This document shows, piece by piece, positions 1 through 64,000 of a stretch of DNA of 64,000 nucleotides. Each line of letters opens with the position of its first letter. Within the stretch, counting starts at the first letter, position 1. Source of the DNA: Pelodictyon luteolum (GTDB lineage: Bacteria > Bacteroidota > Chlorobiia > Chlorobiales > Chlorobiaceae); contig DYNE01000001.1 in NCBI GenBank assembly GCA_020721225.1, positions 55,603-119,602 of the forward strand. The letters run 5' to 3'. Position numbers and translations under genes: made by a program. The notes beneath the pieces were generated by a model, which made no database searches, was not told the DNA's origin, and saw nothing but the letters and a program-made list of their open reading frames with translations.

Positions 1-1013
1 GCAAAACCGGATTTTGGCATGGCACCGGCAATGCAGGCGTCGCCGATAACATGGATACCGGGATGAATAGTAGATTCGAATGTTATGGGGTTGACCGGGC
101 ACCATCCAGAGGCATCGGTAAGACCTGCATCAACAGCGATCTTTCCCGCCTGCTGGGGCGGAATGATATTGATGACATCACCTTTCTCCACGCCGAAATC
201 GGTTGTTACCGTCATGGCAGCGGCATCAACTTTCGATATCTTTCCGCCTGTAGCCACTGAACGCCACTCTATCATGCCAGGATATAGCTTTTCCCACCCT
301 TTCTTGAACAGGCCCTGCTTGGAAAACTTGTCTTTCGGATCAAGAATGATGATTTTCGACTTGGGCTTTTTCTCCTTCAGATAATGAGCGACAAGACTTG
401 CTCTCTCATAGGGGCCAGGTGGACATCTGAACGGATTGGCAGGAGGACAGATAAGCACCGTACCACCATCTTTCATGGCAAGCAGCTGCTTGTGGAGAAG
501 AACAGTCTGAGCGCCAGCCTCATATGCATGAGGCATTTTGGAGTTAGACACGCTCTCGCTGTACCCTTCAAGAGCGTTCCACTTGAAATCGATACCAGGA
601 GAAACGATCAGGCGGTCGTAATTGAGAACTTTGCCGCTCTTAAGGGTTACCGTACCTTTTGCCGCGTCTATAGATGATGCAGAGTCGGCAATAACATTGA
701 CGCCATATTTGTTTTTAAGTACCGTATAGGTCTGAGCTATATCCTCCATATTTTTCAAACCGTCAAGTACCCAGTTACTGAACGGACAGGTATAGAAGGT
801 GGCTTTCGGCTCGATAAGAGTTACCGACAGCGATGAATCGAGTTTTCTGAGATACTTGGCAGCAGAGGCCCCGCCAAAACCGCCACCGATAACAACAATA
901 CGGTTCTGTGCAGCATAGGCCGGTCTTACGCCACCGAAAATACCGAGAGCAGAACCGGCTACACCCGAAACAAGGAGTTTATTGAAATCCCTGCGCGAAA
1001 ATTTTTGACTCAT
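1..1013 (-). CDS. fccB: Flavocytochrome c sulfide dehydrogenase, flavoprotein subunit (C-terminus cut by window edge)
   Basis: Minus-strand reading from ATG (complement 1011-1013): [28 protein letters not shown] (Tat-type RR signal) then [26 protein letters not shown] (FAD GxGxxG); next to a cytochrome c gene. Absent from the ORF track because it runs off the edge. Confidence 0.88.
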
Positions 1014-1028
1014 GATCGATTCTCCCTG

Positions 1029-1400
1029 TTATTTGTTTTTCTGCCATACTGTTCCGAAATACTGAGCAATCATGCGGATCTCTTCATCTGAATATCCTTT
1101 CGCATGTCTTATCATGACAGTGGAATAACGGGCTCCGGACTTGAAATCCTTCAGAGCTGCTTCCAGATATTCAGGCGACTTCCCATAAAAAGATGGAATA
1201 ATACCGACGCTCCGACCATCAGTTCCATGGCAGGAAGCGCAGGAAAGCGCAAGAATCTGACCTCGAGGGTCGGGATTGCACACCTGAGTCACAGCCTTCT
1301 TCGGCGCCTTTTTCTGGGCGGCAACGGCTTCAGCTCCTGTGCCAAGCAGAGCTGAAAAGACAAAACAGGCAGTCAGCATCGATCTGATAGTAACCTGCAT
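1029..1400 (-). CDS. fccA: Flavocytochrome c sulfide dehydrogenase, monoheme cytochrome c subunit
   Basis: Signal peptide plus a single CASCH heme motif; immediately upstream of fccB in the same direction. Confidence 0.85.
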
Positions 1401-1465
1401 AATATTTTTCTCCTGATTGATTGTTGTGAAAGAGCACTGCGCAATCCATTATTGCTTCAATAAGT

Positions 1466-1762
1466 TCAGATCACGGCAGCTTCAGCGGAAAACTCCTGAC
1501 TCATGCTGTCGGTAAACCGTAAACTCAGACGGTCGCCTTTTTTCCCCGTAAATTTGAACTGCAGAAAAGGATCTTTCGATACAGAAGCCCCAAATTGGAG
1601 ATCAAGCAAGGGCTGACCGTTCAATGAAACGAATCCCTCTTTTATAAAATGAGCAGGCACAAGATTTCCTGATTCGTCTTTTCTTGATCCGGACTCGTTA
1701 GGATGCGAAATAATCGCCTTGACCGAAACAATCCCGTTCTCCTCTTTTGCAAGTATTCTCAT
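1466..1762 (-). CDS. soxZ: SoxZ-like thiosulfate-oxidation carrier protein
   Basis: 98 aa; ISHPNESG...FVSLNGQPLLDLQFGASVSKDPFLQFKF...GDRLSLRFTDS is typical of SoxZ. Confidence 0.8.
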   Translation of the reverse strand: MRILAKEENGIVSVKAIISHPNESGSRKDESGNLVPAHFIKEGFVSLNGQPLLDLQFGASVSKDPFLQFKFTGKKGDRLSLRFTDSMSQEFSAEAAVI

Positions 1763-1798
1763 ATCTTCCTTTATTTTAATACTGTAGAAACGAGCCGT

Positions 1799-2236
1799 TC
1801 AGCAGGCCTGAGCCAGCACATCAACGTGAACCGACGCTGCGTAATATTTCCCACCCTCTCTGACAACGCCATAAAGCAGAGAGCTTTCTTTCATTTTTAT
1901 ATTGAGACCAAACCATGGAATGGATCCACCATGAAGTGAACAGCTGAATACGAGTGGAGTAAGATTCTTTTCTACAAATAGATAAAGCATGTCGGCCTTT
2001 ATATCTGTATGAATTTCCACCGGAACGGCAGAACTGTCGGACGCAACAGCTGGCGCCGTCAGGGTAATCCGATTCGTTTTTTCCGGAGTTTTTGTACCAA
2101 GAACATTGAGAAAGGCCTGTTCAATAGAACCCTGCTGAAAAAACTTCTCGTTCCATGCCGCGATAAGACCAGCAGGACGAAGAAACAGCAGAGCTGCGGA
2201 CAAAAAACTCTTTTCAATAAAAGCTCTTCTCTTCAT
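1799..2236 (-). CDS. SoxY-like carrier protein lacking the GGCGG tail (ends ...LAQAC)
   Basis: MKRRAFIEKSFLSAALLF Tat/Sec-like leader, SoxY-like body, adjacent to SoxZ-like gene; the listed ORF begins upstream at 2293 but MKRRAF is the likelier start. Confidence 0.65.
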   Translation of the reverse strand: MKRRAFIEKSFLSAALLFLRPAGLIAAWNEKFFQQGSIEQAFLNVLGTKTPEKTNRITLTAPAVASDSSAVPVEIHTDIKADMLYLFVEKNLTPLVFSCSLHGGSIPWFGLNIKMKESSLLYGVVREGGKYYAASVHVDVLAQAC

Positions 2237-2716
2237 GTTATTTAATAAAATGGTTGTAACCACAGGCATCGGCGCTACTGAGGAACCGGACAAGGCAGTT
2301 CTATTTATTTCGCGCCGTGATCAGATCACCTTGCGGACTCGCTCAAAACCCTGACAGACAACGTTTACGGCAACAAACAAAATCGTCTTTCAGTATATAA
2401 CTATATGATTATATGAAAAATATACCTATTAATGCAAATTTTTTATGTTTTCCTCTGATATTCAGAACGCGCCGATCGGAATATAACCGCATTGAACAGA
2501 GCGGCTATTTTGGCTCATACGCATGGATAAGCAAATCACACTGTTGATCTGTATTCTGTATATTACATAGACTATACCTTTTATCCTATACGCCTCTTTT
2601 ATTTACTTTACTATTACTTCCATCAAAAAAAGGAAGCGCTTTCTATCAGCTTATATTGCCGGTCAGATTTTATTCGGATCGATTTGCGCTCCTGTAATTG
2701 ATTTAATACAGAACAA

Positions 2717-2732
2717 TGTTTCACGTGAAACA
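2717..2732. promoter_or_regulatory. parS site (ParB-binding palindrome)
   Basis: Perfect 16-bp palindrome TGTTTCACGTGAAACA, 14 bp upstream of mnmG. Confidence 0.92.
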
Positions 2733-2746
2733 CAACATCGGTTTAC

Positions 2747-4612
2747 ATGTATGACATTATCGTTGCAGGTGGCGGCCATGCAGGCTGTGAAGCTGTTCTT
2801 GCCTCAGCAAGAATAGGTCTCACCTGTCTTCTTATCAGTTCCGACCTTACTGCTCTTGCAAGAATGTCGTGCAATCCAGCCATCGGAGGAGTCGCAAAAG
2901 GTCAAATGACGAGAGAAATCGACGCTCTTGGCGGAGAGATGGGAAAAGCAATAGATGCGGAAGGAATACAGTTCCGTATGCTGAACAGAAGCAAGGGGCC
3001 CGCAATGCATTCTCCAAGAGCGCAAGCTGACCGTATGCTTTACTCTCAATACATGCGACGCATCATAGAAAAAGAAAAAAATATCGATCTCCTGCAGGAT
3101 ACCGTTACGGGGATAAAGAAACAAGCCGGAACGGTTTCGGGAGTCTATATCTCTACAGGAACCTTTATTGAATCCCGAGCGGTAATTCTTGCATGCGGCA
3201 CTTTTCTGAATGGTCTTATTCATATAGGCCTCAATCATTTTCCTGGAGGAAGAACATTAGCTGAACCGCCAGTTACAGGACTTACTGAAAACCTTTTATC
3301 CTTTGGATTCAGAGCCGGTCGCCTTAAAACCGGAACGCCTCCGCGAATCGACAAAAGAAGCGTCGATTATTCCAGGGTTGAAGAACAGATGGGTGACCCT
3401 CTGCCCGCTCCATTTTCTTTTTCAACGCATAACCTTGAAAAACGCTTACAACTCAGCTGCTATCTTACGAAAACAACGACAGAAACACATGACATTCTGA
3501 GATCCGGATTTGAACGTTCCCCTCTTTTTTCCGGTAAAGTCAAAGGAACAGGCCCTCGCTATTGCCCATCTATTGAAGACAAAATCAACCGTTTTTCCAA
3601 TAAAGATAGCCATCACATCTTTCTTGAGCCAGAGGGCTTCGATACCAATGAAATGTATGTCAACGGATTTTCGACATCTCTTCCGGAAGACATTCAGTTG
3701 CTTGGGCTTAAATCAATACCTGGTCTTGAAAATGTTAAAATGATCAGACCCGGATACGCCATTGAATACGATTATTTTTTTCCTTACCAGATCAAAAGTA
3801 CGCTTGAAACGAAAAGCATTGATAATCTTTACTTTGCAGGCCAGATAAATGGCTCTTCAGGATATGAAGAAGCGGCAGCGCAGGGACTTATGGCAGGAAT
3901 CAATGCCTCACTGAAACTCCTCGAAAAACCGCCGCTGATCTTAAAAAGATCTGACGCTTACATTGGAGTTCTTATCGATGATCTGATTACCAAAGAAACA
4001 GAGGAGCCCTACCGCATGTTCACCTCTTCTGCAGAACATCGACTCCATTTGCGACACGACAATGCAGATCTCCGACTTAGTTCTTACGGTTTCAATGCAG
4101 GATTGCTGGATGAAAATTCGATGAATGCCTGTCGCGTCAAAATGTCTGCGATAGAAAACGTAAAGTTGCTGGCAAGTAACTATAAATTTCGGCCTGACAC
4201 AATCAATCAGCACCTGTCCATTAGTGGTGTGGCTGAAATTCAGACATCTCTTTCAGCTCTTAATCTGATGAAACGTCCCGGCATCACTTTCCGTATGATT
4301 CTTGACGGTAACGCTAATTTTCGCGAGTTGGTGTCTGAAATCACATCCGATCATCTTGTGTTCGAACAGATCGAGATAGATATCAAATATGAAGGGTATC
4401 TTAAAAGAGATTTGCTGATGTCAGAGAGAATCATCCGTCTAGAATCTTTGCAGATTCCACCTTCATTTCAATATGAACTGGTATCCGGTCTTTCCAATGA
4501 AGGCAGAGAAAAGCTTATCAGGCATCATCCTGAAACAATCGGTCAGGCGACAAGAATACTTGGAGTTTCACCATCCGACATATCTGTTCTTATGATCAAA
4601 CTCGGGCGATAA
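2747..4612 (+). CDS. mnmG: tRNA uridine-5-carboxymethylaminomethyl(34) synthesis enzyme MnmG/GidA
   Basis: 621 aa; [28 protein letters not shown] motif, [12 protein letters not shown], full-length GidA pattern. Confidence 0.96.
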
Positions 4613-4623
4613 TATCATCCTGT

Positions 4624-4639
4624 TGTTTCACGTGAAACA
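4624..4639. promoter_or_regulatory. Second parS site
   Basis: Perfect TGTTTCACGTGAAACA palindrome between the mnmG stop and the polB-like gene. Confidence 0.92.
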
Positions 4640-4674
4640 TGCCCAAACATTTTCTCATTTTACTTTTTCTTTTC

Positions 4675-7056
4675 ATGGACAATCTCATTCATGATATTCT
4701 GGAAAACGATCTGCTATTCGGAAAAGACAAGGAAGAATTTATTGTTGGAGCCTATCAGTATTCCGACTCCTTGATCAGGATTTTTTTTCGGTCAGGCGAT
4801 GCAGTTCTGTTTCGTGACGATCCTTTTTATCCTTACATCTTTCTCTCTGATGGCGCACTTCTTGATGGCTTCATCCCGGATGACAGAAAAAAGTTCTGGC
4901 TCGTAAAACTGCATGGTGATAATTTTTATCGTTACCTTGCCATCTTCAGCAGCTGGAAATCATTCAGGACTGCTCATGATTTTATCAATGCAAAAAAAAA
5001 TGCACTTCTCACAGGGAACACCACATCTTCTCCCGAAGGGGAAAGCTCGCTTACCTACAGTAAAGGCGATGCCGTTACACAGTATTTTATGCAGACCGGA
5101 AAAACGCTTTTCAAAGGGATGCTTTTCGACGACCTGCACCGTCTACAGCTCGATATAGAGACATATTACAAACCTATCGGGGGAAACGGTGAACGTTTTT
5201 CCGATGAAATCATCATCGTATCCCTTTCCGATAACAGAGGCTGGGAAGAAGTCCTCCACTCAAAAAACAGCGATGAAAAGACTTTGCTTGAAAACGTCAT
5301 TAGAACCATTACAAGTAAAGATCCCGATGTTATAGAAGGTCATAACATTTTCAGTTTTGATCTCCCGTATCTTCAGAAACGCTGTGCTTTTCACGCCGTT
5401 CAGTTTTCCATCGGCAGGGACGGCCTTCTCCCTAAAACGTTTCCATCCAGCATCCGCTTTGCTGAAAGAAGCATAGACTTTACTTTTTTCGATATCCCTG
5501 GCCGTCATGTTATCGACACTCTTTTTCTTGTCCAGAGTTATGATATATCGAAACGCGCACTGCAGAGTTATGGACTTAAAGCCGTTGCTAAACATTTCGG
5601 TTTTGCATCACCTGACCGGACATATATTGATTACAAGGATATAGCCTCTACATGGGATAACGATCACGAAAAACTTCTCGCCTACGCCCTTGATGATGTC
5701 AGGGAAACAGGAGCTTTATCGGGAATGCTTTCCGGAAGCAATTTTTATACCTCACAGATGGTTCCTTATACCTATGCCCTGACTTCACGCCTCGGTCCTG
5801 CAGCGAAAATCGAAGCTCTTTTCGTTCGTGAATATCTGCGTCAAAAACAATCTCTGCCAAAACCATCCATTGGACAACAGTTCGCCGGCGGTTATACAGA
5901 AGTTTTTCTGAAAGGCGTTCTCGGCCCGATCGTCTATGCAGATGTTGAATCCCTGTATCCCTCTATAATGCTTTCATTCGATATTTGTCCTAAAAGCGAT
6001 GAACTTAAGGTATTTCCGGTTGTACTTCGCGATCTGAAAGAACTGCGTTTCAAGGCAAAGAGTCTGAGCAAAGAAAATATGTCGATTGGCAATAAAAGAC
6101 TTTCTGATAATTTTGACGCGATGCAGGCATCTTTCAAAATTCTTATTAATGCCATGTACGGTTATCTTGGATTCCAGAGCGGGATTTTCAATGATTTCTC
6201 TGAAGCCGACAAGGTTACTTCGACGGGACAAAACATTGCAAGAAAAATGATTGTTGAATTTGAATCCCGTGGTTGCAGGGTCATAGAAGTTGATACTGAC
6301 GGTATTCTTTTTATTCCGCCTGAATCAGTAAAAACAGAAGAAGAAGAAAGAAATCTTGTTAAAGAGGTTTCGTCGATTATGCCTGAAGGAATCAGAATCG
6401 GTTTTGACGGGAGATTCAAAAAGATGATCTCCTATCTGAAAAAAAACTATGCCCTTCTGAGTTATGATAATATCATGACCGTAAAAGGCTCTTCTCTTTC
6501 GAGCAGAAGCGGAGAAAAATTCGGACGGGAGTTTATTCGTAAAGGATATGAAAAACTTCTTTCAGAAGATATATCCGGTCTTCATGACCTGTATGTAGAA
6601 TACAGAAATAACATTCTGAATCATATTCTCGATATTGGCGAGTTTTCCAGGACGGAAACGCTCAAATCAACAATTGAGCAATATCTCGATGATGTTAAAA
6701 TCGGAAAGCGCTCCAGATCCGTTACATACGAACTTGCGATAAAATCGGATACTCTTTTCTCAAAAGGCGACAGAATAAGCTATTATATCAGCGGATCCGG
6801 TAACGGTTCGTCATTTTTTGAGCGAGGCAGACTGGCATCCGATTGGGACAGAAGCAAACCCGACGAGAATACCGCTTTTTATCTTAAACGCCTTGATGAA
6901 TATTGTCAGAAATTTCTTCCTTTTTTCAAACCCCAGGACTTCAGTATGATATTCTCTTCCGATACCCTTTTCTCTTTTTCAGCAGAAGGCATTGATATTA
7001 TAAGAGAAATACGTCATACCGCTTCGGATAATGTCGGCGATGATTTGATTTTTTAA
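4675..7056 (+). CDS. Family B DNA polymerase with 3'-5' exonuclease domain
   Basis: LQLDIETYY (Exo I), [13 protein letters not shown] (Exo II), YALDDVRET (Exo III), [13 protein letters not shown] (motif A), [13 protein letters not shown] (motif B), EVDTDGILF (motif C). The ORF opens at 4639, but that ATG overlaps parS; MDNLIHD at 4675 is an alternative start. Confidence 0.9.
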
Positions 7057-7291
7057 GTGTTTTATACCGAAAGGAACTATGAAAAGCCGTTATCTGTATC
7101 TTTATGGTACCTCTGTAAAGTTATTGAGTACCCTGATCGTTACGTTGTCAGGTGCACGGATTATTTCTTTTCGTTGTGTATTAACCAGTTTATGCGGTTC
7201 CTTGCGTCTTGCACGATGTTGGTTCATCGCACTGTATTGAGATGATCTTTAATAGCTTTATATTAATCTTTTAACCTATTCACTTCCTGTT

Positions 7292-8515
7292 ATGCCTGAT
7301 AATAAAATTCTTCCTGTTACCGATGATGTTACCTGGATCGGCGTTCTTGATCCAGGGCTTGTTACCTTTGATATCGTTATGGAAACCAAGTACGGCACTA
7401 CGTACAACTCATACTTCATCAATGCCGATAAAAAAACTGTTGTAGAAACGACAAAAGCAAAATTCTGGCCTGCTTATCTTGATAAAATAAAAAAAGTTAC
7501 CGATCCCTCAGAAATCGAGTACATTATTGTGGACCACACGGAGCCTGATCATTCCGGTAATATCCCCGATCTTCTGCGCGTTGCTCCTGATGCTACCGTC
7601 GTAGGCAGCGGCAATGCCATCAAATTTCTTCGTGACCAGACAGGTCATGATTTCAGACATCTTGTCGTCAAAAACGGCGACAGTCTGAGCCTTGGCAACA
7701 AAACCCTTCATTTTATCGGCGCTCCTAACCTTCACTGGCCGGATACGATCTATACATGGCTTGAAGAGGATCGAGTCCTCTTTACCTGTGACTCTTTCGG
7801 ATCTCATTTTTCCCATCAAGAGATGTATGATGATCTTGTCGGTGATTTTGACGACGCTTTCACCTACTATTTCGATGCCATTCTGAGGCCTTTCAGCAAA
7901 TATATGCTTCAGGCTATAGAAAAAATAAAACCGCTCGATATCAAGGTCATCTGTCCCGGACATGGACCTATTTTACGCTCCAACTGGAAAAAATATGTGG
8001 ACCTTTCTCATCGTTACGCTTCAAACGCCATTGCATTGCCTAATGAGAAAAACATTCTCATAGCCTATGTTTCCGCTTATGAAAACACAACGATCCTCGC
8101 TCATAAAATTGCTGAAGGCCTGCGTCAGTCCTGTGATTTCACTATCGATATCTGCGATGTCGAAAATATTCATTTTTCCAAACTTGAAGACAAGATCGCT
8201 CATTGTTCGGGAATAATCGTTGGATCACCAACTATCAACCAGAATATTCTTTCCCAGATCTATCAACTTTTTGCAGCAGTCAATCCTATTCGTGACAAGG
8301 GAAAACTTGCTGCTGCCTTCGGCTCATATGGTTGGAGCGGCGAGGGCGTGAAAATGATTGAAACAAATTTCTCGCTGCTTAAACTCAATGTTTTCGAAAA
8401 AAATGTCAGGGTCAAATTCCAACCTCATGAACCTGAATTCGAAGAGTGTATCGCTTTCGGAAAATCTTTTGCAGAAAAAATGATCAATATGTATCAACTC
8501 AGCTGCAACCTTTAA
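7292..8515 (+). CDS. Flavodiiron protein (FprA/ROO family)
   Basis: 407 aa; metallo-beta-lactamase-like HTEPDHSG diiron motif, GHGPILR, then flavodoxin domain ([16 protein letters not shown]...GSPTINQNI). Confidence 0.92.
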
Positions 8516-8551
8516 AGGAAAAAATGACTTTCTATCCATGATTTTCTACAT

Positions 8552-8591
8552 AAAAAAAGTGGGTGCCTTTTTCCGGCACCCACTTTTTTTT
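8552..8591. terminator. Bidirectional rho-independent terminator
   Basis: AAAAAAAGTGGGTGCC-tttttcc-GGCACCCACTTTTTTTT between convergent genes. Confidence 0.93.
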
Positions 8592-8899
8592 TACCTGAAA
8601 ATAATTTCTCGTATCGCTGTTGTTCCCGACTGTGCATTCATTTTTTCAGCAAGTTCTTTTTTCCTGAAATTCAACTCCATCCTCCATACGGAATTTTTTA
8701 CACGTATATGTAGCTGTCCCTGTGTCAATCTTTCTATTGTCGTTTGTGCAGCAATAGTTTCACCAACTATATCTTTCCATGACTGAAGTGCCCTGTATTG
8801 CTCACGTGCTTCTGTCATACCGAGCCTGTCGCATACCTCTTCAACAATCAGCGCAATATGCCTGGGATCTTTTTTCTGTCGAGATATATCTTTTTTCAT
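8591..8899 (-). CDS. DUF721 / DciA-like protein
   Basis: 102 aa; W..IVGE.IA..T....L..G.L.I.V.NS.WR.EL pattern; overlaps recF. Confidence 0.75.
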   Translation of the reverse strand: MKKDISRQKKDPRHIALIVEEVCDRLGMTEAREQYRALQSWKDIVGETIAAQTTIERLTQGQLHIRVKNSVWRMELNFRKKELAEKMNAQSGTTAIREIIFR

Positions 8900-9987
8900 A
8901 TTGCCTCAAAAAAGTTTATCGACGTCACTGCTGAACCATGCATCTTTTCTGTTGCGGTAATGAATACCTGACCAAAAGTTGCAAGAATCGCAAACAAAGC
9001 CTCAACACGTGAACTGTCAAGTTCACTGAATAGATCATCGAAAAGACAGAGAGGTTTCTCATTGAGCTTATCTCTTAAATAACCGTAAAGAGCCATTTTC
9101 ATAGCTATGAGAAAACTCCGCTGCTGTCCCTGGGATGCGTATTTTTTTATTTCATGCTGATTGAGAAAAAATACTATTTCATCCCTGTGTGGACCTCCTG
9201 AAGTCAGCCCTCGCGCAATTTCATCTTTTTTTTTCTTTGCATACTGCTCCTTGAATCTATTCTGAAGTTCCTCTCTCGTTAACGCATAAACAGATTGCGC
9301 GAGTGAACTTCTGTATGTTATTCCCGGTTCTTCCTTTACCGATACTGAAGACAGAAAGGCCTGCAATCCCGGAAGGATTTCCTCAAGAAACCTCAATCTT
9401 GCAAACACTATATCAGCAGCATATTCGGACAACTGTTCTGTCAGAATATCAAGCATCTCTATAGAGTGAAATCTCTCTTTTAACTGTAAAAGAAGTGCAT
9501 TTCGCTGTAAAAGAACCCTACGATAATGCAGCATTGACTGGAGATACCTGCCATCTGCCTGACAGATGGCATTATCGAGAAAACGTCTTCTTTCGACTGG
9601 CGAACCATTGACGATAGACATTTCGGCAGGAGAAAAAGTAATGCAGGGTATGGAGCCTATATGCTGTGAAAAAGTATTCAGTTCCTGACCGTTTACCGTC
9701 AGTTTTTTACCATTCTCACTACTGTAAACTACTTTTACACCGTTTTGTTTTAATGCATCACTGATAAAGCTTCCTTTTATAAGAAAAAAAGATTCTCCGA
9801 AAGCAAGGCATTCGTTATCGTATGCAGTAACAAAACCCTTCGTCAATGCACAATAGTGTATTCCTTCCAAAACAGAGGTTTTACCTGAACCATTCGGGCC
9901 GTAGAGGAGATTAATTCCGTCTGATGGCCCGTATGACAAGTTTTTATGATTTCTGAATTGTACAAGCTGTATTTGCTCGATTTTCAA
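8896..9987 (-). CDS. recF: DNA replication/repair protein RecF
   Basis: FRNHKNL...NLLYGPNGSGKTSVLEGI Walker A; LFDDLFSELD Walker B; near dnaN/dnaA. Confidence 0.96.
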   Translation of the reverse strand: MKIEQIQLVQFRNHKNLSYGPSDGINLLYGPNGSGKTSVLEGIHYCALTKGFVTAYDNECLAFGESFFLIKGSFISDALKQNGVKVVYSSENGKKLTVNGQELNTFSQHIGSIPCITFSPAEMSIVNGSPVERRRFLDNAICQADGRYLQSMLHYRRVLLQRNALLLQLKERFHSIEMLDILTEQLSEYAADIVFARLRFLEEILPGLQAFLSSVSVKEEPGITYRSSLAQSVYALTREELQNRFKEQYAKKKKDEIARGLTSGGPHRDEIVFFLNQHEIKKYASQGQQRSFLIAMKMALYGYLRDKLNEKPLCLFDDLFSELDSSRVEALFAILATFGQVFITATEKMHGSAVTSINFFEAI

Positions 9988-10003
9988 TAATCATTTTCTC
10001 CTC

Positions 10004-11131
10004 TCAATTATTAATACGTACCGGCATCACAAGAATAATAAGTTCTTCATTCTCTTTTTGTATTCCAGGCTTGAAGATAACCGCCGTTGTTGGACTTTTC
10101 AGTTCGATGGTTATTTCACTCTCATCAAGATGCGCAAGGGCCGCTTCAATAAATTTCGCATTGAAACCGATGATGATGGGATCTCCTGAATAACTGCATG
10201 GTAAATCCTCCTGAGCCGATTCGCCCTCGTTTGTATTTTCAGCCATGATTTTCAAAACTTCACCGGTGACTTCGATTTTTATATCGCCTATACTTGAAAA
10301 TCTTCCGACCCTTTTTACCGAATCATAAATATCCGTTCTTTGAATGACGATTTTTTTATCGTGTTCTACGGGAATAACTGCTTCATAATTTGGATATGGC
10401 TCAACAATCAGTGCTGCTTCAAGTACAATATTATTACAAATATAACATACGGTACGTCTCTCTTCATCGATCGACATGCTTACATTTTCATGCTGAGCGA
10501 GTTTTTGAATGATCGAAAGTACGCGAGAAGGAACGACAATTTTCTGTTTTTCTTCAACGTTAACAATAATAGGTTTACGGCAGCGAACCAGACGATGCCC
10601 ATCGGTGGCTACAGAGGTAATCTGATTTTCTTCTATTTCAAACAGAACTCCCATCATTGCAGGTCTCATACCATCAACACTGCACGCAAAAACAGTTTTC
10701 TGTATCAGATCCTGCAGTTCAGTTGTTTTGAGGTCAATTACGATATCATAGTTTTTTTCAGTTTTTTCAGCTTTGCTTTCGAAAAGGCATGGAATTTTAT
10801 AACGGCCTTTGTCTGTAGCGATAAAGACTGTTCCATGATCGCTGATTTCCTGTCTTTCAATACTGAACGTAACCGGAGTGTCATACATGCTCCTCAGAAA
10901 ATCCTGAAGTGTTCTCGCCTTGATGCCGATATTTCCTGAATCGACAGTTTCCACCTCGCATTTTGCAGTGATTGAAATTTCACCATCCGTAGCATACAGC
11001 GTTAACATGCCGTTTTCCAGGGTTAAATGAACATTGTCATACCTTGGATCAATGGTTTTTGCTGGAATTGCTTGGGATACTTTACTGACAGCATCCTGGA
11101 GTTGACGTATTGTTGAAGAAAATCTCATCAT
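10004..11131 (-). CDS. dnaN: DNA polymerase III beta subunit (sliding clamp)
   Basis: 375 aa; MRFS.......L......VSQAIPAKT....; C-terminal VMPVRI; between recF and dnaA. Confidence 0.96.
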
Positions 11132-11270
11132 CGTATTCTTTATCTATTTATTAATGTTTTAAATATATGTAGTTGTTGTTAATGATGTGGAAATCTTGAC
11201 TAACAATGGAGAAAAACTTTTAACGTTATTTTTTTAAATACTTTATCGGTTCCGGAAACTCATGTATTCC

Positions 11271-11383
11271 TGTGGATAATATGTTTACTACCTGATACTC
11301 TCCATGTTGATTGATTGTTGGAGCGTTTTCCGTGTCATCGGAAGATGTTGATAGATCGGAGGATATCAAGATTGTATCCACAC
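11271..11383. promoter_or_regulatory. DnaA-box-containing dnaA-dnaN intergenic segment
   Basis: TGTGGATAA (exact reverse of TTATCCACA) at 11271-11279 and near-match TGTATCCACA at 11374-11383. Confidence 0.65.
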
Positions 11384-11421
11384 TGTCTTAACAGGCTATA
11401 CAGCAATACATGCCATCATCG

Positions 11422-12897
11422 TTACATCGAGAGGATCTCGATTCGCTTTTTTATCTCTTCTATTTTTTTTCGCTCGTCACTTATAGTTTCAACTCTTTTT
11501 TCTATAGTGTTGAGAGCATGAATGACTGTTGAGTGATCGCGACCACCGAAATGAAGGCCTATGGTCTTCAGAGACGATTCCGTAAGAAGCTTTGCCAGAT
11601 ACATAGCCATCTGTCTTCCTGCAGCAATTTCCTTTTTCTTTGATTTTCCTTTCAGGTCGTTGGGAGTGATGCTGTAGAATGAGCATACGGCTTTTTCGAT
11701 AGTGTCCAGAGTCAACTGCTTTGTTGTATGTCTGATGATATCTTTCAGAGTTGATTTCGTGAACTGCAGATCGATTTCCTGATTGTCCAGAGATTGTGCG
11801 GCAAGCAGTTTAACGATGCATCCCTCAAGCTCTCTGACGTTTTCGGTGACGTTGGTGGCAATGAATTCAATAACCGCTTCATCCAGATTGACACCGCTCT
11901 GATGCAATTTACTGAGGATGATAGCTTTTCTTGTTTCATAGTCGGGAGGTTGTATGTCCGCGGAAAGTCCCCAGTTAAAGCGGGAAATGAGGCGATCTTC
12001 TATCCCCTTGATCTCTTTTATGGGACGGTCGGCCGAAAGAATGATCTGTTTATTGGACTGGTGAAGGGTATTGAAAATATGGAATATTTCTTCCTGAGTT
12101 TTTTCCTTTCCGGCAAAGAACTGGATATCGTCGATGATAAGGACATCGATTGTTCGGTAGAACGAGGAAAATTCCTGAATTTTTCCGTTCTGAATCGCAT
12201 TGACGAAGTCTATGGCGAATTTTTCGCTCGAAACATAGAGAACCTTTTCGGAGAGGCAGTTTGTGCGGACACTGTTTCCGATTGCCTGTATCATGTGTGT
12301 TTTTCCTAATCCGACTCCGCCATAGATAACCAGAGGGTTGAAGGCGTTTTGGCCCGGATTCTGCGCGATGGATTTTGATGCGGCAAACGCAAGGGAGTTA
12401 CAATCGCCGCGAATAAGCGTGTCGAAGGTGTATTTAGTGTTCAAATGCGTCTCAAAACGCATAAGATTTCGCTCATAATCTCTTCGTTCAGATGCTATTG
12501 CCTGATTTTCAGATTGTTCTGCCCGGCAATCATTATTGGGGGTGTTCTGATGAGGTAATTCGATCGTAACCGGTTGCCCCTGAGATTTATCCATAACGAT
12601 GGAGTACATCAGTTTCGCATCAGGGCCGATAACGTCTTTCAGTGCCTGTTTCAGATAGGATGAGTAGTTTTCCTCGATCCACTCGTAAAAAAACTGGCTT
12701 GGAACTTCAATAGTAAGTTCACTTCCTGAAAAATTGACAGGTTTTATAGGGAGAAACCAGGTTTTGAAAGCAAGTGGATTTATTTTGTCTTTTATCGCAT
12801 TCAGGCAAGAACTCCAGACCTGATGCTCTAATGAGGAGCTTTTCGGGTGCTTTTGAGGGAGGACTCCGTTTTGTACATGAGAGGTTGCTTCGGGCAT
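11422..12897 (-). CDS. dnaA: Chromosomal replication initiator DnaA
   Basis: [22 protein letters not shown] Walker [21 protein letters not shown]-terminal [11 protein letters not shown] DnaA-box binding signature. Confidence 0.98.
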
Positions 12898-13038
12898 ACA
12901 GGCATAGAATTAGTAAAAAAAACGAGGGGAAGAACAGAGTCATCAACATTGAATGTTCACAAGTTACTGTTTTCGGTGGATAAAAAACAATTTAACGTCC
13001 GAAAAAACAATGGATCGCAGGCTGTTTCTCCGGCCGGG

Positions 13039-13196
13039 TTATCAACAGTGTATTTAATTTTATTATTGTTATTTATGAGTTTTTTGACCGAACTTTATCA
13101 ACATCTGCCGGCAAGGCGGAACGCGCATGAGGTATGGCTTGTTAGGTGGTTGAGTTTTTTTATCAACAAGTTATCAACAGTGTTGATAACTTGTTG
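13039..13196. promoter_or_regulatory. oriC: oriC core: DnaA-box cluster with a large inverted repeat
   Basis: TTATCAACA at 13039-13047, 13095-13103, 13160-13168, 13171-13179 and reverse TGTTGATAA at 13181-13189; AT-rich tract ~13049-13090; located between divergent dnaA and rpmH. Confidence 0.85.
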
Positions 13197-13338
13197 TAGG
13201 CGCTATATTTTTTTCCCTCAGGAGTCTCTGCGTCATTATTTACTGTGCGTTCGCCTATTTGTTTATAATTATTCTATGTGCTACATTACAGGCCTATAAT
13301 TTTTACATTATTTCTCATAACGTCTGGAGTAATCAGCG

Positions 13339-13500
13339 ATGAAAAGAACATTTCAGCCAAGCAATAGAAAAAGAAGGAACAAACACGGTTTCAGACTGAG
13401 GATGTCTACAAAAAACGGACGCAGGGTTCTTGCATCGAGAAGAGCGAAAGGCCGTCACCGTCTTACCGTCAGCTGTGAAATGGGTACTGCGACTAAATAG
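13339..13500 (+). CDS. rpmH: 50S ribosomal protein L34
   Basis: 53 aa [53 protein letters not shown]; below the ORF-track length cutoff. Confidence 0.98.
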
Positions 13501-13559
13501 TTGTTTGCCGAAGGGGCCCGTGAAGGTCGTTGATTTTCTGAACCCTGCTCTTTTACGTC

Positions 13560-13979
13560 TTGACTATTGTGTATCTCAATTCGTTGCGAAAGCATGAAAT
13601 ACTGAGAAGAAAGCAAGTGATCTCCGAGCTTTTCAGGTGCAGGAAAAGCCTGAAAAGCGATAACATCAAGATTGTCTACGCTTTTCTCGATTCCGGCGGG
13701 AAGCTTCCTGATTCTTCCGCAGCCGCCGTGCTATTTGCCGTCAGCAAAAAATCCGTTCCGAAAGCAGTAATGCGCAACAGGGTTAAGCGATTGATGAAAG
13801 AGGCCTATCGCCTTGAGAAGACGGTTTTGCTGCAGAAAAAGGAACTTCCTGACGCGATACGTGAAAACAGGACGCTCTGTCTTGCGTTTATATATATCGG
13901 CGGGAATCGAAAGCTTCCCGCATTCGCATTGTTCAGGAAGGAGATGAGCAGGTTATTACGTACTCTTAGCAGCGGTTGA
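13560..13979 (+). CDS. rnpA: Ribonuclease P protein component
   Basis: VLFAVSKKSVPKAVMRNRVKRLMKEAYR signature; follows rpmH. Confidence 0.93.
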   Translation: MTIVYLNSLRKHEILRRKQVISELFRCRKSLKSDNIKIVYAFLDSGGKLPDSSAAAVLFAVSKKSVPKAVMRNRVKRLMKEAYRLEKTVLLQKKELPDAIRENRTLCLAFIYIGGNRKLPAFALFRKEMSRLLRTLSSG

Positions 13980-14051
13980 TAATTTTTTGCCGATGTTGGT
14001 GAGGATTTCAGATGCAACTGCATCACTGGTCTTCCGTTTTAAGGTTAAATC

Positions 14052-14336
14052 ATGAAGAGCATGTCATTCTGGAGGATAGTCAATCTGGCGCCGATGGCTT
14101 TGATCAGGTTTTACCGTACCTATCTTTCCGCTCTGCTCGGTCCGTCATGCAAGTATTATCCCACCTGTTCGCAATATGCCCTTGATGCGTACGGAGAGCA
14201 TAATTTTTTTTATGCTTCCTGGCTGACAATCTGGCGGGTGCTTCGCTGCAATCCTTTTTCAAAAGGCGGTTATGATCCGGTGCCGTTGAAATCCGTTAAA
14301 TCTCAGGATAATTTAAAAGAAGGCAATAATGGATAG
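14052..14336 (+). CDS. yidD: Membrane protein insertion efficiency factor YidD
   Basis: [35 protein letters not shown]...[14 protein letters not shown]. Confidence 0.96.
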
Positions 14337-16080
14337 AAATTCAGTAACCGGTCTGGCGCTGATAGCTTTGATCATGATTGTCTGGCTCCAGTTTATGTCG
14401 CCGGACAAAAAGAGCGTACAGCCGGATAACAGGCCGAAAGCCCAAACAACGGCAACGGTTTTACAGGAAAAAACTGAAGCGCCCGCTGCTCTCAGATCGG
14501 ATACTTTCGGTGTTTTTGCTGAAGCGTCAACTGGAGCGGAAGAGTTGGTCACGGTTGATAATGAACTGTTTACCATGACGCTTTCGTCGAAAGGCGCCAC
14601 CATCAAGTCTGTCGTGCTTAAGAACCATCTTGATGGCCAGCTTAAGCCTTTCGATCTGGTAAGCAGTCACGACAAGGGAGCGCTTTCATTGTTGTTTCTC
14701 AATGTTGAGGGTAAAAAAATCGATACGCGCGAGCTGTATTTCAGGCTCGTTTCACAGGAAAAAAAACAGACCCTGAGCGGAAAAAAGATAGCTGTTGTAC
14801 GTTATCGTCTCGATATAAACCCGCAGCAGGCCATAGATATTGCCTACAGGTTTTCCGGGAACAGTTACAAGGTTGATTATGATGTGAAGCTGACCGGATT
14901 TGATAATGCTCTTGCGGGTAACGAGTACCAGCTTCAGTGGGATGGCGGTCTGGCTTATTCCGAAAAGAATAGGGAGGATGAGTCGCATAATGCAGTGGCA
15001 GGGGCTTTTCTTGGCGGAAGCCTTGTCAAGATCGACGCTTCCAAGGAGAACCAGACCTATCGTGAGGAGCAGTCAGGCGAGGCCGGATGGGTTGCTGTCC
15101 GTAACAAGTACTTTGTTGCCGCACTTATTCCTGGCAGTAAAACAGAAGGGATCTATCTTGAGGGAAAGAAAGGATCCGGACATTTTGAGGAGTATCTCGC
15201 TTCTTTGAAGATGTCGGTTCCCTCGACGGAGAAGGTTGCTTCAAATCATTTCTCGCTCTACATTGGCCCGCTTGATTACAATACGGTAAAAACTCTCGAT
15301 GCCAATCTGGAAAAAATCATGGATTTCGGCTGGGATTGGCTGACCAGACCGTTTGCCGAGTATGTTATTTTACCGGTGTTTACCTGGATGAATGGTTTTA
15401 TCAGTAATTATGGTCTGATTATAATTATTTTTGCACTCCTGATCAAGCTGGTTACCTATCCGCTTTCGATGGCATCGACCAAGTCGATGAAAAAAATGGC
15501 AGCTCTCCAGCCGATGCTCAAGGAGCTTCAGGAGAAATACAAGGACAATCCGGCAAAGCTGCAAAGCGAGCTGGGACGGATATATAAGGAGGCCGGAGTC
15601 AACCCGCTTGGAGGCTGCCTGCCGGTGGTACTCCAGATGCCGTTGCTTTTTGCGATGTTCTATGTATTCCGTTCTTCGATCCAGCTGCGCCATCACGGAT
15701 TTCTTTGGGCAAAAGATCTCTCTGTGCCTGATTCGATTCTTGATTTCGGTTTCAGCATTCCGGTTTACGGAGATCATATAGCGGTGTTTCCCATTCTCAT
15801 GGGAGTGACTGTTTTCATACAGCAGAAAATCACTCCAACGACTCAGAGCAATGATCAGATGAAGATGATGCTCTATATTTTCCCTGTAACGATGCTGCTG
15901 TTTTTTAATAATCTGCCTGCCGGGCTCGGTCTCTACTATCTGATGTTCAACGTGTTCAGCGTGGCACAGCAGTTTTACATCAACAGCACAACGTCAACTG
16001 ATGATGTACCGAAAGCTGCGCTTGAGGCTGCGTCGGCAGCAGTTGCTTCTAAAAAGAAAAAAGGGAGCAGTAAAAAGTAA
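14329..16080 (+). CDS. yidC: Membrane protein insertase YidC
   Basis: 583 aa; [22 protein letters not shown] and [31 protein letters not shown]...[17 protein letters not shown]. Confidence 0.97.
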
Positions 16081-16086
16081 CGCGTT

Positions 16087-16680
16087 ATGTCACTGGCAGG
16101 AGAGATTGATGCGGGGATTTTCCGCTGGATAAACCTTTTTCTGGTGCATCCTGCCCTTGATGATCTCATGGTGTTTCTTACCACATTTAAACTCTCTGCA
16201 CATATTTTTCTGCTTGCCGCGCTGTTTATTCTCGTCAGAAGACAGCGCGGCGGTATTGCCGTGCTTCTCATTGCGCTGCTTTCTGTCGGTCTGTCTGATT
16301 ACACCGCATCCGGTATTCTGAAACCTCTTGTTCAGCGTATAAGGCCCTGTTTCGCTCTCGATACATGTCGTCTGCTGGTCAATCAATCTCACTCTTTCTC
16401 TTTCGCTTCTTCACATGCGGCGAATTCGGCTGCCGTCGCCTCGGTGGTATGGATTTTTTTTCACCGCGGAGAGTTCGTCGAAAAGCTGTTTGCCGTTGTG
16501 ATGATAGTTTATGCCGTTCTTGTGGGTTATTCACGGATCTATGTAGGCGTACACTATCCGGGCGATGTGTTTGCCGGCATGCTCATAGGTTGTATGAGTG
16601 CTGCGCTGATCTATCTGTTTTCTTCCTGGCTTTTCAAGAATGCTGTACAGTCTTCGATGCTGAAAAGAGGGGCTGACTGA
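16087..16680 (+). CDS. PAP2-family phosphatase
   Basis: KPLVQRIRPC, SFSFASSHAAN, SRIYVGVHYPGDVFAG phosphatase motifs. Confidence 0.9.
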   Translation: MSLAGEIDAGIFRWINLFLVHPALDDLMVFLTTFKLSAHIFLLAALFILVRRQRGGIAVLLIALLSVGLSDYTASGILKPLVQRIRPCFALDTCRLLVNQSHSFSFASSHAANSAAVASVVWIFFHRGEFVEKLFAVVMIVYAVLVGYSRIYVGVHYPGDVFAGMLIGCMSAALIYLFSSWLFKNAVQSSMLKRGAD

Positions 16681-16682
16681 CT

Positions 16683-17603
16683 ATGAGCAACAGATACTGG
16701 GGTATCGATCTCGGAGGCAGCAAGATAGAGGTTGTTGTTGCCGATGAGGCGATGAAACCGCTTATACGGAGGAGAATCGCGACAGAGGCGAAAGAGGGTT
16801 ATCAGCACATAACAGGAAGAATTGTCCGTCTGCTCGATATGGTTTCCAGGGAGAGCGGATTTGCCCTTCCGAAGGTTATCGGTATGGGAACTCCGGGAAG
16901 ATATGACGCTGATGCCGGCGTGTTGAAAAACTCCAATACTCTTTGTCTTAACGGCCGGAATCTTAAAGTCGATATCGAGGATCTGCTGCAGTGCGCCGTG
17001 TTGATCGAAAACGATGCCAACTGTTTTGCCCTTGCGGAATCCTTGCTTGGTTCCGGAAGAAATCTCATGAGAGGGAGTGACCGCACGGCATTTGGCATGA
17101 TTATCGGTACCGGAGTGGGAGGAGGCATCGTGTGCGGAGGTCGGGTATTGCATGGCGCACATGGTATTGCGGGTGAATGGGGGCACAATGAACTTGTTCA
17201 TGATGGCGAGCCCTGTTATTGCGGAAAACGGGGCTGTGTCGAGACTGTTATTTCAGGCCCCGCACTTGAGCGTTATTATTGTTCGCTTACAGGTATCTCA
17301 AGATCTCTGCAGGAGATTGCAGGTTTATGTGAAATTGACCGGTCGGCGGAAGCAACGATCGGGCGTCTTGTGGATAACTTCGCCAGAGCTCTTGCATCGG
17401 TTCTTAATATACTTGATCCTGACTGCTGTATTATCGGCGGTGGCGTTGGATGTATCGGTCGGTTGTATTCAAAGGAGTGCATCGGTCTGATTGAACGAAG
17501 TCTTTTCAGCGCTCGATTGCAGATCCCATTATTAAAGCCGCAGCTTGGCGACAGTGCGGGCGTATTCGGAGCGGCATTGCTGGCCGTGAACTCTAAACAA
17601 TGA
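16683..17603 (+). CDS. ROK-family sugar kinase/regulator
   Basis: WGIDLGGSKIEVVV, IENDANCFALAE, GTGVGGGIVCGG, GEWGHNEL, CYCGKRGCVET zinc motif. Confidence 0.93.
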   Translation: MSNRYWGIDLGGSKIEVVVADEAMKPLIRRRIATEAKEGYQHITGRIVRLLDMVSRESGFALPKVIGMGTPGRYDADAGVLKNSNTLCLNGRNLKVDIEDLLQCAVLIENDANCFALAESLLGSGRNLMRGSDRTAFGMIIGTGVGGGIVCGGRVLHGAHGIAGEWGHNELVHDGEPCYCGKRGCVETVISGPALERYYCSLTGISRSLQEIAGLCEIDRSAEATIGRLVDNFARALASVLNILDPDCCIIGGGVGCIGRLYSKECIGLIERSLFSARLQIPLLKPQLGDSAGVFGAALLAVNSKQ

Positions 17604-19042
17604 TTCGTATGGAAGAAACTACCCTGAAAAAAGGTGACGTTATAGAGTTGACGGTTACCGATTTTGCCGATAAGGATAGTTGTTTCGGACGTCTTGATAG
17701 TGGCATCAGCGTAATGATAACCGGCATGCTGGCTCCCGGCGACCGGGTGAAAGCCCTCATCAGAAAAGTGAAGCAACGCTATATCGAGGCTTCAGCCGTT
17801 GAAATGACGATGTTGTCTTCCGATCGGGTAGAGCCGATATGCTCATATTTCGGGGTTTGCGGAGGGTGCAAGCTCATGCATATTTCATACGAGGCACAGT
17901 TGCGTTACAAGCGAAAAAAGGTCATTGACGATCTTGTACATATCGGCGGTTTTATCGATCCTCCCGTACATCCCGTGCTTCCGGCCCGCTCTTCCTGTCA
18001 TTACCGCAACAAGGTCGAGCTTTCCTGTTCGAGTATCCGTTATCTTATGCCGGCAGAGCTTTCGCAGGAGGAGCTTTCCCGTTCGAGGGATTTCGGTCTT
18101 GGATTTCATGCTCCGGGAAACTACGAGAAGGTGATCGACATCGATTACTGCTATCTGGCCAACGAGTCGATGAACAGCGTGCTCAGGCTGACCCGTGAAT
18201 TTGCTCTCGCCAATCGCCTCGCCCCTTATGCGGTCAAAGCTCACGCCGGCTTTCTGCGCAATCTGGTGCTGCGTACAAGCGAGCATACCGGGAGGCTTAT
18301 GGTCAATATCGTTACTTCATGGTATGACCGCGAATTGATGGCCCGTTATGTCGATATGCTTGTCGCCGCGCTTCCGGATCAGGATCTGACGGTTGTAAAC
18401 AATGTCACGACAAAAAAGAACACGGTTGCTACAGGTGAGCAGGAGTACGTGGTTTATGGTGAGGGGACGCTGACGGAACGGCTTGGCGAACTCGATTTCA
18501 GGGTTTCGGCAAACTCTTTTTTCCAGACTAACTCATCACAGGCCGCAGTTCTCTACGCCGAGATACTCAAAGTGGCAGGAATCAGGCCGGATGATACCGT
18601 TTATGATCTTTACTGCGGCACCGGTACCATAACGCTTTATCTTGCAGGGCACTGCCGAATGGCTGCAGGGTTGGAGGTTGTAGAGAGTTCACTCAGTGAT
18701 GCGGCAAAGAACGCCGATTTGAATGGCATCACCAATGCAGTGTTTTTTCAGACAGATCTGAAAGATTTTCATGCGATGCTGCAGAAGCTTGGAAATTATG
18801 ATGCCCCAGGTGTCATTGTGACGGACCCTCCAAGAGCCGGCATGCATCCGAAAGCTCTTGAAACCATGCTCAAGCTCGGAGCCCGTACGATCGTCTATGT
18901 GAGCTGTAATCCGTCTAATCTTGCCAGGGACGGCAAGGAGATCGCCCGTAACGGATACCGGCTGGTTTCAGTGCAGCCGGTCGATATGTTTCCTCACACG
19001 GTGCATGTAGAAAGCGTTGCCTGTTTCGAGAGGGAGCTGTAG
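17600..19042 (+). CDS. 23S rRNA (uracil)-methyltransferase, RlmD/TrmA family
   Basis: TRAM-like N-term, CSYFGVCGGCKLMH Fe-S cysteines, YDLYCGTGTITLYLA, VTDPPRAGMHPKAL, YVSCNPSNLARD. Confidence 0.92.
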   Translation: MIRMEETTLKKGDVIELTVTDFADKDSCFGRLDSGISVMITGMLAPGDRVKALIRKVKQRYIEASAVEMTMLSSDRVEPICSYFGVCGGCKLMHISYEAQLRYKRKKVIDDLVHIGGFIDPPVHPVLPARSSCHYRNKVELSCSSIRYLMPAELSQEELSRSRDFGLGFHAPGNYEKVIDIDYCYLANESMNSVLRLTREFALANRLAPYAVKAHAGFLRNLVLRTSEHTGRLMVNIVTSWYDRELMARYVDMLVAALPDQDLTVVNNVTTKKNTVATGEQEYVVYGEGTLTERLGELDFRVSANSFFQTNSSQAAVLYAEILKVAGIRPDDTVYDLYCGTGTITLYLAGHCRMAAGLEVVESSLSDAAKNADLNGITNAVFFQTDLKDFHAMLQKLGNYDAPGVIVTDPPRAGMHPKALETMLKLGARTIVYVSCNPSNLARDGKEIARNGYRLVSVQPVDMFPHTVHVESVACFEREL

Positions 19043-19053
19043 CCCCTCTTCTT

Positions 19054-19165
19054 CAAAATCTGTATCGAAATCGGTTTCCAAATCGAAATCGATTTCCTCT
19101 CTCCCGTCCTTCCGAAATCGCCTATGGTGGCGAACCTGCGTGTTCGTCCCCAAGTTTCCTATAGA
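19054..19165. repeat. Low-complexity GAAATC/GATTTC tract followed by a short palindromic repeat-like element
   Basis: atcgaaatcggtttccaaatcgaaatcgatttc then GGTGGCGAACCTGCGTGTTCGTCCCC (19127-19152; CGAAC/GTTCG arms) and GTTTCctataGAAAC. Confidence 0.45.
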
Positions 19166-19206
19166 AACCAAGTGTACTTTTTGCTCCGAAATATTTTTAT
19201 AAATAC

Positions 19207-20019
19207 TTATCTCAGTCCTCGTCCCCTGGCTTCCAGGTGTGTTATATACCCAATCTCAGTGAATTCGACTTTAAAATCGGATTTACTCCGTTTACCACGG
19301 AATAGCTTGACGCTTGGATTCTGGCCTCGAAGAATCAGGGCGATGATTTCAAGTGCCTCGCCAGTTATTTCGGGGCCAAAGTAAACACCGGTTAGCGCTT
19401 CCGCCTCATAGTGATAGAGAGTATCAACATTCTTGTGAACTATGCGCCACTCCTGTTCATAGAGCCATGATTTCGACTTGATCAGATAAAAATCTTTGGC
19501 TGCATTGGTTGCCTCTAAATCAGACCCTATCAGGTAAGGGATTACAGAAGCATCGGGCACACGATCGACGTATTTGACTTGATCAGCTTGTGAGAATGGT
19601 AGGTGATCTGTTGAAAATTCCAGGCAAAACCCCTTGTATTTCCCCCCATAGTGACCCCACATGAGAAGATCGTTGTTGATCTCTGAAAAACACGTTATCC
19701 CTCGCTCTTTGCCAAAGCGTTCAACAGTTGATGATATGGCTTCAGCGCCAATTCGCTGAAACATTTCTTGCAATTCATCAACCGGCATTTGCTCGAATTT
19801 CAGCTTTGCCTCCTGTGGCGTTGTCTCGTCGGTGAGATAATGCTGCCGGATAGACTCGACCTCTTGAGGTGATGGCTGCAACACGACAGGGTTGGTTGCA
19901 CAGTCGTATGGATCGTTGAAGTCCAATGGTGATCCAAAATAGATCCCTTGCGCCTTAAGATTCTCAAGTGCCTGAGTGCTGAACGCCTCGTACTTGTAAA
20001 GCTTTGGCGGAAGCTTCAT
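19207..20019 (-). CDS. DUF2971 domain protein
   Basis: 270 aa; LYKYEAFSTQALENLKAQGIYFGSPLDFNDPYDC ... ITCFSEINNDLLMWGHYGGKYKGFCLEF. Confidence 0.85.
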   Translation of the reverse strand: MKLPPKLYKYEAFSTQALENLKAQGIYFGSPLDFNDPYDCATNPVVLQPSPQEVESIRQHYLTDETTPQEAKLKFEQMPVDELQEMFQRIGAEAISSTVERFGKERGITCFSEINNDLLMWGHYGGKYKGFCLEFSTDHLPFSQADQVKYVDRVPDASVIPYLIGSDLEATNAAKDFYLIKSKSWLYEQEWRIVHKNVDTLYHYEAEALTGVYFGPEITGEALEIIALILRGQNPSVKLFRGKRSKSDFKVEFTEIGYITHLEARGRGLR

Positions 20020-20094
20020 TTTTCGATCAGTTTAATGACGGGTATGGCTGGTGAAGGGGCATTCGGAGGTGAAGCGATTGCGTTGGAAAAATTA

Positions 20095-20589
20095 TCATCG
20101 TTCTCCACCCAAAATAAAACGAGCCCGCTCCACACGCAACATTTCATAAGGTGTCATGAATCGCAGATGGAGTCCGATGCAGGCATTGGGAATCTTGATG
20201 CGGCGTAGGGAGTTGGCGGGTACTTCGTGCGTTACGACCACGTGTCCGCCTGAAAGTGCATGGGCTACAAGATAGAAATCCGCTACCTGGAGAAAGGTGT
20301 TGATTGCCGCAGGTTCGTACTCCTGACTGGTTGCCCATGAGCTTACCTGACCAAATTTTTCAATTGTCCGGCTATCGGTACCGAGAAACAAATTCCATGC
20401 ATGATTGTTCATCCAGTTGGTCAGTTCATCAGCCCCGGCAGCAATTTCGTCAGCAACCTTGTCGATGCTGAAAACCTTTCCTGTAGCATTGCTTTCGATC
20501 AGCCATTCCCAAAATGCAGGGCAGAAATCAAGGCCGTAATGCAGATTTTTGGCCTGGATGAAAACATTGGCGTCGAGCAGGTAGGTCAT
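20095..20589 (-). CDS. DUF4411 PIN-like putative toxin
   Basis: MTYLLDANVFIQAKNLHYGLDFCPAFWEWL ... VADFYLVAHALSGGHVVVTHE; overlaps the metallopeptidase gene. Confidence 0.85.
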   Translation of the reverse strand: MTYLLDANVFIQAKNLHYGLDFCPAFWEWLIESNATGKVFSIDKVADEIAAGADELTNWMNNHAWNLFLGTDSRTIEKFGQVSSWATSQEYEPAAINTFLQVADFYLVAHALSGGHVVVTHEVPANSLRRIKIPNACIGLHLRFMTPYEMLRVERARFILGGER

Positions 20590-21737
20590 GGCATCACTCC
20601 CAATTCATGAGCAGCCTCGTAAAACGTTGCCGATTTGCGAATGCCAAGCAGACGGAATGCGTCTCTGAAGAGGGTATGACCTTCCAAAGCACTGGAAAGT
20701 ACGGCTCGAGCAAAGCGTTTGCCGTTACGCGCGCCAAGAGTCCGGTAGAAATCGCCTCCGCCGCTTTTGTTTCCTTCAAGCGAAAGAATGCGATCAAGCT
20801 CTTGCCGATAGCATTGGTTCATTGCCTCCCGGGTCATGAGACCGGCTTCATACAAACGTCGAAGTACGACAAGGGTGCTGACTTTGAAAAACCGCGCAAG
20901 CCGTTGCAGTTCATCGTTGACTGCCAGTGCGGAATTATAAACAGCGTGCAGCTCATCGGCAGGTACCAGCAATTCGGCTGCGACATGGTTGCACCATCGC
21001 TCGATCTGCTGATCAGGAAGAACTCCGGCTTCCGGGGCAGACAGGCCGGTTGCTGCAAGCCAGAGGTGCGCCAGTTCATGTGCCAATGTAAACATCTGCG
21101 CGGCTTTGCTGTCGGCCGTATTCAGAAACACCAGCGGCGCGAACTCATCGGCGAGAGCAAAACCACGGAACTCTTTTGTATCCAATTTCCGATGGCTGTT
21201 ACTGCCGACAATTGAGGTGGCCATGACAAGCACACCGGCATCTTCTGCCTTTGCGACAAGCTGACGCAGTGCATCTGTCCATGTTGGCAGTGTTTGCCGT
21301 TCAGCGACAGAGAGTAACAGAGTCTGGCGCATCTGTGCAGCAACAGTTTCAGGATTGTCAGTTAGTGTAACACTTCCGACAAACAGTAATGGCTGTAATC
21401 CCTGCATCAGGGCATAGTCGCGATACCACTCCTGTCGTTGCTGGCACAGAAAGATAGTGTCGAGCAATGCTGTGCTGGGTTCACGAAAAAGAGTGTCATG
21501 ATGAGTGCGGAAATCCGGAACAGGCAAGGGAACCTCCGGAGGGTCCGGGAGGAAAAAATATCCAAACGGGGTATGCGTGAGCCGGGCAAACTCCTCCAGT
21601 TGTTTCAAAGTTGGCAGTGCTTCGCCTCTCAGCCATAATGGCCATTTCCTGAACCGTTTTTCCAGCTCGGTATCACTGAGCCAAGCCCTGCTGGCCGCCC
21701 ACTGCAATACAGGAATGGAAGCAGGAACCGTGCTCAT
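20586..21737 (-). CDS. ImmA/IrrE-family metallopeptidase with XRE-like N-terminus (putative antitoxin)
   Basis: MFTLAHELAHLWLA (HExxH), N-terminal LPTLKQLEEFARLTHTPFGYFFLPDPPE typical of XRE-COG2856 proteins; 4-bp overlap with the DUF4411 gene. Confidence 0.85.
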   Translation of the reverse strand: MSTVPASIPVLQWAASRAWLSDTELEKRFRKWPLWLRGEALPTLKQLEEFARLTHTPFGYFFLPDPPEVPLPVPDFRTHHDTLFREPSTALLDTIFLCQQRQEWYRDYALMQGLQPLLFVGSVTLTDNPETVAAQMRQTLLLSVAERQTLPTWTDALRQLVAKAEDAGVLVMATSIVGSNSHRKLDTKEFRGFALADEFAPLVFLNTADSKAAQMFTLAHELAHLWLAATGLSAPEAGVLPDQQIERWCNHVAAELLVPADELHAVYNSALAVNDELQRLARFFKVSTLVVLRRLYEAGLMTREAMNQCYRQELDRILSLEGNKSGGGDFYRTLGARNGKRFARAVLSSALEGHTLFRDAFRLLGIRKSATFYEAAHELGVMP

Positions 21738-22018
21738 GTTTCAGCGTGAAAGTTTAAAAAATTCGCTGCCATTATCCGCCGGGTAGGGAACGAAAAATAA
21801 ATATAACATACGAAACGCATTTAACGTGCCCCGCGTCGTACTATACCTTACGTCCCAACCCTCATTCTGCAATTGGAACCGCTACTCAGCTATCGATGCA
21901 GGCCTGATTAGTGATTACGGCAGGATGGAATCATTTATATGATTGTGTCGTATATTGTACGCGATAGCAGTGTACACGAAGAAAATTTACAAGAAAAGCT
22001 GATGTTGAAAATATCACC

Positions 22019-22222
22019 GTGAGCGCCGATGCGGAGCTTATTCGCAAGGCGAGGGAAAAGGCGCAGCGTGAACATACCACCCTGAACGAAACCTTCAGAG
22101 GCTGGCTCAGGCAGTATGTCAAGGCAGAGGTACGGGTAAGGGAGTTCTATGCTCTGATGCAATCTCTCGACTATGTCAGGCCTGTTAGAACGTTCAGCCG
22201 GGCGGAGTTGAATGAACGGTAA
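22019..22222 (+). CDS. Small VapB-like antitoxin (start uncertain; GTG or further upstream)
   Basis: SADAELIRKAREKAQREHTTLNETFRGWLRQY ribbon-helix-helix-like; overlaps a PIN pseudogene. Confidence 0.6.
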   Translation: MSADAELIRKAREKAQREHTTLNETFRGWLRQYVKAEVRVREFYALMQSLDYVRPVRTFSRAELNER

Positions 22223-22554
22223 CTATTTCCTCGACACCAACATTTTCGTTTACTCTTTTGACCTATCGAATCCCATCCAGAAGGTGATCGCGATCTGACT
22301 GATAAGGATTGCCTTGCAAGGACGGTTATGGCATGGTCAGCTCCCAGGTCGTTCAGGAGTTCATTAACGTATCGACGAGGAAATTCGAGGTACACTTCTC
22401 TGTCAGTGATTATCGGAACTATCTGGATTCGGTGTTTGATGGACTTTGCCGGGTCAGCACAACTGTTGAGCTATGCCAGTCAGCACTCGATGTCATGGAG
22501 CGCTGGGGCTACAGCAACTACGATTCCCTGACTATCGTCAATCCGTTTTTTTGA
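22212..22554 (+). pseudogene. Degraded PIN-domain (VapC-like) toxin
   Basis: Frame 1: MNGNYFLDTNIFVYSFDLSNPIQKVIAI*LIRIALQG; other frame: DGYGMVSSQVVQEFINVSTRKF...LDVMERWGYSNYDSLTIVNPFF*; stop, frameshift and apparent C-terminal deletion. Confidence 0.8.
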
Positions 22555-22726
22555 TCGTGAGTCGCTGTTAACGCATCGTTTTACGGAATATTTTTCGAAG
22601 GGATCCCCCTCCCATTGCGCTTCATGATCGCTCTGATGGTTGTTTCCCGTAGTTTCTCAGCATACATTGAGATATGCCATTCATGATCGAATATTTTCAC
22701 TTCCCCGGATATCAAACCACGGATAA

Positions 22727-25700
22727 ATGGCTCACAGCACATTTCAATACGATGTTTTCCTGAGCCACAACAGGGCTGACAAGCCGCGGGTGCGGGCGCT
22801 GGCCGAGCGGTTGCGTTCGGCGGGGTTGCGGGTGTGGTTCGACGAGTGGGTCATCAAACCCGGCGACGACATTTACCTCTCCATCGAGCGCGGGCTGGAG
22901 GCGGCGCGGGTGCAGGTGCTCTGCCTGTCGTCCGAAGCTCTCGGGTCGGAGTGGGTTGCGCTCGAACGCAGCACGGTGCTCTTCCGCGACCCGACGAACG
23001 CAGGCCGCCGCTTCGTCCCGCTGCTGCTCGCCGATTGCAATCTGCCCGACACACTGAGGCGCTACAAGTACGTGGATTTCCGCGAGGATGCGCAAGGCGC
23101 GTTTGACGAGCTGCTGGCGGTGTGCCGGGAGGTGGAACATGTACAGCCTGCGTTACAGCCAGAGGTTATTGCGGAATCGGGAAAATCAATTCCAGTGGAG
23201 CTCCCTGAGCCGACAGTAGCTTATGCTGAGCTGGAAAGCGCGCTCATTGGGCAAATGAACTGGGTTTGCAGCGTGGCCGTTAGCCCGGATGGTACTTGGG
23301 CTGTAACTGGAAATGCTGGAAATCCATTAAGTGAATTTACAATAAGTATTTGGGATTTGAAGACGGGAAAATGTAGTAAAAGATTGAAGGGGCATAATGC
23401 TATGGTATGGTCCGTAGCTATTACTCCAGATGGAAAGAGAATTCTTTCGAGTTCGAACGATCAGACTGTTCGAGTATGGGATGTAGAATCAGGTCTGGAA
23501 AAAATAAAGTTACAGGGGCATATTGGAACCATATGGTCTGTTGTTGCATTCGCTGACAACATACATGCTCTTTCTGCGGGAGTTACAGACAAGACAATTC
23601 GGTTGTGGGAGTTGGTTTCTGGCAAATGTATCAAAACGATAAAGTGTGGTTATAAAAATTCGGATTCCGTTTTCAGTGTGGCGGTTAATAAAGCAGGTAC
23701 AAGAGTTGTTTCAGGGCATCAGAGTGGGCAGTTGCGGCTCTGGAATATCAAAACAGGCCACTGTATAGCCATAATGCGAGGTCATTCAGATACAGTGAAC
23801 TCTGTTAAGATTATGCCGGATGATCGATTTGCTATTTCAGGATCAAGCGATAATACTCTTAAGGTCTGGGATCTTGAAATGGGAATTTGTGTTGGAACAC
23901 TTGAGGGCCATAAGGACATAGTGCATTCAGTAGCGATTGCCCCTGATGGCACGTTGATTGCTTCAACAGGCTTCAATGATCACTCAGTTCGGCTTTGGAA
24001 TTGGAAGTCGGGAGAGTGCTTGTATGTGATTAAAGGCAAATATATGGAGGGGCCTATTTCAACTGTTTTTAGTCCAGATGGTCAGCGGCTTTTTGTCGGA
24101 ACAGCAACTCCCTCGCTGATTTATGTTTATCACCTTACCGGTATCCGCGCCACTTCGCTCGCAGAACCTACGCGTAGTTATGTCAACGCCAAGGTCGTGC
24201 TGCTCGGTGAAGGGTCAGTAGGAAAGACGTCGCTGGCGCATAGGTTGATAGAGGACAGGTATGTCGTCAAGGATCGCACGCATGGGATGAATGTGTGGCC
24301 GTTAAAGCTTCCACTGCCGCCGGATGCGTCCATCGAGCGCGAGGCGTTGCTTTGGGACCTGGCGGGGCAGGAGGATTACCGGTTGATCCACCGCTTGTTT
24401 CTCGACGAGACGGCGCTGGCCCTGTTGCTCATCAATCCGCAGAAGGACGATCCATTTGCCGAGGCGGGTGACTGGCTCAAGGCGCTTGATATGGCTGTCG
24501 ACAATCACGATGCGAAACGCGCCGCCGAAAAGCTGCTCCTCTTTTCGCAGATTGACGTTGGCGGTATGAAGGTCGGCAATGCCAAAATCGAGCGCTTCAT
24601 TCAGAAACACGGGTTCAAGGCGTGGCTCGAAACCAGCGCCAAGACGGGCGAGAACTGTTCGGACGAAGCCTGTGGCGGCACTCCGTCGAAGCTGAAGCAG
24701 CTCATCGCGGATTGCATTCCGTGGGACAAGCTGCCGTGGACGGCCACGCCGCGCCTGCTCGCCGAGCTGAAAAGCGCTCTGCTGAAAATGCGTGATACGG
24801 CGGACATCCGCCTGCTGCGCTTTGCCGAGCTGGCGCAACGACTCGAACAGGCTCTGCCGGGTGAGAAGTTCGGCGACTCCGAGGTGCGCACGGCGGTGAC
24901 GCTCCTCGCCAACCACGGTCTCGCGAGGGCGCTGAAGTTCGGCGACCTTGTGCTCTTGCAGCCCGAGCTGCTGAACGGCTACGCCGGGGCGATCATCCGC
25001 GCGGCCCGTGCCCACAAGGACGAGATCGGCTGCGTGCCGGAAGCAAGTATCTACGATTCGGAGTTCGACTTTACCGGCGTTGACCGTCTGCCGCGTCCGG
25101 ACGAAGAGTTGCTGCTGCGGGCGATGGTGCAGACCTTCCTCGACCACTCGCTCTGCATCGCCGAAGAGACGCCGAAGGGCCGCCATCTGGTGTTCCCCTC
25201 GCAGTATCGCCGCGAACGGGACATTCCGAAGGAACCGGAGGTTTTCGTTTCCTACACCTTCAACGGCGAGTGGCAAACCATCTGGACGACGCTCGTGGTG
25301 AGGCTCTGGTACGGTCACGAGTTCGAGCACAAGGAGTTGTGGCGCAACGCAGCCGAGTTTTCTTCCTCCCGCGGCCATTTGCTTGGCCTGAAGATCGATA
25401 ACCGGCAGGGCGAAGGCGAAGCGACGATCAGCCTCTTTTTCGACCTTCAGACGCCGGACGATCTGAAGGTGATTTTCATCGAATACGTGCATCGCCACCT
25501 CGCCCGGTACGGCTGCAACGTCACGCGAGACCGGCGATATATTTGTGCTTGCGGCAAACGTGTCACCGATCTTGCTGAAGTGCAGAAACGCCTTTCGGAT
25601 GGCAAAGAGTTCATTTACTGTCAGGGCTGTGACGAGAAAGTACCGTTGATCGATTTCATTGAGCAGCACCTCAAGAGTGACCCGGTTGCACAAAAGATCA

Positions 25701-26185
25701 TGGCGATGGAGGAGCGAGCAACACAGGAACTCGATAACCAGGCGCTGGAGCAAATCCTGATCGGCCACATGATGGCGACTTGCGGCGAGGCGAACCAGGT
25801 GTTCCGTCCAACAAGCATGTTCGATTACGGTATCGATGGCGAGGTGGAGTTCCGGGACAACAGCGGTCAGCCCAGCGGCAGGAAAATCTACGTCCAGCTC
25901 AAGAGCGGCAACTCGTATCTGCGCACGCGCCGGAGCGATGGACAGGAAATTTTCAATGTCAAAAATGACCGCCATCTTGACTACTGGCTCAACCAGCCGG
26001 TCAATGTCTGGCTCGTTATCCGCCAGACCGATGAACGAACCGGCGAGCAGACCATTCGCTGGATGGACGTGACAAGTTACCTGAAAACCCGGAACGACAA
26101 GCAGAGCCGACAGATCGTTTTCGATGGCGAAAATTTGACGATGAAAGCGGTATGGAGGCTTCGCGACAGGTATTTTCCAGCGTAA
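22727..26185 (+). CDS. TIR - WD40 (7 repeats) - Roc GTPase - COR-like - zinc ribbon - DUF4365 protein (candidate immune effector/sensor)
   Basis: 1152 aa. TIR: YDVFLSHNRADKPRVRALAERLRSAGLRVWFDEW...LGSEWVALERS; seven WD-like blades ending ~24150; Roc: VVLLGEGSVGKTSLAHRLI, DLAGQEDYRLIHRLF, ETSAKTGEN; CACGK...CQGC; C-term TQELDNQALEQILIGHMMATCG...FDYGIDGEVEF...IYVQLKSG. Confidence 0.88.
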   Translation: MAHSTFQYDVFLSHNRADKPRVRALAERLRSAGLRVWFDEWVIKPGDDIYLSIERGLEAARVQVLCLSSEALGSEWVALERSTVLFRDPTNAGRRFVPLLLADCNLPDTLRRYKYVDFREDAQGAFDELLAVCREVEHVQPALQPEVIAESGKSIPVELPEPTVAYAELESALIGQMNWVCSVAVSPDGTWAVTGNAGNPLSEFTISIWDLKTGKCSKRLKGHNAMVWSVAITPDGKRILSSSNDQTVRVWDVESGLEKIKLQGHIGTIWSVVAFADNIHALSAGVTDKTIRLWELVSGKCIKTIKCGYKNSDSVFSVAVNKAGTRVVSGHQSGQLRLWNIKTGHCIAIMRGHSDTVNSVKIMPDDRFAISGSSDNTLKVWDLEMGICVGTLEGHKDIVHSVAIAPDGTLIASTGFNDHSVRLWNWKSGECLYVIKGKYMEGPISTVFSPDGQRLFVGTATPSLIYVYHLTGIRATSLAEPTRSYVNAKVVLLGEGSVGKTSLAHRLIEDRYVVKDRTHGMNVWPLKLPLPPDASIEREALLWDLAGQEDYRLIHRLFLDETALALLLINPQKDDPFAEAGDWLKALDMAVDNHDAKRAAEKLLLFSQIDVGGMKVGNAKIERFIQKHGFKAWLETSAKTGENCSDEACGGTPSKLKQLIADCIPWDKLPWTATPRLLAELKSALLKMRDTADIRLLRFAELAQRLEQALPGEKFGDSEVRTAVTLLANHGLARALKFGDLVLLQPELLNGYAGAIIRAARAHKDEIGCVPEASIYDSEFDFTGVDRLPRPDEELLLRAMVQTFLDHSLCIAEETPKGRHLVFPSQYRRERDIPKEPEVFVSYTFNGEWQTIWTTLVVRLWYGHEFEHKELWRNAAEFSSSRGHLLGLKIDNRQGEGEATISLFFDLQTPDDLKVIFIEYVHRHLARYGCNVTRDRRYICACGKRVTDLAEVQKRLSDGKEFIYCQGCDEKVPLIDFIEQHLKSDPVAQKIMAMEERATQELDNQALEQILIGHMMATCGEANQVFRPTSMFDYGIDGEVEFRDNSGQPSGRKIYVQLKSGNSYLRTRRSDGQEIFNVKNDRHLDYWLNQPVNVWLVIRQTDERTGEQTIRWMDVTSYLKTRNDKQSRQIVFDGENLTMKAVWRLRDRYFPA

Positions 26186-26314
26186 CCCGGAGTGCTTGAA
26201 GCCCCATAGGATCTCGGATTTGCTGAACGAGGCTGTGCGTTCCATTCAGGCAGAATACTGTACGCTGCATTGACGGTGGCATTGGTACTTAAGGGAAGTG
26301 AGGTAAATAGTCTG

Positions 26315-26785
26315 CTATGAGTTTATACTTTCTTCCTTTATCTCCTCGAACACCGCATCGATGATGTTTGGACGGGGTTCATCAGCAGCTTTTGCAACGC
26401 TTTTTTCCCATGCGAGGAACCGTTCGAGATCCTGATTGATAGAGGCCAGTACAGCGGAAAGAATAGCGGCATCGTCGGCAAAGCCCAGAAGCGGAATGAA
26501 ATCGGCCAGAGCATCAAATGGTGCGACAAGGTAGATCAGAGCTGCCGTAACGGCTACAATGGTCTGCCAGGGGATATCCACGTACTCCTTCTGTACATAG
26601 GATCGTATCATTCTTACGAGAGCCTGGACTTTTTCTCCAAGACCGAAGAGTGGGAATGTGCTGTTTTTGGCCGATGAGGATCTGCTGAATGCCGTATCGA
26701 GCAGTTTTTTTGTTTTCACCGGGTCTTTAAGCAGAGACGAGGCTTTGTTTTTTGCCGAGTCAAAAATTTGTTTTGTTCCTTTCAT
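26315..26785 (-). CDS. DUF1232 (YkvA-like) membrane protein
   Basis: ALIYLVAPFDALADFIPLLGFADDAAIL signature. Confidence 0.85.
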   Translation of the reverse strand: MKGTKQIFDSAKNKASSLLKDPVKTKKLLDTAFSRSSSAKNSTFPLFGLGEKVQALVRMIRSYVQKEYVDIPWQTIVAVTAALIYLVAPFDALADFIPLLGFADDAAILSAVLASINQDLERFLAWEKSVAKAADEPRPNIIDAVFEEIKEESINS

Positions 26786-26817
26786 TGGACAGTGAAGGTC
26801 AAGCCTGTTATCGGGCG

Positions 26818-27648
26818 TTATTTTCCTCCAGCCTTCAGGAGCTTTCGTTTTTCCTCGTTACTCAACGATTCATAGCCTTTGCTGGAGATTTTGTCAAGAA
26901 TTGCATCGATCTCTTCCTCCGGTACCGGTTTGTCTCTTTCGTCGATATGGTGTATTGCCGCCTGCCTGGGATTCTTTTTTACCGGTTGTAACTTCCCGGT
27001 CCATTGTTTCAGGGTCCAGCCCTGTCTCCTTATGATGATGTAGAGGAACCCGATTAGCATGCCTCCGAGATGGGCAAAGTGAGCGATGTTGCTGCCGCTT
27101 CCCATCGTTCTGCTGCCAAGCCCGGACAGAAACTCGATAGCTGCATATCCGGCGACAAAATACTTTGCCTTTATGGGGAAAAGAAAATACAGGAAAATGT
27201 AACGGTTGGGAAACATCATGCCGAACGCGAGCAGGACTCCGTAAATTGCTCCCGATGCTCCTACCGTAGGGTAGGCGTCTCCTATGGTCGTGAGCAGATT
27301 GATAAATGCGGCTCCAATGCCGCAGACGAAGTAATAGATGTTGAACTGCCGGGTTCCCCAGTAATTTTCGAGTTCCGCACCGAATATCCAGAGAGCGAAC
27401 ATATTGAAAAAGAGGTGCCCGAAGCTGCCGTGCAGAAACATGTAGGTTACCGGCTGCCATATCTGGAACGAAACGCCCCCCTGATTTTCGGAAGCAAGAG
27501 GCCACAGTGCGCCGGCAGCGGTAATAAACGCTCCGAAAGGTGAACTCTGGAACAGAAAGACCGCAACATTTGCCAGAATGATGGTCTTGATGGCCGGGGG
27601 CATAACCTGAAATCCCCCGGGGCTGTATGGCTGATTGTTATAATTCAT
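26818..27648 (-). CDS. Rhomboid-family intramembrane serine protease
   Basis: FLHGSFGHLFFNMFALWIFG, TVGASGAIYGVLLAF (GASG catalytic Ser), HFAHLGGMLIGF. Confidence 0.93.
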   Translation of the reverse strand: MNYNNQPYSPGGFQVMPPAIKTIILANVAVFLFQSSPFGAFITAAGALWPLASENQGGVSFQIWQPVTYMFLHGSFGHLFFNMFALWIFGAELENYWGTRQFNIYYFVCGIGAAFINLLTTIGDAYPTVGASGAIYGVLLAFGMMFPNRYIFLYFLFPIKAKYFVAGYAAIEFLSGLGSRTMGSGSNIAHFAHLGGMLIGFLYIIIRRQGWTLKQWTGKLQPVKKNPRQAAIHHIDERDKPVPEEEIDAILDKISSKGYESLSNEEKRKLLKAGGK

Positions 27649-27695
27649 GTTTCGGTCATCTGTTGCTGTACATCGAGTGTAATGGGTATGGCCGC

Positions 27696-28889
27696 TTAAT
27701 CGTTCAGAGCGGCGATACCAGGGAGTTCCTTTCCTTCAAGAAATTCCAGACTTGCTCCTCCACCGGTTGAAATATGGGTTATCTGATCGGCCAGACCGGC
27801 TTTGGCAACCGCAGCTGCGGAATCGCCTCCGCCGATAATGGTTGTCGCTCCGGCAGCAGTGGCGTCGGCCATGGCTTCGGCAATGGCAATAGTTCCTTCT
27901 GCAAAACGGTCGATTTCAAATACTCCCATCGGACCATTCCAGAGTACCGTACGGGCGCCAAGAATTTCCTGTCTGTAGGCGGCTCTTGTTTCCGGGCCTA
28001 TATCAACGCCGATCATGCCATCAGGAATTGCGTTTACGGCAACAGCCATGCTTTCGGCATCCGCAGATATTTCAGGTGCAATGATGATATCCTGAGGAAG
28101 CAGCAGTTTTATGTTTTTCCGGGCGGCCTGCTCAATCAGGCTGAGCGCCAGTTCGAGTTTGTTCTCTTCGACCAGCGAATTTCCCGTACCAAGTCCCTGC
28201 GCCTTGAAGAAGGTAAAGACCATAGCCCCTCCGATCAGGACAGTATCGACCTTATTGAAGAGATTTTCCAGAACATCGATTTTGCCGGAAATTTTGGAGC
28301 CGCCGAGAATGGCTACAAAAGGCCTTTCGGGTTCCTGAAGGGCTTTGCCGAGGTACATCAGCTCTTTTTCGATCAGATAACCGGCGACAGCGGTCTGGAC
28401 ATATCGGGTGATGCCTTCGGTAGATGCATGGGCTCTGTGGGCCGTTCCGAATGCGTCGTTTACGTAGATCTCTCCAAGAGAAGCGAGTTCTTTTGCAAAA
28501 TCGGGATCATTTGCCTCTTCTTCAGCGTGAAAACGAAGGTTCTCCAGCATGATGACCTCTCCGTCCTGCAAAGCAAGCACCTGCTGCATCACTTCGGTAC
28601 CTATGCAGTCGCCAGCCATGATGACAGGGCAGTCGAGAAGCTCGGAGAGTCTTGCCGCTGCCGGAGTAAGAGAAAAATCCTGGTTTGGCTTGCCTTTCGG
28701 TCTGCCGAGATGGGACATGAGGATAAGGCGGCCTCCGTTTTCAATGACTTTTTTAATCGATGGAAGCGCTTCAACGATTCGTTTGTCGTCGGTGATGTTT
28801 TTCTCCTCGTCGAGGGGAACATTGAAATCGACACGCATCAGTATCCGTTTGCCTTGGATTGTTATGTCAGACAAGGTCTTTTTCTGCAT
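27696..28889 (-). CDS. pgk: Phosphoglycerate kinase
   Basis: [59 protein letters not shown]. Confidence 0.98.
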
Positions 28890-28983
28890 TGTATTATGAA
28901 GGTTGGTTATGGGATGAATTAAAAACTCAGAATACTAATATAATTTATTTCTTTCATGCAACCGGATGCATGCGGCTTCTGTT

Positions 28984-29997
28984 TCATGGTTTCGCGCTGT
29001 TACGGGCTGCCCGGTATTTTCTGATATTCTGTTCGTGCCCGGCAAGTGTCGATGCGAAATAATGGCCTCCGGTTCCCGTAGCTACGAAATAGAGGTATTC
29101 TGTTTGAGCCGGATTCAGTACGGCAAGAATCGATGAGGCTCCCGGATTGCAGATAGGCCCCGGAGGCAGTCCGTCGTGACGGTAAGTGTTATACGGGGAG
29201 TCAACCTTGAGATCCTTGTACAAGAGCAAACGGGCTTCCTCGCCGAGAGCGTACTGTACGGTGGGATCCGCCTGAAGGCGCATGTTTTTTTTCAGCCGGT
29301 TCAGATAGACGCTTGCAACGACCGGTTTTTCCGCATCGAGAGGCGTTTCCGCCTCAACTATCGAGGCGAGCGTCAGCAATGCGCTTTCCGTCAGCCCTTG
29401 TAAAGATGTGCGCTTTTTCAGGCTGTCGTTATAGAAGGAGCGGAACTGCCGGACAAGAAAACCTGCCGCTTCTTCAGGAGTATCCGCCCAGGCGAAATGA
29501 TAGGTTCCCGGGAACAGGTATCCTTCCGCACTGTTACTTCTGATGCCGTAACGATCAAGAAATCTGCGGTTCTGCACTGCCGACATGAAGCGGATGGAAT
29601 CCATATCGAGCCGGGATGCAAGCAGCCGGGCGATTTCCCGCTGTTCGAGCCCCTCGGGAATGGTGATCTGCACTTCGTCCTGAGGATGGGTGCGCAGGAA
29701 GTAAAGGAGCTGAAAATTCGACAGCCCCGGAGGAATGGAGTATCTTCCGGGTTTGATTTTGTGAAATCCCGGAAGAGATCTGCCGGCCATAATGGTTTGC
29801 CATCGACTGTTTATTGTGCCGCTTTTCTGCATCTCTTCGACAATGCGCATAAACCCCATTCCCCGGTGTACGGTAATTGCGGTGACCTTTTCCGAGGTGT
29901 TGAGGCCCGGAATGAACAGGATAGAGCTGAAAACCGAGGCCGCAAGGAGCAGAATGGCGATCAGGGATTTTCGAAAAAGTAACTTATCTGACAGCAT
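28984..29997 (-). CDS. mltG: Endolytic murein transglycosylase MltG (YceG-like)
   Basis: ASIVEAETPLDAEKPVVASVYLNRL, LQADPTVQYALG, SPYNTYRHDGLPPGPICNPG. Confidence 0.95.
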   Translation of the reverse strand: MLSDKLLFRKSLIAILLLAASVFSSILFIPGLNTSEKVTAITVHRGMGFMRIVEEMQKSGTINSRWQTIMAGRSLPGFHKIKPGRYSIPPGLSNFQLLYFLRTHPQDEVQITIPEGLEQREIARLLASRLDMDSIRFMSAVQNRRFLDRYGIRSNSAEGYLFPGTYHFAWADTPEEAAGFLVRQFRSFYNDSLKKRTSLQGLTESALLTLASIVEAETPLDAEKPVVASVYLNRLKKNMRLQADPTVQYALGEEARLLLYKDLKVDSPYNTYRHDGLPPGPICNPGASSILAVLNPAQTEYLYFVATGTGGHYFASTLAGHEQNIRKYRAARNSAKP

Positions 29998-30014
29998 GAT
30001 TGATGAAGCCGGTT

Positions 30015-30338
30015 TTACTCGCCGGTATGCTCCTGTTCACTATGCCGTTCGTGCTGGAACAGACGCGATTCTTCGATAATACAGTGATAGATTTTTTCGA
30101 GCGCAGGTATCTTTTCGACAGAATCTGTCTGGCTGACAACATTGCTGAGTACCTCCTTTTCCCGTTCCGGCTGGAGCACCTGTTCGCCAATTCTTGCTTT
30201 AAGTGTGCTTATGTTGCGTGCGCACTGGAGTCTTTCGCACAGGAGAGCAGACAACTGCCGATCGATCGCGTCAATTTTTTTTCTCCACTCTTCGAGTTCA
30301 CGCCAATGGCTGGGGTTGCTGAGAGTACTTTCGGACAT
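30015..30338 (-). CDS. Chorismate mutase-like (AroQ-type) protein
   Basis: ELEEWRKKIDAIDRQLSALLCERLQCARNISTLKA. Confidence 0.85.
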   Translation of the reverse strand: MSESTLSNPSHWRELEEWRKKIDAIDRQLSALLCERLQCARNISTLKARIGEQVLQPEREKEVLSNVVSQTDSVEKIPALEKIYHCIIEESRLFQHERHSEQEHTGE

Positions 30339-30416
30339 TATTGCTATACAGTTTGAATAAGGTGATACTATTAAAATCGGCATCCCGGTGCCGGAAAAGA
30401 GTCTGAAAAAAGTTCA

Positions 30417-30911
30417 CTATTTCCCGTTTTCAAACAGGCGCTTCCATTTCATTACTTCGCTGCTGTCAAGAAAATCGTTCCCGAACTTCCCGTTATAATT
30501 CAGGTCATTCCTGAATTCAGGAAGTGTCATTTTTTCAAGCAACCCGATAAATTCTTCGGAAGTGAGACTCTTTGCTCCGTAAGCTTTTCCATAAAGAGAT
30601 ACTTCACGGTCTGAACTTACAATAGTAACCATTTTTCTGCTTGTGTTCAATGATTTTACGTAATCGATAATCCAGGCATCAGCGGTTTTTGACGATGCTG
30701 TATAGATAGTGTGCAGCTTGCTGCTACAGCATGAATCCCGTATGCCGCTTCCGTCATACACAATGGTTATGCTGCATTTATGGCGCAGTTGAAACCTCCG
30801 AAGAGCGGTTTCGGTTTTTCCGCGCAGTTCATCAAGAGTGGTTTCGGCTGAAGCGGGAAAGAGCTTGTATAAAAGGTTGTAGCCGTCAATAACTACTTCA
30901 TTATGCGTCAT
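30417..30911 (-). CDS. NYN domain (YacP-like) putative RNase
   Basis: EVVIDGYNLLYKLFP...DDELRGKTE-like; ITIVYDGSG; VTIVSSDREVSLYGKAYGA. Confidence 0.85.
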   Translation of the reverse strand: MTHNEVVIDGYNLLYKLFPASAETTLDELRGKTETALRRFQLRHKCSITIVYDGSGIRDSCCSSKLHTIYTASSKTADAWIIDYVKSLNTSRKMVTIVSSDREVSLYGKAYGAKSLTSEEFIGLLEKMTLPEFRNDLNYNGKFGNDFLDSSEVMKWKRLFENGK

Positions 30912-31004
30912 GAATCGGAGGAGTCAGTTGAATCGGAGCTTGCAGTATGCGATGTAAAAGAGAAGAATATTTTTTTAGTTCAACCTTTTTCATACATTTT
31001 TAAG

Positions 31005-31029
31005 TGGTGAAAAATGGTAAAAAATGGGA
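31005..31029 (+). promoter_or_regulatory. Putative MraZ-binding box (three TGG repeats, 10-nt periodicity)
   Basis: TGGTG(31005)-N5-TGGTA(31015)-N5-TGGGA(31025), 106-130 nt upstream of mraZ ATG. Confidence 0.7.
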
Positions 31030-31134
31030 GCGTTTTTGCTCCTGCCGGTGTTTCTACTTTTTAAATGTATTTCGATCAGGCAACTGCCTGAATAAGACTC
31101 TGAATCCTTATAACTGTTTCCCTGGATTCCTCTC

Positions 31135-31620
31135 ATGGCGGGCTTTATCGGAAAAGAACTGCATGCGCTCGATGAAAAGGGCCGACTGATGATACCGGCC
31201 CGGTTCCGCAGGGATTTTGTTCGACAAAACGGCATTGTTGCGGAACACAAACGAAAGGGTTCTGACGGTTCCGATGATGGAATATACTTATATCTTATGA
31301 AAGTGCCTGACGGCTCTCTGGAACTTTATGAGCCGGGTGTCTGGCAGGAGATGAAGAAAAGTCTTGACGGACTTTCGGATTTCAATCCTGAAGAGCGACT
31401 GCTGAAAACTATGATTTACGAAAGCCTCGATGTTGTAGCTGTTGACCGGCAAGGGAGGATACCTTTTACAAAAGAGTTTCTCGATCATGCCGGTATTCTG
31501 AAAGAGCTTGTCATTATAGGAGCTGATACCAAGATGATTATCTGGGAGCCGGAACGTCTCGCCTCGGTTTTGCATGACAATGCGGCAAGGTTTGCCACTC
31601 TTGCAGGCAGGTACTTTTAA
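31135..31620 (+). CDS. mraZ: Transcriptional regulator MraZ
   Basis: FIGKELHALDEKGRLMIPARFR ... VDRQGRIPFTKEFLDHAGI; first gene of dcw cluster. Confidence 0.95.
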   Translation: MAGFIGKELHALDEKGRLMIPARFRRDFVRQNGIVAEHKRKGSDGSDDGIYLYLMKVPDGSLELYEPGVWQEMKKSLDGLSDFNPEERLLKTMIYESLDVVAVDRQGRIPFTKEFLDHAGILKELVIIGADTKMIIWEPERLASVLHDNAARFATLAGRYF

Positions 31621-31624
31621 TATC

Positions 31625-32593
31625 ATGAGTATCCAGAGCTATCATGAGTCGGCGCTTGTCGCCGAAGTTCTTGAACGGCTGGTGCTGATGCCGGGGGTTT
31701 ATGTTGACGGCACGCTTGGCGGTGGCGGCCATTCGTTGGCTATCCTTGAAGAGCTTGAGCGAAAGGGTTTTCTGGAGCACTCTTTTCTGATAGGAATCGA
31801 TCAGGACGATTGTGCTCTGCAGGCTGCCTCCGGGAGGCTATCTGACTTTTCCGGTAGCTCGGCACTCGTTAAAGGGAATTTCAGCGGGATAGCGGATATT
31901 GTTCGAAAAATCTGCGGTGAGCGTAATTTTACGGGTTCTGTGGCGGGCATTCTGCTCGATCTTGGCGTTTCTTCTTCGCAGATCGACACGCCGGAAAGAG
32001 GATTCAGCTATATGCAGCATGGTCCGCTTGATATGCGGATGGATCCCAAAGCGGAAATGAGCGCCGCCGATCTGGTCAATACCATGAATGAACGCGATCT
32101 CGTAACGCTGTTTTTTCGGTACGGAGAGGAGCCGCGAAGCAGAAGTATTGTTCGGGGGATTATCGATTATCGCGAAAAACATGGGCCGCTTTTGAGAACC
32201 GAAGAGTTGGCCGGGATTATCAGAATGCGGGAAAACCGTCCGGATAGGGCCATTAAAACGCTTTCCCGTGTTTTTCAGGCATTACGAATCGAGGTAAATC
32301 GGGAACTTGAAGTACTTGAACAAGTGCTTGCCGATGGCGCGGCACTGCTTGCCGCGCAGGGACGTCTTGCGGTAATAAGTTATCACTCTCTCGAAGACAG
32401 GATGGTCAAGTCTTTTTTTACCGCTCAATCGAGCAGTGATTGGGGCCCCAGGGGAGTGGGTCTCAGAGAGCCTCTGAAAAAAGCGGAATTCACGGTTGTA
32501 ACCCGAAAACCGGTTGCTCCGGGTCCGCAGGAACTATCATTGAATCCAAGATCACGAAGCGCAAAACTTCGGGTTCTTGAAAAACTTGCTTAA
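31625..32593 (+). CDS. rsmH: 16S rRNA (cytosine1402-N4)-methyltransferase RsmH
   Basis: YHESALVAEVLERL, YVDGTLGGGGHS, GILLDLGVSSSQIDTPERGFSY. Confidence 0.97.
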   Translation: MSIQSYHESALVAEVLERLVLMPGVYVDGTLGGGGHSLAILEELERKGFLEHSFLIGIDQDDCALQAASGRLSDFSGSSALVKGNFSGIADIVRKICGERNFTGSVAGILLDLGVSSSQIDTPERGFSYMQHGPLDMRMDPKAEMSAADLVNTMNERDLVTLFFRYGEEPRSRSIVRGIIDYREKHGPLLRTEELAGIIRMRENRPDRAIKTLSRVFQALRIEVNRELEVLEQVLADGAALLAAQGRLAVISYHSLEDRMVKSFFTAQSSSDWGPRGVGLREPLKKAEFTVVTRKPVAPGPQELSLNPRSRSAKLRVLEKLA

Positions 32594-32603
32594 GGAGATT
32601 CCG

Positions 32604-33101
32604 GTGAGCTTGCATAATGCAGATAGAATGACTCCCTCGGCATTGTTCAGAGTGTTCGGCATGACGAAAAGTGTGCCGGATGGAGAACCGGATTCCGGGA
32701 ATCCGGATGATGCGGTCGAGAGAAAAAATTTTTCTGAAACAGCCGAGGCGATGCATCCCGGACTTATTCCGGCTCCGGCAGATCCTCAGAGCACGGATGT
32801 TCGCGATCTGTTTTCAAGGGCTTTTGAGTTCAGGCTTTCAGAGCTCTTGCGTTTAAGGACTTTTTTGTACCTTCTGCCCATAACGGCAATTTTTCTGCTT
32901 CAGACGCACAATACCATAGCGATCAAGAATCTGGCGATTGCCAATGAAGCGCTTCGTCAACAGATTGCCATGAGTTCAAGCGTGATTACTTCTCAGGAGC
33001 TCAAGGTGAATGAGCTTCAGAGTATCCATAATATTGCAGGGCAGGCCGGCCAACTTGGCCTTCATGCGTCGAATGTGCCTGCGGTTGAAATTGTTCCGTA
33101 A
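32604..33101 (+). CDS. ftsL: FtsL-like cell division protein with long N-terminal extension
   Basis: GTG start preceded by aaggag; single TM LRTFLYLLPITAIFLLQ then coiled region; positioned between rsmH and ftsI. Confidence 0.65.
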   Translation: MSLHNADRMTPSALFRVFGMTKSVPDGEPDSGNPDDAVERKNFSETAEAMHPGLIPAPADPQSTDVRDLFSRAFEFRLSELLRLRTFLYLLPITAIFLLQTHNTIAIKNLAIANEALRQQIAMSSSVITSQELKVNELQSIHNIAGQAGQLGLHASNVPAVEIVP

Positions 33102-33131
33102 TAGATCAACACATTATGAAAACGGTGAGCG

Positions 33132-35153
33132 ATGAGTGACCGAGATTTTCCGGAAAGACCGGGAGATGCCGAGTTCGCCAAGAGGCTTGGTATCGTGGTT
33201 CTTTTTTTTATCGTTTTTCTCGGAGCGATTATTGCGACGCTGCTGAATATCCAGGTCATCAACGTTCGTAAATACCAGGGAAAGGCAGAAAAGCAGTATG
33301 TGAGGGTCGTTACGGAAAAGGCGCAGCGCGGAGTTATTCTCGACCGTCAGGGCAGAATGCTGGCCGAAACGGTGGAAACCATATCTTTTTATGCCGATCC
33401 GGAAAAAGTCAGGCATACGCCGCTGGTTGATGAAAAGGGGACTGCGGTCATCGAGAAAAAAACCCGAAAACAAAAGACATTCGATAACTCCCGGGAAGTT
33501 GCCAGGCTGTTTTCAGAACAACTCGGCAAGAGCCGAAGGGAATATCTGAAAAAGCTCAGGAGGGGAAAGAGGACGGTTGTGTTGGGTCGGAAGATTCCTG
33601 CGGCACAGGCACTGCCGCTCATGGAGAAACCCATTCACGGGGTGTGGTCCGACCGGGAGCAGCAGCGTTATTATCTGAATGTCGCTGCTCAGGTAATCGG
33701 AGTCACAGACAGTAAAAATAACGGAATCAGTGGCCTTGAGTTGCAGTTTGACCGTGAACTGAAAGGGCGTGACGGTTCGAGAATTTTTCAGCGTCTGGCG
33801 ACCGGTAAAAAATATCCCGCTCCGGATGCCCTCCAGCAGGAACCGCGAAAAGGCCATACGGTTCAGCTTACTCTGGATGCCGATATCCAGAGCATCGTTG
33901 AGGATGAGCTCGCGGCGGCAGTTGGCACATTCAAGGCAAATGCAGCAACTGGCATTGTGCTCGATGTCCGCACAGGCGAGGTGCTCGCTATGGCGAATAA
34001 TCCGACATTCAATCTGAACAACAGGGTTACATGGAGCCCGGAGAAGGCTCGCAACCGGTCGGTAACGGACAGCTTCGAACCGGGTTCAACCTTTAAGATA
34101 GTTATGGCAGCTACCGCGACAGAGGTGCTCAAAAGGCGTGCCGAAGACAATGTTTTTGCCAATAACGGCGTACTTCCCCTCTATGGGCTGAGAATAAGGG
34201 ATCATGAACCTTATGGCACTATTACGTTTCGCGAGGCGATCATGCATTCAAGCAACGTTGTTGCGGCTAAAACTGCTATGGAAACGGGAAAGAAGACATT
34301 TTACTCCTATACCAAAAAGTTCGGGTTCGGCTCAAAGACCGGAATAGGGTTGATAGGAGAGTCTCAGGGAAGGGTAAGGGCGCTGAAAAACTGGGATCGC
34401 ACAACTCTTCCGTGGATGGGCTATGGTTACCAGGTGATGGTGACGCCGTTGCAGATTCTGCAGGCCTATGCGGCGGTTGCCAATGATGGTGTTTTGATGA
34501 GGCCTTATATTGTCAGGCGGATTACGGACGATGAAGATCGTACGGTGCGCGAGAATCAGCCGCAGAAGGTAAGGGAGGTGGTTTCTTCAGCAACGGCAAG
34601 GTACTTGGGCAGGCAGTATTTCAAGGCGGTCGTGGACAGCGGAACGGCCAGAACGGCGGCAATCCCTGGCATGAGCGTCGCCGGTAAAACCGGTACGGCT
34701 CGACGCGCTATCGGGGGCTCTTACGCCAATGCCGTCTATGTTTCATCTTTTGTTGGGTATTTTCCGGTGGAATCTCCCCGTTATGCGCTGATTGTACTTG
34801 TTGAGGAGCCTCGCACAGCTTATTATGCCGCAACTGTTGCCGCTCCGGTGTTTTCAAAAATTTCGTCGAGAATCCTTGCTTGTTCCGAGGAGCTGCAGAA
34901 AAATCTTGCATTTCGATCGCCGGAACAGGGCCTGCTCGATTCGACAAAAACCGTAGCAGTGCCGGAACTGAAAGGAATGAAGGGACGGGATGCGCAGAGA
35001 GTGCTCAAATGGCTTGGACTTGAAATGGAGTTTAGTGGCGGGTTCGACGGCATTGTGACCTCTCAGAATGTTCCTCCGGGCGCGAAAGTTGAAAAAACAA
35101 GGGTTATCAGGGTCGCTCTCTCCTCGAAAACTCCAAAAAGGGCTTTTCTATGA
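33132..35153 (+). CDS. ftsI: Peptidoglycan transpeptidase FtsI/PBP3 with C-terminal PASTA-like domain
   Basis: SFEPGSTFKI (SxxK), SSN, AGKTGTARR (KTG); VPELKGMKGRDAQRVLKWLGLE PASTA-like. Confidence 0.95.
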   Translation: MSDRDFPERPGDAEFAKRLGIVVLFFIVFLGAIIATLLNIQVINVRKYQGKAEKQYVRVVTEKAQRGVILDRQGRMLAETVETISFYADPEKVRHTPLVDEKGTAVIEKKTRKQKTFDNSREVARLFSEQLGKSRREYLKKLRRGKRTVVLGRKIPAAQALPLMEKPIHGVWSDREQQRYYLNVAAQVIGVTDSKNNGISGLELQFDRELKGRDGSRIFQRLATGKKYPAPDALQQEPRKGHTVQLTLDADIQSIVEDELAAAVGTFKANAATGIVLDVRTGEVLAMANNPTFNLNNRVTWSPEKARNRSVTDSFEPGSTFKIVMAATATEVLKRRAEDNVFANNGVLPLYGLRIRDHEPYGTITFREAIMHSSNVVAAKTAMETGKKTFYSYTKKFGFGSKTGIGLIGESQGRVRALKNWDRTTLPWMGYGYQVMVTPLQILQAYAAVANDGVLMRPYIVRRITDDEDRTVRENQPQKVREVVSSATARYLGRQYFKAVVDSGTARTAAIPGMSVAGKTGTARRAIGGSYANAVYVSSFVGYFPVESPRYALIVLVEEPRTAYYAATVAAPVFSKISSRILACSEELQKNLAFRSPEQGLLDSTKTVAVPELKGMKGRDAQRVLKWLGLEMEFSGGFDGIVTSQNVPPGAKVEKTRVIRVALSSKTPKRAFL

Positions 35154-36712
35154 CATCCGGATTTTACCCTTTGCCATTTCAGGAATCCTTGCGGCTTTCG
35201 GAAATCGTTCGGGAGCTTGACGTTCTGGAGATTGCCGGTGCCGAGTATGCGGAGAGGATGATCGTTTCGCTGGCCGTCGATTCGAGGGAGGTTAGCTCAG
35301 GGTCTCTGTTTGTTGCGATTCGCGGGTTCGCTTCCGACGGACATGGCTATATATCGGAAGCTGTCCGGAGAGGAGCAGTGGCTGTTATCTGCGAGGCCCT
35401 GCCCGAAGACAACGGAACAGAGGCTGTTTATATAAGAGTGGCTGATTCGCGTCGAGCGCTTGCCGCCGCAGCCAGAGCTTTTTATAGGAATGCATCCGGA
35501 CAGATTCTCCTTATCGGTGTGACCGGAACCAACGGGAAAACGACCACTGCGCGTCTGATTGCCGATATGCTCAACTCCTGCGGTATTCCTGCCGGTTATA
35601 TCGGAACGAATCTCTGCCGTATCGGCGACAGGGATATCTTCCTTGAGCGCACAACCCCTGAAGCCCATGAACTGCAGGCGCTGTTTCGCTGTATGCTTGA
35701 TGCGGGTTGTCAGGCTGCGGTGATGGAGGTCTCTTCTCATGCGCTTGTCCTTGACAGAGTCCGCGGTCTGCGGTTTCGCGGTGCTGTTTTTACCAACCTG
35801 AGTATGGAGCATCTTGATTTTCATCAGACAATGGAGGGATATGCCGAAGCGAAACAGATTCTGTTCGATCAGCTTGATCCGGAAGGATTTGCCGTGTTCA
35901 ATATTGACGATCCTTATGCGTTACAGATGGCATCGAGAGTGCCTGAGGATAAACGGCTCTGCTGTACCCTGAAGCCGGAAAAAACGTCCGCATTCCGTTG
36001 CGGCAGAAGTTTTTCCGCGACCGTATCCTCCAGAACCCTGGGGTCGTCATTCGTGGAACTGCATTTCCCGGAAGCGCTCCATACCGTGCAGACAGATCTT
36101 CCGGGAATGTACAATGTCATGAATCTGCTTGAAGCCGCAGCCGCGGTTTCAGGAATGGGAATAATGCCGGAAGAGGTTGCCGCAGTGCTCGGTAAACCGT
36201 TTCGGGTCGAAGGCCGTATGGAACGGATATGGGATATCGAAAAATCACGCTGCGCTTTTGTCGATTATGCGCATACCCCGGACGCTCTCGAAAAGGCGCT
36301 TTCTGCACTTGGGGAACTCAAGTCTTTGGACGCCCGTCTTGTTGTTGTGTTCGGTTGCGGCGGTAATCGTGACCGACTGAAAAGGCCTGAGATGGGCCGT
36401 ATAGCGGGAGAAAAAGCGGATTTTGTTTTTCTGACGTCTGATAATCCCAGGAACGAGAGTCCTGAATTAATTCTGGACGAAATTGAAAGCGGCCTTGAAG
36501 GGAAAAATTATCGAAGAATAACCGGCAGGGAAGAAGCCATCAGGGAGGCCGTGGCGGCGCTTTTGCCGGGAGACATACTGCTTGTGGCTGGAAAGGGGCA
36601 TGAAACGTACCAGGAAATCGGCGGAATAAAGCATTTTTTTTCCGATCAGGAGATTCTCCGGGAGTGTCTGCAGAAAGGGAGCTTTACGGCTCCGGAAAAG
36701 GAGAGATCATGA
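35150..36712 (+). CDS. murE: UDP-MurNAc-tripeptide synthetase MurE
   Basis: GVTGTNGKTTTARLIADML, VDYAHTPDALEKAL, TSDNPRNESPE. Confidence 0.97.
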   Translation: MTSGFYPLPFQESLRLSEIVRELDVLEIAGAEYAERMIVSLAVDSREVSSGSLFVAIRGFASDGHGYISEAVRRGAVAVICEALPEDNGTEAVYIRVADSRRALAAAARAFYRNASGQILLIGVTGTNGKTTTARLIADMLNSCGIPAGYIGTNLCRIGDRDIFLERTTPEAHELQALFRCMLDAGCQAAVMEVSSHALVLDRVRGLRFRGAVFTNLSMEHLDFHQTMEGYAEAKQILFDQLDPEGFAVFNIDDPYALQMASRVPEDKRLCCTLKPEKTSAFRCGRSFSATVSSRTLGSSFVELHFPEALHTVQTDLPGMYNVMNLLEAAAAVSGMGIMPEEVAAVLGKPFRVEGRMERIWDIEKSRCAFVDYAHTPDALEKALSALGELKSLDARLVVVFGCGGNRDRLKRPEMGRIAGEKADFVFLTSDNPRNESPELILDEIESGLEGKNYRRITGREEAIREAVAALLPGDILLVAGKGHETYQEIGGIKHFFSDQEILRECLQKGSFTAPEKERS

Positions 36713-38130
36713 AAGCGGTACTTGATATGCTTGACCTTCAGGGGATAGGCAGGTTTGTTTTCGGCGATGCTGCCGATGGCCTGAGACGGATTACCGAGCC
36801 CGTTGTGGTTATCGATTCCCGTGAGATTCAGGAGGGAGGGATATTTGTTGCCCTTGAGGGGGAGCGAACAGATGGACATCGGTATATCGATGATGTTTTT
36901 ACCAAAGGGGCTTCCCTTGCGGTCGTTTCTGAGGCGTGGTATGCATCGCAAGGGCAGACTGGCGGAGCCGAAGGACGGCGAAACTATCTGATAGTCGATG
37001 ATACGGTCAGAGGACTTCAACAGATGGCGACGACCTATCGCCGGAGTTTCACCATTCCGGTCTTCGCCGTGGGGGGAAGCAATGGCAAAACCACCACCAA
37101 GGAGCTTATAGCATCGGTATTAGGAACCGGATTCAGAGTGCATATGAGCAGGGGAAACCGGAACAACCACCTCGGAGTACCTCTGACGCTGCTGCAGATG
37201 AGGCGGGATACGGAAATTGCGGTTGTTGAAATGGGCATAAACCATCCGGGAGAAATGGAGTTGCTGGCATCGATTGCCATGCCGACTCATGGGCTTCTGA
37301 CCAATATCGGCCATGAGCACCTGGAGTTTCTGCATGATCTGCCAGGCGTTGCGGCTGCCGAGACCAGGCTCTATGAGTATCTCGATGACCATGGCGGAGT
37401 CTGTTTCGTCAATGCCGACGATCCATGGCTGCTGAACGCGGCGTCAAAACTTGAACGGGCTGTATTTTACGGATTGAAAGGATATGGAGAAGGTGTTCCG
37501 CATGCCGAATCGGTTGCGCTCGATCCTTTCGGGCGGCCATCGTTCATGCTCTGCTCGTCTCAGGCCTGCGAGTCGGTTACACTGAACCTGACGGGGAGGC
37601 ATAATGTTGTCAACGCCCTGGCAGCGGCGGCGGCAGGCTCTTACCTGGGGCTTTCACTTGGCGGCATAAAAGATGGCCTTGAAAAACTGATACCGGCAAC
37701 CGGATGGAAACGGCTTGAATTTCAGGAGGCAGGAGGGGTCATGATTGTCAACGATACCTATAATGCCAATCCTGATTCGATGCGTCTTGCCATCGATCTG
37801 CTCTGCGATCTGCAATGCAGTGGGAGGAAGATTGCCGTACTTGGCGATATGCTCGAACTCGGATCATCTGCAGATCTTGAACATGAAAAGACTGGCAGGT
37901 ATATTCAGCAGAGCGGGATCGATATGCTTTTCACCTTCGGGGACCTGTCGAAGCATTTTTCGACAGGAAACGCTTCTCGCACCTTTGGGCATTTTGAACG
38001 CAGGGATGATCTCGCGAATGCTCTCGGTGAAGTCGTCACCTCCGGTGATGCAGTGCTTTTCAAGGGTTCTCGCGGAATGAAGCTTGAAGAAGTTGCCGAC
38101 GCTCTGTATCACGAACGATCAACACTGTAG
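36709..38130 (+). CDS. murF: MurF ligase
   Basis: GSNGKTTTKELIASVL, RGNRNNHLGVPLTLL, NDTYNANPDSM; ATG at 36709 overlaps the murE stop. Confidence 0.96.
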   Translation: MKAVLDMLDLQGIGRFVFGDAADGLRRITEPVVVIDSREIQEGGIFVALEGERTDGHRYIDDVFTKGASLAVVSEAWYASQGQTGGAEGRRNYLIVDDTVRGLQQMATTYRRSFTIPVFAVGGSNGKTTTKELIASVLGTGFRVHMSRGNRNNHLGVPLTLLQMRRDTEIAVVEMGINHPGEMELLASIAMPTHGLLTNIGHEHLEFLHDLPGVAAAETRLYEYLDDHGGVCFVNADDPWLLNAASKLERAVFYGLKGYGEGVPHAESVALDPFGRPSFMLCSSQACESVTLNLTGRHNVVNALAAAAAGSYLGLSLGGIKDGLEKLIPATGWKRLEFQEAGGVMIVNDTYNANPDSMRLAIDLLCDLQCSGRKIAVLGDMLELGSSADLEHEKTGRYIQQSGIDMLFTFGDLSKHFSTGNASRTFGHFERRDDLANALGEVVTSGDAVLFKGSRGMKLEEVADALYHERSTL

Positions 38131-38143
38131 CAAATAAACAGGA

Positions 38144-39250
38144 ATGCTTTATTATCTGCTGAAATACATCAACGACGTTTTCGATCCGCCTGGGCTCGGC
38201 GTTATCGAGTTTCTCACGTTCAGGGCAAGTGCGGCGGCCGTTACTTCGCTCCTGATCTGTCTTATTGCCGGTCCCGCGTTTATAAAATATCTCAAGGGGC
38301 GCATTATCGAACCGGTCAAGGAGGAGGCGCCTCCTGAGCACAGGAAAAAGAAGGAGCTCCCGACCATGGGAGGGATCATGATTATTTTTGCTATCGAGGT
38401 TTCCGTTTTTCTTTGGGCAAGATTCGACGATCCTCATGTGTGGCTTATCATGATTGCGGTATTCTGGATGGGCGTGATAGGTTTTCTGGATGATTATATG
38501 AAGGTTATCCTGAAAGTTAAGGGAGGGCTCCCTCCGCGATACAAGCTGATTGGCCAGATTCTTCTTGGTCTCTTTATCGGGTTATATACCTGGTTTGATC
38601 CGACATTTTCGGTATTGCTTTCTACGACAACGGTACCGTTTTTCAAGAATCTTACGATTGATTACGGTATTTTTTACATACCGGTCGTTATTTTTATCAT
38701 CACGGCAGTCTCCAATGCGGTTAATCTTACCGACGGTCTCGACGGGCTTGCCTCCGGAAGTTCCGCTATCGTCGTTTTTGCGCTGGGAGGATTTGCCTAC
38801 CTTGCCGGAAACGCCGTTTATGCCTCGTATCTGAAGATTCCTTTCATACCTGGCGGCGGCGAAATTGCAGTTGTCAGTATGGCAATCGTCATGGCTTGCG
38901 TGGGTTTTCTGTGGTTCAACTCCAATCCGGCCGAGATTATCATGGGGGATACCGGGTCGCTTGCTCTCGGCAGTGCAATTGCCGTCATAGCTCTGCTAAT
39001 CAAGCAGGAACTTCTGCTTCCCGTTCTTGCGGGAGTATTCTTTCTCGAGACGCTTTCGGTTTCCCTGCAGGTGCTCTACTTCAAATATACGAAAATGCGT
39101 TTTGGCCAGGGGCGCAGAATCTTTCTTATGGCTCCCCTGCATCACCATTTTCAGTTAAAAGGCTGGGCGGAACAGAAAATTGTCATTCGATTCTGGATTG
39201 TGACCGTTCTGTTTTTTCTGGCAAGTCTTATGACGTTGAAACTCAGGTAG
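38144..39250 (+). CDS. mraY: Phospho-N-acetylmuramoyl-pentapeptide transferase
   Basis: [31 protein letters not shown]. Confidence 0.97.
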
Positions 39251-39251
39251 A

Positions 39252-40649
39252 ATGGATGTACATGGTAAAAGAGCATCGATTATCGGTGCAAAACGGAGCG
39301 GTGTCGCTGCAGCGGAACTGCTTGCAAAGAGCGGCGCGAAGGTTTTTGTGAGCGAACTTGGCAAGCCGGGAGCCGCTGATGAGGAGCGTCTTGCCGGTTT
39401 GGGTATTCCCTGGGAACAGGAGGGGCATACCGACAGGGTTTGCGATGCGGATTTTTGTGTCGTCAGCCCAGGCATTCCCCGTACAGCCGGAATTATACGG
39501 CGGGTTCTTGAGCAGGGCATCCCTCTGTTCAGCGAAATCGAGGCCGCGAGCTGGTTCTGCAAGGCAAGAATCGCCGGTATTACCGGAACGGACGGCAAGA
39601 CCACCACGTCCACGCTTCTGCACCGCATAGCTGAAGCCGATGGGCTGAAAAACGGCTACAAGGCTTTCAGTGCCGGAAACATCGGAGTGCCGTTCTCTTC
39701 TCTGGTGCTGGATATGGCTCCCTCTGATCTTGCGGTTGTAGAATTGAGCAGTTATCAGCTTGAAGGCTGTGAAACCTTCAGGCCGGACGTTTCGGTTATC
39801 ACCAATATCACTCCCGATCATCTCGATCGTTATAACGGCGATATGCAGTTGTATGCTGCGGCAAAATTCAGGATTTACGCTTCACAGCGAGCCTCGGATA
39901 CTCTGGTGTACAATTTTGACGATCCGCTGCTCCGGGCTCATTTCAACGGGAATGACAGGGGATTTCCTTTTGGGATCGTTCCGTTCGGCATCGGTAACGA
40001 AATTGCCGGAACCGGATCGGAGGAGGCATTCTTTTTTGACGAAGGGATGATTCGGCATTTGACCGCAGAAGGGATTTCGGAGGTTTTTTCGGGAGAAGAG
40101 TTTCTGAAAAGCAGTTTCAGGGGTCGGCATAATATCTATAATGCCCTTGCTGCGGTTGCTGCGGCCGCAGCGCTCGGCATTGAAGAGGATGTTGCCCGCA
40201 AGGCGATTTCAGTGTTTTCCGGCGTTGAGCATCGGCAGGAATTCGTCTGTTCTCTTGACGGAGTCGAATGGATCAATGATTCGAAGGCTACCAATGTCAA
40301 TGCGCTTCTGCAGGCACTCGATGCCGTGCCGGGCAGGATTGTTCTGATTGCCGGAGGGAGGGATAAAGGAAATGATTATTCGATTCTTGCCGATATCGTC
40401 CGAAGAAAAGTAGATGCGGTGATTGCCATCGGAGAAGCCAAAGAGAAGATTTTGCGGGCATTTGAGGGGATAACCCGTACCTTCGGCGCCGACACTCTCG
40501 ATGACGCGGTCGCCTTTGCGCGGAAATCCGCCGAAGTCGGGCAAACGGTGCTTTTTTCTCCCGGCTGCGCCAGTTTCGATATGTTTGAGAATTTTGAAGA
40601 ACGGGGGCGACTTTTCAAGTCATCTATTCTTGCGTTGAAGCCATGTTGA
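39252..40649 (+). CDS. murD: MurD ligase
   Basis: GITGTDGKTTTSTLL, NDSKATNVNALLQAL, AGGRDKGNDY. Confidence 0.97.
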   Translation: MDVHGKRASIIGAKRSGVAAAELLAKSGAKVFVSELGKPGAADEERLAGLGIPWEQEGHTDRVCDADFCVVSPGIPRTAGIIRRVLEQGIPLFSEIEAASWFCKARIAGITGTDGKTTTSTLLHRIAEADGLKNGYKAFSAGNIGVPFSSLVLDMAPSDLAVVELSSYQLEGCETFRPDVSVITNITPDHLDRYNGDMQLYAAAKFRIYASQRASDTLVYNFDDPLLRAHFNGNDRGFPFGIVPFGIGNEIAGTGSEEAFFFDEGMIRHLTAEGISEVFSGEEFLKSSFRGRHNIYNALAAVAAAAALGIEEDVARKAISVFSGVEHRQEFVCSLDGVEWINDSKATNVNALLQALDAVPGRIVLIAGGRDKGNDYSILADIVRRKVDAVIAIGEAKEKILRAFEGITRTFGADTLDDAVAFARKSAEVGQTVLFSPGCASFDMFENFEERGRLFKSSILALKPC

Positions 40650-41848
40650 GCGATATTAAGAAGGGGGAGCGTACGGTGGTGACGGACTACATGTCTTTAC
40701 AGTCGTCAAGAGGAGAGGTTATTGCCGGCAAGTTGCTTTTGCTGGTTGTCGCCCTGCTGATCTGTATCGGTATTGTGGTCGTTTACAGCAGCGGGGCCGG
40801 CTGGGCGGAAAACAAATACTCAAGTTCCGAATATTTCCTTTGGAGGCAGCTTTTCTTTGCAGGTATGGGTATTCTGACGATCATTTTTTTTGCCGGTTTT
40901 GATTACCACATTTTTCAGAAGATCAGCAAGATACTGCTCTTTGCCAGTATTGTGCTTCTGACCATGCTGCTGCTTCTCAAAATTGTCGGGGTGATTTCGG
41001 GGGCTGCCCGCTGGATAGGATATGGCCCGTTGAAGTTTCAGGTGTCGGATTTTGCCAAATATGCGCTGATTTTTCATTTTTCACGGTTGATCAGTGAAAA
41101 ACAGGCTTATATCAAGGATCTGCATAACACCTATCTCCCTCTGGTGATCATTCTGGTAACCGTTGTTGCGCTCATCGCTCTTGAGCCGAATTTCAGCACG
41201 GCATCGCTGATCGCCCTCATAGGTTTTATCATGATGTTCATAGGGGGCGTCAATTTTCGGTATCTGATGGCTACCCTTGCGCTTTTTATTCCAGTTGGAG
41301 CGGTTTATGCGATGATTGCTCCATATCGGGTTGCCCGTCTGGTTTCGTTTTTCAGCGGTGATGAAAAAGGGATGAGCTATCAGGTGCTCCAGGCGCTTAT
41401 CGGACTGGGCAACGGGGGGCTTTTCGGCCTTGGAATCGGGGCCAGCAAACAAAGGGAGCTCTATCTGCCGCTTTCTTATAATGATTTTGTTTTTGTGGTG
41501 ATCGGTGAAGAGTATGGCTTTTTAGGAGCGCTTGTCGTTCTCCTGCTTTTTTCGGCATTTTTTATCTGTGGTCTGATTATTGCCAAACATGCGCCGGATA
41601 ACTTCGGAAAATTTGTCGCGAGCGGCATTACCATAGCAATCACCCTTTTTGCTCTCATCAATATTGCGGTTGCCACTCATGTGCTTCCCACAACCGGAGT
41701 GGCGCTTCCTTTTATCAGCTATGGAGGTACAGCCCTGGTTTTCAATTCACTTGGAGTAGGAATTTTGATAAGTATATCGAGGTATAGGAAAAAGGTGCAA
41801 ATGGAGTCTGTTGCAGCTCCGGAGCTATCTGAAGGGGGCCGTTCGTGA
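40643..41848 (+). CDS. ftsW: Peptidoglycan glycosyltransferase FtsW
   Basis: Multi-TM SEDS protein; GAARWIGYGPLKFQVSDFAK, LPTTGVALPFISYGGTALV. Confidence 0.96.
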   Translation: MLSDIKKGERTVVTDYMSLQSSRGEVIAGKLLLLVVALLICIGIVVVYSSGAGWAENKYSSSEYFLWRQLFFAGMGILTIIFFAGFDYHIFQKISKILLFASIVLLTMLLLLKIVGVISGAARWIGYGPLKFQVSDFAKYALIFHFSRLISEKQAYIKDLHNTYLPLVIILVTVVALIALEPNFSTASLIALIGFIMMFIGGVNFRYLMATLALFIPVGAVYAMIAPYRVARLVSFFSGDEKGMSYQVLQALIGLGNGGLFGLGIGASKQRELYLPLSYNDFVFVVIGEEYGFLGALVVLLLFSAFFICGLIIAKHAPDNFGKFVASGITIAITLFALINIAVATHVLPTTGVALPFISYGGTALVFNSLGVGILISISRYRKKVQMESVAAPELSEGGRS

Positions 41849-42939
41849 ATGTTCTGTTTGCAGGCGGAGGCACAGGAGGGCATCTTTATCCAGCTGTTGC
41901 CATGGCGGCTGAATTGCTGAAACTTGTGCCGGACGCCTCGGTCTCGTTTGCCGGTACGAAAAACGGCATTGAAGCTTCCGAGATCCCGAGGCTGGGTTAT
42001 CGTCTGCACCTGCTGCCTGTACGAGGGCTCAAGCGGGGGGGCTCGCTGCGGGCGATTCTGGCAAATGTCGGAATTCTGATAGATTTTGCGGGAGCGCTCG
42101 TAACCGCCGGGGCGCTTATTCGTAGAGAGAAGCCGGATGTCGTCGTGGGAACCGGGGGATTCGTCAGTGCTCCCGTTCTCCTGGCGGCCCAGATGATGGG
42201 GCGCAGAACGCTCATTCAGGAGCAGAATGCCTTTCCGGGAGTGACGACAAAACTTCTCTCCATACTTGCCAGCGAAATCCACCTTTCGTTCAGCGAGGCC
42301 CAGCAGTTTATCCGCAGAAATAAAGGTGTTTTTGTTTCCGGTAATCCTGCCCGTTCGTTTACCCTCAACAGCAGGGAGAAGGCGCTGAAGCGGTTTGGTC
42401 TTCAGCAGCAGCTGCCGACGCTGCTGGTTTTCGGAGGAAGTCGCGGCGCCCGATCCATAAACAGCGCGGTTCTTAAATGGATCGATGCTATTACGGAAAG
42501 GGCAAATCTTGTATGGCAGACCGGAGCGCTTGATTACGAGCGGATCAGTCAGCAGGTAAAACATTCCGGGAGGTTGTGGATCGGCCCGTATATCGAGCAG
42601 ATGGGCGATGCATATTCGGCATCGGATCTTGTTGTGTGTCGTGCCGGAGCATCGAGCATAGCCGAACTGGCCAATACCGGGAAGCCGTCCGTACTGGTGC
42701 CCTACCCCTATGCGACAGGAGATCATCAGCGATACAACGCTCAGGCCCTTGTCGGTACCGGAGCGGCCATGGTGATCGATGACAGCCATCTTGACGCCCC
42801 GGAAGCGCAGCAGATCGTACTCGATCTGCTGCATGATCCCCACCGGCTTTCGGCAATGGGAGCTTCCTGCGGCAGACTTGCCCATCCCGACGCGGCACTG
42901 CAGCTTGCCCGCCGTATCATTCAACTCGCTAAATCGTAA
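41845..42939 (+). CDS. murG: MurG glycosyltransferase
   Basis: [54 protein letters not shown]. Confidence 0.98.
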
Positions 42940-42943
42940 GCAG

Positions 42944-44350
42944 ATGACCATGGAGCTTGGAAAAACCAGACGAATACATATAGTAGGAATCGGCGGTGCC
43001 GGCATGAGTGCGATAGCGGAACTGCTGCTGAAATCAGGATTCGACGTGACCGGTTCTGACCTTCAGACAGGAGAGGTGACCGACAAGCTTGCGGAGCACG
43101 GCGCGATTATCTACAGGGGCCATAGTGCCGGACACATTGAGGGATGCGATGTTGTCGTTTACTCCTCTGCAGTGAGAAAGGACGAGAATGTCGAAATATC
43201 TGCGGCTGAAAAGGCCGGGATTCCCGTAATCAAGCGCGATGAGATGCTTGGCGAGTTAATGCGTTACAAGTATGGCATATGCATATCGGGCACCCACGGA
43301 AAAACCACCACAACAGCCATGATTGCCACGATGCTCATGGAGTCCGGCGAGTCTCCTACCGTCATGATAGGCGGCGTTTCAGACTATCTCGGAGGAAGTA
43401 CCGTTGTCGGCGAGGGTAAGTATATGGTTATTGAATCCGACGAGTATGATCGGGCATTTCTCAAGCTGACGCCTACGATCGCTCTGGTCAACAGTCTTGA
43501 ATCGGAGCATATGGATACCTATGGAACGCTGGAGGAGTTGAAAAACGCATTTATCGCTTTTGCCGACAAGGTTCCGTTTTACGGACGGGTTATCTGCTGT
43601 GTGGACTGGCCTGAAATCAGGAAGATCATTCCCATGCTCAATCGTCGATATACGACGTTCGGGATCGAGGAGCATGCCGATGTTATGGCTTCGGATATTG
43701 TTATGGAGAAGAACCATACGGTTTTTACCATCACGGCGTTTGGCAGCAGATATGAAGGGGTAAGGTTGCATGTTCCCGGCAGGCATAATGTGCTCAACGC
43801 TCTTGCGGCGTTTTCAGCCGGTATTGAACTGGAAATTCTGCCTGAGAAGCTGATTGCCGGGCTTGGGTGTTACAGCGGGATGCGGCGGAGGTTCCAGATT
43901 CGCTATGATAATGGTCGGGGGCTTATGATTGTCGATGATTATGCCCACCACCCGTCTGAAGTAAAAGCAACCGTCAGCGCGGCGAAAAACGGATGGGCTG
44001 ATTCGCGTATCATTGCCGTTTTTCAGCCGCACCTGTTTTCAAGAACGCAGGAGTTTGCCGATGAATACGGATGGGCGCTTTCGCGTGCAGACAGCGTTAT
44101 TATAGCCGACGTCTATCCTTCACGTGAAAAAGCCGAAAAATTTCCGGGCGTGAATGGAAATCTTGTTGCTGAAGCGGTCAGGAGGGCCGGAGGAAAACAT
44201 GTCGCGTATATCGAGGGACGCGAGGAGCTGTTCGGCTCTTTGCTGGAGCACTGTTCCGACGGTAATATGCTGCTTTTCATGGGAGCTGGAGATATTACGC
44301 ATATGGCTGCAAGGCTTGCGGAAGAGCTTCGGAAGGGTTCTGTATCATAA
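42944..44350 (+). CDS. murC: MurC ligase
   Basis: [49 protein letters not shown]; start at 42944 or 42950, the listed ORF extends upstream inside murG. Confidence 0.97.
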
Positions 44351-44514
44351 GCAGTTGAACGGGTGGCTTTTAAAGTGCGGAAACAGGAAACTGCTTAACG
44401 GGACATGCTGTTCTGAAGAGAGAGAATCTGTTGCTGAGGATCGATTTTCGGCACTTCTTTCCGACCGGATCAGCCGACGTTGCCTGAATCAGGTTTTTCA
44501 AAATAAATTTGCCG

Positions 44515-45414
44515 ATGTCCGATTCTGAATATACGCGCTCTCCGTTTGAAGATTGTTCCGGGAAAGCGGGTGCTCCCGAAAGCGGAGGTTCCGATTGCGA
44601 TAATGCCGGGGGCTCCCGGATGCAGCCGGAAGGGGCTGGAAGCTGGAAAGCGCTGCTGGTTATTCTTCTGTCGGTTTTTGCCGGTCTTGCCGGTCTTGCC
44701 TATTATGCGTCGCATTGGAAGAAAGAGATTGTTGTCCGCGAGGTTGTCATAGAAGGGGCAAGGGTTATTCCCCGCTCCGAGCTCGTTTCGGAGCTGAACG
44801 GATTTGTTGGCAGAAATCTTCAGGATATTGATGTTTCGGAGTTGAGGGAAAGGCTGCTCGGGATACCGTATCTTCGAAAAGTTTCAGTAAGTCGGGAGCT
44901 TAACGGTATTCTCAGAGTAAGAGTGGCGGAGAGGGAGCCGATAGCCTTGACGCTCTTCATGGGAAATCGTATGGTCATAGACGACGAGGGGTTGCTCCTG
45001 CCGGAAACTCGGGAGGTTACGGCTTTATTTCCCGATCTTATCCGTATTTCCGGCATAACGCATGCGTCGGATTACGGCGGGGTCGTAAAAAAACTGACAG
45101 TGAGGGATAGTACGCAGATCCGGGATTTGATAGGGGCACTGCGGTTGTCGGAATACGCGGGACTTCTGATAAACGAGATTCATCTTGATGCTGGCGGAAT
45201 GACTTACTGCAGGGCGAAAGGCTCGCCAACCCGGTTTATCCTCGGAAGTGAAGGGAACTTTAAGGAAAAGTTGAAAAAATTCGAGATATTCTGGCAAAAG
45301 GTTGTTTCAAAAAAGGGACTTGATCATTTCGATGCTGTTGATCTGAGGTTCAGGGACAGGGTATTTACCAGGGGATATGAATCTCCGGATATTCAGCAGG
45401 AGGTTTCCCTGTGA
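44515..45414 (+). CDS. ftsQ: FtsQ/DivIB-like protein with POTRA domain
   Basis: Single TM then VVREVVIEGARVIPRSELVSELNGFVGRNLQDIDVSELRERLLGIPYLRKVSVSREL. Confidence 0.9.
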   Translation: MSDSEYTRSPFEDCSGKAGAPESGGSDCDNAGGSRMQPEGAGSWKALLVILLSVFAGLAGLAYYASHWKKEIVVREVVIEGARVIPRSELVSELNGFVGRNLQDIDVSELRERLLGIPYLRKVSVSRELNGILRVRVAEREPIALTLFMGNRMVIDDEGLLLPETREVTALFPDLIRISGITHASDYGGVVKKLTVRDSTQIRDLIGALRLSEYAGLLINEIHLDAGGMTYCRAKGSPTRFILGSEGNFKEKLKKFEIFWQKVVSKKGLDHFDAVDLRFRDRVFTRGYESPDIQQEVSL

Positions 45415-45436
45415 TAATCATGCAAGTTACGCGACA

Positions 45437-46759
45437 ATGCTCAAAAGGAATATAGCCGTAGGGCTCGATATAGGTACAACCAAGGTGTGTGTGGTGGTTG
45501 CTGAAAAAGATGAGATCGGAAAACTCAACGTTCTCGGTAATGGACGTTCCAATTCTGACGGTCTTCAGAGGGCCACGGTAGTCAATATCAATAAGACCGT
45601 AGCTGCCATCAAAGCAGCTATTGCCGATGCCGAGCGAGAGTCTTCAATCCGCATCAAGGGTGTTAATGTGGGTATATCCGGCGCTCATGTCAATTGTATT
45701 CACAGCAATTCCGAAATAAGCGTGAACCAGACGGGCATTGTCAATGAATCCGATGTACGGCGGTTTCTTGAAAAAGCTAAAACCAACATCAAGTATCTGG
45801 ATATCGATCACGAAATCATTCATGTGATTCCTCAGGAGTTTATCGTTGATGATCAGGACGGCGTGCTTGACCCTATAGGCATGGCCGGAACAACCATGAG
45901 AGGCAGCGCATATATTGTGGTCGGTTTACGGACAAAGATCCGGAATATCAAGCAGTGTATCGAAAAAGCCGGACTTGATGTGAGTGCGCTCACTTTCGAA
46001 CCGGTAGCTTCGGGCATTGCCGTTATGAAGGAGAGCGAAAAGAAGAGCGGTGTCGTCGTCATCGATATCGGAGGCGGCACAACCGAAGTTGCGATTTACA
46101 TCGATGGAGCCATACGTTATTCCGAAGTGGTGAAAGTGGCGGCAAACGACGTCACTCATGATGTCGCGCACGGGGTCAAGGCGTTGCATGAAGTCGCCGA
46201 GGAGCTAAAAATCAGGCATGGCTATGCCTACAGTAAAATGCTTGGTGAGGATGAAACCATTCTGATTCCGGGAATTGAAGGCAGACCTCAGAAATCGTTC
46301 CCGAAAAGCTCGCTGACGATGATCATAGAGGCGCGAATGATGGAGATCTTCGAACTGGTCAGGGACTCGATCAAGCGTTCGGGATATTACGAATACCTCA
46401 ATGCAGGAGCGATCATAACGGGAGGCGGAGCCCTGATGCCGGGAACCGAGGAGCTTGCCAGAGACGTTCTTGGACTTGATGTGCGTCTTGGTTATCCTGA
46501 GGGCGTTTCAGGCGGGATCAAGGGATCGGTCAATAATCCCATGTATGCCACGGTTATGGGGCTCGTTGCCCACTCCCTTCAGAACAGTATTTTTGAGGAA
46601 CAGCGGGAAACTCAGGTTATTGAAGGTCCGTTTAAAAGCGGTGACGCGTCTCCGGGAGTGGAAGTTTCATCGCCCGTTGCCGCCGGGGCTCCATCCTCGC
46701 TGAATCCTGCCGGCAACAAAATCGTTGACCGGCTCAAAAAATTCTGGGAACAACTCTAA
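45437..46759 (+). CDS. ftsA: Cell division protein FtsA
   Basis: VGLDIGTTKVCVVVAE, VIDIGGGTTEVAIY, ITGGGALMPG, amphipathic C-term DRLKKFWEQL. Confidence 0.97.
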   Translation: MLKRNIAVGLDIGTTKVCVVVAEKDEIGKLNVLGNGRSNSDGLQRATVVNINKTVAAIKAAIADAERESSIRIKGVNVGISGAHVNCIHSNSEISVNQTGIVNESDVRRFLEKAKTNIKYLDIDHEIIHVIPQEFIVDDQDGVLDPIGMAGTTMRGSAYIVVGLRTKIRNIKQCIEKAGLDVSALTFEPVASGIAVMKESEKKSGVVVIDIGGGTTEVAIYIDGAIRYSEVVKVAANDVTHDVAHGVKALHEVAEELKIRHGYAYSKMLGEDETILIPGIEGRPQKSFPKSSLTMIIEARMMEIFELVRDSIKRSGYYEYLNAGAIITGGGALMPGTEELARDVLGLDVRLGYPEGVSGGIKGSVNNPMYATVMGLVAHSLQNSIFEEQRETQVIEGPFKSGDASPGVEVSSPVAAGAPSSLNPAGNKIVDRLKKFWEQL

Positions 46760-46804
46760 TTATGCCAATCGGGCGTAAGAAATAAAACATTGGGAAGATA
46801 AATA

Positions 46805-48097
46805 ATGGCATTTGAACTGGACCCGGGACTCTTCGACAGCGATCAGGGAAAAGGTGTTACCATAAGAATTGTCGGCGTCGGCGGCTGTGGAGGCAATGCT
46901 GTAAACAATATGATCGACCGTAAAATCAGCGGGGCGGAATATATCGTATTCAATACCGATCGCCAGGCTCTTCTGAATTCCAAGGCACCGATCAGGGTGC
47001 AGATCGGCAAAAAAGCTACGAACGGACTGGGCGCAGGTGCAGATCCGGCAAAGGGGAAGCAGGCAGCCGAGGATGATCGTGACATAATCGCGGCTCAGTT
47101 GAAAGGTGCTGATCTGGTGTTCATTGCGGCCGGAATGGGCAAAGGTACGGGGACAGGCGCAGCGCCGGTGATTGCCTCGATTGCTAGAAATATGGGTATC
47201 CTGACTATTGGCGTGGTGACACGGCCGTTTAATTTCGAGGGGCAGGTCAAAGCCCGCATTGCCGATGGTGGCATTAATGAACTGCGAAAATTCATCGATA
47301 CACTGATTGTTGTCGAAAATGAAACCATACTCAGTATTGCTGAGGAAGGGGTCAGCGCGACTGATGCGTTCAACATGGCCAACGACGTGCTCTATCGTGC
47401 TGCAAAAGGCATTGCAGATATCATTACCCGTCACGGGCATGTCAATGTGGACTTTGCCGATGTCAAAAGCATCATGTCGGGAGCTGGAGATGCCGTTATG
47501 GGTTCGGCTGCGGCAGCCGGAGAGCGCAGAGCACTGAAGGCCGCTTCCGATGCGATCAACAGTCCGCTGTTGGAAGGTGTTTCGCTCAGGGGAGCCAAAG
47601 GAGTTCTGGTCAATATTACCGGGGAAGTTACCATGCGTGATATGACAGATGCCATGAACTATATCGAAGAGCAGGTCGGCAGTGAAGCGAAAATCATTAA
47701 CGGATATGTCGATGAACCGCAGATCTCCGGAGAGATCCGCGTTACGGTTATCGTTACCGGTTTCAAGCGGAAGGATGCCGGTGAGTCCGGTTCGCAGAGC
47801 AAAGCGCAGCCGGCATCCAGAAGCAGTGATCATCGTCAGGGGCAGTTCTCTCCTGCTTTGCGTACGGTGGTAACCGGGCTGCCTGACAGCAAGGATGAGG
47901 ATTTAAGGATTCCTACCTATATAAGACGGCAGATTTCTATTCATGACCCTCTTGAGGTCGGCATGAAAAAGAAACTGCCTGACTGTGATAATAACAGTCA
48001 TTCCCAGCGCAGTGCGGATGAGCAGGAAGATCAGATACAGAAGGGCCTTACGGATTTACCGGCCTATCTTCGAAGGAAAAATAATGGGGCCGGATAG
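46805..48097 (+). CDS. ftsZ: Cell division protein FtsZ
   Basis: [32 protein letters not shown] tubulin signature; C-term RIPTYIRRQ. Confidence 0.98.
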
Positions 48098-48126
48098 TTT
48101 TTTCATTTTGTTAAAAAGGGGTAGTA

Positions 48127-49413
48127 ATGAGTTTTCGGATGATTTCTGCTGAAGATGCTGTTGGAATTATACGTTCAGGTGACCGGGTTTTTCTTCATAC
48201 TGCTGCGGCAACCCCGCAGCGTTTGATTGCCGCCATGGTAGCGCGATCGGCTGAACTGAGAGATGTTGAGATTGTATGTCTGCATACCGAGGGAGACGCT
48301 CCTTATGTCAGACCGGAGTACCAGAAAAGTTTCAGGCTCAATGCCTTTTTTGTCGGTAAAAATGTGCGTCATGCAGTGCAGGACGGATTGGCAGATGCCA
48401 TGCCGATTTTTCTGAGCGATGTTCCCTCGATGTTTCACAACAAAATACTTCCGCTTGATGTAGCCCTTGTTCATGTTTCGCCGCCCGATCAGCACGGGTT
48501 CTGTTCGCTCGGCGTTTCCGTAGATGCCTCTCTTGCTGCGGTTCATACCGCCAGGCACGTTATTGCCCAGATCAATCCCGCGATGCCCAGAACGCATGGA
48601 GAAGGAATGCTGCATGTCAGCAAGATTCACGCCATGGTGGCCGTCGATGATCCGCTTCCCGAAACTCCCCGTCATGAACTGACGGAGGTCGAGCAGAATA
48701 TCGGAAAGAATATCGCATCGATCGTTGAGGACGGGGCAACGCTTCAGATGGGGATAGGAGCCATTCCGGATGCAACGCTTGCAGCCCTCGGCTCTCACCG
48801 CGATCTGGGGATTCATACCGAAATGTTTTCGGACGGAGTGGTCGATCTTATTGAAAAGGGCGTTATAACCGGAAGGTATAAAAAGACGCATCGGGAGATT
48901 GTTGTGGCCAGCTTTCTGGTCGGAACCCGGCGTCTGTTCGATTTTGTAGACGATAATCCTCTTGTGGAGATGCTTCCTTCCGATTATGTCAACGATACCA
49001 AGGAGATTCGCAAAAATCCGAAGGTAACAGCCATCAACAGCGCGATAGAGATCGATATGAGCGGTCAGGTTTGTGCCGATTCCATAGGGCAGAGATTTTT
49101 TTCAGGAGTCGGCGGCCAGATGGACTTCATACGGGGTGCGGCTCTTTCTGAAGGGGGGAAGCCGATTATTGCAATTCCTTCGACGACCAGAAAGGGAGAT
49201 TCAAGGATCGTGCCCCATCTCAAGCCCGGAGCGGGAGTCGTTACCACAAGAGCGCATGTTCACTACGTGGTTACCGAGTACGGCATCGTCAACCTTCACG
49301 GCAAGAACCTTCGCCAGAGGGCTGAAGCGCTTGCAAGCATTGCGCATCCTGACTTCCGTGAGGATATTTGCCGCAGTGCCCGTGATCTTTATGGTCCCAG
49401 AAACTCCTGTTGA
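48127..49413 (+). CDS. Acetyl-CoA hydrolase/transferase family protein
   Basis: 428 aa; LQMGIGAIPDATLAAL, GLGIHTEMFSDG-like LGIHTEMFSDGVVDL, GVGGQMDFIRGAALSEGGKPIIAIPST. Confidence 0.92.
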   Translation: MSFRMISAEDAVGIIRSGDRVFLHTAAATPQRLIAAMVARSAELRDVEIVCLHTEGDAPYVRPEYQKSFRLNAFFVGKNVRHAVQDGLADAMPIFLSDVPSMFHNKILPLDVALVHVSPPDQHGFCSLGVSVDASLAAVHTARHVIAQINPAMPRTHGEGMLHVSKIHAMVAVDDPLPETPRHELTEVEQNIGKNIASIVEDGATLQMGIGAIPDATLAALGSHRDLGIHTEMFSDGVVDLIEKGVITGRYKKTHREIVVASFLVGTRRLFDFVDDNPLVEMLPSDYVNDTKEIRKNPKVTAINSAIEIDMSGQVCADSIGQRFFSGVGGQMDFIRGAALSEGGKPIIAIPSTTRKGDSRIVPHLKPGAGVVTTRAHVHYVVTEYGIVNLHGKNLRQRAEALASIAHPDFREDICRSARDLYGPRNSC

Positions 49414-49463
49414 GCGACTGACGTTACGTTCACCGGACCCGGTTCGATATGAAAAAACGGTAT

Positions 49464-49503
49464 AACAGTAAAAGGCGGCCTTATCAAGCCGCCTTTTTCT
49501 GTT
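49464..49503. terminator. Bidirectional rho-independent terminator
   Basis: AACAGtAAAAGGCGGC-cttatcaa-GCCGCCTTTTTCTGTT between convergent genes. Confidence 0.93.
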
Positions 49504-49533
49504 AAAAACTGTTATCCTGACAAGTATGGCGCA

Positions 49534-50553
49534 TCAGGCCGGCTTTACCGCTTCGCACAGCAGGTGGTCATACCGCCTTACGATTCGCACTCCCGTAAAG
49601 CCGATTTTTTCAAGGATATCTTTATAGGCGTTCTGTGGTTTGAAGCCCAGAACGGAGAACGGCATTCCGGCTCCCAGAATATAGTGGCTCAGGTAATCGA
49701 AGTTCGGATTTTCCGGGTCGTCGATGATCATGTCGAGAATGAGCACTTTTCCGCCGGTCGGGAGAGCCTCGAAAGCTTTTCTGCACATCATTTCGCTCAG
49801 CTGCTCGTTTGCCGAGTAAAGGATACGGCAGAACATGACGGCATCCGCATGGGGATAGATGTCCTTGTATATATCGACCGCCGCCCCTTTAAGACGATCG
49901 CCTACACCTTTTTCGATGGCGTTTTCATTGACCAGCTCTATTGCACCGGGCAGGTTGAGGATCGTTGATTGCAGCTGGGTAAACTTCTGCAGCAGGGCTG
50001 CAGAGATATCTCCAATACCGCCGCCGACATCAACCATTGTTTTTGCCGAGGACAGATCGGCTTCCTCAAGCAGAAGCTTGATTGCGAAATGCGCGTTGCT
50101 CCGGTGAATCTCTTCAAAATACCAGTTGTCTTCACGGGTTACCGGCGGATAGGGAACTTCGCCCTTGAAATTGAGCTGGCCTTTGACCGCATCGGCAAGT
50201 TTCAGGTAGAAATTATCCGAAAGGTGCGCCATGGCTTTTGCAACCGGTATCATATAAAGGTTGGGGTGTTCCGCGTCCGGCACAAACATGGCTTTTGCCG
50301 AAGGCGTAAGGCTCCATTTTCCGGCATCTTCGTTTGTGACTCCCATCTGGCGGAGAGCTTCAAGCAGCATGCCAAGGCGAGGGGGAACCGAACCTGTCGC
50401 GACAGCAAGCGTTCCGGTATCTTTTGCCTCATCTGCCAGTTGCGAAAAGAGGTCAAGTTCAAGAGCAGCTTTGAAACAGCCGAATTCCACAAGCCCTTTG
50501 AAAATCAGTTCGTTGGCCCTGTGGTTTTGTTTCAGTAACTCAAGGTCGTTCAT
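49534..50553 (-). CDS. bchU: Bacteriochlorophyll(ide) C-20 methyltransferase BchU
   Basis: HRANELIFKGLVEFGCFKAALELDLF, VDVGGGIGDISAALL, LILDMIIDDPENPNFDYLSHYILGAGMPFSVLGFK closely matches remembered Chlorobi BchU. Confidence 0.92.
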   Translation of the reverse strand: MNDLELLKQNHRANELIFKGLVEFGCFKAALELDLFSQLADEAKDTGTLAVATGSVPPRLGMLLEALRQMGVTNEDAGKWSLTPSAKAMFVPDAEHPNLYMIPVAKAMAHLSDNFYLKLADAVKGQLNFKGEVPYPPVTREDNWYFEEIHRSNAHFAIKLLLEEADLSSAKTMVDVGGGIGDISAALLQKFTQLQSTILNLPGAIELVNENAIEKGVGDRLKGAAVDIYKDIYPHADAVMFCRILYSANEQLSEMMCRKAFEALPTGGKVLILDMIIDDPENPNFDYLSHYILGAGMPFSVLGFKPQNAYKDILEKIGFTGVRIVRRYDHLLCEAVKPA

Positions 50554-50754
50554 GGTACAGGTGAAGCTAAAGAGTTTAAGAAATTGCAAGACAAGGAAAA
50601 GACGATATTATTTTACCTTAAACCTTAATTTAGCCCAATTAGCGTTATGAAACAACTGTAAGGAATCAACTCATTATGTTATACTTGGTATATAGATACA
50701 TGAAATCCGGGTTTCATTGAGTGCATATTGCAACGATAAACAGGGAGGTCTGAA

Positions 50755-50967
50755 ATGCTCTCAAGTCTTTCCAAACTCACCGCAGAGGATCTCGCGGATA
50801 TTCGGAAGCTCGAACAGGATCTGGGAAAAACCCTGCTCTCCTTTTCCGGTTACGATGTTATCGCCGGCAACCTTTCTGATGATGAGCTTGTACGCGTTCG
50901 CGAGCTTGAAAAAAAAATAGGTACGGCTCTTGTAGCTGTGGATCCGGCAAGAGTCAAGGGGGAGTGA
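50755..50967 (+). CDS. Conserved hypothetical small protein
   Basis: 70 aa; LSKLTAEDLADIRKLEQDLGKTLLSFSGYDVI; plausible upstream cagggaggt RBS. Confidence 0.55.
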   Translation: MLSSLSKLTAEDLADIRKLEQDLGKTLLSFSGYDVIAGNLSDDELVRVRELEKKIGTALVAVDPARVKGE

Positions 50968-51730
50968 GCCCTATGAGACTTACCATGCGTCCGGTTTTTC
51001 CGGCATCGCGACGGTAGGAAAAAAACAGATTGCTGTCTCTTGCGGAACAGAACGTCGATGTTTCTATCTGTTTTTCGGGAACTCCGGAATGAAGCAGTTG
51101 TTCCCGGTTCGCTCCGGCAAGATCAAGCAGATATTTGCCGTTTCCGGATGGTGTCGTGTTGTAATGAGTAGGCGAGAAATTATCGGCGACGGCAAACTCT
51201 ACCTCATAAGCGGCCTGTGAAATTCCTGTACCGATCCATGCAAGGAGATCGTCGGGGTTTGATTTGAACCTCTGCTGCATCACGGTGATGGTTTTCGGGA
51301 CAATCATGCAAGCAGTTCCTTTCCATCCCGCATGAATTGCCGCTGCTGCACGGTTGACCGGATCGAAGATCAGTACAGGGAAGCAGTCCGCAGTATAAAT
51401 GCAGAGATAGATACCCTGTTCTGCGGTTACCAGGGCATCGTAACCGGAATAAAAGCCTGGTTGCCTGACATGGAGTATCTCCGTACCGTGTATCTGATCC
51501 GAACCCGCAAGCGTATCAGGCCCGATGTTCAGAGAGCTGCAAAGGGCGATAGTGTTCATCCTGACGTTCCCGGCGCTGTCCTCGGTGTTTTTTCCGAAAT
51601 TGAGGCTGTTGAACGGGGGTGTGCTTGCGCCGCCGTTTCGGGTCGTCTGCAGGGCGACAAGGTTATGGATCCCGCTGAATATTCCGGGCACAATATATTC
51701 CGGAAGCATGCTTTTCTCCATGTTGTTCAA
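50954..51730 (-). CDS. Laccase-domain/YfiH family protein (purine nucleoside phosphorylase-type PgeF)
   Basis: SDQIHGTEILHV, YTADCFPVLIFDPVNRAAAAIHAGWKGTA, WIGTGISQAAYEV. Confidence 0.93.
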   Translation of the reverse strand: MNNMEKSMLPEYIVPGIFSGIHNLVALQTTRNGGASTPPFNSLNFGKNTEDSAGNVRMNTIALCSSLNIGPDTLAGSDQIHGTEILHVRQPGFYSGYDALVTAEQGIYLCIYTADCFPVLIFDPVNRAAAAIHAGWKGTACMIVPKTITVMQQRFKSNPDDLLAWIGTGISQAAYEVEFAVADNFSPTHYNTTPSGNGKYLLDLAGANREQLLHSGVPEKQIETSTFCSARDSNLFFSYRRDAGKTGRMVSLIGLTPP

Positions 51731-51989
51731 GCGTATATTTTTGATATGATTTTCACGCAGAGTGATTCGTTATGCATTTTTCCTGCGCAGAAGCAATTGA
51801 CGGCGATTAACAGGGAGAATCCCTTGTGAAGAATAATGATAAAGCGTTATTATGCCGTCACGCAACCGTCTTTTCGTTTTCTGACAGTGGGAAAAATAGT
51901 TTTTTTCCGCTTGCAGGCGAGCTGCTCTGGGCATTTTTCCTGAACCGGGTTCCTGCCGGCAGTTTTCAACCTGAAATGAAAAGGTAAAG

Positions 51990-52250
51990 ATGGTCATGAA
52001 AAAAAGCGAAGAAGAGGAAGAGCGCTTCCAGGATCAGTTCGGCAGGTCGCTCAGGGCCCTTTCCGACTATCTGGGGCTGGGTATTCAGATTGCGGCAAGT
52101 TTTGTTTTTTTCGTGCTTGCGGGATACTGGGCGGATGAAAAGCTCGGCACTTCGCCGCTGTTGCTGCTTGCGGGAGTCTTTCTGGGAATGGTCGGAATGG
52201 TTCTTGTCCTCATGAAAACACTTAAAACCGCCAATAGAAAAAAAACGTAA
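51990..52250 (+). CDS. AtpZ/AtpI-family ATP synthase accessory membrane protein
   Basis: 86 aa; FGRSLRALSDYLGLGIQIAASFVFFVLAGYWADEKLGTSPLLLLAGVFLGM; heads the atp operon. Confidence 0.8.
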   Translation: MVMKKSEEEEERFQDQFGRSLRALSDYLGLGIQIAASFVFFVLAGYWADEKLGTSPLLLLAGVFLGMVGMVLVLMKTLKTANRKKT

Positions 52251-52257
52251 AAAGCCG

Positions 52258-52677
52258 ATGACAATTGAACCAATGAACGGGTTAAAGAGCAGGAAACCAT
52301 TATTTGATTTTCTTATAAAGTTATGTATCTTGTCCGTCATTTTATGGGCGGTTGTCTACTGGGGGCTTCCTCCGGGAAGTGTAGACCTGTATGCGGTCTT
52401 TATCGCATGGATCATGGTCGCTACAAACACCCTTGCAGGTTATCTGCTTTTTGAATATGCTATCGACAGGGAGTCGTCAGTTTTTACCACGGTCGTTTTC
52501 GGTGGTCTGGTATTCCGTCTTTTACTGCTTATGGCTCTGGTCGCATTGATTCTGGTCAGAAACTTTGTTGCAGTTTATGATTTTGTGCTCTCTTTTTTTG
52601 CCTTTTACTGCATCTATGTCATTGTTGAAATTCTCGGCTATCAAAAGAAAAATAAACAGAAAAAGAACGTTGCATGA
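52258..52677 (+). CDS. AtpI-like membrane protein
   Basis: Multi-TM 139 aa between AtpZ-like gene and atpB. Confidence 0.6.
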
Positions 52678-53705
52678 AACCGGTAATCGTTAAACAGTCT
52701 AAAGCGTTTCTTAAAGTTCTTGCACTTTGCGTGCCTTTGCTCATGAATGTCGATGCTCCTCTGTTCGCTTCGCCGGAGCAGCCCGTAGCGGCGGTTCACG
52801 ATTCGGCTGCGGTGATGGCGGGTGAAGCTGCTGCGTCTCATGAAGCCGAAGCTCACGGAGCCGAGGCGGGCCACAGCGACAAGCCCGGTGAAGTGATCAT
52901 GCATCATATACTCGACAGCAATGTCTTTGCTTTCGAACCATTCGGTGAAGTGCATCTGCCGAAAATCGTCATAGGCGGATTCGATATTTCCATTACCAAG
53001 CATGTCGTTATGATGTGGTTGTCTGCGGCGATTGTCCTGCTTGTTTTTGGTTCGGTAGGAAGCAGTTACCGAAAGATGACTCCAAAAAACGCGCCGAAAG
53101 GTCTTGCCAACGCGATGGAAGCTCTCGTGGAGTTTATTCGTCTCGATGTCGCAAAATCGAACATCGGGCCGGGTTACGAAAAACATCTTCCTTATCTTCT
53201 TACGGTATTCTTTTTCATTCTTCTCTGTAACGTTCTTGGTCTGGTTCCATACGGAGCGACGGCTACCGGAAATGTCAACGTTACGCTCACGCTTGCGGTC
53301 TTCACGTTTTTTATTACCCAGACAGCGTCTCTGAAGGCTCACGGCATAAAAGGCTATCTTGCCCATCTTACCGCAGGCACGCATTGGTCGCTCTGGATTA
53401 TCATGATACCGATCGAAATCATCGGGCTCTTCACCAAGCCGTTTGCCCTTACCGTCCGACTTTTCGCGAACATGACTGCTGGCCATATCGTTATTCTCAG
53501 TCTTATTTTTATCAGCTTCATCCTGAAAAGCTATATCGTGGCAGTTGCCGTGTCAGTTCCATTTTCTATATTCATTTACCTGCTTGAAATTTTTGTAGCA
53601 TTTCTTCAGGCGTTTATTTTCACCATGCTTTCTGCGCTTTTCATAGGTCTTGCAACGGCGCACGAGGGACATGAAGAGCATGAGGCCGGAGTCGCGCATC
53701 ACTGA
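52674..53705 (+). CDS. atpB: ATP synthase F0 subunit a
   Basis: [44 protein letters not shown]-terminal signal-like, His/Ala-rich extension. Confidence 0.96.
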
Positions 53706-53819
53706 TTATAACAACACCGGCGCATCTGTTCGGAAGGCGATGCCGGAGAGTCGGGAAAGTTTTTACACTGCTCGTATTTTTTGCAAAACATACAACCAAT
53801 AAATGGAGGTAATTACAAG

Positions 53820-54041
53820 ATGGAAGGTTTGGGATTCTTAGGTGCCGGTATCGGCGCAGGTTTGGCTGTCATAGGTGCAGGTCTTGGTATCGGTAACATT
53901 GCCGCTTCAGCTGCAGAGGGTACTGCCCGTCAGCCGGAAGCTACATCGGAAATCCGTACAACAATGATTATCGCAGCAGCCCTTATCGAAGGCGTTGCTC
54001 TGTTCGGTGAGGTTATTTGCGTTCTGCTTGCTCTCAAGTAA
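53820..54041 (+). CDS. atpE: ATP synthase F0 subunit c
   Basis: MEGLGFLGAGIGAGLAVIGAGLGIGNIAASAAEGTARQPEATSEIRTTMIIAAALIEGVALFGEVICVLLALK. Confidence 0.97.
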   Translation: MEGLGFLGAGIGAGLAVIGAGLGIGNIAASAAEGTARQPEATSEIRTTMIIAAALIEGVALFGEVICVLLALK

Positions 54042-54149
54042 GCTTCTCGTAAAGCTAAGGCTTTTATCAGAACATATCCCGATTGCGGCTGGTCGTTTTC
54101 AACCAGACCGCAATCGGATTTTAATCAACCCGTTAAAGGAACAGTGTTC

Positions 54150-54677
54150 ATGCTTACGTCGGGAATCATACTGCTCAGCGGCGGTCTTTTAAGCCCCAAT
54201 CCGGGACTTATTTTTTGGACAGCGGTAACGTTCGTTATTGTGCTGCTCATTCTCAAACAGCTTGCATGGGGACCTATTATCTCTGCCCTTGAAGAGAGAG
54301 AAAAAGGAATTCAGTCATCCATTGACCGTGCGCACAGCGCAAAGGATGAGGCTGAGGCAATTCTTCGTAAAAACAGAGAATTGTTGGCAAAAGCCGATCT
54401 TGAGTCGGAACGTATTATTCGTGAAGGAAAAGATTATGGCGAGAAGCTTCGCCAGGAGATGACCGAAAAAGCCCAGGCTGAAGCGAAGAAAATGATTACG
54501 TTGGCAAAAGAGGAGATTGAGCAGGAAAAACGCCGCGCTCTTGATGTTCTGAGAAATGAAGTTGCCGATCTCGCCATCATGGGGGTTGAAAAAATTATCA
54601 AATCCAGCCTTGATGCTGATACACAGAAAAAAATTGTGGACAGCATGATTCAGGATCTCGCATCAAAACGTAACTGA
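54150..54677 (+). CDS. atpF: ATP synthase F0 subunit b
   Basis: [46 protein letters not shown] then long charged helix. Confidence 0.95.
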
Positions 54678-54690
54678 AAATTTTGCACGA

Positions 54691-55236
54691 ATGGCAAGTG
54701 TAATTGCAAGCAGAAGGTACGCATTGGCTCTTCTGTCCGCGGCTGAAGAGGGACAGTTTCTCGATCAGGCTACTGAGGCGCTCAATAGCATTAAAGAGAC
54801 TCTCTCCCAATCGCGTGATCTGGTTCATGTACTCAGAAGTCCATTGATCAATGGTGACAAGAAAACACATATTCTTGAAGAGGTTTTCAAAGATATCGCC
54901 GGTGAGAAAGTGATGATTTTTCTTCGCCTGCTTGCCCATAAAAAGAGGGCTGGTCAGCTTCCTGAAATTATCAGCGAGTACCAGAAATTGCTTGATGAAA
55001 AAAACGGAGTGATCAACGTTGCCATAAACAGCGCGGTCAAACTGAGTGATGAACAGGCAAAGGATCTTGTCAATAAACTGGCATCATACACCGGGAAGAA
55101 AGTTCGCGCAAAAATGCTGCTCAAAGAGGAGTTGCTTGGAGGTGTTACGGTTAAAATCGGGGATACCATCATTGATGGAAGCGTTCGCCACCAGCTTCAG
55201 CTTATGAAGAAATCGCTGCTTGCCGGAAAACTGTAA
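54691..55236 (+). CDS. atpH: ATP synthase F1 subunit delta
   Basis: SRRYALALLSAAEE...VLRSPLINGDKKTHILEEVF...LLGGVTVKIGDTIIDGSVRHQLQLMKKSL. Confidence 0.96.
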   Translation: MASVIASRRYALALLSAAEEGQFLDQATEALNSIKETLSQSRDLVHVLRSPLINGDKKTHILEEVFKDIAGEKVMIFLRLLAHKKRAGQLPEIISEYQKLLDEKNGVINVAINSAVKLSDEQAKDLVNKLASYTGKKVRAKMLLKEELLGGVTVKIGDTIIDGSVRHQLQLMKKSLLAGKL

Positions 55237-55260
55237 GCGCCTCGATATTCTTTTTTACTG

Positions 55261-55293
55261 AAATAGCCTGTTGATAAAACGGGCTATTTTTTT
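55261..55293 (+). terminator. Rho-independent terminator after atpH
   Basis: AAATAGCCTGTTgataAAACGGGCTATTTTTTT. Confidence 0.9.
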
Positions 55294-55351
55294 GTCGGAA
55301 TTTATTTATGATATTCTTTTTCTGCTGCAGGTCCGCGTTCAGGGTTGAATA

Positions 55352-55424
55352 GGGGCTTTAGCTCAGTTGGTAGAGCGTCTCGTTCGCAATGAGAAGGTCA
55401 GGGGTTCGACTCCCCTAAGCTCCA
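55352..55424 (+). tRNA. tRNA-Ala (anticodon CGC)
   Basis: GGGGCTT/AAGCTCC acceptor with G3:U70 pair, D-arm GCTCAGTTGGTAGAGC, anticodon loop TTCGCAA, T-arm AGGGGTTCGACTCCCCT; CCA not encoded. Confidence 0.96.
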
Positions 55425-55713
55425 CTATCAGGATATTTTCCTGTGGCATTGTCCTGCCTCCGCTTCCAATAGATTTTTATCATCTCTTTTCCGTATCGAT
55501 GGCCCTTTCGGCAGCACCTTCAGATATAATCGTTTATTTCATAAATAGATGCCTGACAATAATTGTTAACCGTTGCCAGAAGCGTCTATCAATGCTATAT
55601 TCAAAAGCATTTGTGATGTAATGCTATACCGCCTCTTGTTTTTTCGCATATTAATGAGGAAGGTGAATACATATTTTCCACTACAAAGACAAAAACGCAC
55701 AGGAGCTGATGTT

Positions 55714-56196
55714 ATGAAAATTATGAAAAACAACGTTGCCATTCTTGCCTTGCTTGTTGCATGTATGCTTCCGGTCTCTGCCGGAGCAGTTGCGCCATCG
55801 CAGGTAACCGCCCCTCAGTCGACAACGGCTGTCGATAATACGAAAGGTTTGTATGTCGTTATTACCGAAGCTGAGCCGATGACTCAGATGATGGCTCTGG
55901 TGCTTTCAACACAAACGGTCATGCAGGGGAAAAGCATACAGATTCTGCTCTGTGGACCGGGCGGAGATCTTGCCTTGCAGAAAAGTCGTCAGGTTATCAT
56001 GAAGCCACTGAACAAATCTCCCCAAATGCTGCTTGCCGATCTCATGGCGAAAGGAGTACAGGTTGAAGTGTGCCCTCTCTATCTTCCGAACAAAGGAAAG
56101 ACGGAGGCCGATCTTATCAAAGGCGTGACTGTTGCAAAACCTCCGGTTGTTGCTCAGAAACTTCGCGCTGATGGCATCAAGCTTTTTACGTTCTGA
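55714..56196 (+). CDS. Exported DsrE-like hypothetical protein
   Basis: Signal peptide; GLYVVITEAEPMTQMMALVLSTQTVMQGKSIQILLCGPGGDLAL; DsrE/F-like fold suspected. Confidence 0.6.
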   Translation: MKIMKNNVAILALLVACMLPVSAGAVAPSQVTAPQSTTAVDNTKGLYVVITEAEPMTQMMALVLSTQTVMQGKSIQILLCGPGGDLALQKSRQVIMKPLNKSPQMLLADLMAKGVQVEVCPLYLPNKGKTEADLIKGVTVAKPPVVAQKLRADGIKLFTF

Positions 56197-56210
56197 TCTC
56201 TTTTCTTATT

Positions 56211-56239
56211 CTGCAGAAGCTTCCTTATGGCTTCTGCAG
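56211..56239. repeat. Perfect inverted repeat (possible terminator stem)
   Basis: CTGCAGAAGC-ttccttatg-GCTTCTGCAG just after the exported protein gene; no strong T-run follows. Confidence 0.55.
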
Positions 56240-56764
56240 ATATTTTCTCCTCTGCAGAATACACATTCTTCGAAACCGATTTTTCCCGTCTCTTTTCAGA
56301 GTTCCTCACAGCATCGTACTCCTTCAGGCCATTTTATGGCTGAGACCTGATACGCATCTATCGGGATATCCGGTTGTGGTCGTTCATCACCTGCAGCATA
56401 TGGCAATTGTGGGAATTCCGTAAAAATGAGTCTTTATAATCACGCAGGGAGATTGTAAATTTAAAGCTGTATTGTTATTCACTGCATGTCGGCTTTGTTC
56501 TTTATTCCAGACAGTTGCAATGCGAAAAAATATCGGGCAGACCGTTCGCGTTATCCGCGTTGTTGCAGAAGTTACTGTTTTTAAGGATGCCGCCTGTTAC
56601 TTTCTGCCCGTAACTGACGGATAGGTTTGCAGGCAGGCTGCCCTGAGCCATTTGAGCCGCCACTCTTCCGTTATGCTTCAGTGATGGCGAAAGGGTTGCT
56701 GTTTTTTTATTTATCTTGTATTCTTATGCTTAATTAAAACCCAATGGCCTAACGGAGTTATACT

Positions 56765-57664
56765 ATGCCTCGTACCAGATTGTCCTTGCGTTCAGCTTTG
56801 ATGATATTCCCCGTCTCTGCGCTTCTGTTTTCTGCCTGTTCATCGTCAAAGGTTTCCTCACTCGATTCTTCCGGCTCTGTTGAAAGCAGATACGGAAAGG
56901 CTCTCGGTTACTATAACAAGGAAGACTTCGAAGATGCCGCGCTTGAACTTGAGCCGGTAATGTTTTCATCTCGCGCAACGGCGTTTGAAGACGATGTTCT
57001 TTTCCTGCTTGGACAGTCGTATTATAAATCCGAACAGTACCTGCTTGCCGTCGATATGTACTCGAGGCTTCTTCAGCAGGTTCCATCTTCGCCGTTTGCC
57101 AGGCAGGCCCAGTTCCAGCTGGCAATGTCGCATGAGCAGCTCTCTTCTCATTTTGAGCTCGATCATGAACATACCCTCAAGGCTATTCAGCAATTTGCTC
57201 TTTATCTGGAGGCCTATCCTGGCAGGGACTCTTCGCAGATATCTGCCGATGCGGATATGTACAGGGAACTTCTGAAAGTCAATCCCTCCAATGAGTCATA
57301 CAAAGAACGGTATGCAAATTTTCAGGCTGAACTTGAAAGTGTGCAGTCTCAGGGATATGCCGAAAAAGCTATAGTGAAACTTCGGGAAAAGCTTACGAAA
57401 AACACTTATTTTATCGCTCGCCAGTATATCCAGCTCAAAAAATACAAAGCAGCAGGAGTTTATTTCGATGTAGTGATCAAGCGCTATCCTGATACGATTT
57501 ATTTCGAGCAGGCGTGGAAAGGTCGAATCGATGTTATGATCGAACGCAAAAAGTGGTTTGATGCAAGACAGGCGGTCGATCAGTATCTGCAGCTATTTCC
57601 TGACAAAAGTGCCGAAATGCAGGATACTCGTGACCAGATCATGAAAAATTTCAGCAACGCCTGA
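56765..57664 (+). CDS. bamD: Outer membrane assembly lipoprotein BamD-like
   Basis: Lipobox LFSAC; ESRYGKALGYYNKEDFEDAALELEPV TPR repeats. Confidence 0.87.
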   Translation: MPRTRLSLRSALMIFPVSALLFSACSSSKVSSLDSSGSVESRYGKALGYYNKEDFEDAALELEPVMFSSRATAFEDDVLFLLGQSYYKSEQYLLAVDMYSRLLQQVPSSPFARQAQFQLAMSHEQLSSHFELDHEHTLKAIQQFALYLEAYPGRDSSQISADADMYRELLKVNPSNESYKERYANFQAELESVQSQGYAEKAIVKLREKLTKNTYFIARQYIQLKKYKAAGVYFDVVIKRYPDTIYFEQAWKGRIDVMIERKKWFDARQAVDQYLQLFPDKSAEMQDTRDQIMKNFSNA

Positions 57665-57674
57665 ACCTTTTTCC

Positions 57675-58271
57675 GTGCATGTTGCGCTCTATGGAGGGTC
57701 GTTCGACCCTCCGCATAACGGGCATCTGGCGCTCTGCCTCTTTGCCGTTGAGTTGCTGCGTATCGACCGGCTGATTATTTCGGTATCCATCAATCCGTTC
57801 AAATGGCGGTACGGGGCAGCCGATGAACAGAGAAAGCAGATGGCTTGTCTGTTTGCGGACGAGCTTTCGCGAGTTGGCATTTCTGCAGAGGTTAGCGGAT
57901 GGGAGCTTGAAAAAAAACAACCATCATATACGGTCGATCTTATCCGTTATGTACGTTCGGTCTATCCGCTCGATCGGCTCACCCTTCTGATAGGCGAGGA
58001 CAGTTTCAGGGAGATACGCTCCTGGAAATCCTGGGAAACGCTTCCGTCTCTCTGTGATCTCGCGGTTTTCAGGCGTACTTCGCAGGAAGATCATCGGGAG
58101 AACCCCTCCTTTCCGTTTTCATCCGGCACGGTTCGTTTTATCGATTTCGATTATCCGCTTTCATCTACCGTCATCAGAGAGAGAGTTGCCGCCGATCTGC
58201 CCGTAGGTGATCTTCTGCCCTCAGCGATCAGGTGTTATATTGCAAGGCACGGGTTATACCGTCAGGGATAA
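57675..58271 (+). CDS. nadD: Nicotinate-nucleotide adenylyltransferase
   Basis: VALYGGSFDPPHNGHLAL; LIGEDSFREIRSWKSWE; YPLSSTVIRERVA. Confidence 0.95.
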   Translation: MHVALYGGSFDPPHNGHLALCLFAVELLRIDRLIISVSINPFKWRYGAADEQRKQMACLFADELSRVGISAEVSGWELEKKQPSYTVDLIRYVRSVYPLDRLTLLIGEDSFREIRSWKSWETLPSLCDLAVFRRTSQEDHRENPSFPFSSGTVRFIDFDYPLSSTVIRERVAADLPVGDLLPSAIRCYIARHGLYRQG

Positions 58272-58279
58272 ATCCCCAT

Positions 58280-59935
58280 TCACATCGATTCCGGCGCCGA
58301 TATACCGAGAATGGTAAACCCGTTTCGCAGTACCTGTCTGGTTGCCAGAGATAAAAAGAGTCTTGCCGTACGGATGTCGGGATCGGCCTTGAGGATCGGG
58401 CACTCCTGGTAGAATTTATGATACTGTTCGGCAACGGAGTGCAGGTACTCGACCATTTTCTGCGGTTCCAGCAGACGTATCGCCGTCCTGATGACCTCAG
58501 GATAATCAAGCAGGGTAAACCCGAGCTGGATTTCGGGTTCCAGAGAGAGTCTCTGCAGCAGATGGGCTCCTGATCCGTCCGGTTTGAATCCGACTTCTTC
58601 CGCTGCAATACGCAGCAGGCTGCAGATACGGGCATGGGCATATTGCAGGTAAAAGACGGGGTTGTCTTTCGACTGTTTTTTAGCAAGCTCGATATCGAAG
58701 TTCAGGTGCGAATCCTTGCTGCGCATGATAAAGAAAAGGCGGGTGGCATCGGCGCCGACATCATCGATCAGTTCATCCAGCAGATCGGCGTTTCCCTTTC
58801 TGGTTGACATTTTGACGGTTTCGCCGTCAACGGTAGTTGTAACGAACTGATTGATGGCTACCCGCATTTTCGATGTATCGTGACCAAGAATGCGCAGTGC
58901 CTCCAGAACATCGGGGTATTCGTCGATATGGTCGGCTCCGAACACATTGACGATAAGATCGAACTTCCGGCGGTATTTATCGAGATGATAGGCGATATCC
59001 GGCAGCCGGTAGCTTGGTTCTCCGGATGATTTTACCAGCACTTTATCTTTTTCCTGACCGAGTTTTGTGGTAAGAAACCAGGTGGCGCCCTCATATCGGT
59101 CAATGAATCCTTTCGACTCAAGCAGCTCAAGAACCCGATCGTTCGCTGATTTTCCGTTTTCTTCAGCGATGTAGAGGGTGTGTTCGTTGAAAAACGAGTC
59201 ATGTCGGATATCGATACGCGCGAGGGTTTTTTTGATGGAGCTGAAAATAATAGATTCCGCAGTATCCTTGAATATGCCGGGATCATCGCTGTCGATAAGC
59301 GACGATTCGTGTTCATGAAAGAGTATTTCCGCAATTTCCCTGATATACTCTCCCTGGTAATGGGAGTCAGGAAAAACGATATCGCGTCCGCAGCGCTCCA
59401 TATAACGGTAACGGACGGATTCCCCGAGAATCTGCATCTGCCTGCCGGCATCGTTGAAATAATACTCTCTTGTAAGGCTGTATCCCTGCGTTTCAAGCAG
59501 GTTCGCGATACAGTCGCCAAGTACCCCGCCCCGCCCTCTGCCTATGGTCAGCGGTCCGGTCGGGTTGGCGCTGACATATTCGACGATGGCGGTTCTGCCT
59601 TTGCCTGCGCACGAAGAGCCATACCCTTTGCCCTCAAGCAGGATATGCTCCACCGACTGCATGATGAACAAAGGCGTAAGGTAGAAGTTAATGAATCCCG
59701 GTCCGGCAATCTCAATGCGCTCAACGGTACCGTCAGGAAAGATCATCTGTCCGATAAGTTCGGCTGCCAGTTCTCTCGGGTTCCGACGACACTCTTTCGA
59801 GAGCAGAAGTGCGATGTTGGTCGAGAAATCACCGTTTTTTTTGTCGGTGGGTTTTTCGATCTGCACCGGTTTGTCAGTTTCTATTGCAGCGGACTGCAGT
59901 GCACTTTTGATGACCGGGAGTAAAAATTCTTGCAT
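58280..59935 (-). CDS. argS: Arginyl-tRNA synthetase
   Basis: 551 aa; [61 protein letters not shown]. Confidence 0.96.
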
Positions 59936-59944
59936 CGGAACAGG

Positions 59945-60646
59945 TTATAAGGTTTCGGTACGGGACTCATGAAGCCGTTCGAGCAGGCCGACCGGGTCCA
60001 GTTGCATGAAATCATCGATTATTTCAAGGACGTTACTGCAGGCGGCAAAGGCGTCATGGCTGTTTGTTGTGGTCAGCGCAACGCAGCTCATTCCCGCTCT
60101 TGAAGCGGCTTCGATTCCCGGCAGCGCATCTTCGAAAACAATACAGTCCGCAGGTTCGACTTCAAGCAGTTCTGCCGCCCTGAGAAATATGTCCGGAGCG
60201 GGTTTGCCCTCCTTGACATGATGGGAGCCTACGATGGCCTGAAAAAAACGTCTGGTTTCAAGAAGGCCAAGGACATAGTCGGTATTTTTCGCACCTGAAC
60301 CGGTACCTACGGCAAGGGCGATACCGGCCATCTCTGCATGTTCAAGAAAGGTATGGAGGCCTGAAAGGGGTTTGATAAGAGAACGGGAATTTACCCGGTA
60401 GAGAAAATCTTTCAATTCCGTCAGCCGCTCGGCTTCCTGGGGAGTGATGTCGGGATCGAGAAAATATCGAAGCACATCAGGGCCTTTCATGCCCGCCGTT
60501 TCGACAAGGTACCGTTCCGGATCGAGTCCTTCGAGGCCGTAGTCCCTGAATAGCTCGACCCATGATGCAGCATGCAGTTTCATGTTGTCCGTCAGGACTC
60601 CGTCCATATCGAAAATAAAGGCATATTGTTTCGCTGGCAGTATCAT
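59945..60646 (-). CDS. HAD-superfamily hydrolase (beta-phosphoglucomutase-like)
   Basis: FIFDMDGVLTDNMKLHAASWVELF; VGTGSGAKN; VFEDALPGIEAASRAGM. Confidence 0.93.
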   Translation of the reverse strand: MILPAKQYAFIFDMDGVLTDNMKLHAASWVELFRDYGLEGLDPERYLVETAGMKGPDVLRYFLDPDITPQEAERLTELKDFLYRVNSRSLIKPLSGLHTFLEHAEMAGIALAVGTGSGAKNTDYVLGLLETRRFFQAIVGSHHVKEGKPAPDIFLRAAELLEVEPADCIVFEDALPGIEAASRAGMSCVALTTTNSHDAFAACSNVLEIIDDFMQLDPVGLLERLHESRTETL

Positions 60647-60688
60647 CGTATCATTTTTCGGAATTGTAGAGAGTGCCCGGTGCAAAGC

Positions 60689-61711
60689 TTATCCAAGCTT
60701 CATGGCGGTCCGGACTTCCTGCATGGTTTGCGAGGCAAGAGCACGGGCTTTTATTTCGCCTTCGAGCAGAATCTCCCGGACAAGCTCTATCCGGTCCTCA
60801 TAGTAGCGGCGTTTTTCAAGAAGCGGTTCCAGTTCCTCCGAAATTGCGGCTGCACAGAGCTTTTTGCAGTCAACGCAGCCGAGAGCGCCGGAACGGCAAC
60901 CGGTTTCGATGGAATCAAGCTCCTCCCGGGCAGTAAACCGTTTATGGTAGCTGAAGACCGTGCAGACTTCCGGTCGTCCGGGATCGTTTCTTCTGACTTT
61001 CAAGGTGTCCGTTACGGCGTTTCTGACTTTTTTGAGCACCTCTTCCGGCGTGTCGGAAAGCAGTATGGTGTTCCCGAGCGATTTTGACATTTTCGCTTTG
61101 CCGTCGAGACCGACCAGCCTTGAAAATTTCGTGATTTTTGGCTCAGGCTCCGGAAAAACGTTTCCGGTTTCAGGATGAGGGTAGTGGAAATTGAATTTAC
61201 GGGCGATCTCTCTGGTTATTTCAACATGCGGGATCTGATCTTCGCCTACTGGTACGATATTTCCCTTGTAGAGCAGTATGTCCGCTGCCTGCAGAACCGG
61301 ATATCCGAGATGTCCGTATGTCAGGGAGTCCATGTTCAGGTCGCGAACCTGTTCCTTCAGTGTCGGATTTCGTTCAAGTCTCGATGAGGTTATCAGCATG
61401 GCGAAAAGGAGAAACAGCTCTGCATGCTCCTTGACCTGCGACTGCCGGAAAACAGGGCTTTTTTCCGGATCCACTCCCGCGGCAAGCCAGTCCAGCAGCA
61501 TATCGATGGTGTGCTGGTATGCGTCGGCAGTTTCCAGCGATGTGGTCAGAATATGATAGTCCGCTATGAGAAAGCAGGTTTCATAAACTCTTGAGCCGTC
61601 TTCTGCAAGGAGGTTCTGCTGGTGAACCCAGTTTTCAAGTGCGCCGGTGTAGTGTCCAAGGTGCAGTTTCCCGGTCGGCCGCATCCCGCTTAAAATGCGA
61701 AGAGTTCCCAT
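60689..61711 (-). CDS. trpS: Tryptophanyl-tRNA synthetase
   Basis: MGTLRILSGMRPTGKLHLGHYTGALENW; DGKAKMSKSLGNTI; start trimmed from ORF at 61861. Confidence 0.96.
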   Translation of the reverse strand: MGTLRILSGMRPTGKLHLGHYTGALENWVHQQNLLAEDGSRVYETCFLIADYHILTTSLETADAYQHTIDMLLDWLAAGVDPEKSPVFRQSQVKEHAELFLLFAMLITSSRLERNPTLKEQVRDLNMDSLTYGHLGYPVLQAADILLYKGNIVPVGEDQIPHVEITREIARKFNFHYPHPETGNVFPEPEPKITKFSRLVGLDGKAKMSKSLGNTILLSDTPEEVLKKVRNAVTDTLKVRRNDPGRPEVCTVFSYHKRFTAREELDSIETGCRSGALGCVDCKKLCAAAISEELEPLLEKRRYYEDRIELVREILLEGEIKARALASQTMQEVRTAMKLG

Positions 61712-61926
61712 AAAAAAGTTGTCCGCCGCAGGGAATTGAAAGAAGATAAAAAACTGCCCCTTGCGGCGCTGTCGCAGTCGTTTATAGTTGCCGTAAATGC
61801 TTAGGAAGTTATAACAGTTGCAAGAAAGATAAAAGACCTTTTGTTTGTTTTTTGTTTTCATTACACTATATTATGCAACTTGTTTCGATTTCTTGACACA
61901 AAAAGATTTCTGAAACAGCTATATTT

Positions 61927-62028
61927 AGAGAGTAAGTCCTATACAACATTCGGTTGCCCAACCATGTCAGATCCGGAAGGAAGCAGCATCCGGTAATTCG
62001 AGTGTGTGATATAGTAAGCTTGCTCTCT
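61927..62028 (+). ncRNA. ffs: Small bacterial SRP RNA (4.5S-like)
   Basis: GGTTGCCCAACCatGTCAGATCCGGAAGGAAGCAGCATCCGGTAA conserved apical domain; closing stem AGAGAGTAAG.CCTATA / TATAGTAAGCTTGCTCTCT followed by T-run. Confidence 0.92.
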
Positions 62029-62065
62029 TTTTTTTTGAACAAAATCAATCGCACGGAAGGTTACC

Positions 62066-63115
62066 ATGGAATCAGGAACCGCAAAGAAAGAACTGCTCAA
62101 TGCGCCTGTACGGCATATTGATATCAAACAGCTTAATATTGTTCCCCTCATTGACCAGATGGGAGATACCGCCTTTCAGGCCCGCAATCTCGCAAGAGCC
62201 GCTACGATTGTGGATCTCATGCAGCAGGACAAGGAGTGCGCCGTCATCCTCACGCTCGCCGGTTCGCTCATCAGCGCCGGTCTTAAGCAGGTCATCATCG
62301 ACATGATCGACAACCACATGGTTGACGCCATCGTCTCCACCGGCGCCAACATCGTCGATCAGGACTTTTTCGAAGCGCTCGGCTTCAAACACTACAAAGG
62401 CACGCCGTTCATCGACGACGCCATTCTTCGCGACATGCACGTCGATCGCATCTACGACACCTATATCGACGAGGACGACCTGCGCGTCTGCGACGAAACC
62501 ATGGGCAAGATCGCCGACTCCATGCAGCCCGGCGCGTACTCGTCGCGCGAGTTCATCATCGAGATGGCAAAATACATCGAGGCAAACAACCTCGACAAAA
62601 ACTCCATCGTCTATAAAGCATACGAAAAGGGTGTACCGATTTTCTGTCCGGCATTCAGCGACTGCTCGGCCGGTTTCGGTCTGGTGCACCACCAGTGGCA
62701 CAATCCGGACAACCATGTGGCCATCGACTCCGTGAAGGATTTCCGTGAGCTGACCAAAGTCAAAATCGAGAACGACAGAACCGGCATTTTCATGATCGGT
62801 GGCGGCGTGCCCAAGAACTTCACGCAGGACATCGTAGTGGCAGCCGAAGTGCTCGGTTACGAGGAGGTCTCCATGCACACCTATGCCGTGCAGATCACCG
62901 TCGCTGACGAACGTGACGGTGCGCTTTCCGGTTCCACCCTCAAAGAGGCCAGTTCCTGGGGCAAGGTCGATACCGTGTACGAGCAGATGGTGTTTGCCGA
63001 GGCAACCATCGCCATGCCGCTCATCGCCGGCTATGCCTATCACAAGCGCAACTGGGAAGGTCGTACGGCAAAGAACTTCAACGCAATGCTCGACAAACAG
63101 AGCGTCAGCGCATAA
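62066..63115 (+). CDS. Deoxyhypusine synthase-like protein
   Basis: 349 aa; LAGSLISAGLKQVIIDMIDNHMVDAIVSTGANIVDQDFFEALG; PIFCPAFSDCSAGFGLV; MIGGGVPKNFTQD. Confidence 0.93.
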   Translation: MESGTAKKELLNAPVRHIDIKQLNIVPLIDQMGDTAFQARNLARAATIVDLMQQDKECAVILTLAGSLISAGLKQVIIDMIDNHMVDAIVSTGANIVDQDFFEALGFKHYKGTPFIDDAILRDMHVDRIYDTYIDEDDLRVCDETMGKIADSMQPGAYSSREFIIEMAKYIEANNLDKNSIVYKAYEKGVPIFCPAFSDCSAGFGLVHHQWHNPDNHVAIDSVKDFRELTKVKIENDRTGIFMIGGGVPKNFTQDIVVAAEVLGYEEVSMHTYAVQITVADERDGALSGSTLKEASSWGKVDTVYEQMVFAEATIAMPLIAGYAYHKRNWEGRTAKNFNAMLDKQSVSA

Positions 63116-63136
63116 CCGATCATAAAAGGGGGACGC

Positions 63137-63805
63137 ATGAAATTCTTCATCGATACCGCCAATCTCGACGAAATCCGTTCAGCCGCCGAACTCGGCGTGC
63201 TGGACGGCGTCACCACCAACCCTTCGCTCATCGCGAAGATAGTCGGCGACCCGTCGAACTTCACCTACAACGACTTCAAGGCGCACATCGCCCGTATCTG
63301 CCATATCGTTGATGGCCCGGTCAGCGCCGAGGTCACCTGCCTCAAGGCCGAGGAGATGATCGCCGAAGGCGAAGATCTCGCATCGATTCACGAAAACGTG
63401 GTGGTCAAATGTCCGCTTACCATAGACGGCCTGAAGGCTATCAAGCACTTCTCCGCCAACGGAATCCGCACGAACGCAACGCTCGTCTTCTCGCCGAACC
63501 AGGCGCTGCTTGCCGCCAAAGCCGGAGCGGACTACGTGAGCCCCTTCGTCGGCCGGCTCGACGACATCAGCACCGACGGCATGGCGCTGGTCGAGCAGAT
63601 CGTCACGATATACGGTAACTACGGCTTCATGACCGAAGTGATCGTGGCCAGCGTCCGCCATCCGCAGCACGTCGTCACCGCCGCCATGATGGGAGCCGAC
63701 ATCGCAACCATCCCTTACGGCGTTATCAAACAGCTCGCCAACCACCCGCTCACCGAAGCGGGCCTTACGAAGTTCATGGATGATGCTGCCGTGATGAAAA
63801 AATAG
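63137..63805 (+). CDS. Transaldolase (TalC/fructose-6-phosphate aldolase-type)
   Basis: [59 protein letters not shown]. Confidence 0.97.
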
Positions 63806-63844
63806 GCGTTTCGGGTGACATTGCTTTCCTTTCAAGTTCCCTGC

Positions 63845-63878
63845 AAGCCGGATATGCCCTGCATCACCGGCTTTTTTT
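63845..63878 (+). terminator. Rho-independent terminator
   Basis: AAGCCGGatATGCcctGCATcaCCGGCTTTTTTTAT. Confidence 0.88.
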
Positions 63879-64000
63879 ATTGGTGCACCGCTATTCCAAG
63901 GCATGAACCCCTGCTGGTTTGTCGGTAACTATAAACGGCGGTTATATAGTGCCTGACAGAAAAGTCTTTTTTTTATAAAAAGCAACTCATTTTATAAGTC

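What the first reader, a model, noticed from the sequence alone, without database searches (positions are those of the whole stretch)
22727..26185. Single-gene TIR - WD40 - Roc GTPase - DUF4365 protein: candidate undescribed immune system
The 1152-aa ORF joins modules usually found on separate defense proteins. (a) N-terminal TIR with YDVFLSH and a putative catalytic Glu (E80 in GSEWVALE). (b) Exactly seven WD-like blades, i.e. one complete beta-propeller. (c) A Roc-type GTPase with P-loop GEGSVGKT and DLAGQEDY. (d) A COR-like region. (e) A CxC...CxxC zinc ribbon. (f) A C-terminal DUF4365 domain. Established knowledge: bacterial TIRs are often NADases triggered by infection, and STAND/AVS-like proteins couple sensors to effectors through an NTPase. 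Inference: the propeller senses a ligand, the Roc-COR core acts as the switch, and TIR and/or DUF4365 execute. It has no obvious partner gene, so it may be a stand-alone system.
Basis: partly seen in the sequence, partly recalled or inferred. Interest (0 to 1): 0.93.

Follow-up and report, generated by a model that had tools for sequence, protein, structure and literature searches.

The report
Two-weapon Roco protein with changeable sensor
A green sulfur bacterium carries one large gene that joins a fast-changing propeller-shaped sensor, the GTP switch known from the Parkinson's protein LRRK2, and two likely killing enzymes (a TIR enzyme and a nuclease); the same gene has spread across many bacterial phyla and looks like a self-contained, so far untested immune receptor.

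Summary
The COR region, invisible to Pfam, is a true COR by predicted fold (best PDB matches: Chlorobium tepidum Roco, LRRK1, LRRK2), so this is a Roco protein with WD40 instead of LRR. About 25 ORFs in at least six named phyla keep an N-terminal TIR on this WD40-Roco-DUF4365 frame; in the tree DUF4365 was joined once and the TIR later. TIR E80, P-loop and nuclease D/E/QxK are conserved. A wider family of at least 315 loci keeps WD40-Roc-COR-zinc and swaps the C-terminal effector. The propeller diverges far faster than the rest (median identity 0.50 against 0.69-0.78), most at two residue pairs per blade, the same top-face pattern described for fungal HET-D/E allorecognition receptors. Best reading: a stand-alone NLR-like immune receptor with two effectors, causing abortive infection. 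Activity is untested. LRR-Roc-COR proteins with variable effectors were already predicted to be conflict systems (Kaur 2021), so this is a new variant of a known kind, not categorically new.

The parts
22727..26185 (+). whole gene, 1152 aa, TIR-WD40(7)-Roc-COR-Zn-DUF4365
22742..23122 (+). TIR domain, residues 6-132
   Evidence: Pfam TIR_2 1.3e-29; PDB bacterial TIR proteins 3h16, AbTIR; low AlphaFold confidence here
22964..22966 (+). predicted catalytic Glu80 of the TIR (WxxxE)
   Evidence: kept in all TIR rows of the close family
23225..24136 (+). seven-bladed WD40 propeller, residues 167-470, hypervariable top face
   Evidence: 28 strands, TM 0.95, divergence and entropy
24179..24730 (+). 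Roc GTPase, residues 485-668
   Evidence: Pfam Roc/Ras; profile matches Rab/Ras chains and 3dpu
24206..24229 (+). P-loop GEGSVGKT, residues 494-501
   Evidence: G494, G499, K500 invariant in 42 sequences
24731..25516 (+). COR domain, residues 669-930
   Evidence: AlphaFold pLDDT 84; Foldseek best hits 6hlu, 3dpu, 3dpt, LRRK1, LRRK2; profile-profile match with LRR-Roc-COR
25517..25651 (+). four-cysteine knuckle (C940, C942, C965, C968), likely zinc-binding
   Evidence: C940/C965/C968 invariant, C942 nearly so, in 58 sequences
25733..26170 (+). DUF4365 PD-(D/E)xK nuclease, residues 1003-1148
   Evidence: Pfam 3.3e-23; PDB DUF4365/DREN-APAZ 9qbq, 9jsb
25895..25903 (+). Q1057-L-K1059, predicted nuclease active-site residues
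   Evidence: conserved in nearly all DUF4365 rows; same QxK residues mutated in TmuRE (PMC10810196)

Best explanation
The protein is a stand-alone Roco-type immune receptor. The seven-bladed propeller binds an invader-derived (or invader-altered) molecule through its variable top face; this changes the GTP state and oligomeric state of the Roc-COR switch; the switch then releases two effectors in one polypeptide, a TIR NADase and a DUF4365 nuclease, which deplete NAD+ and cut nucleic acid, stopping phage spread by death or dormancy of the infected cell. Shown here by sequence and fold: domain order, conserved catalytic and nucleotide-binding residues, hypervariable top face, patchy and horizontal distribution, no constant partner gene. 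Inferred: the ligand class, the direction of the GTP switch, both enzyme activities, and phage as the target.
For: TIR E80 conserved wherever the domain is present, and nuclease D1037/E1039/QxK conserved in nearly all DUF4365 rows. COR fold equals CtRoco/LRRK1/LRRK2 COR. Wider family keeps the core and swaps the C-terminal part among TIR, SEFIR-like, nucleotide cyclase, metallophosphoesterase, NACHT, PNP and CHAT, the usual effector set of predicted conflict systems (PMC8195603). Propeller less identical than TIR in 189/190 pairs and than Roc, COR and DUF4365 in 190/190; 22 top-face sites have mean entropy 3.12 against 1.59 bits elsewhere in the propeller, p 1e-11, in the same d-a loop and b-c turn pairs reported for fungal HNWD receptors (PMC1805685). 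Members in at least six named phyla with a core tree that contradicts taxonomy. Patchy presence: 7 of 98 genomes of the class carry full-length copies, and several carry remnants. At the same site two genomes have the middle of the gene replaced by an AAA_15-type ATPase whose best PADLOC matches are defence ATPases. Window neighbours: M78 peptidase (RmrA-like), DUF4411, DUF2971 (PDC-S31).
Against: No phage assay, NADase or nuclease measurement exists; conservation does not prove activity. No formal test of defence-island enrichment was made, and many neighbours are housekeeping or toxin-antitoxin genes. The TIR part of the full-length model is of low confidence. No copy was found in phage records and none confirmed in viral contigs, so no link to a mobile defence element is shown. 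Whether both effectors fire together is unknown.
Confidence: 0.66

Rival explanations
1. Self/non-self or inter-bacterial conflict receptor: the propeller recognises other bacteria's effectors or altered host proteins (guard or allorecognition), not phage, and kills the cell that carries it.
For: The top-face pattern is that of the fungal allorecognition receptors HET-D/E (PMC1805685, PMC12222747). Many hosts live in mats, sediments or aggregates (inference from record titles).
Against: The same effectors are common in phage defence; no secretion or contact genes are tied to the gene.
Confidence: 0.15
2. Only one domain is the executioner. For example the TIR makes a signal or is a scaffold and the nuclease kills, or the nuclease is a DNA-binding sensor and the TIR kills.
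For: Basal relatives do without the TIR (L086, L087, L090, L133) and others have a C-terminal TIR and no nuclease.
Against: Both sets of catalytic residues stay conserved in the N-TIR clade over large distances.
Confidence: 0.3
3. A regulatory Roco protein of normal physiology, with a propeller that drifts under weak constraint; no immune role.
For: Roco proteins have signalling roles in eukaryotes; functions in prokaryotes are largely unknown (PMC6337361). dN/dS of the propeller is below 1 on average.
Against: Weak constraint would not focus change on the binding face; in Calothrix/Nostoc and Chloroflexi relatives the same propeller evolves about as fast as the core; patchy presence and decay fit conflict genes.
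Confidence: 0.1
4. The propeller differences are produced by exchange of whole propellers or gene conversion among loci rather than by diversifying selection at single sites (a rival about the route of variation, compatible with the sensor role).
For: Silent divergence jumps to 1.4-2.8 inside the propeller while TIR and Roc-COR flanks are at about 0.2-0.7 in the nearest relatives; block-like nucleotide identity, about 90 / 57 / 90 percent; best propeller partner differs from best core partner in 20 of 27.
Against: No donor propeller close to that of the window was found; repeat alignment errors inflate silent divergence.
Confidence: 0.5

Closest known systems
Prokaryotic LRR-AP-GTPase(Roc)-COR conflict proteins (Kaur et al. 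2021, PMC8195603)
   Same: Roc-COR switch, fast-evolving repeat sensor in front, variable C-terminal effector incl. TIR, single gene
   Different: LRR instead of WD40; effector at the C-terminus; DUF4365 and an additional N-terminal TIR are not mentioned in the section read (its source data could not be read)
Chlorobium tepidum Roco (CtRoco; PDB 3dpu, 6hlu)
   Same: Roc-COR homology by profile and fold; same bacterial family
   Different: LRR sensor; no TIR or nuclease in the solved construct; biological role unknown
LRR-Roc-COR-TIR proteins of Chlorobiaceae (e.g. L050, L055)
   Same: Roc-COR plus TIR in the same genus; profile match 99.7%
   Different: LRR sensor, C-terminal TIR of another subfamily, no nuclease tail
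SPARDA / DUF4365-APAZ (DREN-APAZ) short Argonaute effector
   Same: DUF4365 nuclease with the same QxK active site; APAZ proteins with REase plus TIR double effectors are also described (PMC10810196; PADLOC model)
   Different: Activated by guide-directed Argonaute, two genes; here a propeller and Roc-COR in one gene
Fungal HNWD receptors HET-D/HET-E
   Same: WD40 sensor with two hypervariable residue pairs per blade on the top face
   Different: NACHT STAND switch, HET effector, near-identical repeats; no homology of the whole protein claimed
AVS / bacterial STAND NLR-like systems
   Same: Single-gene sensor-switch-effector logic
   Different: STAND ATPase, not a Roc GTPase

Membership tests
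Roco (Roc-COR) proteins | Ras-like Roc domain with P-loop and WDxAGQ switch II | tested here: met
   Pfam Roc 9e-16; motifs invariant
Roco (Roc-COR) proteins | COR domain directly after Roc | tested here: met
   Pfam negative, but fold search returns CtRoco/LRRK1/LRRK2 COR (E from 1e-11) and hhalign covers it; TM-scores about 0.4, so sub-domain arrangement is flexible or diverged
Roco (Roc-COR) proteins | GTP-dependent dimer/monomer cycling | not testable with these tools
   needs biochemistry
Prokaryotic group-1 Roco (LRR-Roc-COR) | N-terminal LRR | tested here: not met
   WD40 propeller instead
TIR NADases | TIR family membership and catalytic Glu | tested here: met
   Pfam TIR_2, alignment to AbTIR and other bacterial TIRs, E80 kept
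TIR NADases | NAD+ cleavage | not testable with these tools
   needs an enzyme assay
DUF4365/DREN nucleases | PD-(D/E)xK-type core with QxK | tested here: met
   Pfam 3.3e-23, PDB DREN-APAZ match, D/E/QxK conserved
DUF4365/DREN nucleases | DNA or RNA cleavage | not testable with these tools
   needs an enzyme assay
SPARDA | APAZ domain and adjacent short Argonaute | tested here: not met
   no APAZ in the protein; no Argonaute among the window neighbours scanned
AVS/STAND | STAND NTPase | tested here: not met
   switch is Roc/Ras-type
Catalogued defence systems (PADLOC 2.0.0, NCBIfam 20) | a model covering the architecture | tested here: not met
   only separate hits to TIR, WD40/HEAT-ARM, GTP-binding and DUF4365 stretches
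AP-GTPase conflict proteins (Kaur 2021) | Roc-COR, variable repeat sensor, interchangeable effector | tested here: met
   the LRR element is replaced by WD40

The most novel reading that the evidence does not exclude
A horizontally spread family of dual-effector WD40-Roco receptors: bacteria use a LRRK2-type Roc-COR switch as an immune switch, with a propeller whose binding face diversifies at the same positions as fungal allorecognition NLRs, and with NADase and nuclease fired together from one polypeptide.
Probability: 0.5. Interest if true: 0.9.

Novelty: new variant of a known kind. Interest (0 to 1): 0.78.

Why it matters
Roco proteins are studied because of LRRK2, and Chlorobium tepidum Roco is a main structural model, yet what bacterial Roco proteins do is largely unknown (PMC6337361). 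A close cousin fused to two immune-type effectors and carrying a diversified recognition face gives a direct, testable answer: bacterial Roc-COR as an immune switch. It also offers a case in which NAD+ depletion and nucleic-acid cleavage would be coupled in one protein, and a possible convergence of recognition surface between bacterial and fungal receptors.

Tried and rejected
Pfam search of the region between Roc and DUF4365 gave nothing useful, so COR was tested by fold. Viral contigs: 54 pattern hits, none confirmed; phages: none. The idea that WD40 domains always drift fast was tested and rejected as a general rule, because relatives in Calothrix/Nostoc and Chloroflexi show near-equal rates in propeller and core. 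Mean dN/dS above 1 for the propeller: not found (0.14-0.37). Near-identical tandem blades (high internal conservation) as in HET-E: not found, only weak blade-length matches. A conserved partner gene: not seen in the neighbourhoods read. RNA families within window 18000-30000: none. VapBC nature of the upstream remnant: Pfam negative. Papers joining Roco with phage defence: none directly relevant in the searches made, but the library lacks most subscription journals.

Full report
Observation. The ORF at window:22727-26185 (+) is 1152 codons long and reads as described. It is single-copy in its genome; other hits there are WD40-only. Pfam finds TIR_2, many WD40 models, Roc/Ras and DUF4365.

Host. 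By kinship, the window genome belongs to the same GTDB genus as the genome whose 884,332-base contig is Chlorobium sp. L227-S-6D (G003:C4, SZXV01000002.1). So the window is from a Chlorobium-like green sulfur bacterium (inference).

Fold. A ColabFold model of the whole protein (42 sequences, mean pLDDT 81) shows 28 propeller strands, that is seven blades of four. It matches solved seven-bladed WD40 domains at TM 0.95. The TIR is poorly modelled (pLDDT 38-60 in its middle), because few sequences cover it; its assignment rests on sequence. The stretch after Roc was modelled apart (58 sequences, pLDDT 84). Its best PDB matches are CtRoco LRR-Roc-COR, CtRoco COR, LRRK1 and LRRK2, E from 1e-11. Profile comparison with LRR-Roc-COR-TIR proteins of Chlorobiaceae gives 99.7% probability over 447 columns for Roc-COR, and 94% for COR alone. 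The protein is therefore a Roco protein in which a propeller takes the place of LRR.

Effectors. The TIR aligns with bacterial TIR NADases such as AbTIR, with WxxxE and E80. DUF4365 matches DREN/DUF4365-APAZ structures 9qbq and 9jsb. The QxK pair at 1057/1059 corresponds to Q62/K64 predicted and mutated in TmuRE, which degrades DNA non-specifically when its Argonaute is triggered (PMC10810196). In the close family E80 is kept in every TIR present. DUF4365 D1037, E1039 and QxK are kept in nearly all rows, the exceptions being a broken tail (L063) and an eroded one (L089).

Relatives. Within the class, seven of 98 genomes including the window's own carry full-length copies, one of them (G003) two in tandem; others carry remnants (count read from the table). 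Seven relatives align end to end with the window protein. A scan of 84,980 genomes found 315 relatives of the Roc-COR-zinc core, of which the best 80 were read. By HMM, 25 ORFs of the close group carry the N-terminal TIR of this type and about 35 carry DUF4365. Hosts named in the titles include Chlorobiaceae, Pseudomonadota, Acidobacteriota, Verrucomicrobiota, Planctomycetota and Eisenbacteria; many are MAGs with short contigs, so single host names may be wrong, but Magnetospirillum UT-4 is not labelled a MAG and several contigs exceed 80 kb.

Tree. On the core tree (quick method, SH-aLRT only), DUF4365 needs one change, and the N-terminal TIR falls in a 30-row clade (support 98) inside it. 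Rows of that clade labelled without TIR are truncated or have the TIR in a neighbouring broken frame (L068, L082). Basal L086, L087, L089, L090 and L133 have no TIR in the ORF read (L089 is cut by its contig end). Thus the nuclease was joined first and the TIR later (inference from the tree, whose root is not inferred). Chlorobiaceae fall in two places and Geobacteraceae nests with a Chlorobium copy, which indicates horizontal transfer.

Wider family. The same core elsewhere ends in TIR, SEFIR-like, nucleotide cyclase, metallophosphoesterase, NACHT, nucleoside phosphorylase or CHAT, and a Lentzea copy carries a NACHT-type region in front. Kaur et al. predicted LRR-AP-GTPase-COR proteins with at least 24 C-terminal domains as conflict systems (PMC8195603). 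A 2019 review placed all prokaryotic Roco proteins then known in the plain LRR-Roc-COR group (PMC6337361).

Sensor. Between full-length members the propeller has median identity 0.50, against 0.69 (TIR), 0.76 (Roc), 0.78 (COR) and 0.74 (DUF4365); it is lower in 189 or 190 of 190 pairs. Along the gene, nucleotide identity to the nearest relatives is about 90% in the TIR, mostly 50-65% in linker plus propeller, and about 90% in Roc-COR. Silent divergence shows the same jump, which points to exchange or conversion of propellers as well as point change; alignment error in repeats may add to it. Variation is focused: residues on either side of the conserved first position of strand a, and on either side of the conserved Asp of the b-c turn, have mean entropy 3.12 against 1.59 bits (22 against 272 sites, Mann-Whitney p 1e-11). 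The positions were chosen after looking at the profile, so the p value is descriptive. They coincide with the two pairs reported under positive selection in HNWD genes, placed on the top of the propeller (PMC1805685). At these sites near relatives share only 9-32%, against 50-67% in the rest of the propeller and 75-95% in the core. In relatives from Calothrix/Nostoc and Chloroflexi the propeller evolves at about the rate of the core, so fast change is not a property of the fold; Lentzea and some others are fast too.

Surroundings. In the window the gene stands between an M78 peptidase (RmrA-like), DUF4411 and DUF2971 (PDC-S31) genes on one side and DUF1232, rhomboid and pgk on the other. The pgk-rhomboid-DUF1232 side recurs in other Chlorobiaceae, with a macrodomain gene beside it. 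In two genomes (L045, L046) the start of the TIR and the DUF4365 end flank an AAA_15-type ATPase gene that lies where the middle should be. No constant partner gene is seen in the loci read, so a single-gene system is the best reading.

Mechanism. Best supported: propeller binds a ligand, Roc-COR switches, TIR and nuclease fire, the cell dies or stops. CtRoco changes between dimer and monomer with nucleotide (PMC5714945, title and abstract); the direction of the switch here is not known. Function, ligand and joint action of the two effectors remain inference.

Noticed in passing
L045:7612-10285 and L046:4232-6929 (two other Chlorobiaceae genomes): The first 40 residues of the TIR and the last 124 of DUF4365 (about 88% identical) flank an AAA_15/AbiEii-like ATPase gene (best PADLOC models NsnB, AriA): apparently one defence-like gene replaced the middle of another at the same site.
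   Followed up: partly
window 22003-22560: By eye, remains of a VapBC-like toxin-antitoxin pair (67-aa antitoxin-like ORF, then a frameshifted PIN-like frame) just upstream of the gene; Pfam gave no hit.
   Followed up: partly
window 19207-21737, and L048:8407-10040: M78-peptidase (RmrA-like) gene followed by DUF4411 gene, with a DUF2971 (PDC-S31) gene after it in the window; by sequence the M78-DUF4411 pair recurs near the same site in another genome.
   Followed up: partly
L050:4552-7314, L051:5058-7742, L055:3726-6965: Chlorobiaceae carry LRR-Roc-COR-TIR proteins, a bona fide CtRoco-type core fused to a TIR, which suggests an immune role for CtRoco relatives too.
   Followed up: partly
L081:4257-8037: Verrucomicrobiaceae locus with a TIR gene, a SIR2 gene and then a TIR-Roc-COR-DUF4365 gene lacking the propeller: three possible NADases side by side.
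   Followed up: no
L111, L119, L122, L132, L135 (Lentzea): WD40-Roc-COR proteins (TIR at the end in most) with a long N-terminal part (684-1056 aa before the core); in L111 it holds a NACHT N-terminal helical domain and AAA/NACHT-like NTPase, i.e. two switches in one protein.
   Followed up: no
L040:7086-14804 (Chlorobium sp. L227-S-6D): Two tandem copies of the gene with propellers at about 60% identity and Roc-COR at about 82%, a natural pair for ligand-swap tests.
   Followed up: partly
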